NCBI GenBank assembly: GCA_947173895.1
Contig: CAMWGU010000007.1
Location: 1-64,000 of the forward strand
DNA from: an uncultured Bacteroides sp.
Lineage (GTDB): Bacteria > Bacteroidota > Bacteroidia > Bacteroidales > Bacteroidaceae
Length of the DNA stretch: 64,000 nucleotides
Direction of reading: 5' to 3'
The notes under the pieces were generated by a model. The model made no database searches. It was given only the letters and a program-made list of their open reading frames with translations, and was not told where the DNA came from. Below are positions 1 through 64,000 of this stretch, piece by piece. The position numbers were made by a program, and so were the translations under genes. Position 1 is the first letter of the stretch. Every line of letters starts with the position of its first letter.

Positions 1-65
1 TATAGTTATAATCTGTAACTCTGGAGAGTACCCTTTTTAGTTTTGACACACCCTCATTTCATTTA

Positions 66-2303
66 TCAAATGATTGTAATCCATTCTCCAGGTTGGGTTT
101 CATATTGCAGGAGTTGTCCGTCAACAGGAGAGACAATCATTAAACGTCCTCCTTTCTCCGAATAAATTCGAAGTCGGGTCATCTGCCCGTTTTGACGAGT
201 TGCCGAGACCAAAAACGCTCCCATAGCGCGAAGATTTTCAAATGAAACATCCTTCCAGCTCTCAGGTATGGCCGGAAATACACGTATGATACCTGTATGG
301 CTCTGTAAAAGCATCTCTTGTATACCTGATGCAAAAGCAAAATTCCCCTCTAACGTAAAAGGACGATATGTGAACTTGGATTTACCTGTCCCCGACTGAT
401 CCCCATTCACATGGAAAGTATTTTTCAAACAAAAACATTCAGCAAAAATGCGCAATGCTTTGGCTGCTTCTTCTCCATTAAAAGCACGCGCTTGCATATT
501 GGCAAACCAACTATAAGTATATCCGGTCCAATAATCCGAACCATACTCTTCTATCTTCTTCAATGTGGCACGGATAATACTTTGTGATTTTTCACCATCA
601 CTCCAGTCTATTTCACCTAGCGGATGGATAGCCAGCGCATGTGAAAAATGACGATGTGAGGCGTCATATGAAAAACCTTTGGCAAAAGTCAGACTACCCT
701 CTGTATCTAAATCGAAATCAGGAAGTTGTTTCTTCAAATCAGCCCAATGCGCGGCCTCTTCATTCAATCCTAATTCACCAGCCAATTCGGCAGCAGCTCC
801 AAACAAGAAACGCATGAGTGAAAGGTCGAAATTTGTCATATCCGTAAACCATGCCTGCAATGAATTATCATAAATTTCAGGGCTGGAACTGAATTCCAGC
901 TTCCGTACTCCATTAACATCCAGCTTTGAATTCTGTTCCATATAAACAGCCACATCTTTTAAAAAAGGATAGGCCCGTTCTTTTAAGAAATCCTGATCTG
1001 CCGAATATTTCCAGTGCAAATAGAAATGCTGTGCAAGCCATGCCCCCACCGTTTGAGACATGGCGTATTGTATCCATCCTCCCATCGGTTCACCTGTCAA
1101 AGTACATACTCCGGGAATATTCATACCTTCAGTTTCAAAATATTGTCGAGTATATCGTTTGTAAATATCACGCTGACTCCATAATGTATTCAGATATCCC
1201 ATTCCTTCGGACAGATGATTACCTATATAAGTAGGCCAATAACTGAGCTGGGTATTCAGATCATGATGATAATCCCCTTTCCAAGGTGGAAGTTTTCCAT
1301 TGTCGGCTGTCCATACAGCTTGCAGTGAAATCGGATAAGAATTCTCTCGTGTAGCCGATCCGAACTTATACATCTCATTCTGATATTGTTTTTGCAAAAT
1401 AGAATCAGGTAAACTCACTGAAGACTGTGCCCAATAATGGTTCCAATAAGCCAAATGCGTTTGATAATCCTGTTTCACTCCACGCTGCATAGCTTCTTCT
1501 GTTTCATCCGAAGCCTGATCGGCACACATAGAAGAGGTGACACTCCATGTACCATAAAGTGTACTTCCGTTCTGATGCCAGCTGACAGCTACGTCATATG
1601 AAAAATCGCCATACCCCTTCTGATGATAAACAAGCTGGTTTTCTTTGCGCGTAATCGTTCCTTGTTCGTAGTCCAATCGTTGCAAATCTTGTCCGGATAC
1701 AGGACTTGCCTCACCACTTATACCTGCTTTTCTATAAGTAGGTGCTATTAGGGTTGGTTCCAGATCTGTTTTCAAATTCTTGAAAACAAACCAACCAACC
1801 GGTTCAGTAGAATGTACAAATGTTTGCATTTGCGTTCCATCTTCCCAAGTAACTTCACATAAAGCATTATTCAGATACAATTTAGCTTGTGAAGGTTCTC
1901 CCAAATCGCCAAGAGAAAACTCAAGTGCTGCTCCCGGAATTTTAGAGGGAGCTGGCATTCGGTCATAAGGATGATCAAACTTCTGTTGTACGGGCAGATA
2001 ATCTTTCTTCCTGATCTGGTCTTTCACCCATGCAAAACGATAATTATTTCCAGACAAGCTATCCACTGAGCGCAGATCCCACAAATCTGTACGATCTAAC
2101 GATAAACGTAACGAAGAATCTTTCTTCCAAACTAATGCCCCGATTGTGGCATTTCCCAATGGAATTCCTTCATCCCAGCTTTGGGCTAAGGAAGAAAAAA
2201 TCAAATCACTATCTGACTCTGTGACAGAAAGCCTGTCGATAGAAGAAGTACAAGACAGCAATCCGCAACAGCAACCTACGACAAACAATGCTTTTATTCT
2301 CAT
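66..2303 (-). CDS. GH95-like glycoside hydrolase (alpha-L-fucosidase/galactosidase-type), secreted lipoprotein
   Basis: 745-aa ORF; lipoprotein signal (LLSCTSS); SWDEGIPLGNATIGALVW and DRTDLWDLR typical of the GH95 N-terminal domain. Confidence 0.75.
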   Translation of the reverse strand: MRIKALFVVGCCCGLLSCTSSIDRLSVTESDSDLIFSSLAQSWDEGIPLGNATIGALVWKKDSSLRLSLDRTDLWDLRSVDSLSGNNYRFAWVKDQIRKKDYLPVQQKFDHPYDRMPAPSKIPGAALEFSLGDLGEPSQAKLYLNNALCEVTWEDGTQMQTFVHSTEPVGWFVFKNLKTDLEPTLIAPTYRKAGISGEASPVSGQDLQRLDYEQGTITRKENQLVYHQKGYGDFSYDVAVSWHQNGSTLYGTWSVTSSMCADQASDETEEAMQRGVKQDYQTHLAYWNHYWAQSSVSLPDSILQKQYQNEMYKFGSATRENSYPISLQAVWTADNGKLPPWKGDYHHDLNTQLSYWPTYIGNHLSEGMGYLNTLWSQRDIYKRYTRQYFETEGMNIPGVCTLTGEPMGGWIQYAMSQTVGAWLAQHFYLHWKYSADQDFLKERAYPFLKDVAVYMEQNSKLDVNGVRKLEFSSSPEIYDNSLQAWFTDMTNFDLSLMRFLFGAAAELAGELGLNEEAAHWADLKKQLPDFDLDTEGSLTFAKGFSYDASHRHFSHALAIHPLGEIDWSDGEKSQSIIRATLKKIEEYGSDYWTGYTYSWFANMQARAFNGEEAAKALRIFAECFCLKNTFHVNGDQSGTGKSKFTYRPFTLEGNFAFASGIQEMLLQSHTGIIRVFPAIPESWKDVSFENLRAMGAFLVSATRQNGQMTRLRIYSEKGGRLMIVSPVDGQLLQYETQPGEWITII

Positions 2304-2306
2304 GAT

Positions 2307-5120
2307 TTAAAATAATTTTAAAATTTGTTCTTTATCTACTTCTACAACAGGACAAAACTCCGGACTTACCATATATTTCCTCAAACTATGCAACAATTGG
2401 CGGGCTTCAGGCCGACTATTCATATCCTGCCAAAAATCGATGCCTGATACCAACAATTTTCCTTTACCGATTTTCACTTCAAACACCAAAGCCAACGGAC
2501 GATTGGTAAACCAATCATCTATTACGCGAACAACCGGACGTATCTGAGGCGAGATTTTACTAAACTCGATAGCACCTGAATGACTCATAGCATCCCACCA
2601 CTGATAGTCACTATAGTATTCGGTCGGGAATTCATCTAATGCCGGGTGCGACGGATTACATAGTATTCCTAATGTATGCGGAGCCTGTCTATTTGTCCAA
2701 GCTGTATTCCAAAAGATACTGGAGAAACCTATTTGAATATCTCCACCGAGTTCTTTAGCTAGTGTTCCCTGTTTTAATGAAAGTAAAACAGATGCTCCTT
2801 CATTCAACGCATTCAGAGTGGCCTCATCCAGACAATCGGTCATAAGTATCTGTGAAAAATCTAAATTCTGTTGTCTGTCAATCGGGTATACCCAAATATT
2901 CCAGTCATTCTTACGGTCGTTTACAGACACCTCCAATATAAGACGTTGAGGAGTTGTAATACCTTCGAGTGACACCTTCAATTCTCCCAAAGGTTGATTA
3001 TTACCAATAGCTATTTCATCCAATTGCCATTGCCCAGACTGAATTTTATTTCCTTCTACGTCCGACAAAGCCCATCCAGCTGTAACATTTTTCAAAGGGG
3101 CGCTTCCATAGTGAGCTACTTCAGCTGTTGCTTTTAATACTTCAGCATTTGTATAAACTAATTTAGGCAAACGTGCCAACGGAACTGTATAGTTGCAAAA
3201 ACGGCTGTACGCTTCAGGCGAAATATATCCTTTTTCTTCCCAAAACGCATCCAACACTCCTACCAATGCTGTTCCTTGTCCCGGAAAATCATAAAGTCCC
3301 AACAATTGGAATCCTCCAAAATCTTTAGTGCGAAGTGCGGCTTCTATATCAGCTTTATAACATAAAGCCTGCAATTTTCCAGAAGCTAGCAAAAAGCTGT
3401 CGGCCAACGCTTCCATTCCGTTCTCTTTTAAACTTTCTTGAAAGATTTCAAAGTTTTTCGGATGCATCACCCCATCATATTTACTCATTTCTTTAAAATT
3501 GGGATAGACACACCATTGTCCAATCTCATGGCTTACCATCGGCTGATTGAAACGTTCGATATACTGCGACCAATCATAATCAGTACGCGGAGCTTGAGCA
3601 TTGATAATACTATTCAATCCCTGCCCCCATCCTTGAATACGCGGAGATGCATCGCTAAGGAAATCGCTGACAGGCAAATTAGGCCATCCGGCACTGGTAC
3701 AATAAATGCGCCTATCGTCACGTTCTTTCCACAAAGCTGTAAACCATTCCAGATATTTGGAGCTTCCCACACCTGCCGGTTCGTTACCATACATCATCAT
3801 GCAAAAGGAAGGATGATTACCAAAAGCCTTGACAATCGCTTCACTCTCTTTTAAAATAAAATCATCCAATGCTCTTCCATCTCCAATTGTAGTAGACTGG
3901 TTAGCCCACGACGAACATTCTACTTCCAGATACATTCCCATTTCATCGGCAACACAAAATGCAGCTTCAGGCGGACACCAAGAATGAAAACGGATATGAT
4001 TCAATCCATGATTCCGACATGCCGTGAAAATCTTTTCCCAAGCAGCCTTGTCAGTAGGAGGATATCCAGTTTTTGGGAACGCTGCACAATCGAGCGTACC
4101 ACGAAGAAACACCGGACGACCATTGATAGTAATACGTTTGTCTATCACTTTGAAATCGCGCATACCGAATGATTCCAAACGAACATCGACGGTTGCTTCC
4201 TCTTTATCTTCCAGGCTGGCTTCCAACTGATATAAATAAGGATCGAATTCATCCCAAAGACGTATTTCATCTCCTAATGAAAAGAGCATTTCTATTTCAT
4301 TTTCTCCTGGTTGAAGCACAACTTTCTTCCGGATGCTCTTCCCATCCGATTTTAAAGTCAAAACAGTTTGAGCCACCGCATGTTTTCTATTTTTCAAATT
4401 GGCTTTCACACGGATACTTTTGGTTGCGACATTGGGATAGACAGCCATAGATGCAATATTTACTTGCGGGCGTACCTGCAAATACATATCCCCTACCACT
4501 CCATTCCAATTTCCTTGTGTATGATCTGAAATGCTATGAGAATTTTCTCCCAGATCTATTTCCTTCACCCGATTGTCTATGCGCATGGTCAAGACATGCT
4601 TACCCGGAGTAAGTATCCCAGTCAGATCATATTGATGAGGAGCCCCCAACGCATTTTGCATTCCCACTTCCTTATTGTCCACCCAAAGGCGAGTTTCCCA
4701 ATGACAACGTTCTAAATACAGAATTATGTCTTGTTGATTCCAGTCGGCCGGAATATTCACTTCCTTTTTATACCATGCTACTCCTTTGTAATATTTCTCA
4801 GGTTGCAGCCAAAAGGGAACTTTAATATTATTCGGCTCCCTATAACGAGCATATTTTTCACTTTTAAAGTAGGATGAATCAGCAATACCACCTACCCAAG
4901 GGGTATTTAGCGTAATTTCTTCCCCAAAACCGTTGGAAGTCATTGAACCCGGTAATTGAATCTTACTATTCCATTGCGTAGAATCTGTTGTAAACTGCCA
5001 TTCACCAGACAAGTCAATTTGATTAGTTTGCTGTGAACAAGAAGCAACTAATAAAGAAAATAAAGTCAGAAAATTCGTTCTCATGATATTTTTCATATTA
5101 CTCAAATTATTTTTGGGCAA
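2307..5120 (-). CDS. Glycoside hydrolase family 2 protein (beta-galactosidase/glucuronidase-like)
   Basis: 937-aa ORF; lipoprotein signal; GH2 jelly-roll and TIM-barrel motifs (GMRDFKVIDKRITINGRPVFLRGTLD, MMMYGNEPAG). True start is probably the internal Met at about 5084. Confidence 0.8.
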   Translation of the reverse strand: MPKNNLSNMKNIMRTNFLTLFSLLVASCSQQTNQIDLSGEWQFTTDSTQWNSKIQLPGSMTSNGFGEEITLNTPWVGGIADSSYFKSEKYARYREPNNIKVPFWLQPEKYYKGVAWYKKEVNIPADWNQQDIILYLERCHWETRLWVDNKEVGMQNALGAPHQYDLTGILTPGKHVLTMRIDNRVKEIDLGENSHSISDHTQGNWNGVVGDMYLQVRPQVNIASMAVYPNVATKSIRVKANLKNRKHAVAQTVLTLKSDGKSIRKKVVLQPGENEIEMLFSLGDEIRLWDEFDPYLYQLEASLEDKEEATVDVRLESFGMRDFKVIDKRITINGRPVFLRGTLDCAAFPKTGYPPTDKAAWEKIFTACRNHGLNHIRFHSWCPPEAAFCVADEMGMYLEVECSSWANQSTTIGDGRALDDFILKESEAIVKAFGNHPSFCMMMYGNEPAGVGSSKYLEWFTALWKERDDRRIYCTSAGWPNLPVSDFLSDASPRIQGWGQGLNSIINAQAPRTDYDWSQYIERFNQPMVSHEIGQWCVYPNFKEMSKYDGVMHPKNFEIFQESLKENGMEALADSFLLASGKLQALCYKADIEAALRTKDFGGFQLLGLYDFPGQGTALVGVLDAFWEEKGYISPEAYSRFCNYTVPLARLPKLVYTNAEVLKATAEVAHYGSAPLKNVTAGWALSDVEGNKIQSGQWQLDEIAIGNNQPLGELKVSLEGITTPQRLILEVSVNDRKNDWNIWVYPIDRQQNLDFSQILMTDCLDEATLNALNEGASVLLSLKQGTLAKELGGDIQIGFSSIFWNTAWTNRQAPHTLGILCNPSHPALDEFPTEYYSDYQWWDAMSHSGAIEFSKISPQIRPVVRVIDDWFTNRPLALVFEVKIGKGKLLVSGIDFWQDMNSRPEARQLLHSLRKYMVSPEFCPVVEVDKEQILKLF

Positions 5121-5194
5121 AGTAACGAATAAAAGAAGTTTGAGACAATGGACTAAATTATCGTGAGAATGGATAATTCAATGATTATATATTC

Positions 5195-5251
5195 CAATGA
5201 AAGAGGAATTGCCGGACAATCTTTCTCCCCCGACCTTTCCTCCTTTCATTG
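5195..5251 (-). other. Intra-operon stem-loop between the lipoprotein gene and GH2
   Basis: CAATGAAAGAGGAA (5195-5208) is complementary to TTCCTCCTTTCATTG (5237-5251) apart from one bulged base. Confidence 0.5.
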
Positions 5252-5306
5252 ATACATTATCAAGCATTTTTACGACATAACCATCTCATTATTACTTGAA
5301 ATTTAT

Positions 5307-5846
5307 TCAAAAACCTTTAGCAGTCTTCAACACATAATCTTGCGAAGAGCCATCGGCCGCTGTAACCCGATAAAAACGATCTTCGGAAAAATCTCCAGGA
5401 GTACCTAGTTTTGGTGCCCCATTCAATGGTGAAAGAACAGCAGCATCTGAAATGGAAACATATACCCATAGCTTATTTAAACCGTCTTGGGCTATATGTT
5501 TCTTAAATTCCTCGTATAACATTTCTTTTGTCACCGAACCGGAAGGACCGGCTTTTTGTACACTGTTTATACTGTGAGTCAAAGTAGTCTTAAATCCTTT
5601 GATTCCACCTTCTTCAATATGTTCAGTAGTTTTTCCAAAAATCACTTCACATACTCTTCCCTCCTGTATTTCTTCGTTCACCGTACCTTTTTTAATCGTA
5701 TCGTTATAGAGGAAACGATAAGAATACTCTACCGATGTCATCTCTTTTTCTGATGAATTTTCCAATTCATCCAAGTCATGATACAGACAGCCGGACAAAG
5801 ATGCCGCAAACATACACCCTGCTAAAATATTTAAAATTCTTTTCAT
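5307..5846 (-). CDS. Small PUL-encoded lipoprotein of unknown function (SusE/F-position)
   Basis: 179-aa ORF with lipoprotein signal (LSGCLYHD), directly downstream of susD. Confidence 0.65.
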   Translation of the reverse strand: MKRILNILAGCMFAASLSGCLYHDLDELENSSEKEMTSVEYSYRFLYNDTIKKGTVNEEIQEGRVCEVIFGKTTEHIEEGGIKGFKTTLTHSINSVQKAGPSGSVTKEMLYEEFKKHIAQDGLNKLWVYVSISDAAVLSPLNGAPKLGTPGDFSEDRFYRVTAADGSSQDYVLKTAKGF

Positions 5847-5877
5847 TGTGGTTATTCTTTTTATATAGTAATGACAT

Positions 5878-7755
5878 TTATTCCCAACCCGGATTTTGTT
5901 TCACACCCGATTTCATGCAGAAACTACGGTTGACAGGAATCAGATAACGCTTTGGAGAGAATCGGGCCTCACCAATGGCATTATTGTCTTCAAAGAATTC
6001 ATAAGACAATCCATCGCGCGAAATGCGAATTCCTCTCAACGGACCTACCAATTCCGGAATAACAAATCCATTTTGTACATAACGACCATCGCTCACACCG
6101 CCGCTCTGTCTCATGCCCCAGCGAAGTAACGACCAGTAGCGGTCATTGCATTCATATACCATTTCCACATTGCGTTCGCGCTTGTAGGCTTCGAACAACG
6201 AATCATTCCATCCATTGCCCGTTTTACCACTGAGATATTCCTTCGCTTTGTCCGCACTGAATCCTCCGTGCTGCACCATGGTGGGAATCATGTATTTTTT
6301 AGCATTTTCAAAATCCCCTTTCATCAGATAAGCTTCGGCCATATTCAGATAAGCTTCGCCATATCGAAATACGGAATAACAATAATCCAGCTTTTGTGAT
6401 GAAGGCTCGGGTAAACTGACAATATGGTCATAATGATATTTCACCATGGCATACCCCGTCGATGAGTTATAATTATCCAAATCGCCGGCTCTGCGTCCAT
6501 ATTCTTCTAAAGCTCCTTCATTGATCTTACTATTCGAGTTGCTGCAATTTCCATCACGACGAAAATATACGCGCACCTGGCCATTGAAGTATTCACAACC
6601 ATCATAAAGAATTGTGGTATAGAACCGCAAGTCTCTTTTTCTGTCGCGGTTGAAATACATTTTCTCATCTACATTCGTCCCCGTTTGCACATAAGAAGCG
6701 TCTTCCCAATACTTGATGCTGCCATCCGTATCTGCTACCAGATAATCATCTACCAAATCCTGAGTGGGCCACGAACCTCTGTCCATTCCCCAAAAGTTCA
6801 TCGTGACATTAATTGGGAAATGTTCTTTCGCATATTCTGATATATTGCCCGCATGCCACAAGCCCTGATATTGCATCGGAGTATCATAAAGGGAAGTATT
6901 GGTCTTCAATCGCTCCACAACCATGATTTGCTCTTGTGCCGAAACCGCAGTCTCATAGGACCTGAACAAAGATTCATAAGGGCTCAACTGGCTTCCCTCC
7001 GCATTCAGTCCTATTGCAATCCCGGCCGAGATAACCTCATTGTAATAGTTGCTTTGTGCCGATCCGCCATCCACATAAGCTGCCGCCTGATTGGCCACAC
7101 GCATCAACAAAGCATAGGCCGCCGTGCTGCTGGCACGACCTCTTTCCACCTCTCCGGCTTCCGGCAGTACAGAAGCCGCTTCTTTCAAATCCTTTATTAT
7201 AAAGTTGTATGTCTCACCTATAGAAGCACGCGGTATCTGCAAATCATCTTCTGTAGAAAGTACACGGTCTATGATTTGCATGCCACCGTATTGGCGGGCA
7301 TACAGAAAATAATGGGCGGCCCGTAAGAACTTCAATTCTCCTATCACCCTGGTTTTGAAGTTTTCCGAAAAGATCGGGCTGTTCGCTATTTCATCCATTG
7401 CCGTGTGAATGCGCCACAATACCCCATAATTCAGCCATCCGTAATCATCATCATTGGTTATCAGTTCGGCACGGTCTCTGGACCAGAAAGATCCGTTCAA
7501 CGTACCCGTCATGGCATTTTTAGTCGCACTCTCGGCCCAGCAACTGTTCTGATGCCCGTATGCTCCCAACCACAAACCGCTCTGCATGACATCTTTATAG
7601 ATGGAATATACGAACGACTTTGTCAGTTCTTCGCTGGACCATGTTTGATCGCCCGTAATCTTATCATAAGGCTTGGTATCCAGAAAATCGGTGCATGAAG
7701 AGCTTAATAAGGATAAGCCCATTGCTGCTATACATATATATTTTTTCATCTTCAT
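5878..7755 (-). CDS. RagB/SusD family nutrient-binding outer-membrane lipoprotein
   Basis: 625-aa ORF; SSCTDFLDTKPYDKITGDQTWSS, typical SusD N-terminus; C-terminal YLIPVN; follows SusC. Confidence 0.93.
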   Translation of the reverse strand: MKMKKYICIAAMGLSLLSSSCTDFLDTKPYDKITGDQTWSSEELTKSFVYSIYKDVMQSGLWLGAYGHQNSCWAESATKNAMTGTLNGSFWSRDRAELITNDDDYGWLNYGVLWRIHTAMDEIANSPIFSENFKTRVIGELKFLRAAHYFLYARQYGGMQIIDRVLSTEDDLQIPRASIGETYNFIIKDLKEAASVLPEAGEVERGRASSTAAYALLMRVANQAAAYVDGGSAQSNYYNEVISAGIAIGLNAEGSQLSPYESLFRSYETAVSAQEQIMVVERLKTNTSLYDTPMQYQGLWHAGNISEYAKEHFPINVTMNFWGMDRGSWPTQDLVDDYLVADTDGSIKYWEDASYVQTGTNVDEKMYFNRDRKRDLRFYTTILYDGCEYFNGQVRVYFRRDGNCSNSNSKINEGALEEYGRRAGDLDNYNSSTGYAMVKYHYDHIVSLPEPSSQKLDYCYSVFRYGEAYLNMAEAYLMKGDFENAKKYMIPTMVQHGGFSADKAKEYLSGKTGNGWNDSLFEAYKRERNVEMVYECNDRYWSLLRWGMRQSGGVSDGRYVQNGFVIPELVGPLRGIRISRDGLSYEFFEDNNAIGEARFSPKRYLIPVNRSFCMKSGVKQNPGWE

Positions 7756-7768
7756 TCTTTTTGAGTTA

Positions 7769-10700
7769 TTAAAATCCTAATTGGAAACCAATGGAATAAG
7801 TACGCATCATCGGATAAGCATAGTTATCAAAGTTTCCGGCTTCCGGATCTGCATATTTAACCGAAGGACCGATGGCGAACAAGTTTACTCCGGAAGCGAA
7901 CACAGTCAGATTGCGCAACCAAGCTTCTTTTCTCAATGCTGTATGTTTGAAATCATAAGAAAGGGTCAAAGACTTCAGACGGATATAGTTGGCATTTCTT
8001 GCCCAGAAATCGGAACTTGCATAATTGTTGTTTTCGTTTAAAGAGGTATTTCCGGCACGCGGGAAGTCGGCATCCGTATTTTCCGGCGTCCAAGTATCCA
8101 ACTGATAGGCAAAGTCGAGCCTCCGTTCGCCTTCCTGTCCCATTGCGATATTACTCATATAGACCTGCCGACGGCCGGTTCCCTGAATGTTTGCCAATAC
8201 AGACAGCCCTTTCCAGCTGGCCGACAAATCGATACCGAATACAAACCGGGGAGTCGCATCATGTCCGAACTTCCGTTGGTCTTGTCCGTCTATCTTGCCG
8301 TCGCCATTCACATCGGCATACCACAAGTCGCCCGGACGAAGGTCTTGGGATTTAACCCGCTTCGGGTTATTCAACACATCCTGCGGAGTGGTATAGAATT
8401 GGGTTCCTACATACCCTGTACCCAGATAACCATACAGATACCCTTGTTTCCGGGTATAAGGATTGGCCAATGTCACCTTATCTTCATTGGTTATGGCTGC
8501 AATGGAATGATACCAAGTGAAATTGAATCCGGCAGAAAAATCCACCTGTCCCATCCGGTCCGAATATTTGATAAAACCGTCCAAACCTTCGGAACGGTCT
8601 TCTGCTTTTGATACTTCCTGAGGCAACGCATATCCTATCGGATCAGTAAACTCATACAAGGGAGCCGACAAATACCCTTTTGTCGTTTCATAGAACCAGT
8701 CGAACGAGCCTTCCAACTTGTTTCCTAATGTGGCAAAGTCGAATCCGACATCATACTTCTTCCTTGTGTACCATGTCATGTTGATGCTTGGAGTAGCGCC
8801 GGGAGTGATAGAGTTGACCAATTTCCCGTCTATGACGTATGCATTCGAATTATAATTATAGGTGGACATATACGCATAGGCATCATGATCGGCTCCATTA
8901 ATACCTATCTCGCCATACGATCCTCTTAACTTGAAATAATCGAACAGGCCCAATTCCTTGACCGGAGCAAAGAACTGCTCGTCCGAAACGGCCCAACCGA
9001 CCGAAACCGAAGGGAAGAAACCAAAACGGTTGTCCTTAGGGAAACAGTCCGACCCATCATAACGGCCGGAGAACTCCACCATGTACCGATTATCGTAATC
9101 ATAACGAAAACGGCCCACGTATCCCATAGAAGCCTGTTCGCTCTCGCCGTTGCTGGCTGTGATGCTGGCAGCGTCTCCCTTTTGTATCTGCTGGATGGCA
9201 GTCGTATAAAAAGTATTCGATCCGGCACTCAGGCTGTTTCCATGATAATACTGGCGGTTATGCACCAAAGTGGCCTGTACGTTATGTTTTTCAGCAAACG
9301 TATTCTTATAGTCAATGCGCACATTGAAATCATAACGATGGTTCTGATAAGACGAACGGCTGATAGATATGTCGGAAGGATTCTGAAGAGTGACATTTCC
9401 GTCGGCATCATAATAAGGAGCCTTCTCAATCCAATCCTTACGATCTTGCGACTCAATGTTGTAATTGCCGTCCAATCCGATACTCAGTCCTTTCACCCAA
9501 GGAAGATCCCATTTCAAATCAACAGCCAGCTGATTATACACAGTGCGTAGCACGATTTCGCCCGGGCTGTCCAAAATCAGGGCAGGATTATCAAACTGGT
9601 TCGAAATGGTCCCGTCTTCATTATAAGGCCGTTCAAACGGATTTCTGTCCTTCAGTCGCGAATAAATGGTATATGCACTGGCATTGGGATAATTCTCATC
9701 GGTCAGCGTACCGTTCACACTCATTCCCATGCTAAGCCCGATTTTATCGAAGTAGGCATTGACATTGGAACGGTAATTATAACGGTCGAACTGCAAACAG
9801 TCGCTTTTGGTGATTCCGCTTTGACTTAGATAGTTCAAACTGCTGAAAAACTTGATCTTCTCGTCGCCGCCGCTGACCGACACCGTATGCTCGCTTTGCG
9901 GAGTCTGGTTGCGCAACAGTTCTTTTTCCCAGTTGGTGTACGAATCCAGATTGGCCGCTATCTCTGCCATTTCTTCCGGTGTCTTAAAGGAGTTCACGCC
10001 TTGTCCCAACGACTGATTAAGTTTATTAATGGCTGTGGCATACTCGTAAGCATTCATCCGCTCGGCCGGATAAGAAGGAGAGTTAAACGCAAAATTGGCC
10101 TGATAATCCACACTCAACTTGCCGACCTTTCCTTGCTTGGTGGTGACCACCACCACACCGTTGCCGGCATTCATTCCGTAAACAGCCGTCGATGCGGCAT
10201 CCTTTAAAACAGTCATCGACTCAATGTCCGCCTTGTTCAGCTGCATAAAACGGGCCTGGGTAACCACAAACCCGTCGATCACATAAAGCGGGGTTCCATT
10301 ACCACGTATGGAAATACTGGCCCCGTTCTGTCCGGGCTCGGCCGAACCCTGCTGAACTATTACTCCAGCCACACGTCCCTGTAAAGCGGAACCCATATCC
10401 GAAAACGGAACCTCTTTCACCTTCTCATTATCAACAGTAGCAAGGGCGGCAGTATTCTTTCGGGTACTAGTCGTACCATAACCCACCACAATCACCTCGT
10501 CAAGCACCTTGGTATCTTCCTTCAAAGTGATTTTCATTTTTCCTGATTGCGAGACCTGGACAAATTGAGTGGTATAGCCTATATAAGAAATCTCTAATGT
10601 GGAACGGAGAGGAACCTGAATAGAAAACTCTCCACCTATATTGGTAATAGTTCCTTGGGCAGAGCCCTTTACTTTCACGGTAGCGCCAATTATCGGTTCG

Positions 10701-10858
10701 CCATTGACATCTACCACCGTACCTTGTATGGTTGCACCAGCTTGCTGGCCCACCGACGGTATCGGTTGGGATACTTTCATATCGTGTCCGGAATAAGCGG
10801 GAAATATACCGCTAAACATGCACGAAGCAAGTAAAAAAAATCTAAAATGGTTATTCAT
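7769..10858 (-). CDS. SusC/RagA family TonB-linked outer-membrane protein
   Basis: 1029-aa ORF; CarboxypepD-like N-terminus (GTVVDVNGEPIIGATVKVKG), DEVIVVGYGT, plug domain, C-terminal beta-barrel. Confidence 0.95.
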   Translation of the reverse strand: MNNHFRFFLLASCMFSGIFPAYSGHDMKVSQPIPSVGQQAGATIQGTVVDVNGEPIIGATVKVKGSAQGTITNIGGEFSIQVPLRSTLEISYIGYTTQFVQVSQSGKMKITLKEDTKVLDEVIVVGYGTTSTRKNTAALATVDNEKVKEVPFSDMGSALQGRVAGVIVQQGSAEPGQNGASISIRGNGTPLYVIDGFVVTQARFMQLNKADIESMTVLKDAASTAVYGMNAGNGVVVVTTKQGKVGKLSVDYQANFAFNSPSYPAERMNAYEYATAINKLNQSLGQGVNSFKTPEEMAEIAANLDSYTNWEKELLRNQTPQSEHTVSVSGGDEKIKFFSSLNYLSQSGITKSDCLQFDRYNYRSNVNAYFDKIGLSMGMSVNGTLTDENYPNASAYTIYSRLKDRNPFERPYNEDGTISNQFDNPALILDSPGEIVLRTVYNQLAVDLKWDLPWVKGLSIGLDGNYNIESQDRKDWIEKAPYYDADGNVTLQNPSDISISRSSYQNHRYDFNVRIDYKNTFAEKHNVQATLVHNRQYYHGNSLSAGSNTFYTTAIQQIQKGDAASITASNGESEQASMGYVGRFRYDYDNRYMVEFSGRYDGSDCFPKDNRFGFFPSVSVGWAVSDEQFFAPVKELGLFDYFKLRGSYGEIGINGADHDAYAYMSTYNYNSNAYVIDGKLVNSITPGATPSINMTWYTRKKYDVGFDFATLGNKLEGSFDWFYETTKGYLSAPLYEFTDPIGYALPQEVSKAEDRSEGLDGFIKYSDRMGQVDFSAGFNFTWYHSIAAITNEDKVTLANPYTRKQGYLYGYLGTGYVGTQFYTTPQDVLNNPKRVKSQDLRPGDLWYADVNGDGKIDGQDQRKFGHDATPRFVFGIDLSASWKGLSVLANIQGTGRRQVYMSNIAMGQEGERRLDFAYQLDTWTPENTDADFPRAGNTSLNENNNYASSDFWARNANYIRLKSLTLSYDFKHTALRKEAWLRNLTVFASGVNLFAIGPSVKYADPEAGNFDNYAYPMMRTYSIGFQLGF

Positions 10859-10872
10859 AACAGATTTATGTA

Positions 10873-10880
10873 TATATTTG
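10873..10880 (+). promoter_or_regulatory. Candidate -7 box for a plus-strand transcript antisense to the susC leader
   Basis: TATATTTG matches Bacteroides TAnnTTTG; no clear -33 box. Confidence 0.45.
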
Positions 10881-10886
10881 TAAGTT

Positions 10887-10988
10887 AACTAAAAAAATAA
10901 ATGAGATGATACCTGGCAGGGTATCATAATGCTTTTTTAGGGTTTCAAAGTCGGATAATCTAGTCCATTATCCGGCTTCTTTTTTTTC
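10887..10988 (+). ncRNA. Candidate cis-antisense sRNA (DonS-like arrangement) opposite the susC 5' UTR
   Basis: Plus-strand TATATTTG, then two hairpins each followed by a U-tract (ATGATACC-TGGCAG-GGTATCAT with TTTTTT; CGGATAAT-CTAGTCC-ATTATCCG with TTCTTTTTTTT). Confidence 0.45.
10952..10987 (+). terminator. Rho-independent terminator-like hairpin
   Basis: CGGATAAT(10952-10959)/ATTATCCG(10967-10974) followed by a T8 run. Confidence 0.6.
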
Positions 10989-11037
10989 ATAGGCTAACAA
11001 GTAAAAAAGTTTATAGAACATGCAAAAATCACCACTG

Positions 11038-11066
11038 CAAAATTAAGGAAAGAGAACAGAGCCAAA
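11038..11066 (-). promoter_or_regulatory. Candidate susC promoter
   Basis: Minus-strand TAATTTTG (11045-11038) with TTTG (11066-11063) 17 nt upstream. Confidence 0.4.
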
Positions 11067-11188
11067 GGTGTAGCGGGAGTGATAATAGATACAGAATGCG
11101 GAAGCAAATAAGTGAAAAAGTATACAAAAAGGAGTTAAGGTAGCATAGAAAAATATGAGGGAATAACACCGTTCGGTTGCGTCGTAAA

Positions 11189-11270
11189 ACACGTACGTAC
11201 GTGTGGGCTCACACATACGTATGTGTAGGCCTACACATACGGTCACGAAGGCTCACACGTACGTACGTGT
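11189..11270 (-). repeat. 82-bp four-unit palindrome array, copy A
   Basis: Plus strand: ACACGTACGTACGTGT-GGGCTC-ACACATACGTATGTGT-AGGCCT-ACACATACGGTCACGA-AGGCTC-ACACGTACGTACGTGT; oriented by the conserved degenerate unit TCGYGACCGTATGTGT. Confidence 0.9.
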
Positions 11271-11350
11271 TTTTAACCCTGTCTGCAGGCATGAAAATGG
11301 CCGTTTCATGTCCACCATGCAGAGGGGCGAAAAAGTAGAATCCGACGGAT

Positions 11351-14300
11351 TTAATTGTTCATAGACACCATCCCGTCCACACATTTGATCACCCCTTTTT
11401 CCATCAGCAACTGTATGGCCTGTTCGGCCACAGCGCTTACACTGGTTCCCTTTCTGGAGCCAAAGAGCAACAACGTCAGCCTTATCAGTTCTTCCATCGG
11501 TATAGATATTTGCTGCTCTACAATATAGAAAGCGGCATTCATGATTTCCGGCATGGGAATATCCGAAATCTCGCGGTTAGAATGAACGCGAAAGAAGTCG
11601 AAAGCATCAGCCTTCTTTTTGTCTTCCCAGTATATGCTTTTATCGGGAAACAAAGGATCCTTGTAATATCCGTTCTCCAAGACCTTGTCTATAAAGATTC
11701 GAAAGCGTTTCGACATTTTGGGTAAATTCCAAATACGAGACATCCGCTTATATATATAGTTGCGCAATATAGGTTGCTCTATCCGGACAATCTGCTTGAT
11801 TTGATGCTTCACCTTGATGAAAGAATTCAGAAATTGATCAAGATCACCGCCTTCTTTCAGATCCGGAAACTCGGCATAGACATAGTCTTGTTCACGATTG
11901 TTCTGTTCTACCACAGGCTCATTCTCTACTTTGAACGTTTTCAGTGAAACGGGAGGAACCGAGGAAGGAACCGGTTTGTTCTTCTTTATCTCTTCCAGCT
12001 GCTTGATAATACGTTCCACCACATTTTCTTTATGCTTGAACCAGTCCATCGACCATATACGCATGATGTTCCATTGAAGCATCTGCAACACATAAGGCTG
12101 CACAATCTCACGGTCCCGGGTAGTCTTGGTTTCATAATAGTTCTTACCGTCACACAATATTCCCAGCATATACGTATCCGGCTGTTTCGGATTGACAATA
12201 GCCAAATCGACTTTGAAACTGGAGCGTCCCACCAACGTATCCACTTGATATCCTCGTTGTGTCAGCTCCCAGGCTATCAAATTGACCAACCCACTTGGCT
12301 GCCGGTTTTGAAGCTGAACGGCAGGAACGGGAGACGTGCCACGCTCTGCAAATTCCAAGAATTTCTTCAGTCCTTCCACACCCTTCGACTGGGTACGTTT
12401 CAAGTCGATCTGTTCAGAACGCAAGGTGGAAAAGACAAGCATCTCATAACGTGCACGAGATACGGCCACATTCAAACGGCGCTCACCACCCTGATTATTC
12501 AGAGGTCCAAAATTCATGGACACCTTGCCGTTTTTATCGGGTCCGTATCCTATCGAGAAAAGAATAACGTCGCGCTCGTCACCCTGCACATTCTCCAGAT
12601 TCTTCACAAAGACAGGTTCGTTTCCCTGGAAAGCCTTTTCTTCCAGTTCGGGATATTTACCCAGTTCCTCTATCAGCATGTCTTCTATCAGATTCTGCTG
12701 CACTTGGCTGAAAGCAACCACTCCTATACTTTTTTCCGACAATTCCGGTGTCCTCAAGCGATGCTTTATTTCCTTTACAATAGCCTTAGCCTCGGCACGG
12801 TTACTGCGCGTACGCCCCTTGTCATAAGAACCGTCGATCCGAACCAGCCGCACTTTCGAAACCCTATTGTCCACCGAAGGAAAAGTATATAACTTTCCAT
12901 CATAATATTGTGAATTGCTAAAAGCGATAAGACTTTCGTGCTTGCTACGATAGTGCCAAGTCAAATGTCGGGAAGGCATGGACAACGATATACAATCATC
13001 CAAAATACTTTCCATGTCGTCCAATTCGGCTTCATCTTCGTCCACCTGCGAGGAAGAGAAGAAACTTGTGGGCGGCATCTGCTTAGGATCGCCAACCACA
13101 ACCAAAGCCTTACCACGCGCTATGGCACCTATCGCCTCACTGGTAGGCATTTGCGAAGCCTCATCGAAGATTACCAGATCAAATTTTTCTGCATTCAGGT
13201 CAATATATTGCGCCACCGATATCGGACTCATCAACATACACGGACAAAGTTTGGGCAACAAAGTGGGAATTTGATCGATAATTTTACGGATAGACATGCC
13301 GCGCCCCCCATTGGAAATATTTCTTTTCAATATTCCCATTTCGGAACAAGATGCAGCCTCCATAGTCTGTGAAGGAATATTGGTTACCAGCCTGCAATAT
13401 AGTTCTTTTTTGCTTAACTCCTGAAACTCTCTGCTCAGAGATCTATACTTGGCAATCATCTTCTCGAACAGCAACCCATTGAATAGGCGCAAAGTTACAT
13501 CACTATTGACAATACTCAGTGCCAACTGATGATAAAAACCTTTCTTATACGCCTGAGCCGCTTCAGTCCCCGTCCTATGACCATCAACAATATAACGAAT
13601 AATGAAACCATGCTCCGCTTCCAGTTCTTTCTTACGGAAACACCATTGCTCCCAATCTTTTACCAAATCGAAATGTGCCAACCATCTGTCCAAAAGCTTC
13701 GGCCACTCCGTTCCGAAGTTGCTGTCGGGCAACTGCATGCAACATATTTCACTCATTTCGTCCAGTTCCTTATTCAGCTGACTGACATCATCGGCCAATT
13801 GCCGGAATATCTTTTCGTAAGATTGCCAAAACATATTCCAATCCACACCAATCTTCTCTGCCACCCGATTAATCACTTCCATAAACGGCTGTCCCACCAT
13901 CTCTGCATACTCCGACAACTCCCGATGAATCACCGGAAGTTTCTCCAAGACGAGCGCAATGTCATCCCACTTTTCCTTGTTCCCTCTGCCCAAAATTCCG
14001 AAAAAAGACAGCAATTCAGAAGAATGTTCCTGAATCTCTTTCCTATTCTTATTATAAAGGCCGAGTTGTTCCAGCAACTGAGGTACATGCTGCTCTTTCA
14101 CATCCTTATTATAGACCTTCAGCTTTTTGAGGTAAGTACGCTTGGCTAATAATTTCGGCAAGAACCATTTGGTCTCAATTTCGTTCCATTGTTGCTGGAG
14201 GGTAAAGACATTTTCATCAAACAATTGGGGCGCATACTCTTTGTCCAACTCCATCCGTATCTGGTCACGTTCACGCCCTAGCCGGACAATATCCTTCCAT

Positions 14301-17128
14301 TCCTCTAGCAAAGTGATATTTCCGCCCAGTTCCAATAATGCTTTGTTCAGGCAGGGAATGGAACAAAGCAAACTGCTGATCCGGCCCATCCAATTCACTA
14401 CCTTTCGAGTATCGGGAATAAAAATACCCAAACAAGTAGAAAAAGACTCTCGAGCGGCCAAAATACTGTCAAGCAACCGGGCTATAGACTGAAGAGTTTT
14501 CTGCATTTTCTGACAATTCTCTATAGACGCATCGAAAGGTTCCAGTCCCTCCAACGGATGTCCATGCGGATGTCCTGTTATCAGAAAAACCGTATCCAGT
14601 TCCTGTATCTTTTCGCATACAGTGTCCAATTTGTCTTTCGTAAGAGTGCCAAACAAAGAATAATCAATTTCTATTTCATCACCAGGTATTGACAAATAAT
14701 GCGTTATGCAATCATAAAGAGACAGCCCCGACGTATGAGGATGATGCAATGCCTCCATGTAGTCCATCAACCCTTTCCTACGATCGAACAATTGTACGGA
14801 AGCACTTAAATATTTGGCAGACGGCTGAATATGGATAGCCTCTATGGCTTTCTGAAGCTGAGCAAGGAAATGAGATTTAGTAACCTTATTGGAATGAAGT
14901 TCCAAACAAAACGGATCCAATCCGATCTTGGTCAGACGATTCTGTACGACAGAAAGTGCTGCCATCTTCTCTGCAACAAACAGCACACGTTTTCCCTTAT
15001 ATAAGGCATTGGCTATCATATTAGTAATAGTCTGAGACTTACCGGTTCCCGGAGGGCCATGCAATATAAAACTTTTACCTTCTCCAGACTCAATGACAGC
15101 TTCCAATTGCGAAGAATCCACATCCACCGGAATAGAAAAACGATCAGGCATGTAATTCTTGTCCATTTCTCTGGCATCCGCTTCCGGCACAGTTTCCTGC
15201 CACAAGATGCGGTTCTCCATCAAACTAGCTATGATGGCATTTTCTTTAAGTTTGTCTGCATTGCTGTGAATGTCATTCCACATAACGAACTTATTGAACG
15301 AGAATAGTCCCAACATGGATTCTTCCACAACATTCCATCCCTTCATGTGACGGATACAAGTACGGATGATCGCAAATACTTTTTTTACATCTATCCCGTT
15401 ATCATCTTTCGGTAGTGGATTCAGAACAGACAGGTTAATATGAAACTGCTGTTTCAACAATTCCACTAACGTGATGTTCAATATGATTTCCTCGTCTCTT
15501 GAGCGTATAATGTAACCGCTTGTTCCGCCACGGCGTATGATCTCTACCGGCAATAGCAAAATGGGAGCAAAATGAGGCTTTACACTTTTGTCGGATCCAT
15601 ACCATTTCAGAACTCCCAACACCAGAAACAACGAATTGGCTCCATTCTCTTCTATGGCAGTACGCGAAGTTCGATATACAAACTTCAGCGAGTCATACAA
15701 TTCATTTTCAGTCAAATAAGAACGAATTTTCTTATTATTCCGTTCGCTGATCACTAATTCTTCCAAACTTTCTTTCCAAACCGACGAATCATACAATCCG
15801 GTATCATTAGGTTCTATTTTACTTTTGGTAGGACTAGGAAGTATCTGATAATTATCTCCCGACTGCAAATGATCTTCCAAATGATCTATTTCAAAAGAAA
15901 TGAAAGGTATAACTCTCTTTCCAAGCCTGATATTGATCAGGTTGTTTCGTAAAGAGAAGTCCAGCAACTTTCTTTCCCAGATCATTTGTTTAGTGATTTT
16001 CTCTTTGTTGTCACCCAGTTTTATCTCATACCTGTCCAGACGGTTGATTTCCGTTGTGGCATTTTCATGTTCCACCCCGTCTTGTTCCAGTTGCCATTCG
16101 CCGTTATGGTCTATATGTTGCGGTATCGGACGGATTTTACCGAGCCTGCATCTATATACATCAATGAATAATTCAAATTCACTTTCTCCTTTCAGCTGTC
16201 TTTGTGCCATGCCTACAGCCTCTTCGAACGATATGTTTTGAGAAGAGGCTACGGAAGTTGTTTCCACCAACACAATATCATTGACACCATCTGCAGTTCC
16301 TTTCAAAAGAAAAGAAACATCATCGCCCACAGTCTGGTGATAGAGGTCTTCCGTAAGCCATGCCCCTAGCAAAACATGTCCTTTCAACAAGACTAGAAGA
16401 GGATGGATGCCAATAGCTTCCAAACAAGAGGCATACAGCAGAGTCAGATCAAGACAAGTTCCCAGCTTACTGGTAAGTACATTGTCGACCATACGGACAC
16501 GCTGTCCCATGGTCTCAAAACTGGCCGGAGTGGAAGAATAAATCAAAGATTCGGAGCGTAATGCCTCATAGACCGCAGCTACTTGGGTACGTACACGGTT
16601 AGGATCCTGCGTCTGATACTCGTCCAAGGCTGAGCTGCCGGTCCATTTTTCTAAAAATTGAGAAGCCTTTATGCTTATTCTTGAAAGAATCGGATGGCTG
16701 GGAGTAACAAAAGCCGCCAAAAGTTCGGGCATGATGCCTGCTCCGGTCCACTGCTCATAGGCCATCAGTTGAATAGGAAAAGTCTGTTGATACACCTTTT
16801 CATCGGAAAAGGTAACAGTCAGATCAAAATGGGAATCCACTCCTTCTGTCAGTTCCAGTAATTTATCGCCTTCTGGCACAATCTCTAAGGTATTGATTTG
16901 CACCGTCTGCCTTTTAGGAAGGGTGTCTATAACGCACTCTGAGTGTTTAATCAACGTCCCGTCTATTGCCACTTTGATATGTTTCCAATCCACATCAGCA
17001 TTATTCGAAAGCTCGCAGAAATAGCATGAAGGCACATGGTTGTGGATCATCGCATAATTGATACATGGCAGATATTCCAAACGAACGGCACCGTCAAAAT
17101 CAGCTATAATTACATTATTATTTCCCAT
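11351..17128 (-). CDS. Multidomain DUF4011/SF1 helicase/Vsr-MTES_1575-like endonuclease/DUF3320 protein with transglutaminase-like N-terminal region; putative anti-phage protein
   Basis: 1925-aa ORF. Transglutaminase-like GTCLDLTLLYASCLEAIGIHPLLVLLKGHVLLGAW; DUF4011 RKLLDFSLRNNLINIR; Walker A GPPGTGKSQTI; Walker B VIFDEASQ; NVQGDERDVILFSIGYGPD; RRLNVAVSRAR; nuclease VDLAIVNP..LGILCDGKNYYETKTTRDRE..WNIMRIWSMDWF; C-terminal DUF3320-like region. Confidence 0.88.
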   Translation of the reverse strand: MGNNNVIIADFDGAVRLEYLPCINYAMIHNHVPSCYFCELSNNADVDWKHIKVAIDGTLIKHSECVIDTLPKRQTVQINTLEIVPEGDKLLELTEGVDSHFDLTVTFSDEKVYQQTFPIQLMAYEQWTGAGIMPELLAAFVTPSHPILSRISIKASQFLEKWTGSSALDEYQTQDPNRVRTQVAAVYEALRSESLIYSSTPASFETMGQRVRMVDNVLTSKLGTCLDLTLLYASCLEAIGIHPLLVLLKGHVLLGAWLTEDLYHQTVGDDVSFLLKGTADGVNDIVLVETTSVASSQNISFEEAVGMAQRQLKGESEFELFIDVYRCRLGKIRPIPQHIDHNGEWQLEQDGVEHENATTEINRLDRYEIKLGDNKEKITKQMIWERKLLDFSLRNNLINIRLGKRVIPFISFEIDHLEDHLQSGDNYQILPSPTKSKIEPNDTGLYDSSVWKESLEELVISERNNKKIRSYLTENELYDSLKFVYRTSRTAIEENGANSLFLVLGVLKWYGSDKSVKPHFAPILLLPVEIIRRGGTSGYIIRSRDEEIILNITLVELLKQQFHINLSVLNPLPKDDNGIDVKKVFAIIRTCIRHMKGWNVVEESMLGLFSFNKFVMWNDIHSNADKLKENAIIASLMENRILWQETVPEADAREMDKNYMPDRFSIPVDVDSSQLEAVIESGEGKSFILHGPPGTGKSQTITNMIANALYKGKRVLFVAEKMAALSVVQNRLTKIGLDPFCLELHSNKVTKSHFLAQLQKAIEAIHIQPSAKYLSASVQLFDRRKGLMDYMEALHHPHTSGLSLYDCITHYLSIPGDEIEIDYSLFGTLTKDKLDTVCEKIQELDTVFLITGHPHGHPLEGLEPFDASIENCQKMQKTLQSIARLLDSILAARESFSTCLGIFIPDTRKVVNWMGRISSLLCSIPCLNKALLELGGNITLLEEWKDIVRLGRERDQIRMELDKEYAPQLFDENVFTLQQQWNEIETKWFLPKLLAKRTYLKKLKVYNKDVKEQHVPQLLEQLGLYNKNRKEIQEHSSELLSFFGILGRGNKEKWDDIALVLEKLPVIHRELSEYAEMVGQPFMEVINRVAEKIGVDWNMFWQSYEKIFRQLADDVSQLNKELDEMSEICCMQLPDSNFGTEWPKLLDRWLAHFDLVKDWEQWCFRKKELEAEHGFIIRYIVDGHRTGTEAAQAYKKGFYHQLALSIVNSDVTLRLFNGLLFEKMIAKYRSLSREFQELSKKELYCRLVTNIPSQTMEAASCSEMGILKRNISNGGRGMSIRKIIDQIPTLLPKLCPCMLMSPISVAQYIDLNAEKFDLVIFDEASQMPTSEAIGAIARGKALVVVGDPKQMPPTSFFSSSQVDEDEAELDDMESILDDCISLSMPSRHLTWHYRSKHESLIAFSNSQYYDGKLYTFPSVDNRVSKVRLVRIDGSYDKGRTRSNRAEAKAIVKEIKHRLRTPELSEKSIGVVAFSQVQQNLIEDMLIEELGKYPELEEKAFQGNEPVFVKNLENVQGDERDVILFSIGYGPDKNGKVSMNFGPLNNQGGERRLNVAVSRARYEMLVFSTLRSEQIDLKRTQSKGVEGLKKFLEFAERGTSPVPAVQLQNRQPSGLVNLIAWELTQRGYQVDTLVGRSSFKVDLAIVNPKQPDTYMLGILCDGKNYYETKTTRDREIVQPYVLQMLQWNIMRIWSMDWFKHKENVVERIIKQLEEIKKNKPVPSSVPPVSLKTFKVENEPVVEQNNREQDYVYAEFPDLKEGGDLDQFLNSFIKVKHQIKQIVRIEQPILRNYIYKRMSRIWNLPKMSKRFRIFIDKVLENGYYKDPLFPDKSIYWEDKKKADAFDFFRVHSNREISDIPMPEIMNAAFYIVEQQISIPMEELIRLTLLLFGSRKGTSVSAVAEQAIQLLMEKGVIKCVDGMVSMNN

Positions 17129-17360
17129 TACTACTACAGAGTTTAACTGATAATAAGCTGTAAGTCCATTTTATTCATTCCTGGATTCAAAGATACAATA
17201 TATTTAGCAATATTTCATCTTTTATTGCTATTTTAGTAAATATTTCATAGTTATCGGGGTCAAAAAGAATCTCATATTCCTGTTACAAATAATGCTTCAC
17301 ACCATACCCTTTTCACGATGAATATCAATCGGAGGTATTATAAACGATGATAGCGAAATA

Positions 17361-17451
17361 ATAGTATGCGGACTACACGAATCCAATAGACAAACACCGA
17401 TTTCTTTTTAGTCCGTGTTTGTCCGCATTGTTCGTGTAGTCCGTGTACTAT
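17361..17451. repeat. Long imperfect inverted repeat with a nested inner stem
   Basis: ATAGTATGCGGACTACACGAA (17361-17381) pairs with TTCGTGTAGTCCGTGTACTAT (17431-17451) with 2 mismatches; inner GACAAACAC/GTGTTTGTC (17389-17397/17415-17423). Confidence 0.7.
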
Positions 17452-17453
17452 AT

Positions 17454-17488
17454 ATTCTGTGTTTCCTCAAAACGAAAAAACACAGAAT
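17454..17488. terminator. Hairpin at the 3' end of the M13 peptidase gene
   Basis: ATTCTGTGTTT (17454-17464)/AAACACAGAAT (17478-17488), perfect 11-bp stem. Confidence 0.4.
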
Positions 17489-17516
17489 TGACAATAGAAT
17501 ATTCTACATATTATTC

Positions 17517-19553
17517 TCACCAGATGGAAACCCGTTGTTCGGGAGCCAGATACATAGCATCGCCCTCCTCTATACCGAAGGCATCATACCATGCAGCAAT
17601 ATGAGGCAATGCCCCATTCACACGCCATCTGCCCAAAGAATGAGGGTCGGACTTTGTTTGCAAGCGAATCTGCTCGTCGCGAATATTACCGGCCCACACA
17701 CCGGCATACGACAGGAAGAAACGTTGTTCGGGAGTAAATCCGTCCTTCGCAGACAACGGAGCGTTCTTCGTTGCATTTTGGAATGCCTGAAAAGCAACCT
17801 GCAGACCGCCATGATCGGCAATGTTTTCACCCAAAGTCAAAGAGCCGTTGGCCTGAAGCCCTGGAAGCACCTGAATGCTATCAAAGAAATTCACCATCAC
17901 CTGGGCACGTTCTTCAAAACGTCTGGCATCCTCTTCTGTCCACCAGTCTTTCAAATTGCCTTCTTTGTCGAACTGACGTCCTTGGTCATCAAATCCATGG
18001 GTCATTTCGTGACCGATCACCACGCCGATTGCTCCGTAATTAAATGCATCATCGGCATTCATATCAAAGAACGGATACTGAAGAATACCGGCCGGGAAAC
18101 AAATTTCATTAGTAGTCGGATTATAATAAGCATTTACCGTCTGCGGAGTCATTCCCCATTCGTCTCTGTCGACCGGCTTGCCTGCTTTAGACAACATATA
18201 GTCCAGTTCGAATGCTGTAGCCCGTTTCACATTGGCCCAATAAGAATCTTTCTCAATATGCAGATCCGTATAATCCCGCCATTTGTCAGGATACCCCACT
18301 TTTACATAAAAAGCATTCAGTTTCTCTATAGCTTGGGCTTTTGTGCTGTCGCTCATCCATTCCAAGTTACGAATACGTTCGCCCAATGCTGTCTGCAAAT
18401 TCTTGACCAGTTGCACCATACGTTCTTTGGCTGCTGCAGGAAAATACTTTTCTACATACATCTGGCCTACCGCTTCGCCCAGCACCCCGTTCACGGTGCT
18501 TACAGCACGCTTCCAGCGAGGTTGGTTAACTTGCTTGCCCGACAATGTTTTTCCATAGAAATCAAAATTCTGTGCCACCATCTCGTCATTCAGGAAACCG
18601 GCCGCTCTGTCAATCAAACACCATTGCATATAAGCGATCTGCTTCTCCACCGGCATACTGTTGATAATCTTTTCTACCTCCTTGATTGGTTCCACCTGAG
18701 AAACGCTCAACTCGGTCACCTCTTTCATTCCAATGCCATTCAAGAAAGCATCCCAATGAATGCCCGGAATCTCTTTTTTCAATTCATCCAAAGACATTTT
18801 ATGATAATTGGCAGCAGGATTGCGCTGCTCCACCGCGCTAAAAGACACTTTGGCTATGCGAGTCTCGATGTCCATCACAGCCTCCATACTCTTCTTTGCT
18901 GCCGTTTCGTCCATACCGGCCAGTTGGAACATTTTCACTATGTGTTCCTTATATTTATTACGAATATTGACGGTTACATCATCATTGTCCAAATAATATT
19001 CTTTCTCGCCCAAGGCAATGCCTCCTTGATAAAGTTGGAACAGATTGCTTTTACTGTCCATAATATCAGCTCCTACATAGAAACTGAAGTATGGAAAGAC
19101 GCCGCTATGAGCCAACGTGGCCATCAAAGGAACAATTTCCGACTTATCTTTTACCGAAGCGATCTTATCCAAATCTGTCTGAATAGGGGTTATTCCGTCG
19201 GCATTCAGTTTCACACTATCCATAGCCAAATTATAGATATCTCCTATTTTCTGACCGATCGATCCTTGTTCATTCTGTCCGGCTGCAATCTCCACAATCA
19301 ACCCTTTCAGTTGTTCACGGTTATTCTCGGCAAGCATGTCAAACGATCCGAAACGAGCATATTCGTTCGTCAAAGGATGCTTTTTCATCCATCCACCGCA
19401 AGCATACTGATAAAAATCCGCTCCACGCATGGCCGTGGTATCCAAATTTGCCAAGTCAATTCCTGAAGTCATGACGGCTTCCTTTTTGCTGTCACATCCG
19501 GCAGCGACTGCCATAGCCAACACAGCCATGGGTAAATAATGTTTTGCTTTCAT
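17517..19553 (-). CDS. pepO: M13 (neprilysin/PepO) family zinc metallopeptidase
   Basis: 678-aa ORF; HEMTHGFDDQG zinc motif, GENIADHGGL, NAYYNP; lipoprotein signal. Confidence 0.93.
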   Translation of the reverse strand: MKAKHYLPMAVLAMAVAAGCDSKKEAVMTSGIDLANLDTTAMRGADFYQYACGGWMKKHPLTNEYARFGSFDMLAENNREQLKGLIVEIAAGQNEQGSIGQKIGDIYNLAMDSVKLNADGITPIQTDLDKIASVKDKSEIVPLMATLAHSGVFPYFSFYVGADIMDSKSNLFQLYQGGIALGEKEYYLDNDDVTVNIRNKYKEHIVKMFQLAGMDETAAKKSMEAVMDIETRIAKVSFSAVEQRNPAANYHKMSLDELKKEIPGIHWDAFLNGIGMKEVTELSVSQVEPIKEVEKIINSMPVEKQIAYMQWCLIDRAAGFLNDEMVAQNFDFYGKTLSGKQVNQPRWKRAVSTVNGVLGEAVGQMYVEKYFPAAAKERMVQLVKNLQTALGERIRNLEWMSDSTKAQAIEKLNAFYVKVGYPDKWRDYTDLHIEKDSYWANVKRATAFELDYMLSKAGKPVDRDEWGMTPQTVNAYYNPTTNEICFPAGILQYPFFDMNADDAFNYGAIGVVIGHEMTHGFDDQGRQFDKEGNLKDWWTEEDARRFEERAQVMVNFFDSIQVLPGLQANGSLTLGENIADHGGLQVAFQAFQNATKNAPLSAKDGFTPEQRFFLSYAGVWAGNIRDEQIRLQTKSDPHSLGRWRVNGALPHIAAWYDAFGIEEGDAMYLAPEQRVSIW

Positions 19554-19584
19554 TTGTTTATTATATAATAATACTGTTTTTCTC

Positions 19585-21531
19585 TCACTTTCCTTGTGCC
19601 TCTTCCAGTTCCATAGAGACAGCCTCCCATTCTTCCACGGTTCGATCCAGCTCCTTTTTCAGCTTCTGATGTTTTTCGTACAACGACATGTCCGAAGCAC
19701 CTTCAGGAGTAGCCATTTCAGCCTCCAGCCTGCCGATTTCGGTTTCCAGCCTCTCTATCTCTTGTTCACAGTCGGCCACCTGCTTTTCCAACTTGCGGAT
19801 CTTCTTGTTCAGTTCCTTCTGCGCCTCATAGGACAGCTTGCTTTGGCTGACTGCCACAGGTTCTTCCTTCTTTGCGCCCAATGCGGCTGTGGGCGACACC
19901 GAAAGTTGCAGTTCATTCAGGCTGTCTATCTTCTTTTTCTGCAAGAAATCATAGATACCTCCGATGTGCTCTTTCACTACCCCACCACCAAATTCATACA
20001 CTTTGGTCACCAGTCCGTCCAGGAATTCACGGTCGTGCGATACCACAATGACTGTTCCGTCAAACTCTCGGATAGCTTCTTTCAGCACATCCTTCGAGCG
20101 CATGTCCAAGTGGTTGGTAGGTTCGTCCAAAATTAGGAAATTGACCGGTTCCAGCAAGAGTTTAATCATGGCAAGACGGCTCCGCTCGCCCCCCGACAAC
20201 ACTTTCACTTTCTTGTCCGAAGCCTCTCCCCCAAACATAAACGCGCCCAAGATGTCACGTATCTTTAGGCGAATGTCTCCCTTTGCCACATAATCAATCG
20301 TGTCAAAAACTGTCATATTCTCGTCCAACATCTGCGCCTGGTTCTGTGCAAAATAACCTATCTGCACGTTGTGGCCTATAGTCAGCCGGCCTTCGTAAGG
20401 GATTTCGTCCATGATACATTTCACCAACGTAGATTTACCTTCTCCGTTCTTTCCTACAAAAGCCACCTTTTCCCCCCGGTTGATGGTCAGGGTTACATCG
20501 TGGAACACCACATGATTGCCGTATGCCTTCTTCACCCCTTCGCAAATGACCGGATAATTGCCCGATCGCATGGCAGGCGGGAATTTCAACCGCAAAGCCG
20601 AATTGTCCTCATCATCTATTTCAATGGGCACGATTTTCTCCAACTGCTTGATGCGGCTCTGCACCTGCACCGCCTTGGTGGCCTTGTAGCGGAAACGCTC
20701 TATAAAATCTTCCGTATCCTGAATCTGCTTCTGCTGATTCTCATAAGCGCGCAACTGCTGTTCGCGGCGTTCCCGGCGCAACACCACGAACTCATCGTAT
20801 GCCACCTTATAATCATAGATATGTCCGCAGGAGATTTCAATCGTGCGATTGGTAACATTGTTGATAAACGCGCGATCATGGCTCACCAGTACAACGGCTC
20901 CGGCATTCACCTTCAGGAAGCTTTCCAGCCACTGGATGCTTTCTATGTCCAAATGGTTGGTAGGCTCGTCCAGCAACAACACATCGGGACGTCTCAACAG
21001 CAACTTAGCCAACTCGATGCGCATACGCCATCCACCACTGAATTCGGACGTGGGACGATTGAAATCCTCCCGATTAAATCCTAATCCGATTAAAGTGCGT
21101 TCTATTTCGGCCGCGTAATTGACTCCCCCCATCATTAGGAAGCGTTCATTGTCATGAGTAAATTTCTCTATCAGCTTTTGATAACTTTCCGAATCATAAT
21201 CCGTCCTGTCCGCCAGCTCCTGATTCATCCGCTCGATGCTGGCCTGCAAGTCAAAGATATGTTCAAAAGCCATTTCCGCCTCTTCCATCACGGTATGTTC
21301 ATCGCTCAGAATCATGACCTGGGGCAGATAGCCTATGGTCACATCGCGCGGAATAGAAACCGTACCCGATGTAGGCGTCTGCATTCCGGCCAATATCTTG
21401 AGCATAGTGGACTTGCCGGCACCGTTCTTTCCCACCAGGGCGATACGATCTCTTTTATTGATTACGTACGACACATCCTCAAACAGAGGCGTCACTCCAA
21501 ATTCAACTTTTAAATTATCTACTGAAACCAT
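19585..21531 (-). CDS. ABC-F family ATP-binding protein
   Basis: 648-aa ORF; two ABC domains (GKNGAGKST, GKNGEGKST; two LSGGxRSR/FSGGWRMR signatures), no TM domains, C-terminal coiled coil. Confidence 0.93.
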   Translation of the reverse strand: MVSVDNLKVEFGVTPLFEDVSYVINKRDRIALVGKNGAGKSTMLKILAGMQTPTSGTVSIPRDVTIGYLPQVMILSDEHTVMEEAEMAFEHIFDLQASIERMNQELADRTDYDSESYQKLIEKFTHDNERFLMMGGVNYAAEIERTLIGLGFNREDFNRPTSEFSGGWRMRIELAKLLLRRPDVLLLDEPTNHLDIESIQWLESFLKVNAGAVVLVSHDRAFINNVTNRTIEISCGHIYDYKVAYDEFVVLRRERREQQLRAYENQQKQIQDTEDFIERFRYKATKAVQVQSRIKQLEKIVPIEIDDEDNSALRLKFPPAMRSGNYPVICEGVKKAYGNHVVFHDVTLTINRGEKVAFVGKNGEGKSTLVKCIMDEIPYEGRLTIGHNVQIGYFAQNQAQMLDENMTVFDTIDYVAKGDIRLKIRDILGAFMFGGEASDKKVKVLSGGERSRLAMIKLLLEPVNFLILDEPTNHLDMRSKDVLKEAIREFDGTVIVVSHDREFLDGLVTKVYEFGGGVVKEHIGGIYDFLQKKKIDSLNELQLSVSPTAALGAKKEEPVAVSQSKLSYEAQKELNKKIRKLEKQVADCEQEIERLETEIGRLEAEMATPEGASDMSLYEKHQKLKKELDRTVEEWEAVSMELEEAQGK

Positions 21532-21986
21532 TCGTTCTTATTCCTTTTGCAAAAGTGCCAGCAAAGATACGGTTTTTCTATGCAAAAAAGAGGAATTTAT
21601 TGAACTTTTGATGCAGTTGCTCCGTCGAATATATAATTTACGAATAATTTGGAACGCCATTTTGGGGACTGTTTCACCCTACAAGCGGAAATTTGTTTTT
21701 TTCCTTTTCTCCTTTCATTATCCGCTAGAACGCCCTGTTTATGGGGATTTCGAGAGTAAAAAGACATTCCGTAGGCTCCCTTCATCCTCCTTTCATTCAC
21801 GAAAAAAAGCAGAAGGCACGAAAACCGCAGAAGGCAGATGTGAAAGGACTCGTACTGCGGGGATGAAAGGAGCGTGAGGGGATGTCCTGTCATTTCAAAC
21901 CGACTGATTGATAGAAGGTTTTGCTAAAAATGAAAGGATGAAGGGGAAAAGGAAAGAAGCAACTTGATGAGGGGGCGATGTCCTCT

Positions 21987-22068
21987 GCACGTACGTACGT
22001 ATGAGCCCTCGCGACCGTATGTGTAAGCCTGCACGTACGTATGTACAAGCCTACACGTACGTACGTGT
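21987..22068 (+). repeat. 82-bp four-unit palindrome array, copy B
   Basis: GCACGTACGTACGTAT-GAGCCC-TCGCGACCGTATGTGT-AAGCCT-GCACGTACGTATGTAC-AAGCCT-ACACGTACGTACGTGT. Confidence 0.88.
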
Positions 22069-22091
22069 TTTTACGACCCAAGAGCTGCAAT

Positions 22092-22646
22092 TCACATATT
22101 TCCCAAACATAAAAACTGCAAATAATAAACAGGCAGATAATCTTTCAAGGCAATACGAAGCAATTTCAAAGCTTTCGTAATATGATATTCCACCGCCTTG
22201 GGAGTCAACTCCATTTTCTCGGCAATCTCTTTTACCGGAAGCATCTCATAACGGCTCATCTCGAAGATTTGCCGGGTTTGAGTAGACAAAGACGACAAAG
22301 CCTTTTCTATGATAGCGGTAATTTCAGAAGAAAAAATTTCTTGAGGGTCGCAAGCACTCAGACAGTTTATTCGATAGTTCAAATCACGTATCAGCATATC
22401 CGACATAGAATCCATCATATTCAATTTACGTTCTTGCGACTTGAGATAATTCAACGAATTGTTTCTCAAAATTGTCAGCAAGAGTGATAACGGATGATCC
22501 ACTTTTTCCTTTTTCATTACCTGCCATAAAGCCACCAAAGACTCGGAAGCAATATCTTCGGCTGCCATATCTTCGAATACGTATGATTTGGCAAAGGAAA
22601 AAGAACGCTTATAGTAATCCTTGTATATTTTATTAAAATCAACCAA
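22092..22646 (-). CDS. RNA polymerase ECF sigma-70 factor
   Basis: 184-aa ORF; sigma-2 region (SFAKSYVFEDMAAEDIASESLVALWQ) and sigma-4 (LPVKEIAEKMELTPKAVEYHITKALKLLR). Confidence 0.88.
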   Translation of the reverse strand: MVDFNKIYKDYYKRSFSFAKSYVFEDMAAEDIASESLVALWQVMKKEKVDHPLSLLLTILRNNSLNYLKSQERKLNMMDSMSDMLIRDLNYRINCLSACDPQEIFSSEITAIIEKALSSLSTQTRQIFEMSRYEMLPVKEIAEKMELTPKAVEYHITKALKLLRIALKDYLPVYYLQFLCLGNM

Positions 22647-22688
22647 AGTGCTACATTTTTAAGCAAACGATGTTTCTTTGTTTTTTGG

Positions 22689-22696
22689 CAAAGATA
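22689..22696 (-). promoter_or_regulatory. -7 promoter box of the ECF sigma gene
   Basis: Minus-strand TATCTTTG, consensus TAnnTTTG, about 43 nt upstream of ATG. Confidence 0.5.
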
Positions 22697-23019
22697 AGCG
22701 TTTTTTTATCGACCATACATTTTGCGGCTATAATATTTCATTTTTTTTATTAGTTTCTATCCGTCTTACCATAAACATCACTCCCAAAATGCACCAAGAA
22801 CTATCCATTACATCTATATACCGAAATCTTTTTTGTTTCCCTTCGCCAATATATAATGAAAATTCAACAAACGAATTATCTCTCGAGCTTTATGACATCA
22901 AGCACCTGCATACGGATGGAAAGGGCATAACAAATCAGCGGGAGGGGATGTCTGAACTTCATTTAGTTCCGACACACTCTCCCACTGAATCATTCTATAT
23001 TTCTTCCGTCACATTCCGA

Positions 23020-25203
23020 TTATTTCTGCTGACGAGCTGCGGCGGCTTCTCTAAACCTTTCAAGGACAATTTCGTCCAATCCAGCCTTATTGACCCATTC
23101 TTCCGGACCATAGACCCCAGCCTTTGAATAATCAAACACTTCAAAGCCTATCCGACGGACAGTACGTAATGACTTAAACCGGAAATCATCTTTACCAGCC
23201 GCCTTGAAACAAGGATCGGCAACAACAGAGTGAGGCTCTTTTTGCTTTTGCCACTCTTTCCAGTTACGACCTTCCAAAGTTTTCCCTGCCAAATGCCAAT
23301 ACAAATTATAATCCATATCTATGTGTCCCGACTCCCAAGGACCGGCCAACGTCTCACCACGATCTTGCAGAATGATGTTGCGTTTGAAGCTGAATGACAA
23401 ATGTGGCTCCACACGGGTATACTGCACTTGATAATAATGTCCGAAAGCGAATATATTATTCTCAATCCTATTATCCTTTCCATAATGCTGATGAAAGGCC
23501 CCACTCTTGCATCGATAGACCAAATTGTGGGTCATGGTCACGCCTGTAGAACCTTCATCCGTATAGAGTCCCCAACCTCCATAATCGTACGACCATACAT
23601 CGTGTATCACATTGTGCGACACTCGGGTGCCTTCCGATTCGCCCAACGTATAAACCGCTCCCATATCGGATAGTTCTCCCCAGCCGATATGATGAATGTG
23701 GTTATACTCCACCACATTACGCACAGCCGGACTTACCAGCTTTGTTTGCAGAAAATCGGTTTTTCCCAGCCCGTCGATGGCAGAAGTCCATAAATCGAGA
23801 GAATTATTATATCCCCATACCCATCCGATGGACACTCCGGAATAGCGCAAGTCTGATATTTCGTTGTGGGTGACTTCATTATCAGATGTATGAAACATTG
23901 CCACGCCTACACCACAAGGAAGTTCCATTCCGGCATGAGTGATAATATTGTTATGTATCACATTGCCACTGCTCACCCGGGTGCCCGGACGCCAATAAGG
24001 TTCGCCCAGTTTGACTCCTCCCGCTCCCAGGTCGGCAAGATAACAGCGTTCTATGCGGTTGTCATGACATTCACGCCTGAACCAGACGGCATAGCTTCCC
24101 GTATGAACGATTTCGCAATCGACCAAGGAGATGTTCTCTACAAAGTCAAACATCATCGCCGCCTCCTTTTCGGCCGCCGCCTGCATCGGCTCGTCTCCCT
24201 TGTCGGGCATGGAGTATGACGCATATTGGAAAGAGAGGTTGTCGAAACAAATGTTCTTCACCGCCTGCCCCGCCTTACCACGCATCACTACAAACTGATG
24301 AAGAGCCGGAGCCACGCAATACGCATCATCCATTTCCTCTCCCTCACGAGGCATATAATAAAGGTAGCCTTCCTCTTTATCCAAATACCACTCACCCGGC
24401 GTGTCCAGTGCCCCTAAATAATTGGACATGACATATCTGGATCCTTTCGTTATTCGATTCCAGGGATGCATCCCCCTGCCCTGCACGTAGATATAACCGG
24501 AATCCGTATCAATGTATTCCGCATGCTTCTGCGTGATGTCCCATTTATGGTAAAAGCGCAGTCTCACATCCTTACGTTGCTCCATAGGGATATTCGCCAG
24601 CGATTGCAGTTCCTCCGGATTGAACCGGATTCTTTGGAGGGCATAATCGGCAAAGCGTACACCTTCCTTGAAAGCAAATTCGTCCGATCCTTCCACATAA
24701 TTCCAATCCACATTGGGGGTACGAGCCATGACCGCTCTGTGTCCATTGACATAGAATTGTTCGAAAGCATATCCTCGGCTTTTTACTTCGGGAATATAAG
24801 CTCTATATATTTTTCCATCGCATTTCTGCCATCCGCCAATCTTCATGCCGCCTATCATCCGCGGCTTTTCCTTGCCTTGCGCCTTTATCAGCACCGGGCG
24901 GGCGGAAGGAGAATTGACAAACAAAGGAGAAGACAGATAATAATCACCCGAACCCACCAGTACGACCAATGTGTCCGCAGATGCATTGTCCAGCCGGCCT
25001 TCCAACGCCCGGTTCAACGAATAGAAAGGTTGCTTTTCACTTCCATCCCCGTCATCACTACCAATAGGCGATACATACACCGTATCGAGGCAACCACGGA
25101 CAGCGACATTTTCAGCCGGTGCCATGGCTTGCATGGGAAAAACGCTCAGGCAAGAAACACAACCGCCAATAAACCAATTATAGTTCATATACTTACCAAT
25201 CAT
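23020..25203 (-). CDS. Secreted right-handed parallel beta-helix protein (GH141/polysaccharide-lyase-like fold)
   Basis: 727-aa ORF; VYVSPIGSDDGDGSEKQPFYSLNRAL and beta-helix coils (NVVEYNHIHHIGWGELSDMGAVYTLG, NVIHDVWSYDYGGWGLYTDEGS). Confidence 0.75.
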   Translation of the reverse strand: MIGKYMNYNWFIGGCVSCLSVFPMQAMAPAENVAVRGCLDTVYVSPIGSDDGDGSEKQPFYSLNRALEGRLDNASADTLVVLVGSGDYYLSSPLFVNSPSARPVLIKAQGKEKPRMIGGMKIGGWQKCDGKIYRAYIPEVKSRGYAFEQFYVNGHRAVMARTPNVDWNYVEGSDEFAFKEGVRFADYALQRIRFNPEELQSLANIPMEQRKDVRLRFYHKWDITQKHAEYIDTDSGYIYVQGRGMHPWNRITKGSRYVMSNYLGALDTPGEWYLDKEEGYLYYMPREGEEMDDAYCVAPALHQFVVMRGKAGQAVKNICFDNLSFQYASYSMPDKGDEPMQAAAEKEAAMMFDFVENISLVDCEIVHTGSYAVWFRRECHDNRIERCYLADLGAGGVKLGEPYWRPGTRVSSGNVIHNNIITHAGMELPCGVGVAMFHTSDNEVTHNEISDLRYSGVSIGWVWGYNNSLDLWTSAIDGLGKTDFLQTKLVSPAVRNVVEYNHIHHIGWGELSDMGAVYTLGESEGTRVSHNVIHDVWSYDYGGWGLYTDEGSTGVTMTHNLVYRCKSGAFHQHYGKDNRIENNIFAFGHYYQVQYTRVEPHLSFSFKRNIILQDRGETLAGPWESGHIDMDYNLYWHLAGKTLEGRNWKEWQKQKEPHSVVADPCFKAAGKDDFRFKSLRTVRRIGFEVFDYSKAGVYGPEEWVNKAGLDEIVLERFREAAAARQQK

Positions 25204-25204
25204 G

Positions 25205-27421
25205 TTAATAAATCTGATAAGGATCTCCCGTTATTTTCAAATTGACAGTCTCCCCTGCCGTATGACCGGGCTGTCCGCCACCTATAAACAATTCGACCTC
25301 GCCGGCATTCTCTATCAAATTTCCTTTGACATCCGTCAAAGCCAGGTCATCGGGCGACAATGCAAAAGTAACCAACTGCTCTTCTCCAGCCTTCAGATGG
25401 ATACGTTTGAACCCTTTCAGCGAACAAACAGGAATACGGATATGGGCACTTTGAGGATGCACCACATACAACTGTGCCACCTCGTCTCCATCCCGTTTGC
25501 CTGTGTTTTTCACCGGAATACTCACCTCAATGCTTTCCCCGGTCCGGACTTCCTGAGCAGACACCGCTTTTCCATAAGCAAAGGTGGTATAACTTAATCC
25601 ATATCCGAACGGATAACGCACTTCGCCTTTAAAGTAACGGTACGTACGGTTTTCCATCGAGTAACTTTCAAACGGAGGCAAATCATCATCGCTCTTATAA
25701 GTCGTAAGCGGCATACGCCCTGCCGGGTTGTATTCGCCAAACAACACATCGACCACCGCATCGCCGGCTGCCTGTCCGCCATACCAAGCCTGAAGAATGG
25801 CATCCGCATTCCGACTTTCCCATTCAAAGCTCATGACAGATCCCGACATGTTGACTACTACCAAAGGACGTCCGGTCTTCTTCAATGCCTTCAGCAATTC
25901 CGTTTGCACAGGAGGCAGACTCATTGTCGTCCGGTCTCCACTGGCAAATCCGGCAAAACCTCCGGCTCCGGCATCACCAGCCTCACCTTCATAGTCGGCA
26001 CTAATGCCTCCCACAAAGACAATCACATCGGCTTTCTTCGCTTCGGATGCGATTTGCGCAAAAGAGGGAGCCCCATCCAGTTTTTTCACAATTCCCGTTC
26101 CTGGAAAATAATCTATCTTTATTTGGTTACCAAACCGTTTCTTCAAGCTCATATAAGGAGTAACTATTTCCGACGGAGTACCATAATAATTGGCCAGCAA
26201 TGTATGCCCGTCGTCTGCATTAGGTCCTATCAAAGCGATACGTTTCACTTTGGATGGATTGAGCGGAAGCAACTTCTTGTCATTCTTCAGCAATACCATA
26301 GATTCCTGCGCCATGCGGTAGGCATGTTGCTTATGAGATTCACACTCTATCACTTCTCTACCTATAGAAGCGTATGGCACCTTGTCCTGCGAATCGAACA
26401 TTCCCAACTTGAATAAAATAGTGAAAAGCCTGGTAAGAGACACATTGATATCACGTTCCGAATGAAGTCCCTTTTGCACTCCTTCGGCCAGCAACTGATA
26501 TAAATTTCCACATTCCAGGTCTGTACCTGCCAACATGGCATCGCTTGCCGCAATCGTATTGTTGGCGTGCGTCTTATGAAATTCCGCAAAATCCTTGACA
26601 GCCCAGCAATCGGAAGTAACATAACCGTCAAATCTCCACTGATTACGCAATATATCGACCAGCAAAGGATCGTTACCACAACAGGGTTGCCCGTCCAAAC
26701 GATTGTAGGCACACATCACGCCATGCACTTTCGCTTTGGTCACCAGTTCGCGAAAAGCAGGCAAATAAGTATCCCACAAATCGAAGACAGAAGGACGTGC
26801 GTCAAAAGAATGACGATTATACTCCGGCCCGCTATGTACCGCATAATGCTTGGCACAAGCCACTGCTTTCAGATAATGAGGATCTTCACCTTCCAGTCCG
26901 CGCACCATGGCCGATCCCATTCGAGCTGTCAGATAAGGATCTTCGCCATACGTCTCCTGGCCACGTCCCCAACGAGGATCACGAAAGATATTAATATTGG
27001 GAGTCCAATAAGTCAACCCGCGATATTGCGCTACTCCTTTTCCTGCTTTCAAGGCCTCGTTAAACAAAGCACGGCCTTCGGTAGCTGCAATATCTCCTAC
27101 CTTGCGGAGCGCCTCTGTATCAAAAGTAGCCGCCATGCCGATGGCTTGCGGAAAGACTGTCACTTTCTCAGGAGTACGGGCCACTCCGTGTAACGCCTCA
27201 TTCCACCAGTTATAAGCAGGAATACCCAACCGGGGAATAGCCGGAGAATCATGTTTCATCAGTTGCACCTTCTCTTCCAGTGTCAGACGCGAAATCAAGT
27301 CTTTCACCCGTTCTTCCATAGGAAGATTCATATTGCGGAAAGGAAAGCTATCTTCCACCTGCTGCGCACAAACCATACCGCTAAAACAGCACAAAAGAAT
27401 CAGTGAATAAATGTTTTTCAT
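25205..27421 (-). CDS. Glycoside hydrolase family 3 (beta-glucosidase/xylosidase-like)
   Basis: ORF to 27460, probable start MKNIYSLILL at 27421; GH3 motifs (KHYAVHSGPEYNRHSFDA, GVMCAYNRLDGQPCCG, VTSDCWAV) and fibronectin-III-like C-terminus. Confidence 0.92.
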   Translation of the reverse strand: MKNIYSLILLCCFSGMVCAQQVEDSFPFRNMNLPMEERVKDLISRLTLEEKVQLMKHDSPAIPRLGIPAYNWWNEALHGVARTPEKVTVFPQAIGMAATFDTEALRKVGDIAATEGRALFNEALKAGKGVAQYRGLTYWTPNINIFRDPRWGRGQETYGEDPYLTARMGSAMVRGLEGEDPHYLKAVACAKHYAVHSGPEYNRHSFDARPSVFDLWDTYLPAFRELVTKAKVHGVMCAYNRLDGQPCCGNDPLLVDILRNQWRFDGYVTSDCWAVKDFAEFHKTHANNTIAASDAMLAGTDLECGNLYQLLAEGVQKGLHSERDINVSLTRLFTILFKLGMFDSQDKVPYASIGREVIECESHKQHAYRMAQESMVLLKNDKKLLPLNPSKVKRIALIGPNADDGHTLLANYYGTPSEIVTPYMSLKKRFGNQIKIDYFPGTGIVKKLDGAPSFAQIASEAKKADVIVFVGGISADYEGEAGDAGAGGFAGFASGDRTTMSLPPVQTELLKALKKTGRPLVVVNMSGSVMSFEWESRNADAILQAWYGGQAAGDAVVDVLFGEYNPAGRMPLTTYKSDDDLPPFESYSMENRTYRYFKGEVRYPFGYGLSYTTFAYGKAVSAQEVRTGESIEVSIPVKNTGKRDGDEVAQLYVVHPQSAHIRIPVCSLKGFKRIHLKAGEEQLVTFALSPDDLALTDVKGNLIENAGEVELFIGGGQPGHTAGETVNLKITGDPYQIY

Positions 27422-27438
27422 ATTCTTACTTTCTTTGT

Positions 27439-29175
27439 TTAATTTTTCAATTCTATACATTCAATTCCACGTGAAATACCATTTTCATTATAGGCATCCA
27501 CAACAAAATAATAAGTCACACCACTATTCAGGCTTCCTATTTCCAATGAAGTATCCTGAAGAACCTGAAAACTATTATATAGCTTGTCGGGGGCTATTCC
27601 ATAACGCACCACATAGCCGTCTGCCCCTTCGGATTTATCCCATAGCAACACAGCCTTGCATGGATCTGCCATATCCCTGCGTACAGTAAAACGACCCACT
27701 GCCCGAGGAGTTTCACCTTGTCCGAGACCAAAGATACGAAATTCTCGGAGAGAAACATGAGCAGAGAGCGGATAATCTTTATTGACCCACTTCACATACC
27801 GAGCATTGAAGGGCTTCTCGAACTCTATATAATCATGGGGACGATCCGTACGTTTTTCAGCATTGTCTACAATCAAAGACCACGTATCACCATCATTGGA
27901 AGCATATATGACGTAACTTTGATACAGATTCGGACCAATCCCTTTCTGCGTTGCTCCGTATTCATCGTAGTTCAGCTGAATGGCATGAATGGACCCCGAA
28001 GTACCCAGATCAATCTGCAACCATTCCTCTCCGTTACTTTCAGCTACCCAGGCTGTGCGCGATTCTTCATCTACGGCATTCTCTGCCGGATAGTCAGGCA
28101 ATGCAGAAGAAACAGTGACCGGCTTATGATAAGACAACAGCATCCAGCCGGGACCTTGTTCTGTAGAAGCCTCCTTAGTGCCCGGCAAAAACATAGGATA
28201 ATCACCCAAATAAGTATTTGTAAACAAGCAACCGTCCTTATCAAATCCCGACGGATAAAAAGACAAACGACGCTCAAACATGTGACGTATACTGATTGAA
28301 TTTGTTGCCGCTTTCCACCATTGTCCACTGGCCTCGAACATACATCCGTGACCCGCTCCTCCCATGAATCCGGACGGTTTGTAGGAAACAGGATTATAAT
28401 CCGCATAACGGAAAGGTCCCATTGGAGAATCTCCCACATACACCCCGTCGGCATACGATTTCCATTCCGTACCCGGAGCAGCATACTGCAAATAATACTT
28501 ACCTTGATGAGCTGTCATCCAAGCACCTTCTACATACGGACGCCTCAACAGTTCATTATGTTCGCCTGTCCTTTCCCATCCATGCTGTTCCTTATCGCTG
28601 TTCAGGCACTCTATTACCTGAGATTTGGCTTCCAATGTATTTAAGTCCAGCACCTGAGCATAAATAGGATCCACTGGAGAACAGCCATAATACATATACA
28701 GATTATCTCCTTCTACATAAAAGGCCGGATCCCAATAAGACCAGATTTCCTTGACTTTCTCCCATACACCTGTTTCAAGACTGTTTGAACGATAAAGCAT
28801 TCCTTTCCCATGTGTGGATCCAACATAATACACATAGTCCTTATGCACAAAAATAGCCGGAGCATAGTCCTCTATCGGCAATACGGAATCTGGAATGATG
28901 ACATGTGTCCAATCTACAAAATCTTTGGAATACCAATATCCAGATGATTTGGAAGCAAACAACAAATAGCTATCCTTATAAGACACAACAACCGGATCGG
29001 CAGCCTCCCGAATACCATCACCTCCATCAATGACCATGAAGCGATAATCCAGATTCAAAGGATTGCAAAATGTTTTCGGATGAAGAGCTACAGTCGCCTC
29101 AATTCCGTCCTTCAAACCACAACCCGAAAAAAAAGTAGCAGCAGCCATAATTGCAATAGCTGGAAATAGTTTCAT
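27439..29175 (-). CDS. GH43-like family protein with F5/8 type C (discoidin) module
   Basis: 578-aa ORF; five-bladed propeller motifs (GIREAADPVVVSYKDSYLLFAS, WDPAFYVEGDNLYMYYG), then F5/8C (EEWLQIDLGTSGSIHAIQLNYDEYG) and an Fn3-like C-terminus. Confidence 0.78.
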   Translation of the reverse strand: MKLFPAIAIMAAATFFSGCGLKDGIEATVALHPKTFCNPLNLDYRFMVIDGGDGIREAADPVVVSYKDSYLLFASKSSGYWYSKDFVDWTHVIIPDSVLPIEDYAPAIFVHKDYVYYVGSTHGKGMLYRSNSLETGVWEKVKEIWSYWDPAFYVEGDNLYMYYGCSPVDPIYAQVLDLNTLEAKSQVIECLNSDKEQHGWERTGEHNELLRRPYVEGAWMTAHQGKYYLQYAAPGTEWKSYADGVYVGDSPMGPFRYADYNPVSYKPSGFMGGAGHGCMFEASGQWWKAATNSISIRHMFERRLSFYPSGFDKDGCLFTNTYLGDYPMFLPGTKEASTEQGPGWMLLSYHKPVTVSSALPDYPAENAVDEESRTAWVAESNGEEWLQIDLGTSGSIHAIQLNYDEYGATQKGIGPNLYQSYVIYASNDGDTWSLIVDNAEKRTDRPHDYIEFEKPFNARYVKWVNKDYPLSAHVSLREFRIFGLGQGETPRAVGRFTVRRDMADPCKAVLLWDKSEGADGYVVRYGIAPDKLYNSFQVLQDTSLEIGSLNSGVTYYFVVDAYNENGISRGIECIELKN

Positions 29176-29192
29176 TCTATTAAATCATTTTA

Positions 29193-31646
29193 TTATTTTA
29201 CATTTATTTTCAGAACACTTTCTTTCAGTCCATCGGAAGTAGCAATGACCTCGACAGGTAAACCGGAACGGTCGCCGGTAACAATTAATTGAGCACAACC
29301 AGAAAACACGCTTCTCCCTGCTTTTTCGCCAACTGCAAACACATCCGGTTCATGACAGGAAGGGTCTCCATTTCCGACTCCCAATATTCTTCCATTCTTT
29401 ACCTCAAAGTTGACATAGTTACCAGCCGTAGGAACAAACCGTCCTTTCTTATCCAACACATTGATTGTCACCACTGCTATATCTTCTCCATCGTTTCGCA
29501 ATTCATTTCCAGTCTCACTCTGCAGTTGCAAAGCCGCAGGCGCCCCTGTAGTGACCACTGTTTCCACATATTTCTTATTTCCTTTCTTGCCTTTGGCCAC
29601 TAGTTTGCCCGGCACATATTTCACCTTCCAAGCCGGGATATCATATTTCCCCACTTCTTTCTTTCCGAGACTCTTTCCGTTCAATATCAATTCCACCTCA
29701 TCCATATTGGTATAAATATGCACATCGACCGAATCTGTTCCTAAACCATTCCAATGAGGCAAAACATGCAACACAGGTTCATCCGTCCACCACGACTTAT
29801 AATACCAATAAGCGTCTTTTGGGAAACCGCAATAATCCAAAATACCAAAGTTGGAAGCTATACCAGGCCAATAATATCCCAATGCTTCTCCTCCGTAATC
29901 GAAACCGGTCCATACAAAGGCTCCTCCGATGTATTTCCGGCTATCCACATAGCGCAACCATTCTTGCGCTGTCGCTCCCCAACCGGGACGATCGTTGTCA
30001 TACGACTGGTGGAAGTCTTTTTCTTTTTCTGTTCTATAAATACCGCGCGTGGTAAGAGTGCTGGCTTCTTCCGTCAACAAGCAAGGCAAATGGGGCAGCT
30101 TTTCATGCACCTCATCCAAGTTACCAATATGGAAATAGTTCGATCCCTGCACATCCACAGCCAAAGAAAATCCGGTTCCCCAACTGCCGTTCATAGCTAC
30201 CGTACAAGGACGTGTGGGATCCAATTTATGTTGCACCGCTTTCATACGTTCGGCCAGCATACGTCCCTTCTCCGATCCTTGAATGGCAGGTTCCTCATTA
30301 CCCAAGCTCCAGATTACCACAGAAGGATGATTGCGATCACGACGGATAATGGTATTCATTTGAGCCAGACCTTCATCACTTGAACTCATTACACGCATCT
30401 CGTCCATAACCAGCATTCCCAAACTATCACAAGCTGATAATACCGATGAAGTAGGAGGATTGTGAGAAGAACGATAAGCATTAACTCCAAATTCCTTTAG
30501 CTTGCCAATACGCCATGTGTTCAGACGGTCGGGAACTGCTATACCTACTCCGGCATGATCCTGATGACAACATACCCCTTGCATCTGTACTCTTTTTCCA
30601 TTCAATAAAAAGCCCTCATTCGGATCAAAGCAAATGGTACGTACACCAAAAGAAGTAGTATAAGTGTCCACCAGTTCTCCTTTCACTTTCACATCTGTCT
30701 GCAAAGTATATAAATAAGGAGATTCCAATGACCAAAGATCCACATTAGCCATCGGCATTACAGCCAACACCTTATTTGTTTCCAAAGCTTTCACCACTAC
30801 GCGGTCTTCAGAAGATGTAACTTTGTTTCCCGTTCTATCCAGAATAGTATTCAATATGACTACTTGTTCATCTGTAACCGTTTCGTTGGCTATCTCTATT
30901 TCGGCATGTACCTGTGCCTCTTTCTTTTCCAAATCCACCTCACTAGTCACAAACGTACCCCATTGTGGAACATGCACGGGAGCAGTCCGTGTCAACCACA
31001 CATTGCGATAGATTCCTGCCCCTTCATACGACCATAATTCCGATTGAGTGGCATCAACACGCACTGTAATTACATTTTTCCCCTTATCATCATAATTAAG
31101 ACATTCGGTTACATCGAAAACCAAAGGAACATAACCACTTTCCCCTTTGCCCAAATAAATTCCATTCATCCATACTTGCGCATCTCTGAATATACCCTCA
31201 AACTCCAATGTATAGCGACAACCTTTCACAGCCTCCAACTCAAAAGTTTTCCGATACCATCCCACACTATTCTCGGGCGAACGGCCACCCAACTTCCTGT
31301 AGCCTTTTATTTTCAGTTGGTTTTGATCAAACCCTAACCCCATTCCCCAGTCATGAGGTAAAGAAATAGTTTCCCAAGCACTATCATCAAAACGCTCAGT
31401 ATGAGGAATGGCCAGTCTTGACTGCTGATCGGCAAGCAACATGGTAGCTTCTTGCAAAAAGTTAATTTTAGAAAAGGACAAAGCCAATCCATAGTTGAAG
31501 TCCTTCTCCGGATTCGCTGCATGTCCCTTGGCAAACTTCCAGTCTTGATTCATTAAAGTTCTCACACGCATGTTCTGTGCATTTACTCCCAATGCACAGA
31601 ATAGCAATATTCCAATTAATAATTGTTTCATTTTCTCCAAAGTCAT
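29193..31646 (-). CDS. Glycoside hydrolase family 2 beta-galactosidase-like, secreted
   Basis: 817-aa ORF; GH2 motifs (WYRKTFELE, GVCCHQDHAGVGIAVPD, VIWSLGNEE); starts in an ATGA overlap with the upstream gene. Confidence 0.9.
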   Translation of the reverse strand: MTLEKMKQLLIGILLFCALGVNAQNMRVRTLMNQDWKFAKGHAANPEKDFNYGLALSFSKINFLQEATMLLADQQSRLAIPHTERFDDSAWETISLPHDWGMGLGFDQNQLKIKGYRKLGGRSPENSVGWYRKTFELEAVKGCRYTLEFEGIFRDAQVWMNGIYLGKGESGYVPLVFDVTECLNYDDKGKNVITVRVDATQSELWSYEGAGIYRNVWLTRTAPVHVPQWGTFVTSEVDLEKKEAQVHAEIEIANETVTDEQVVILNTILDRTGNKVTSSEDRVVVKALETNKVLAVMPMANVDLWSLESPYLYTLQTDVKVKGELVDTYTTSFGVRTICFDPNEGFLLNGKRVQMQGVCCHQDHAGVGIAVPDRLNTWRIGKLKEFGVNAYRSSHNPPTSSVLSACDSLGMLVMDEMRVMSSSDEGLAQMNTIIRRDRNHPSVVIWSLGNEEPAIQGSEKGRMLAERMKAVQHKLDPTRPCTVAMNGSWGTGFSLAVDVQGSNYFHIGNLDEVHEKLPHLPCLLTEEASTLTTRGIYRTEKEKDFHQSYDNDRPGWGATAQEWLRYVDSRKYIGGAFVWTGFDYGGEALGYYWPGIASNFGILDYCGFPKDAYWYYKSWWTDEPVLHVLPHWNGLGTDSVDVHIYTNMDEVELILNGKSLGKKEVGKYDIPAWKVKYVPGKLVAKGKKGNKKYVETVVTTGAPAALQLQSETGNELRNDGEDIAVVTINVLDKKGRFVPTAGNYVNFEVKNGRILGVGNGDPSCHEPDVFAVGEKAGRSVFSGCAQLIVTGDRSGLPVEVIATSDGLKESVLKINVK

Positions 31647-33868
31647 TTTTTAATTCTCACTGTTATGGCCTTTCCAGCCTTTACTGTTACTTTTTGCTTC
31701 CAATTTAGAAAAGCATTATCTCCCAACGGTTTCTTTGCCTGTTCCCCATCTTCTGCAAAAAGAGTTACCGTAGCATCAAATTGGGTAGGATTATAAAGTT
31801 GTAACTTCACATTATCACCAATCTTCTTTATTTCTTTTACCACTACATGGTCAAACGGGTAAGCAGTTCCCAAATCCGTACGAACATACACGCCCGGAAT
31901 CTCCAGTGCCATCAAGGCACCATTGGTTTCATTCCATCCTGTCTTACCTCCATCACCACGTGATCCCCGACTATCGGCATCGCAATAAGTCAATCGTTCG
32001 GTTATCTTTCCATTCGGTTGTACCCCTTCTGCATGTGCATGAATCACATCACGCAGCAAATCAGCATAAAGGACATTACCTGTCGTACGATATAACTTAA
32101 ACAATGCATCTCCCGACTGGGTGCAAAATCCGGGAGCACCGTGCTTGTTTTGCGTACTAGCCCAAACAGCACCGGTCAAATTGGCTCCCAGTTGTGCCAA
32201 TGCCGTATTTTCAGGCAAACGATAAGGGAATGAAACAGTCCATGTGGCACACAAATGGGCCAGATCGGCCGATTGCTTCAAATAAATTTCGTTTTGAGTC
32301 ACCTCATACAAAGTCATCAGCGAAGTCATGAATGCAACTGCCGTTTCCGAGTCCGCATTTTGAAGAATGTCCCCACATCCTCCCGAAGTAAATCCTACCA
32401 AAGCAAAGTTTTCATAATAAAACGATGCGGCTCGACAAGCCACTTCCAAATAAACAGGCGCATCATAATAAACGGAAGCCAAGGCCAATCCGCCGACTGC
32501 CATCGCTCCTCCTGTCGTATTATATGCAGCAATCTGCCCATTCTCTATATCCAAATAATTTCCCCATGTTCCTTCTGTTTGCCATGTTCTGACAAATGCA
32601 TCGGCCAAAGCTCTCACCCGCTTTTCCCATTCAGGCAAAATGGCAGCCCCTCTACCTTGCTTCTTCAATAACATGAATTGCTTCACCATCCAATATAATA
32701 CATCCGCATTTTTGCGGGTCAGCCCGATTCCCGGGTTCAACCTTGACCCGTCCCGATACAATACCTTGCCATCGGCTCCCAACACATCATAATAATATCC
32801 GCTTTCACCATATCCGTTCAGCAATCCGAAATTGAATGTATTGCTGACACGCTGTAAATGAACATCATCCCCCAAAGCCAACACCGGATAAGTATTCATC
32901 AGACCACCAATCCAGCCATAGGACATCCAGTCGGCATTTTCCGGACAATAATATTGCCATTTCTCTCCTTCGTGATAACGTTCCTCTATATTACGCACCA
33001 TGCGCGTAAACACTTCGCTCATTGGCATCAGATTACGCGGCGTTTCTTCGACTGTATGCAACTTACGCTCGTCCATAAAACGGGCAAGGAAAGCCGGAAC
33101 CCCATCCACATCTACATCCATCTTATCTACACGAATCACAATTTTATCGCCTGCTTTTACTGATATGCCTCGATCCGGACTAGGACTAAAGCCTATAAAT
33201 TCCGGCTTATATTCTCTGACCCCCGGAGCACTGATAACGAAACTAGCCATGCTTCTATCGGCCGACTCCTCTACAATCAACGCATGGTCTTTCACTTCCC
33301 CATTCCAGTCTATACCTTGATCGGTAAAAAGAAACGTACCTTTTCGATTCTTACGGTCAAAATATGCAATGACCGGTGTTGTAGTATTGCTGATATTTAC
33401 TTCCAGCCTAGATTTAGCTCCAAATTCAGGAGAAAGCTGAGGGATAGGATTAGAGGTCAAAGCCAAATCCTTACGACGATAGTCCGATTTGTCAAGTCCT
33501 GTAGCATATTCACGATTCACAATCCGCTGGCGATTGCCATTATACACAACAGCCGGTATCATCACATAATTATCACTGCACCAATCATACTGATCGAAAG
33601 CAACAGCAACACCGGCATCTTGCATAGCGCGTTTTGCTTCAAAGACATATTGTTTTCCTCCTCTTTCTTCATCCGGAACGACTGTCACATTCCAATCTTT
33701 AGAATCCGGGCTCAATAGATTACACTCTTTCAGCCGCGCTCCTTCATAAATACATCCCAACATTCTGACTTCTACCTTGGATTTTTTTTGTTGTGGTAAC
33801 CAGTTCTGAGCTTGTCCTAGCAATGAAAACAGACTAAGACAACCCGCCATTAACATTTGTTTACTCAT
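31643..33868 (-). CDS. Putative secreted six-hairpin (alpha/alpha) glycosidase-like protein, family not assigned
   Basis: ORF to 33898, probable start MSKQMLMAGCLS at 33868; repeated helical-hairpin C-terminal half (TYPVLALGDD, GAMAVGGLALASVYYDAPVYLEVA, GAPGFCTQSGDALFKLYRTTG). Confidence 0.6.
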   Translation of the reverse strand: MSKQMLMAGCLSLFSLLGQAQNWLPQQKKSKVEVRMLGCIYEGARLKECNLLSPDSKDWNVTVVPDEERGGKQYVFEAKRAMQDAGVAVAFDQYDWCSDNYVMIPAVVYNGNRQRIVNREYATGLDKSDYRRKDLALTSNPIPQLSPEFGAKSRLEVNISNTTTPVIAYFDRKNRKGTFLFTDQGIDWNGEVKDHALIVEESADRSMASFVISAPGVREYKPEFIGFSPSPDRGISVKAGDKIVIRVDKMDVDVDGVPAFLARFMDERKLHTVEETPRNLMPMSEVFTRMVRNIEERYHEGEKWQYYCPENADWMSYGWIGGLMNTYPVLALGDDVHLQRVSNTFNFGLLNGYGESGYYYDVLGADGKVLYRDGSRLNPGIGLTRKNADVLYWMVKQFMLLKKQGRGAAILPEWEKRVRALADAFVRTWQTEGTWGNYLDIENGQIAAYNTTGGAMAVGGLALASVYYDAPVYLEVACRAASFYYENFALVGFTSGGCGDILQNADSETAVAFMTSLMTLYEVTQNEIYLKQSADLAHLCATWTVSFPYRLPENTALAQLGANLTGAVWASTQNKHGAPGFCTQSGDALFKLYRTTGNVLYADLLRDVIHAHAEGVQPNGKITERLTYCDADSRGSRGDGGKTGWNETNGALMALEIPGVYVRTDLGTAYPFDHVVVKEIKKIGDNVKLQLYNPTQFDATVTLFAEDGEQAKKPLGDNAFLNWKQKVTVKAGKAITVRIKK

Positions 33869-33951
33869 GGTGTTTATATTATTAAAAATAAAAATCATAT
33901 TATCCTTTCACTTATATAGGTTTGTCAATAAAGACAAGTAAAAAGATAAAA

Positions 33952-33977
33952 AGGGTAGTGAGAAACCCTATTTTTTT
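33952..33977. terminator. Hairpin with flanking T/A runs (probably bidirectional)
   Basis: AGGGT-AGTGAGAA-ACCCT followed by ATTTTTTT on +; CTTTTTATCTTTTT on the - side. Confidence 0.45.
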
Positions 33978-34095
33978 ATCATTCCATGCTCAAATTATAT
34001 AGATTAATCAGTCGGCCCAATTGTTTTCGAAACCAAACTAAAGCATTTAGACCAAAATATTCAGGAAAGAGATAATTGCAACAGACAAACATAAA

Positions 34096-34133
34096 AGGCC
34101 GTATCAAACTCTTTTTAAGTAACGATACGACCT
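34096..34133 (-). terminator. Candidate terminator of the thr operon
   Basis: AGGCCGTATC (34096-34105)/GATACGACCT (34124-34133), one mismatch, followed by TTTTATG on the minus strand. Confidence 0.45.
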
Positions 34134-34182
34134 CTATTACAACCTGTTTAAAATAATACACTCCTTATTTTCGTCCAATTAA

Positions 34183-35484
34183 TTATTCGTTCATCAAATA
34201 ACTTTTAAAACTTTCAAAATCCTTACTCATGGAAATACTCTGCTTGATTCCTTTCATAAATTCTTGCAATTTGGCAGGAATCTCCACCTTGTCACCGACA
34301 ATACCTTCTACCGTCTCAAGGAATTTGGCAGGATGGGCCGTCTCAAGGAACACGCCCGTCTCCCCGTTCTGCAACCCTTCGGACAAAGCACGGTAACCGC
34401 ACGCTCCATGTGGATCAAGCAAATAGCCCGTCTCCTGATACACCTCTTTCACGGTTTCACGAATCTGCTCATCAGTATAAGCTGCTCCAGAGATTTCCGT
34501 CGCAATGACAGCATGACTGCCGCCATACAATGCCAACACACGGGCAAAGTTACTTGGATCACCCACATCCATCGCATTGGCAATAGTAGCAACAGAAGGG
34601 CGGGGAGCATACTTCCCAGTCTGCAAATACTGATAGAAAATATCATTCAGGTTATTGGCCGCAATGAAACGCTTGACAGGCAATCCCATGCGCTTGCCAA
34701 ACAAACCGGCTGTGATATTGCCGAAGTTTCCGCTCGGTACACATACAACCAAATTTTCTGCCTTTCCTGCCTTCTTCAACTGGGCATACGCATAGAAATA
34801 ATAAAAAGCCTGCGGAAGGAAACGGGCCACATTGATGGAATTGGCCGAAGTGAGCTTCTTGCATGCATTCAAATCAACATCCATAAACGCATTCTTGACC
34901 AATGCCTGACAATCGTCAAAAGTTCCATCCACTTCCAGAGCCGTAATATTCTGCCCCAAGGTAGTGAACTGTTTTTCCTGAATCTCGCTAACCTTTCCTT
35001 TGGGATAAAGAACATACACATGAATACCATCCACACCAAGAAAACCGTTAGCAACAGCACTGCCGGTATCTCCTGAAGTAGCAACCAGCACATTCACCTG
35101 CTTCTGCTCCTCCTTCTTGATGAAATAGCCCAACAAACGGGCCATAAAACGTGCGCCCACATCCTTGAAGGCCAATGTGGGGCCATGAAACAATTCCAAA
35201 GAGTAAATGCCTTCTTTCACCTTTACGGCAGGAACATCAAAATTCAACGTATCATATACAATCTGTTTCAATGTTTCGGCCGGAATATCCTCACCAAAAA
35301 AGGCATCGGCCACATGGTAAGCTATCTCCTGAAACGACAGATCCTCAATATGATCATAAAATTCTTTCGGCAACGGCTTAATAACCTCGGGCATATACAA
35401 CCCCTTGTCAGATGCCAGCCCCTTCACTACCGCTTCTTCTAAAGAAGCTTCGGAAGCCTGATGATTCGTACTGTAATATTTCAT
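34183..35484 (-). CDS. thrC: Threonine synthase
   Basis: 433-aa ORF; MKYYSTNHQASEASLEEAVVKGLASDKGLYMPE, PLP site FKDVGARFMARLLG, ATSGDTGSAVANGF. Confidence 0.95.
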   Translation of the reverse strand: MKYYSTNHQASEASLEEAVVKGLASDKGLYMPEVIKPLPKEFYDHIEDLSFQEIAYHVADAFFGEDIPAETLKQIVYDTLNFDVPAVKVKEGIYSLELFHGPTLAFKDVGARFMARLLGYFIKKEEQKQVNVLVATSGDTGSAVANGFLGVDGIHVYVLYPKGKVSEIQEKQFTTLGQNITALEVDGTFDDCQALVKNAFMDVDLNACKKLTSANSINVARFLPQAFYYFYAYAQLKKAGKAENLVVCVPSGNFGNITAGLFGKRMGLPVKRFIAANNLNDIFYQYLQTGKYAPRPSVATIANAMDVGDPSNFARVLALYGGSHAVIATEISGAAYTDEQIRETVKEVYQETGYLLDPHGACGYRALSEGLQNGETGVFLETAHPAKFLETVEGIVGDKVEIPAKLQEFMKGIKQSISMSKDFESFKSYLMNE

Positions 35485-35520
35485 AATAAACTATTTTTCT
35501 ATTCAGCTTTTAGCATCCTG

Positions 35521-36732
35521 TTATTCTTTCATAAATTCATTCATAAACTCATCCTCCTTCAAGATCCCATAACCTCCTTCCACGCATGCCACCTCATCAA
35601 AAGTCTGCACACCATCAGGCTCTATGCCGGGATAATAAATAAGAAAAGGCACCGGTTCTGCCGTGTGGGTACGAAGTTCGCAAGGAGTGGGATGATCAGG
35701 AAGCACGGCGATTGCCACAGGCTCGTTCCAAGTTTTCACCTCTTCATAAATAGGTCCCACGACACGCTTGTCCAAATCCTCGATGGTAAGTTGTTTCAAT
35801 TTGAAATCCCCCTCATGCCCTGCCTCGTCGCTGGCCTCAATATGCAGATACACAAAATCATCCGTTCGCAAAGCATCCAGTGCGGCATCCACCTTGTTTT
35901 CATAGTTTGTGTTATACAAACCGGTCGCCCCCTCTACAGCGATGCGACGCAATCCCGCATAATAACCAATCCCGTTAATCAGATCTACGGCCGAGATGAC
36001 AGCTCCTTTCCTGACAGATGGATACTTAGCAGACAGAAGCTCCATCTGCGGACGATACCCCGGGCTCCAAGGCCAGATACTGTTAGCCGGATCTTTGCCC
36101 TCGGCCACACGCCGCTTATTTATCGGGTGCTCGGCCAGCAATGTCTGCGACTCCATAATCAAGGAATTGATCAGGTCGGCCGTTTCTTGTGCTTCCGGCA
36201 CCTCCGCCTTCACCATCAGTGGACGGAAAGGCTGCAAAGGCACATCATGAGGCGGAGTACAGTCCAGCCGTTTGTCGCCTCCTCTTATCACCAGCAAATG
36301 GCGGTATTGCACTCCGGTGTAGAAACGGATACGATCGGACCCCAGCCTCTCATCCAGATACCTGATCAGCACATCCGCCTCGCTGGTAGTAATATGTCCG
36401 GCAGAGTGGTTCTTTATCTTGCCGTCTTCCGTGCAGATGATGTTGCAACGCATGGCCATGTCACCCGGTTGCAACTCCACCCCGATGCTGGCCGCTTCCA
36501 ACGGACCGCGTCCTTCGTACACCTTCGGCAAGTCATACCCCATGACAGACATGTTTGCCACTTCGCTGCCCGGATGAAAACCCGAGGCAACCGTTATCAG
36601 CCTTCCGGTACGTCCCATGCGGGCAAGCCGATCCATATAAGGCGTGGCAGAATATTGCAACAAGGTCTTATTACCCAACGCTCCAGCCGGCCAATCGGCC
36701 ATGCCGTCACCCAAAATAATTATATGCTTCAT
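35521..36732 (-). CDS. apgM: Cofactor-independent phosphoglycerate mutase (ApgM family); predicted functional analogue of homoserine kinase
   Basis: 403-aa ORF; MKHIIILGDGMADWP, HIEASDEAGHEGD, LPDHPTPCELRTHTAEPVPFLIY; lies between thrA and thrC. Confidence 0.88.
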   Translation of the reverse strand: MKHIIILGDGMADWPAGALGNKTLLQYSATPYMDRLARMGRTGRLITVASGFHPGSEVANMSVMGYDLPKVYEGRGPLEAASIGVELQPGDMAMRCNIICTEDGKIKNHSAGHITTSEADVLIRYLDERLGSDRIRFYTGVQYRHLLVIRGGDKRLDCTPPHDVPLQPFRPLMVKAEVPEAQETADLINSLIMESQTLLAEHPINKRRVAEGKDPANSIWPWSPGYRPQMELLSAKYPSVRKGAVISAVDLINGIGYYAGLRRIAVEGATGLYNTNYENKVDAALDALRTDDFVYLHIEASDEAGHEGDFKLKQLTIEDLDKRVVGPIYEEVKTWNEPVAIAVLPDHPTPCELRTHTAEPVPFLIYYPGIEPDGVQTFDEVACVEGGYGILKEDEFMNEFMKE

Positions 36733-36736
36733 AAAC

Positions 36737-39169
36737 CTAGATGTTTGCGATGCTCATGATGTCGGCAAATACGCCCGCGGCAGTCACGCTGGCACCAGCA
36801 CCGTATCCCTGTATCATCATGGGATATTCCTTATAGCGCTCCGTTGTAAGCAGAATAATGTTATTGCTGCCTTCCAGTCCGTAGAAGGGATGCTTACTAT
36901 CCACTTCCTGCAAGGACACACTGCCCTTTCCTTGTTCCAGTCGGGCTACAAAACGCCAACGCTTGTTCTCCCTTTCCAGTTTCTGACGGCGTGACTCAAA
37001 ATCCGCATCCAACGAAGGCACTTTCTTCCAAAAGTCCTCCAACGGGCCTTCAAAGAAATCATTCGGCACAAAAAGATGTTTTTCCACATCCTCCTGTTCC
37101 AACCTGTATCCTGCCTCACGTGCCAGAATGACCAGCTTGCGGATCACGTCCTTGCCACTCAGGTCGATACGCGGATCGGGTTCCGAATAGCGTTCTTCCT
37201 GCGCCATCTTAATGGTTCGGCTAAACGGTATGTCGGCACTGATTTTATTAAAAATATAATTTAGCGTGCCGCTCAATACCGCCTCTATCTTCAGTATCTT
37301 GTCACCGCTGTTTATCAGGTCATTGATGGTGTTGATGATAGGAAGTCCGGCACCCACGTTGGTTTCAAACAGGAACTTCACGCCGCGACGGCGGGCTATC
37401 TGCTTCAACTCGTCATAAACAGCATACTCGGAAGAAGCGGCAATCTTATTGGCAGCCACCACCGAAATGTTGTTCATTAAGAAATCTTTATATAGCGATG
37501 CCACATCCGCACTTGCAGTACAATCCACGAATACGGAATTGAAGATGTTCATGCCAATAATCTCGTCGTGCAGCACCTTGCCGGACGATGGCATTCCTTT
37601 CTCCGCCAGTGCCTCCCTATAGCCCGTCAGGTCTATTCCCTCACGGGTGAACAGCGCATGATGACCGTCGGCTATACCCACCACATTCAGCTTCAGGCCA
37701 CGCTCCTGCATCAGTTTCTGCTGCTGGCAGCGGATTTGTTCTATCAAGCTTCCGCCCACCGTGCCTATACCGCAGATAAAAAGGTTCAGCACCTGATATT
37801 CGGACAGGAAGAACGAGTCGTGAATCACATTCAGCGACTTGCGCAGCGACTTAGACTCCACCACAAAAGAGATATTGGTTTCCGAAGCACCTTGCGCACA
37901 TGCTATGACACTGATACCGTTACGTCCCAAGGTACCAAACAATTTGCCTGCAATACCCGGCGTGTGCTTCATATTCTCGCCGACAATAGCCACTGTAGCC
38001 AAATTCATCTCGGCAACTACCGGACTGATTTCGCCCATTTCTATCTCTTTAGAGAATTCCTCATTCAGCACCTCACAGGCCAAGGCCGCATCCTGATTGC
38101 GCACACCAATCGAAGTACTGTTTTCGGAAGACGCCTGCGACACCATGAACACGCTGATGCCATTTTGCGCCAATGCCTTGAAGATGCGGAAGTTCACTCC
38201 GATAACCCCCACCATACCCAAGCCGGTGACCGTAATGAGGCTGGTATCATTGATGGACGAAATTCCTTTAATGGCCTTGGAGCCTGAATCCACCTCCTGC
38301 TTGATAATGGTTCCCTCGGCATCGGGATTGAATGTATTTTTAATCAGGATAGGGATATTCTTGTGGCAGACCGGATAAATGGTGGGCGGATACACCACCT
38401 TCGCACCAAAGTTGCAAAGCTCCATTGCTTCCACATAACTCAGTTCGCTGATGGTATAAGCCGTACTGATGACACGCGGGTCGGCCGTCATAAATCCGTC
38501 CACATCCGTCCATATCTCCAGGCTGTCCGCATTCAGCGCCGCCGCTATAATAGAAGCGGTATAGTCGGACCCACCCCGTCCCAGATTGGTCACCTCGCCA
38601 CTGTTCTTATCGGTCGAGATGAAACCGGGAACCAACGCCACTTGCGGCAGTTCTTGAAAAGCCTCGTTCACCAGGCGATTGGTCAGTTCCGAATCAAGAA
38701 TGTGCTTGGCATGCTTCTTCTCTGTCTTTATGAACAGACGCGAGTCATACCACACAGCCCCTTTTATCAACGAGGCCGTGATAATGGACGACAGGCGTTC
38801 ACCATAGCTGACAATAGTAGCCGATGTCTTGGGCGACAAGTCCTTGATCAGATAAATGCCCTGAAAAATATCTTTCAACTCGCTCAACAGTTCATTGACC
38901 CTGTCCAGCAAGGCAGTTCGCCCCTCGCCTGCCGGAATAACGGTATACACCATTTCGATATGCCGGTTCACAATCTCGCGGTACTCTTTTTCGTATGCGG
39001 CATCCCCATTGGCCGCCATTTGTGAAGTATGGATCAGCTTGTCCGTGATGCCACCCAAGGCCGATACGACTACGATTACAGGCTCTTTCACCGCCTCTAC
39101 TATCTGTTTGACACTCAAAATGCTGTTCACGGATCCTACGGATGTTCCGCCGAATTTCATTACTTTCAT
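36737..39169 (-). CDS. thrA: Bifunctional aspartokinase / homoserine dehydrogenase
   Basis: 810-aa ORF; MKVMKFGGTSVGSVNSI, GRGGSDYTASIIAA, GIGTVGGSLIEQI, SGTLNYIFN, EPDPRIDLSGKDVIRKLVILARE. Confidence 0.96.
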   Translation of the reverse strand: MKVMKFGGTSVGSVNSILSVKQIVEAVKEPVIVVVSALGGITDKLIHTSQMAANGDAAYEKEYREIVNRHIEMVYTVIPAGEGRTALLDRVNELLSELKDIFQGIYLIKDLSPKTSATIVSYGERLSSIITASLIKGAVWYDSRLFIKTEKKHAKHILDSELTNRLVNEAFQELPQVALVPGFISTDKNSGEVTNLGRGGSDYTASIIAAALNADSLEIWTDVDGFMTADPRVISTAYTISELSYVEAMELCNFGAKVVYPPTIYPVCHKNIPILIKNTFNPDAEGTIIKQEVDSGSKAIKGISSINDTSLITVTGLGMVGVIGVNFRIFKALAQNGISVFMVSQASSENSTSIGVRNQDAALACEVLNEEFSKEIEMGEISPVVAEMNLATVAIVGENMKHTPGIAGKLFGTLGRNGISVIACAQGASETNISFVVESKSLRKSLNVIHDSFFLSEYQVLNLFICGIGTVGGSLIEQIRCQQQKLMQERGLKLNVVGIADGHHALFTREGIDLTGYREALAEKGMPSSGKVLHDEIIGMNIFNSVFVDCTASADVASLYKDFLMNNISVVAANKIAASSEYAVYDELKQIARRRGVKFLFETNVGAGLPIINTINDLINSGDKILKIEAVLSGTLNYIFNKISADIPFSRTIKMAQEERYSEPDPRIDLSGKDVIRKLVILAREAGYRLEQEDVEKHLFVPNDFFEGPLEDFWKKVPSLDADFESRRQKLERENKRWRFVARLEQGKGSVSLQEVDSKHPFYGLEGSNNIILLTTERYKEYPMMIQGYGAGASVTAAGVFADIMSIANI

Positions 39170-39321
39170 GCGATTCTCTCTATTTTATCCAGCTTCTTTT
39201 GCCATCCTATGTTCCTGCCATTCCGGATACATGGACGAATCGGCCTTCCTATCACACTCCTTCAAGAAAGGTTAACCCTGTTCCCACACGGGTGGCACCC
39301 TGAAACTGTATTGATTTACAC

Positions 39322-39359
39322 TAAAAAAATAAAAGCTTGTTTTGCTTACGTCCGTAAGC
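39322..39359 (-). terminator. Terminator/attenuator hairpin of the thr operon leader
   Basis: Minus strand GCTTACG-GA-CGTAAGC followed by AAAACAAGC and TTTTATTTTTTT, about 33 nt after the leader ORF stop and about 150 nt before thrA. Confidence 0.6.
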
Positions 39360-39391
39360 GTGTATCACGTAGAAACACCTATATACTATCC

Positions 39392-39490
39392 TTAACCCCG
39401 AGGGGTCATCATTGTAGTGGATGCGGACAGGGTAGTCATCGTTCGCCCCATCCCCGATGCAGTTGCAGTATGTAGATAGTATATCGTCAT
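39392..39490 (-). CDS. Threonine operon leader peptide (MTIYYLHTATASGMGRTMTTLSASTTMMTPRG)
   Basis: Hand-translated 32-codon minus-strand ORF with 9 Thr (and 5 Met), purine-rich RBS (AGAAGAGA), consensus -7 box upstream, terminator and thrA downstream; missing from the ORF track. Confidence 0.8.
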   Translation of the reverse strand: MTIYYLHTATASGMGRTMTTLSASTTMMTPRG

Positions 39491-39528
39491 TTTATCGCTA
39501 TTTCTCTTCTGTTTTCATTTAAACGATG

Positions 39529-39536
39529 CAAATATA
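39529..39536 (-). promoter_or_regulatory. -7 box of the thr operon promoter
   Basis: Minus-strand TATATTTG (TAnnTTTG), 38 nt before the leader ATG. Confidence 0.5.
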
Positions 39537-39710
39537 AAAACTATTTCCTACAATCTATTACATTTTCCCATTTTTTTGCGATAAAACAGCAGAGTTTCTC
39601 CTCCCTGCCGACTCCTGCTCATGTGACAGAAGAAAATAGAATTAAAGGTTTACGGAAGCTTCCATCGTTTTTCGAGGCCTTACACAAAGCTGATCACACC
39701 CTATAGATTT

Positions 39711-39798
39711 CTTAAAACTCCGTCGGTGTTCTTGTAAACACCGACGGAGTTTTATAGAACACCGACGGAAATCATTAGAACACCGACGGTGTTTTAAG
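39711..39798. repeat. Four-copy AACACCGACGG inverted/direct repeat array forming alternative hairpins
   Basis: Perfect 17-bp stem AAAACTCCGTCGGTGTT (39714-39730)/AACACCGACGGAGTTTT (39737-39753); further AGAACACCGACGG at 39756 and 39777; outer arms CTTAAAAC...GTTTTAAG also pair. Confidence 0.88.
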
Positions 39799-39890
39799 AA
39801 TGCAAGCAGCCGGTGAGAAGATTATGCAAGGAAGCGAAGGATTATACATCGGCCACAGGTGAAAAAGCCCAAAACTTTCATCCGCCCTTA

Positions 39891-39920
39891 TTGCCATGCA
39901 GAACTATTTCCTTACCTTTG
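39891..39920 (+). promoter_or_regulatory. radA promoter
   Basis: TTG (39891-39893), 19-nt spacer, TACCTTTG (39913-39920). Confidence 0.55.
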
Positions 39921-39968
39921 TGCTACATCAGCCGAAAGCTGTAGCACGATTAATGATTCCAAAAGAAT

Positions 39969-41336
39969 ATGGCAAAGGAAAAGACAGTATATGTATGCAC
40001 CAACTGCGGACAAGATTCCCCCAAATGGATAGGGAAATGCCCGTCGTGTGGCGCATGGAACACGTATGTGGAAGAAGTAGTACGCAAGGAAACCGCAAAC
40101 AAAAGACCGGTGTCCGGCCTGGAGACCGCAAAAAGCAAACCGCTCACGCTGAACGACATTACCGGAGGCGACGAACCACGGATAGACATGTGCGACGAAG
40201 AACTGAACCGGGTGCTGGGAGGAGGACTGGTGCCGGGATCACTCGTCTTGCTGGGAGGCGAACCAGGCATAGGCAAATCGACCCTGGTATTGCAAACCGT
40301 GCTTCACCTGTCCGACAAGAAAGTATTGTATATCTCGGGAGAAGAAAGCGCCCGGCAACTGAAGCTGCGTGCCGACCGCATACCGCACAATTCATCGGAC
40401 TGCCTGATTGTGTGCGAGACATCGCTAGAACAGATTTACGTCCACATCAAGAACACACAGCCCGACCTGGTCATCATCGACTCCATCCAGACCATCTCGA
40501 CCGAAACCATCGACTCTTCGCCCGGCAGCCTGGTACAGGTGCGCGAATGCTCTGCCTCCATCCTGAAATTTGCCAAAGAAACCAACACGCCGGTCATCCT
40601 GATAGGCCACATCAACAAAGAAGGAAGCATAGCCGGCCCCAAGGTGCTGGAACACATTGTAGATACCGTGCTACAGTTCGAAGGCGACCAGCATTACATG
40701 TACCGCATCCTGCGCAGCATCAAGAACCGATTTGGCAGCACCGCCGAACTGGGCATCTACGAAATGCGGCAAAACGGGCTGCGCCAAGTGAGCAACCCCT
40801 CCGAACTATTGCTCAGCCAAGACCATGACGGAATGAGCGGAGTGGCCATCGCCTCGGCCATAGAAGGCGTACGCCCCTTCCTGATAGAGACACAGGCACT
40901 GGTCAGTTCGGCCGTTTATGGAAACCCGCAACGGTCGGCCACCGGATTCGACCTGCGCCGCATGAACATGCTCCTGGCAGTGCTCGAAAAAAGAGTAGGA
41001 TTCAAGCTGGCACAAAAAGACGTGTTCCTGAATATCGCAGGCGGACTGAGAGTGAACGATCCGGCCATCGACCTGTCTGTCATCAGCGCCATCCTGTCAA
41101 GCAACATGGACACAGAGATAGAGCGCGACACCTGCATGGCCGGAGAAGTGGGACTGAGCGGCGAAATACGTCCGGTGAACCGCATCGAGCAACGCATCGG
41201 CGAAGCCGAGAAATTGGGCTTCAAACGCATTCTGGTCCCGAAGCACAACCTGCAGGGAATGGACACATCCAAGCTGAAAATCGAACTAATCCCCGTGAGA
41301 AAAGTGGAAGAAGCATTCCGCGCCTTATTTGGATAA
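39969..41336 (+). CDS. radA: DNA repair protein RadA
   Basis: 455-aa ORF; zinc finger CTNCGQDSPKWIGKCPSCGAWNT, Walker A GGEPGIGKST, KNRFGST motif, Lon-like C-terminus. Confidence 0.96.
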   Translation: MAKEKTVYVCTNCGQDSPKWIGKCPSCGAWNTYVEEVVRKETANKRPVSGLETAKSKPLTLNDITGGDEPRIDMCDEELNRVLGGGLVPGSLVLLGGEPGIGKSTLVLQTVLHLSDKKVLYISGEESARQLKLRADRIPHNSSDCLIVCETSLEQIYVHIKNTQPDLVIIDSIQTISTETIDSSPGSLVQVRECSASILKFAKETNTPVILIGHINKEGSIAGPKVLEHIVDTVLQFEGDQHYMYRILRSIKNRFGSTAELGIYEMRQNGLRQVSNPSELLLSQDHDGMSGVAIASAIEGVRPFLIETQALVSSAVYGNPQRSATGFDLRRMNMLLAVLEKRVGFKLAQKDVFLNIAGGLRVNDPAIDLSVISAILSSNMDTEIERDTCMAGEVGLSGEIRPVNRIEQRIGEAEKLGFKRILVPKHNLQGMDTSKLKIELIPVRKVEEAFRALFG

Positions 41337-41354
41337 ACACTGATAAACAACACC

Positions 41355-42002
41355 ATGGACAAGAAACAACCCTACACACCCAGCTGCACGGACTGCGGCA
41401 CACAGAACTGCAAGTTCAAGGACCGCACCTATCCGGACTTCTGCCTCACCACCCATCTGGACAAAGAAGACCTGGAATGGGCGCTCCGGCGATACGACGA
41501 GGACGAGAACCATCGTGTGATGGTGGCTAGTGCCGAAGTGGAATACGAAGGCTACTGCCAGCTGACCCGCGTGGAAGAAATCATGACCTTTGCCCGAAAG
41601 ATGGGATACAAGAAGATAGGCATAGCCAACTGCATCGGACTGGCGAACGAAGCACGCATCTTTGCACGCATCCTGCGCGCCAACGGTTTCGAGGCCTATT
41701 CCGTGATATGCAAAGTGGCCGGCGTAGCCAAATCCGCCGTCGGAATTCCCCAGACGTGCGAAAGCATCGGGGCGGCCATGTGCAACCCCATCTTGCAGGC
41801 ACGCCTGTTGAACCAAGCACATACGGACCTGAACGTGGTCATCGGATTGTGCGTAGGACACGACAGCCTGTTCTACAAATACTCCGACGCATACGCTACC
41901 ACGCTGGTGACCAAAGACCGGGTGACAGGACACAATCCTGCCGCCGCCCTATATACCGCCAATTCCTATTATCGAAAAAAATTAATGCCGGAGGGCGAAT
42001 AA
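41355..42002 (+). CDS. DUF1847 domain-containing Cys-rich protein
   Basis: 215-aa ORF; CTDCGTQNCKF, CVGHDSLFYKYS typical of DUF1847. Confidence 0.8.
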   Translation: MDKKQPYTPSCTDCGTQNCKFKDRTYPDFCLTTHLDKEDLEWALRRYDEDENHRVMVASAEVEYEGYCQLTRVEEIMTFARKMGYKKIGIANCIGLANEARIFARILRANGFEAYSVICKVAGVAKSAVGIPQTCESIGAAMCNPILQARLLNQAHTDLNVVIGLCVGHDSLFYKYSDAYATTLVTKDRVTGHNPAAALYTANSYYRKKLMPEGE

Positions 42003-42016
42003 CCTCAAGGAGAAAC

Positions 42017-43633
42017 ATGATACAAGAATTTCAAATCAGGGTTTTACCCGAACAAGCTGTCAACGAACAGTCGTTGAAACAATTCATCGGCCGCGACAAG
42101 GGGCTGGACATACGTACCATCCACGCGCTTCGCATCCTGAAAAGAAGCATCGACGCACGCCAGCGCACCATTTATGTAAACCTGAAAGTACGATTGTACA
42201 TCAATGAGATTCCGCACGACGATGAATTTACACACACTATATATAATAAGGTAGAAGGAAAGCCGCAAGTCATTGTAGTGGGAGCAGGTCCGGGAGGACT
42301 CTTCGCCGCCCTGCGCCTGATAGAACTGGGGCTACGCCCCATAGTGGTGGAACGAGGGAAAAATGTGCGCGACAGAAAGGTGGACATCGCACGCATCAGC
42401 CGCGAGCACAAAGTGGATACTGAAAGCAATTACAGCTTTGGCGAAGGCGGTGCAGGCGCCTACTCGGACGGCAAACTCTACACCCGAAGCAAAAAGCGGG
42501 GCAATGTGGACAAGATTTTAAACGTGTTTTGCCAGCATGGTGCCAGTACGTCCATCTTGGCAGATGCCCACCCGCACATCGGCACGGACAAGCTGCCGCG
42601 CGTGATAGAGAACATGCGGAACACCATTCTGGCCTGTGGAGGCGAAGTGCATTTCGAGACACGGATGGATTCGCTCATCATCGAGAGGGACAGCGTAGTG
42701 GGAATAGAGACCAGCACCGGACAAACGTTCAGGGGGCCTGTCATCCTAGCCACCGGACATTCGGCCAGGGACGTATATCGCTGGCTGCACAGCCACGGCA
42801 TAGCGCTGGAGGCCAAAGGAATAGCCGTAGGCGTCCGCCTGGAGCATCCGTCCATGCTGATAGACCAGATACAATACCACAACAAGAATGGACGTGGCAA
42901 ATACCTGCCTGCCGCCGAATACAGCTTTGTCACCCAGGTAGAAGGACGCGGAGTCTATAGTTTCTGCATGTGTCCGGGGGGCTTTGTGGTTCCCGCCGCA
43001 AGCGGCCCGCACCAGATAGTGGTCAACGGCATGAGCCCCAGCAACCGCGGTTCGCGGTGGAGCAACTCGGGCATGGTGGTAGAGATGCATCCAGAAGACC
43101 TGGCCGATCCCTCATTTGCCGGACTGCTGAACACTGCCTCCCCTGGCGGCACAGCCTCATCCGACACTTCCCACCCCCTTGCCATGATGCATTTTCAGGA
43201 AGCACTGGAAGCCGCCTGCTGGCAGCAAGGCAATATGCGCCAAACCGCTCCCTCGCAACGGATGGTAGATTTCACCCGCAAGAAACTGAGCTACGACCTG
43301 CCCGACAGTTCCTACAGTCCGGGACTGATTTCCTCGCCGCTGCATTTCTGGATGCCTTCGTTTCTGACCGACCGGCTGGCCAAAGGGTTCCAGCAATTCG
43401 GGAAAAGCAGCCATGGCTTCCTGACCAACGAGGCGGTGATGATAGGGGTGGAGACACGCACATCCGCTCCGGTAAGGATTACGCGGGATAACGAAACACT
43501 GCAACATATCACGCTCAACGGACTATTTCCGTGCGGCGAAGGAGCCGGATACGCCGGCGGCATTGTTTCGGCAGGCATCGACGGAGAGAAATGCGCCGAA
43601 GCCGCAGCTGCTTATTTAGGCGTAAATCCATAA
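42017..43633 (+). CDS. NAD(P)/FAD-dependent oxidoreductase (COG2509-like)
   Basis: True start MIQEFQIRVLPEQ at 42017 with AAGGAG RBS; GxGxxG (VVGAGPGGLFAALRLIELG), NYSFGEGGAGAYSDGKLYTR. The upstream ORF extension is out of register with DUF1847. Confidence 0.9.
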   Translation: MIQEFQIRVLPEQAVNEQSLKQFIGRDKGLDIRTIHALRILKRSIDARQRTIYVNLKVRLYINEIPHDDEFTHTIYNKVEGKPQVIVVGAGPGGLFAALRLIELGLRPIVVERGKNVRDRKVDIARISREHKVDTESNYSFGEGGAGAYSDGKLYTRSKKRGNVDKILNVFCQHGASTSILADAHPHIGTDKLPRVIENMRNTILACGGEVHFETRMDSLIIERDSVVGIETSTGQTFRGPVILATGHSARDVYRWLHSHGIALEAKGIAVGVRLEHPSMLIDQIQYHNKNGRGKYLPAAEYSFVTQVEGRGVYSFCMCPGGFVVPAASGPHQIVVNGMSPSNRGSRWSNSGMVVEMHPEDLADPSFAGLLNTASPGGTASSDTSHPLAMMHFQEALEAACWQQGNMRQTAPSQRMVDFTRKKLSYDLPDSSYSPGLISSPLHFWMPSFLTDRLAKGFQQFGKSSHGFLTNEAVMIGVETRTSAPVRITRDNETLQHITLNGLFPCGEGAGYAGGIVSAGIDGEKCAEAAAAYLGVNP

Positions 43634-43651
43634 GGCCACAGAATAAGAGAA

Positions 43652-43699
43652 CTCCCTCCTCCGGTCTCCGGCCAATCCGGAAAGCCCCGGAGAAGGGAG
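43652..43699. terminator. GC-rich hairpin between convergent genes
   Basis: CTCCCTCCTCCGG (43652-43664)/CCGGAGAAGGGAG (43687-43699), one mismatch; no T-tract. Confidence 0.45.
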
Positions 43700-43735
43700 C
43701 CCACTTCCCCGTCCGACAACGAAGCCCGGTCCGTA

Positions 43736-45868
43736 TCATTTCAAATCGCAACCGATCTTATCAAAAGGTATAGGCTGGAAATGTTCAATCCGATCGAACA
43801 CAGGAGCCTTGTCAATAAAGCCTTCCAATATGTTCTCCTCGTTCTTGAATCCGGGATTCTGCTGAGCCATGTAGTTATTATACCATTCGGCATAGTCAAG
43901 CGAGCCGGAAATCAGATCCTTTATCTTATAAAACAAGTTCCCGGCTATCACATTGTTGCGCGGAAAGCTGGGATCGCCTTTCCAATAATCGACCAGCAAA
44001 GGATATTCTTGGCTGTACGGAGGTTCATTATATTTCACTTCGGTCAGACGCTGATCAAAAATCCCCCCCTTCTCCATCGTACTTCTGCTCCAGTTCTGCA
44101 TACGGTTATCAATGTGTATGGCTACAGGCATGTCTACAAAAATATTGTTCCGATACACATTGTCGTGTCCTCCGCCTATCAGCACCGGCAAAGTGCCCGC
44201 CCGATAATACACACATCCGTACACTTCCATGTCGCACGCCCCGTCGTCGTGATAAGTGGCCGAGACACGATGACGGGAATCGAAATGATGAAAATAACAA
44301 TACTTCACCTTGATGCCCCTTTCCGAAGGATCACGTCCATAATACAGCGCACCCTGATCGTCTACTTCCTTGCACACATGATGAATATCACAATACTCCA
44401 CCAGATGATTATTCCCATGAATAAGAACAGCCATGCTGGGAGCATCGAAAATCTCACATTTCGACATACGGTTGCCCACGCCGTCGATGGATATGCCCGG
44501 ACGATATGATTTCTCTATCCGGTTAAAATCGTATATCCTGCAATTCTCCACATAATTGCCGGCCGGAGCCAGCGTACGCCGGTCGCCACCTCCCAGATTG
44601 ATACCTCCCGATCCCACTTGATAAATCACGGAATTACTTACCCCGTTATTTTTTCCCGCGCTACGATTGAACAAAATATCATCATACAGGCGGCTCCCCA
44701 ATGAGCCTATCACCCCTCCTACACCATCTTTGTATTTCAGGTCCGAATCATGCTCCGCCTTATATATATCGCCATCAGGCAAATCGCCCCGACCTATCGA
44801 GACAGCCACATAGCCCAAATTCCTGAACGTGCAACTATCCACCCGGACCTGTTCCGAAGTCTCCATATACACTCCCATTCCACGAGAGTACTCGAAAGTG
44901 AACCCCTGAATCAACACATTCTTCGATGACTCCACATAGAACATCGGCTCTTCCATAATGGAAATGTCTATGCGGTCGATCTTTTCATCTTCAGGAAGAA
45001 AATACAGTTTCCCCCTTTTCTTGTCTATAACATATTCGCCCGGCTCGTCTATCTCCTCGACAAGGTTCAATGCATACCAGCGACGAAATGAAGCTCCGGT
45101 CATAAAACCATACATAGTAGGCATGGCCGCCGTAATGGTCTTCTCCGCCGGATCTATGGACTTCACAGGAATCATATCATCAGCATACCCATAAGCAAAA
45201 TATCCCGCTATCCACACATCATCGGCCGATTTCCACGATGAGGGGCGTTCTTCCGAATACTCGAACACCGGATCGCCTATTCCAAATGTCTTATTACGCG
45301 GAATATCTCCCGTACAACGAACCTTTCCGATCAACACCGTACTGTCATTGGGCCAGCGCGATACATGCTGCGCCTTGCCATTGATAAAGAGTTCGCTCCA
45401 CGATGGCAAAGCGGCACGTCCAAATCCCTTGGGAGTAATTCCTGCAAGCTCAATTCCAAGCGAGTTCATATCGATCTCTCTGACTTTATCTTTCACTCCA
45501 TCCTGAAGCCGGTCTCTCACCGACGGTTCCCTGACGGCTTTAGCCCGGCTTCCTCCCAACGATACACCGCCTGTGAATGAAACCTTTTCGGATCGGTAAG
45601 GACGAAGAATAAGGTTTTCATTCTTAATCTTTAAACTACCAGACAACTGGTACGTTCCGCCTCTAAATAAAATCTCCACCGTATCGGCCTCATGTTTCCC
45701 GGCCTTGTCTACCGCCTTCTGGGGTGTCTTGAATGGATGAGCCAACGTACCGTCTGCATTATCATTCCCCTTGAGTGACACATAATAAATATACTTTTCT
45801 CCAAATGCAACAAAAGGCATCCAAGCCAACATAAACCATAGCAGGCACTTTTTTCTTTTCATTTTCAT
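43736..45868 (-). CDS. Secreted right-handed parallel beta-helix protein
   Basis: 710-aa ORF; KYIYYVSLKGNDNADGTLAHPFKTPQKAVDKAG and beta-helix coils; distant similarity to the 23020-25203 product. Confidence 0.75.
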   Translation of the reverse strand: MKMKRKKCLLWFMLAWMPFVAFGEKYIYYVSLKGNDNADGTLAHPFKTPQKAVDKAGKHEADTVEILFRGGTYQLSGSLKIKNENLILRPYRSEKVSFTGGVSLGGSRAKAVREPSVRDRLQDGVKDKVREIDMNSLGIELAGITPKGFGRAALPSWSELFINGKAQHVSRWPNDSTVLIGKVRCTGDIPRNKTFGIGDPVFEYSEERPSSWKSADDVWIAGYFAYGYADDMIPVKSIDPAEKTITAAMPTMYGFMTGASFRRWYALNLVEEIDEPGEYVIDKKRGKLYFLPEDEKIDRIDISIMEEPMFYVESSKNVLIQGFTFEYSRGMGVYMETSEQVRVDSCTFRNLGYVAVSIGRGDLPDGDIYKAEHDSDLKYKDGVGGVIGSLGSRLYDDILFNRSAGKNNGVSNSVIYQVGSGGINLGGGDRRTLAPAGNYVENCRIYDFNRIEKSYRPGISIDGVGNRMSKCEIFDAPSMAVLIHGNNHLVEYCDIHHVCKEVDDQGALYYGRDPSERGIKVKYCYFHHFDSRHRVSATYHDDGACDMEVYGCVYYRAGTLPVLIGGGHDNVYRNNIFVDMPVAIHIDNRMQNWSRSTMEKGGIFDQRLTEVKYNEPPYSQEYPLLVDYWKGDPSFPRNNVIAGNLFYKIKDLISGSLDYAEWYNNYMAQQNPGFKNEENILEGFIDKAPVFDRIEHFQPIPFDKIGCDLK

Positions 45869-46152
45869 CTAGTTATAAATTCAATCAAACAAATTCTATC
45901 TTTCTTTTCTTCTGATCTGCGTTCCTACATTGCCATCGTACGAACAATTACAAACATTCCAACAGTCATGAATCAATTTAATCAATCGAACAGTAAAGAT
46001 AAACAATAATATAAAAAGTTCGATGCATGAAGCAAAAATTTTGCATCTCGTTGGCCAAACAAACGAATATAGACCGACAATGCAACTAATAACAGCCTGA
46101 AAAGAAAAACAGTTTATTCATGCAAATGGCATACAAAACCGAGATTTATAAC

Positions 46153-46160
46153 TAACTTTG
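46153..46160 (+). promoter_or_regulatory. -7 box upstream of the LuxR-type regulator
   Basis: TAACTTTG, giving a very short predicted 5' UTR. Confidence 0.45.
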
Positions 46161-46177
46161 CACCAAAGAAAGAATCC

Positions 46178-46774
46178 ATGCATCACCACGAAATAGCCAT
46201 AGTAGATATTAACACACTGACTTGCCTGGGACTAAAAAGCATATTAGAAACCATTATCCCGACAGCGACTATCCGTGTGTTCCATTCCTTTGGCGAACTG
46301 ACGGATGACACACCGGACATGTATGCCCATTACTTTATCTCCGCTCAAATTTATTTCGAACATACCTCTTTCTTCTTGCCGCGCAAACCTAAAACCATCG
46401 TATTGGCCGGAGGAGACAACCTACCGCAATTATCCGGAGTGCCACAGCTGAATATTTACCAAGACGAAACATCCTTGATAAACGACATCCATCGACTGCG
46501 CCAATACGGACATCAGGGAAAAGGACCGACAGCCGGAAAAGCAACAGCCACATCCGAAAGGCCGGAACACGAACTGTCCGCACGCGAAATAGAAGTTCTG
46601 ACACTCATCACCAAAGGACTAATCAACAAAGAAATAGCAGACAAACTGCACATCAGCCTGACCACTGTCATCTCGCATCGCAAAAATATCACTGAGAAAC
46701 TAGGCATTAAGTCTGTCTCCGGACTGACCGTTTATGCCGTAATGAACGGCTACATCGAAGCGGACAGAATTTAA
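46178..46774 (+). CDS. LuxR-family transcriptional regulator with degenerate receiver-like N-terminus
   Basis: 198-aa ORF; C-terminal LSAREIEVLTLITKGLINKEIADKLHISLTTVISHRKNITEKLGIKS; no recognisable phospho-acceptor Asp at the expected position. Confidence 0.82.
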   Translation: MHHHEIAIVDINTLTCLGLKSILETIIPTATIRVFHSFGELTDDTPDMYAHYFISAQIYFEHTSFFLPRKPKTIVLAGGDNLPQLSGVPQLNIYQDETSLINDIHRLRQYGHQGKGPTAGKATATSERPEHELSAREIEVLTLITKGLINKEIADKLHISLTTVISHRKNITEKLGIKSVSGLTVYAVMNGYIEADRI

Positions 46775-46977
46775 GACACAATCCAGAGCAGAAGATAAAA
46801 TCCTCATTTATTAGGATTGCACACCCGAACGAAATGGTGTTACTTTGCAAACAAAAAACATAGCCGCCACAAAAGGCACGGGAAGAGACCGGACAATATG
46901 CCGGAACGGACTACATCCGACATGCTTCGCATGCTTGGTTCGGGCAGCACATCCAATAAAGACAACAAGAAACAGAT

Positions 46978-49401
46978 ATGAGAAAAAACATGTTAGCCAT
47001 TACAGGCTGCCTACTGGCCGCTACAGTTTGGGCGGAAAACATCCATCCTGAGCCGAAAGATACCACCAAAGTGATCGACATAGAAGAAGTGGTAGTCATT
47101 GCCTCACCCAAAGAAACAGGAAAACCGAGAGAACTTCCCGCATCCGTATCGTTGCTCTCGCAAAAAGACATGCAAACCAACCGGATCACTTCACTGAAAA
47201 ATATAAGTTCGCTGGTTCCAAACTTCTTCATGCCCGACTACGGGTCGCGGCTCACTTCGGCCATTTATATCCGAGGAATCGGCTCACGCATCAATACCCC
47301 TGCCGTAGGACTTTATGTGGACAACATCCCTTATATCGACAAATCGGCCTTCGATTTCAACTTTTACGACATTGAACGCATTGACATCCTCCGTGGCCCG
47401 CAAGGAACTCTATACGGACGAAACACCATGGGTGGACTAATTAAGGTACATACCCGCTCTCCGTTCTTTTATCAGGGAACGGATGTCAAACTCAGCTATG
47501 GAAGCAAAAGCAACTACTACAGCGCGTCACTGACCCATTACCACCGCTGGAACGACCGTTTCGCTTTCTCGGCTGGCGGATATTATGAAGGCTCGGACGG
47601 ATTCTTCCGCAATGCCTTCAACGGAAAGAAAATAGATAAGATGAAGGCCGGAGGCGGACGCATGCGAGCCATCTGGCTACCTTCGGAAAACCTGAAACTG
47701 GACTATAGCATAGGATATGACTACAGCGACGAAGGAGGATACCCATATTACTACACCAAGCCGGAGGAAGGATATGAAAGCGAAAACGAGAAATATAAAG
47801 ACCATATAGGAAAAATATCATACGACCAAGATTGCAGCTATCGCCGCGGATTGTTCAACACCGGTCTGAATCTAGAATATCAGGCACAAAAATTCACAGT
47901 AAACGCCGTTACAGGATTTCAGAACCTGAACGACCGCATGTTCCTAGATCAGGATTTCCTACCGACCAGCATCTACACCATCGAACAAAAGCAACGCTTG
48001 AACAACCTTAGCGAAGAAATCACCTTAAAAAGCAAAAACAACAAACATTGGCAATGGGTGACGGGAGTCAGCGGATTCTATCAATGGCTGCACACGAATG
48101 GTCCGGTAGACTTTATGAAGAACGGAGTGGACGAAATGATTGAAGGAAACGTCAATACCATTTTCAAGAAGATTCATCAATCCAATCCCCGTGCTCCAGA
48201 AATGAGTTTGGACGTACTGAACAGTAGCGTTCGCGTGGGCGGAATCTTTGACACACCGATATTCTGTACAGCATTGTTTCATCAGTCTACCTTCAACAAC
48301 CTGTTTGTGAAAGGACTTTCGATGATAGCCGGACTACGTATGGAATACGAGAATATGTCTATGAACTATTTTTCGGACAGCCACATCGATTTCGATTTCT
48401 TTCTTAAGATGGCAACTCCTCCCTTTCAGATCCCGTTCAAAGAGTTGAAAGCCTTGCCACTGTTAAAAGGAAAAGAAAAGAACGACTACGTGCAACTGCT
48501 CCCCAAACTGGCTTTCAAATACGACCTAGGTTCTGCAGGCAACCTCTATGCCAGCATTGCTAAAGGATATCGGTCGGGAGGATATAATGTGCAGATGTTT
48601 TCGGAACTGATACAAAGCGACATGCAACAAAAAATGATAAAGGCCATACTAGACAAGACACCGGAAGCCATGAAAGGCATGATAGAAGGAATGATACAAC
48701 AGCATCTGCCCAACTATGGCAAAGAGCTGAACGTAAAAGAAACAACAGTCTACAAACCCGAATATAGCTGGAACTACGAAGCTGGAGCACACCTCAACTT
48801 GTTCAACGGTAAACTAAAAGCTGATTTAGCCGCATTCTACATGGATACCCACGATCAGCAAATCGCCAAGTTTGTCAACAGCGGACTGGGACGGATGATG
48901 GTCAATGCCGGCAGCAGCGAAAGTTACGGAATAGAAGCCAGTTTGCTAGCCTCGATCAGCAGAAACCTCAGCATGAATGCAAATTACGGTTATACCCGCT
49001 CCACATTCAAGAAATATGACGGAGGCATCACATCGTCGGAAGAGCATATCGACTATAGCGGCAACTATGTTCCCTTTGTTCCCCACCACACTGCGAACGC
49101 CGGAGCAAGCTACAGCTTCTTCTTCGATGGCAACTGCCGGATACAAAGCCTGACCATAGGAATGAACTATACCGGAGCCGGGAAAATATATTGGACCGAA
49201 AAAAACAATGCCTCACAAAGCTTTTACGGCACACTGAACAGCCAGCTTTCTCTGAAAGCGCAAACCTTGCAAATAGACGTATGGGGACGAAATCTGACCA
49301 ACAAGAAATATACGACCTTTTATTTTGAAACGATGCACAGAGGATTCGAACAAAAGAGCAGGCCACTTCAGCTGGGAGTAGACGTTCGTTATCACTTCTA
49401 A
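46978..49401 (+). CDS. TonB-dependent outer-membrane receptor
   Basis: 807-aa ORF; plug domain (IEEVVVIASPKE, YIRGIGSRINTPAVGLYVDNIP, DILRGPQGTLYGRNTMGG) and barrel ending in F. Confidence 0.93.
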   Translation: MRKNMLAITGCLLAATVWAENIHPEPKDTTKVIDIEEVVVIASPKETGKPRELPASVSLLSQKDMQTNRITSLKNISSLVPNFFMPDYGSRLTSAIYIRGIGSRINTPAVGLYVDNIPYIDKSAFDFNFYDIERIDILRGPQGTLYGRNTMGGLIKVHTRSPFFYQGTDVKLSYGSKSNYYSASLTHYHRWNDRFAFSAGGYYEGSDGFFRNAFNGKKIDKMKAGGGRMRAIWLPSENLKLDYSIGYDYSDEGGYPYYYTKPEEGYESENEKYKDHIGKISYDQDCSYRRGLFNTGLNLEYQAQKFTVNAVTGFQNLNDRMFLDQDFLPTSIYTIEQKQRLNNLSEEITLKSKNNKHWQWVTGVSGFYQWLHTNGPVDFMKNGVDEMIEGNVNTIFKKIHQSNPRAPEMSLDVLNSSVRVGGIFDTPIFCTALFHQSTFNNLFVKGLSMIAGLRMEYENMSMNYFSDSHIDFDFFLKMATPPFQIPFKELKALPLLKGKEKNDYVQLLPKLAFKYDLGSAGNLYASIAKGYRSGGYNVQMFSELIQSDMQQKMIKAILDKTPEAMKGMIEGMIQQHLPNYGKELNVKETTVYKPEYSWNYEAGAHLNLFNGKLKADLAAFYMDTHDQQIAKFVNSGLGRMMVNAGSSESYGIEASLLASISRNLSMNANYGYTRSTFKKYDGGITSSEEHIDYSGNYVPFVPHHTANAGASYSFFFDGNCRIQSLTIGMNYTGAGKIYWTEKNNASQSFYGTLNSQLSLKAQTLQIDVWGRNLTNKKYTTFYFETMHRGFEQKSRPLQLGVDVRYHF

Positions 49402-49425
49402 ACGCATCCCGTGTTCACACACCGC

Positions 49426-64000: not shown

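Follow-up and report, generated by a model that had tools for sequence, protein, structure and literature searches.

The closest described system is the threonine attenuator of E. coli (thrL; Rfam Thr_leader, RF00506), in which a Thr-rich leader peptide is encoded directly upstream of thrA, as in the leader reported here, and in both systems the control codons correspond to what the enzyme's pathway finally makes. In the E. coli scheme, ribosome stalling frees a segment that must pair with the terminator's 5' arm. The control codons there are Thr and Ile, whereas here they are Thr and Met; E. coli uses a 2:3 antiterminator, whereas none was found here, and the present leader has no sequence, Rfam or ThrL-family match to that system. 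We know of no counterpart of the conserved stop-codon hairpin and P2 loop described below.

In the same phylum, the transcriptome of Flavobacterium psychrophilum gave strong clues for leader-peptide attenuation upstream of amino-acid biosynthesis operons, with structured 5' regions and short ORFs before the same class of genes, although neither thrA nor threonine is named in that text (PMC9723704). Flavobacteriia-like thrA leaders are Thr/Ile-rich, and the conserved core of the present element (R1, a covariance model of the hairpins H, P2 and P3) was not found in them or elsewhere outside Bacteroidaceae, apart from the few matches treated as chance below. In Bacteroides thetaiotaomicron, long 5' UTRs with short ORFs have been recorded, and the main text of that article does not mention thrA (PMC7366714). 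Brewer et al. 2021 described uORF attenuators, for example uORFC-8-2 upstream of cysS, that likewise combine conserved RNA with an embedded control-codon uORF, there before an intrinsic terminator, but they come from other phyla, have single-amino-acid specificity, and Bacteroides does not occur in the text (PMC8632094). No earlier description of the present leader was found in the main texts of the open-access literature searched, and an earlier prediction elsewhere is possible. The first-pass annotation had called such attenuators rarely annotated in the phylum; the Flavobacterium proposal shows that the idea has a precedent there (PMC9723704).

The window (the whole stretch of DNA that was analyzed, 64,000 nucleotides) carries a thrA-thrB2-thrC operon on the minus strand, with a 5' leader of about 350 nt.

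36737..39169, minus strand: thrA, bifunctional aspartate kinase/homoserine dehydrogenase I, 810 aa (NCBIfam NF006959, 1049 bits, cut-off 726)
35521..36732, minus strand: thrB2, TIGR02535 'proposed homoserine kinase' (561.8 bits, cut-off 446.3); the relocated elements described below precede a homologue of it
34183..35484, minus strand: thrC, threonine synthase (TIGR00260, 305 bits, cut-off 167)
39529..39536, minus strand: Bacteroidetes-type promoter -7 box TATATTTG, read from the sequence
39392..39490, minus strand: uORF for a leader peptide of 32 aa with 9 Thr and 4 internal Met, ending in MTPRG and the stop codon; frame conserved, Thr and Met enriched in this frame only

The box TATATTTG at 39536-39529, listed in the first-pass annotation, is present about 33 nt upstream of the uORF, and a TAnnTTTG box was detected 19-52 nt 5' of the uORF start in 77 of the 77 collected elements. 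The ribosome-binding site proposed with it was not recovered: no clear Shine-Dalgarno sequence was seen before the window uORF. Upstream of the thrA promoter, at 39701-39801, there are clustered inverted copies of CCGTCGGTGTT / AACACCGACGG; this cluster is strongly palindromic and gave only spurious miRNA-like Rfam matches.

The window uORF (39490 to 39392, minus strand) translates as MTIYYLHTATASGMGRTMTTLSASTTMMTPRG, with one Ile and with all four Thr codons in use among its nine Thr. The chance of at least 9 Thr of 31 residues at 5% each is 1.4e-5 for the window copy alone. Among 46 non-redundant uORFs, counted without the start codon and the final five codons, Thr makes up 23.0% and Met 16.1% of the in-frame codons, against 5.1 and 3.2% (Thr) and 0.8 and 0.5% (Met) in the other two frames, and all four Thr codons are again in use. 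The comparison of 23 disjoint pairs of related uORFs gave 28, 50 and 70 changes at codon positions 1, 2 and 3, the third being the commonest, and synonymous changed codons numbered 46 of 120 in frame versus 16 of 119 and 34 of 124 out of frame. At the Thr and Met sites of these pairs, synonymous Thr changes prevailed (22), followed by Thr-Met exchange (9), the commonest replacement. The third-position changes together with the Thr-Met exchange indicate that both amino acids are selected and not a nucleotide pattern; as judged from this comparison, selection acts on the uORF as a coding sequence and favors Thr and Met codons.

The uORF has 24-32 codons in Phocaeicola and 18-20 in many Bacteroides, and its length changes are in-frame. 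The N-terminal and middle codons are variable, the middle being free in sequence yet retaining Thr and Met, and the end (MTPRG, MTLRG, TTLRG or TTPRG) is dictated for the most part by the underlying RNA hairpin. Three uORFs (L050, L051, L053) have 6 Met and 0-1 Thr each, Met being the main one there; Ile accounts for 4.3% of codons in thrA-linked uORFs versus 16% for Met. Concerning the ThrL protein family, the 32-aa peptide had no NCBIfam or Pfam match at E up to 1.

Comparison across species places the uORF inside a conserved RNA fold, consisting of the long-range helix P1, the hairpins H and P2, usually P3, and a U-rich tract.

39474..39484, minus strand: P1 5' strand, codons 3-6 of the uORF, pairing with 39381-39391
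39381..39391, minus strand: P1 3' strand, directly after the stop codon, pairing with the P1 5' strand
39393..39408, minus strand: hairpin H over the last codons and the stop, UGACCC-CUCG-GGGUUA, core CCC/GGG invariant in 38 sequences
39360..39378, minus strand: hairpin P2, GUGUUUC-UACGU-GAUACAC, three pairs with two-sided changes, loop near-invariant
39344..39359, minus strand: hairpin P3, GCUUAC-GGAC-GUAAGC, four pairs with two-sided changes
39323..39334, minus strand: U-rich tract (the T-run in the window), possible termination point

The minimum free energy fold of the window leader has -52.5 kcal/mol (z -3.4), and 0 of 200 shuffles were equally good. As claimed initially, the early leader sequence ATATACTATC (39484-39475) has its exact complement after the stop, GATAGTATAT (39390-39381), and the two are paired in this fold. 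Across species, P1 joins codons 2-6 to the sequence just past the stop; its strands co-vary (CUAUC/GAUAG, CAUUAUA/UAUAAUG, ACAACUGC/GCAGUUGU), and the duplex energy is -10.9 kcal/mol for cognate strands versus -8.0 kcal/mol between species (p=8e-8). The outer pairs of H are variable, and divergent members carry GCCC/GGGC. The P2 stem changes, and the loop variants besides UACGU are UACGC, UAUGU and UGCGU. P3 (GCUUACGGACGUAAGC in the window) shows the strongest covariation of the whole element and is missing from several Bacteroides and most thrB2-linked copies.

For H, P2 and P3, 88.5% of the cells are paired and 0 of 500 shuffles reached the covariation score, a figure made generous by relatedness; slid controls gave far lower pairing. 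Unbiased column covariation recovered P3 and parts of H, missed P1 because of indels, and no alternative helix stood out in it. The search against Rfam gave no match at gathering score, with Thr_leader absent among the matches with E up to 10, and no curated RNA family matched for a T-box or a known riboswitch. The UACGU loop holds a Thr codon, and UAUGU, with a Met codon, is found in three Met-rich, Thr-poor species; the resulting T-box idea was dropped, as other Met-rich, Thr-poor members keep UACGU.

The T-run in the window begins 9 nt past the P3 stem and is not adjacent to it, and because of this distance the standard consensus terminator scan makes no call in the window. Both parts of the terminator proposed from the first reading, the hairpin (39359-39344) and the T-run (39334-39323), are present. 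In 45 species the stretch 10-25 nt past P3 has a T fraction of about 0.6 and a GC fraction of about 0.15, and in every species the hairpins lead into a U-rich, GC-poor tract, at a spacing of 0-25 nt from the last hairpin. Given this variable spacing and the loss of P3 in some members, hairpins and tract form only a putative terminator. Convergent gene ends in the window were too few for a comparison of terminator spacing. The spacer CAATCAATCA recurs in one clade (L007-L016, L058 and others), where it separates P3 from the U-run.

We propose that the Phocaeicola thrA leader is very probably a real, conserved Thr+Met leader-peptide attenuator. Ribosome-mediated control by the Thr and Met codons of this conserved leader is, in our estimate, highly probable; any particular switch mechanism is put forward with less confidence. 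The leader would be a cis-attenuator of thrA-thrB2-thrC that senses the charging of tRNA-Thr and tRNA-Met, homoserine being the source of both end products. With ample Thr and Met, the ribosome would traverse the uORF, the P2/P3 fold would be completed and RNA polymerase would stop in the U-rich tract. When Thr or Met is short, the ribosome would stall in the P1 loop, P1 and often H would be blocked, and transcription would read through into thrA.

The geometry is such that P1 is blocked whenever a ribosome occupies the early codons or the stop codon: at termination the ribosome would mask the 3' strand of P1, and if it stalled at early or middle control codons it would mask the 5' strand or lie within the loop. 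These positions suggest that P1 and H are the ribosome-dependent parts, with P2/P3 and the U-tract as the likely output, to which they would be coupled. Alternative pairings of the E. coli type, as proposed in the first-pass annotation, were not supported. The post-stop segment pairs with the early codons only (mean z -2.29, p=1.6e-10, 45 species) and matches P2/P3 and the tail less well than shuffled versions of itself do (mean z +0.39, p=0.003, 45 species). In masked folding, P3 remained intact whichever part of the uORF was masked in most species tested, and P2/P3 mostly persisted; the T-run, as noted, is not adjacent. The avoidance of P2/P3 by the post-stop segment and the survival of P3 under masking argue that the classical switch is absent, and a 2:3 antiterminator was found neither by masked folding nor by duplex energies against shuffles. 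Because no competing antiterminator helix was found, our guess is that the stalled ribosome would keep P1/H open beside P2, and not operate a 2:3 switch as in E. coli.

In several Bacteroides the 5' UTR sequence GUAGAAACA is complementary to the P2 5' arm (z -2 to -4), and GUAGAAACA-like sequence precedes the uORF in L065, L066, L073, L077 and L146-L148. This anti-P2 helix is not general, with a mean z near 0 over all species, and it is absent in Phocaeicola. The 5' UTR pairing would make P2 itself switchable in those Bacteroides.

ThrA was located in 62 Phocaeicola genomes; among the 58 thrA upstream regions read, 55 share the leader, and L026 (G041), L055 (G040) and L041 (P. coprocola; element on another contig) do not. 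The ORF was found in the same place in every collected copy of the element. The window uORF is real and the ORF is conserved in the genus, and the alignment of relatives proposed at the outset showed conservation of both the ORF and its Thr codons upstream of thrA, in these 55 of 58 regions and in other Bacteroidaceae. In P. coprocola (G006; L216 and L041), leader and thrA are on different contigs that both run into transposase-like ORFs, and an IS element seems to have split the attenuator from thrA.

R1 matches were detected in 72 of 301 Bacteroidaceae genomes, in 12 genera, with one match per genome in almost all of the matching genomes, including a single match in the genome of the window. 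The motif TTCTACGTGA has six copies in this genome, and only the thrA copy has the leader context. Outside Bacteroidaceae there were only five matches (E 8e-4 to 9e-3), which were treated as chance. Many other Bacteroidaceae genera (those named being Prevotella and allies) lack a leader, with the promoter next to thrA. Thr-rich uORFs without the R1 core precede thrA in Tannerellaceae-like genomes, Petrimonas, Barnesiella and flavobacteria, those of flavobacteria having Thr and Ile codons and few Met. No Met-rich leaders were found at metY. Two g11 thrA upstream regions (L104, L123) have uORFs ending in RMGFTPQGAR / REGFMPEGAFHC over GCCC..GGGGC hairpins, which are not Thr-rich.

In g15, g11 and g132 the R1 match is located upstream of a gene starting MKHIIILGDGMADWP and not at thrA, which is elsewhere in these genomes. 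This gene is a homologue of the TIGR02535 gene that stands second in the window operon; PMC9026213 uses the name ThrB2. According to their folds, the thrB2-linked elements keep P1, H and P2, and their uORFs read, for example, MNNCTLHTIITITGTTTTLRG, MINNTLHIITTGTGTTTTLRG and MDYISTYNTLTRLLSTTVTTVTTTTLRG. The 11 non-redundant thrB2-linked copies contain 105 Thr, 0 internal Met and 32 Ile in 342 codons, versus 301 Thr, 208 Met and 56 Ile in 1304 codons of 50 thrA-linked copies; internal Met is present in 49/50 thrA-linked and 0/11 thrB2-linked uORFs. The Fisher p values for Met (3e-23 by codon, 3e-11 by uORF) are overstated because the thrB2-linked copies represent only about two or three lineages; the ThrA tree, with weak resolution, forces at least two changes for the relocation.

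Homoserine from ThrA feeds both Thr and Met, and ThrB2-ThrC make Thr only, so the Met-codon pattern is as expected of an end-product sensor. The guess that the leader might also sense Met thus gains support from the in-frame Met enrichment, the Thr-Met exchange and the Met loss at thrB2, all read from sequence comparison. Two thrB2-linked copies per genome were observed in G756 (L224/L230) and G741 (L226/L231), with identical flanks in G756 and different flanks in G741; these may be assembly or mixed-strain effects. G068 and G087 (L118, L157, L235, L236) have a second, divergent thrA (45% identical), followed by a different homoserine-kinase-like gene and thrC, and the leader of this second operon has a Thr-rich, Met-free uORF (..TYTITTTTTP, ..STSITTTGITP).

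IlvA over the NCBIfam cut-off was not found in the genome of the window (95% complete) or in the Bacteroides genomes tested, and isoleucine in this genome may come from another route. IlvA is present in the g15 genomes G075, G121 and G149, and flavobacteria have strong but sub-cut-off matches (276-331 bits). Ile codons are more numerous in the g15 and flavobacterial leaders, the groups with IlvA matches, suggesting that leader Ile codons track IlvA presence; G008, G061 and G067 are exceptions, having IlvA yet few Ile codons.

A codon-sensing model leaves the near-invariant P2 loop without explanation, and a possible, if doubtful, alternative is that the uORF only gates folding and P2 with its UACGU loop is the effector, acting through a bound protein, small RNA or ligand or through RNA polymerase. 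Conservation within the element is highest in P2, its loop holding while the stem covaries, and it is retained where P3 is lost; the missing antiterminator and the GUAGAAACA complement in several Bacteroides, by which P2 may itself be switched, fit this alternative as well. However, no partner of P2 is known, the UTR complement is not general, and the U-rich tract always follows, as at a terminator. This tract, found behind the hairpins in all species, also speaks against translational attenuation, in which uORF translation would govern the thrA translation start or mRNA stability. The window has no proven terminator, as that explanation would allow, but P2/P3 stand some 65-210 nt before the thrA start, separated from it by sequence that is not conserved, and no conserved helix lies on the start, which makes it unlikely.

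It is highly improbable that a metabolite riboswitch overlaps a chance ORF here, although the conserved fold with its near-invariant loop, in one copy per genome upstream of one pathway, would suit one: the strong in-frame Thr/Met enrichment, the in-frame length changes and the coding selection oppose it, as do the middle of the uORF, free to vary with Thr and Met kept, and the lack of an Rfam match. Sensing of Thr alone, with the internal AUGs as extra translation starts or an RNA motif, agrees with the fixed places of some AUGs near the stop-codon hairpin. We nevertheless consider sensing of Thr alone quite unlikely: AUG stands at 0.5-0.8% in the other two frames, the last-position AUG is replaced by ACC or ACT in L049 and L047, and the thrB2-linked copies lose all internal Met though they keep P1, H and P2. 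The preferred reading is control by the ribosome through Thr and Met codons; counting against it, Met codons do not always accompany thrA, being few in flavobacterial leaders. A more novel form is proposed tentatively, as a Bacteroidaceae-specific uORF-gated switch for two end products (Thr and Met), which would work without an antiterminator, through the conserved P1-H-P2 fold with the UACGU-loop P2 hairpin as effector, and would lose its Met codons on moving to a branch-specific gene.

To our knowledge, within a literature search limited to open access, Thr+Met specificity has been described for no leader peptide. The relocation to thrB2 with the loss of Met represents a natural experiment in which the control codons follow the fate of the metabolite. 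Growth of B. thetaiotaomicron without threonine requires its TIGR02535 protein, BT2402, but complementation of an E. coli thrB mutant by this protein failed (PMC7311316). A Thr-only leader before the TIGR02535 gene provides independent evidence for a role in the threonine branch and bears on whether TIGR02535 (BT2402) is the missing homoserine kinase. Taken together, the leader offers a concrete, testable candidate for an amino-acid sensor of the aspartate pathway in gut Bacteroidaceae.
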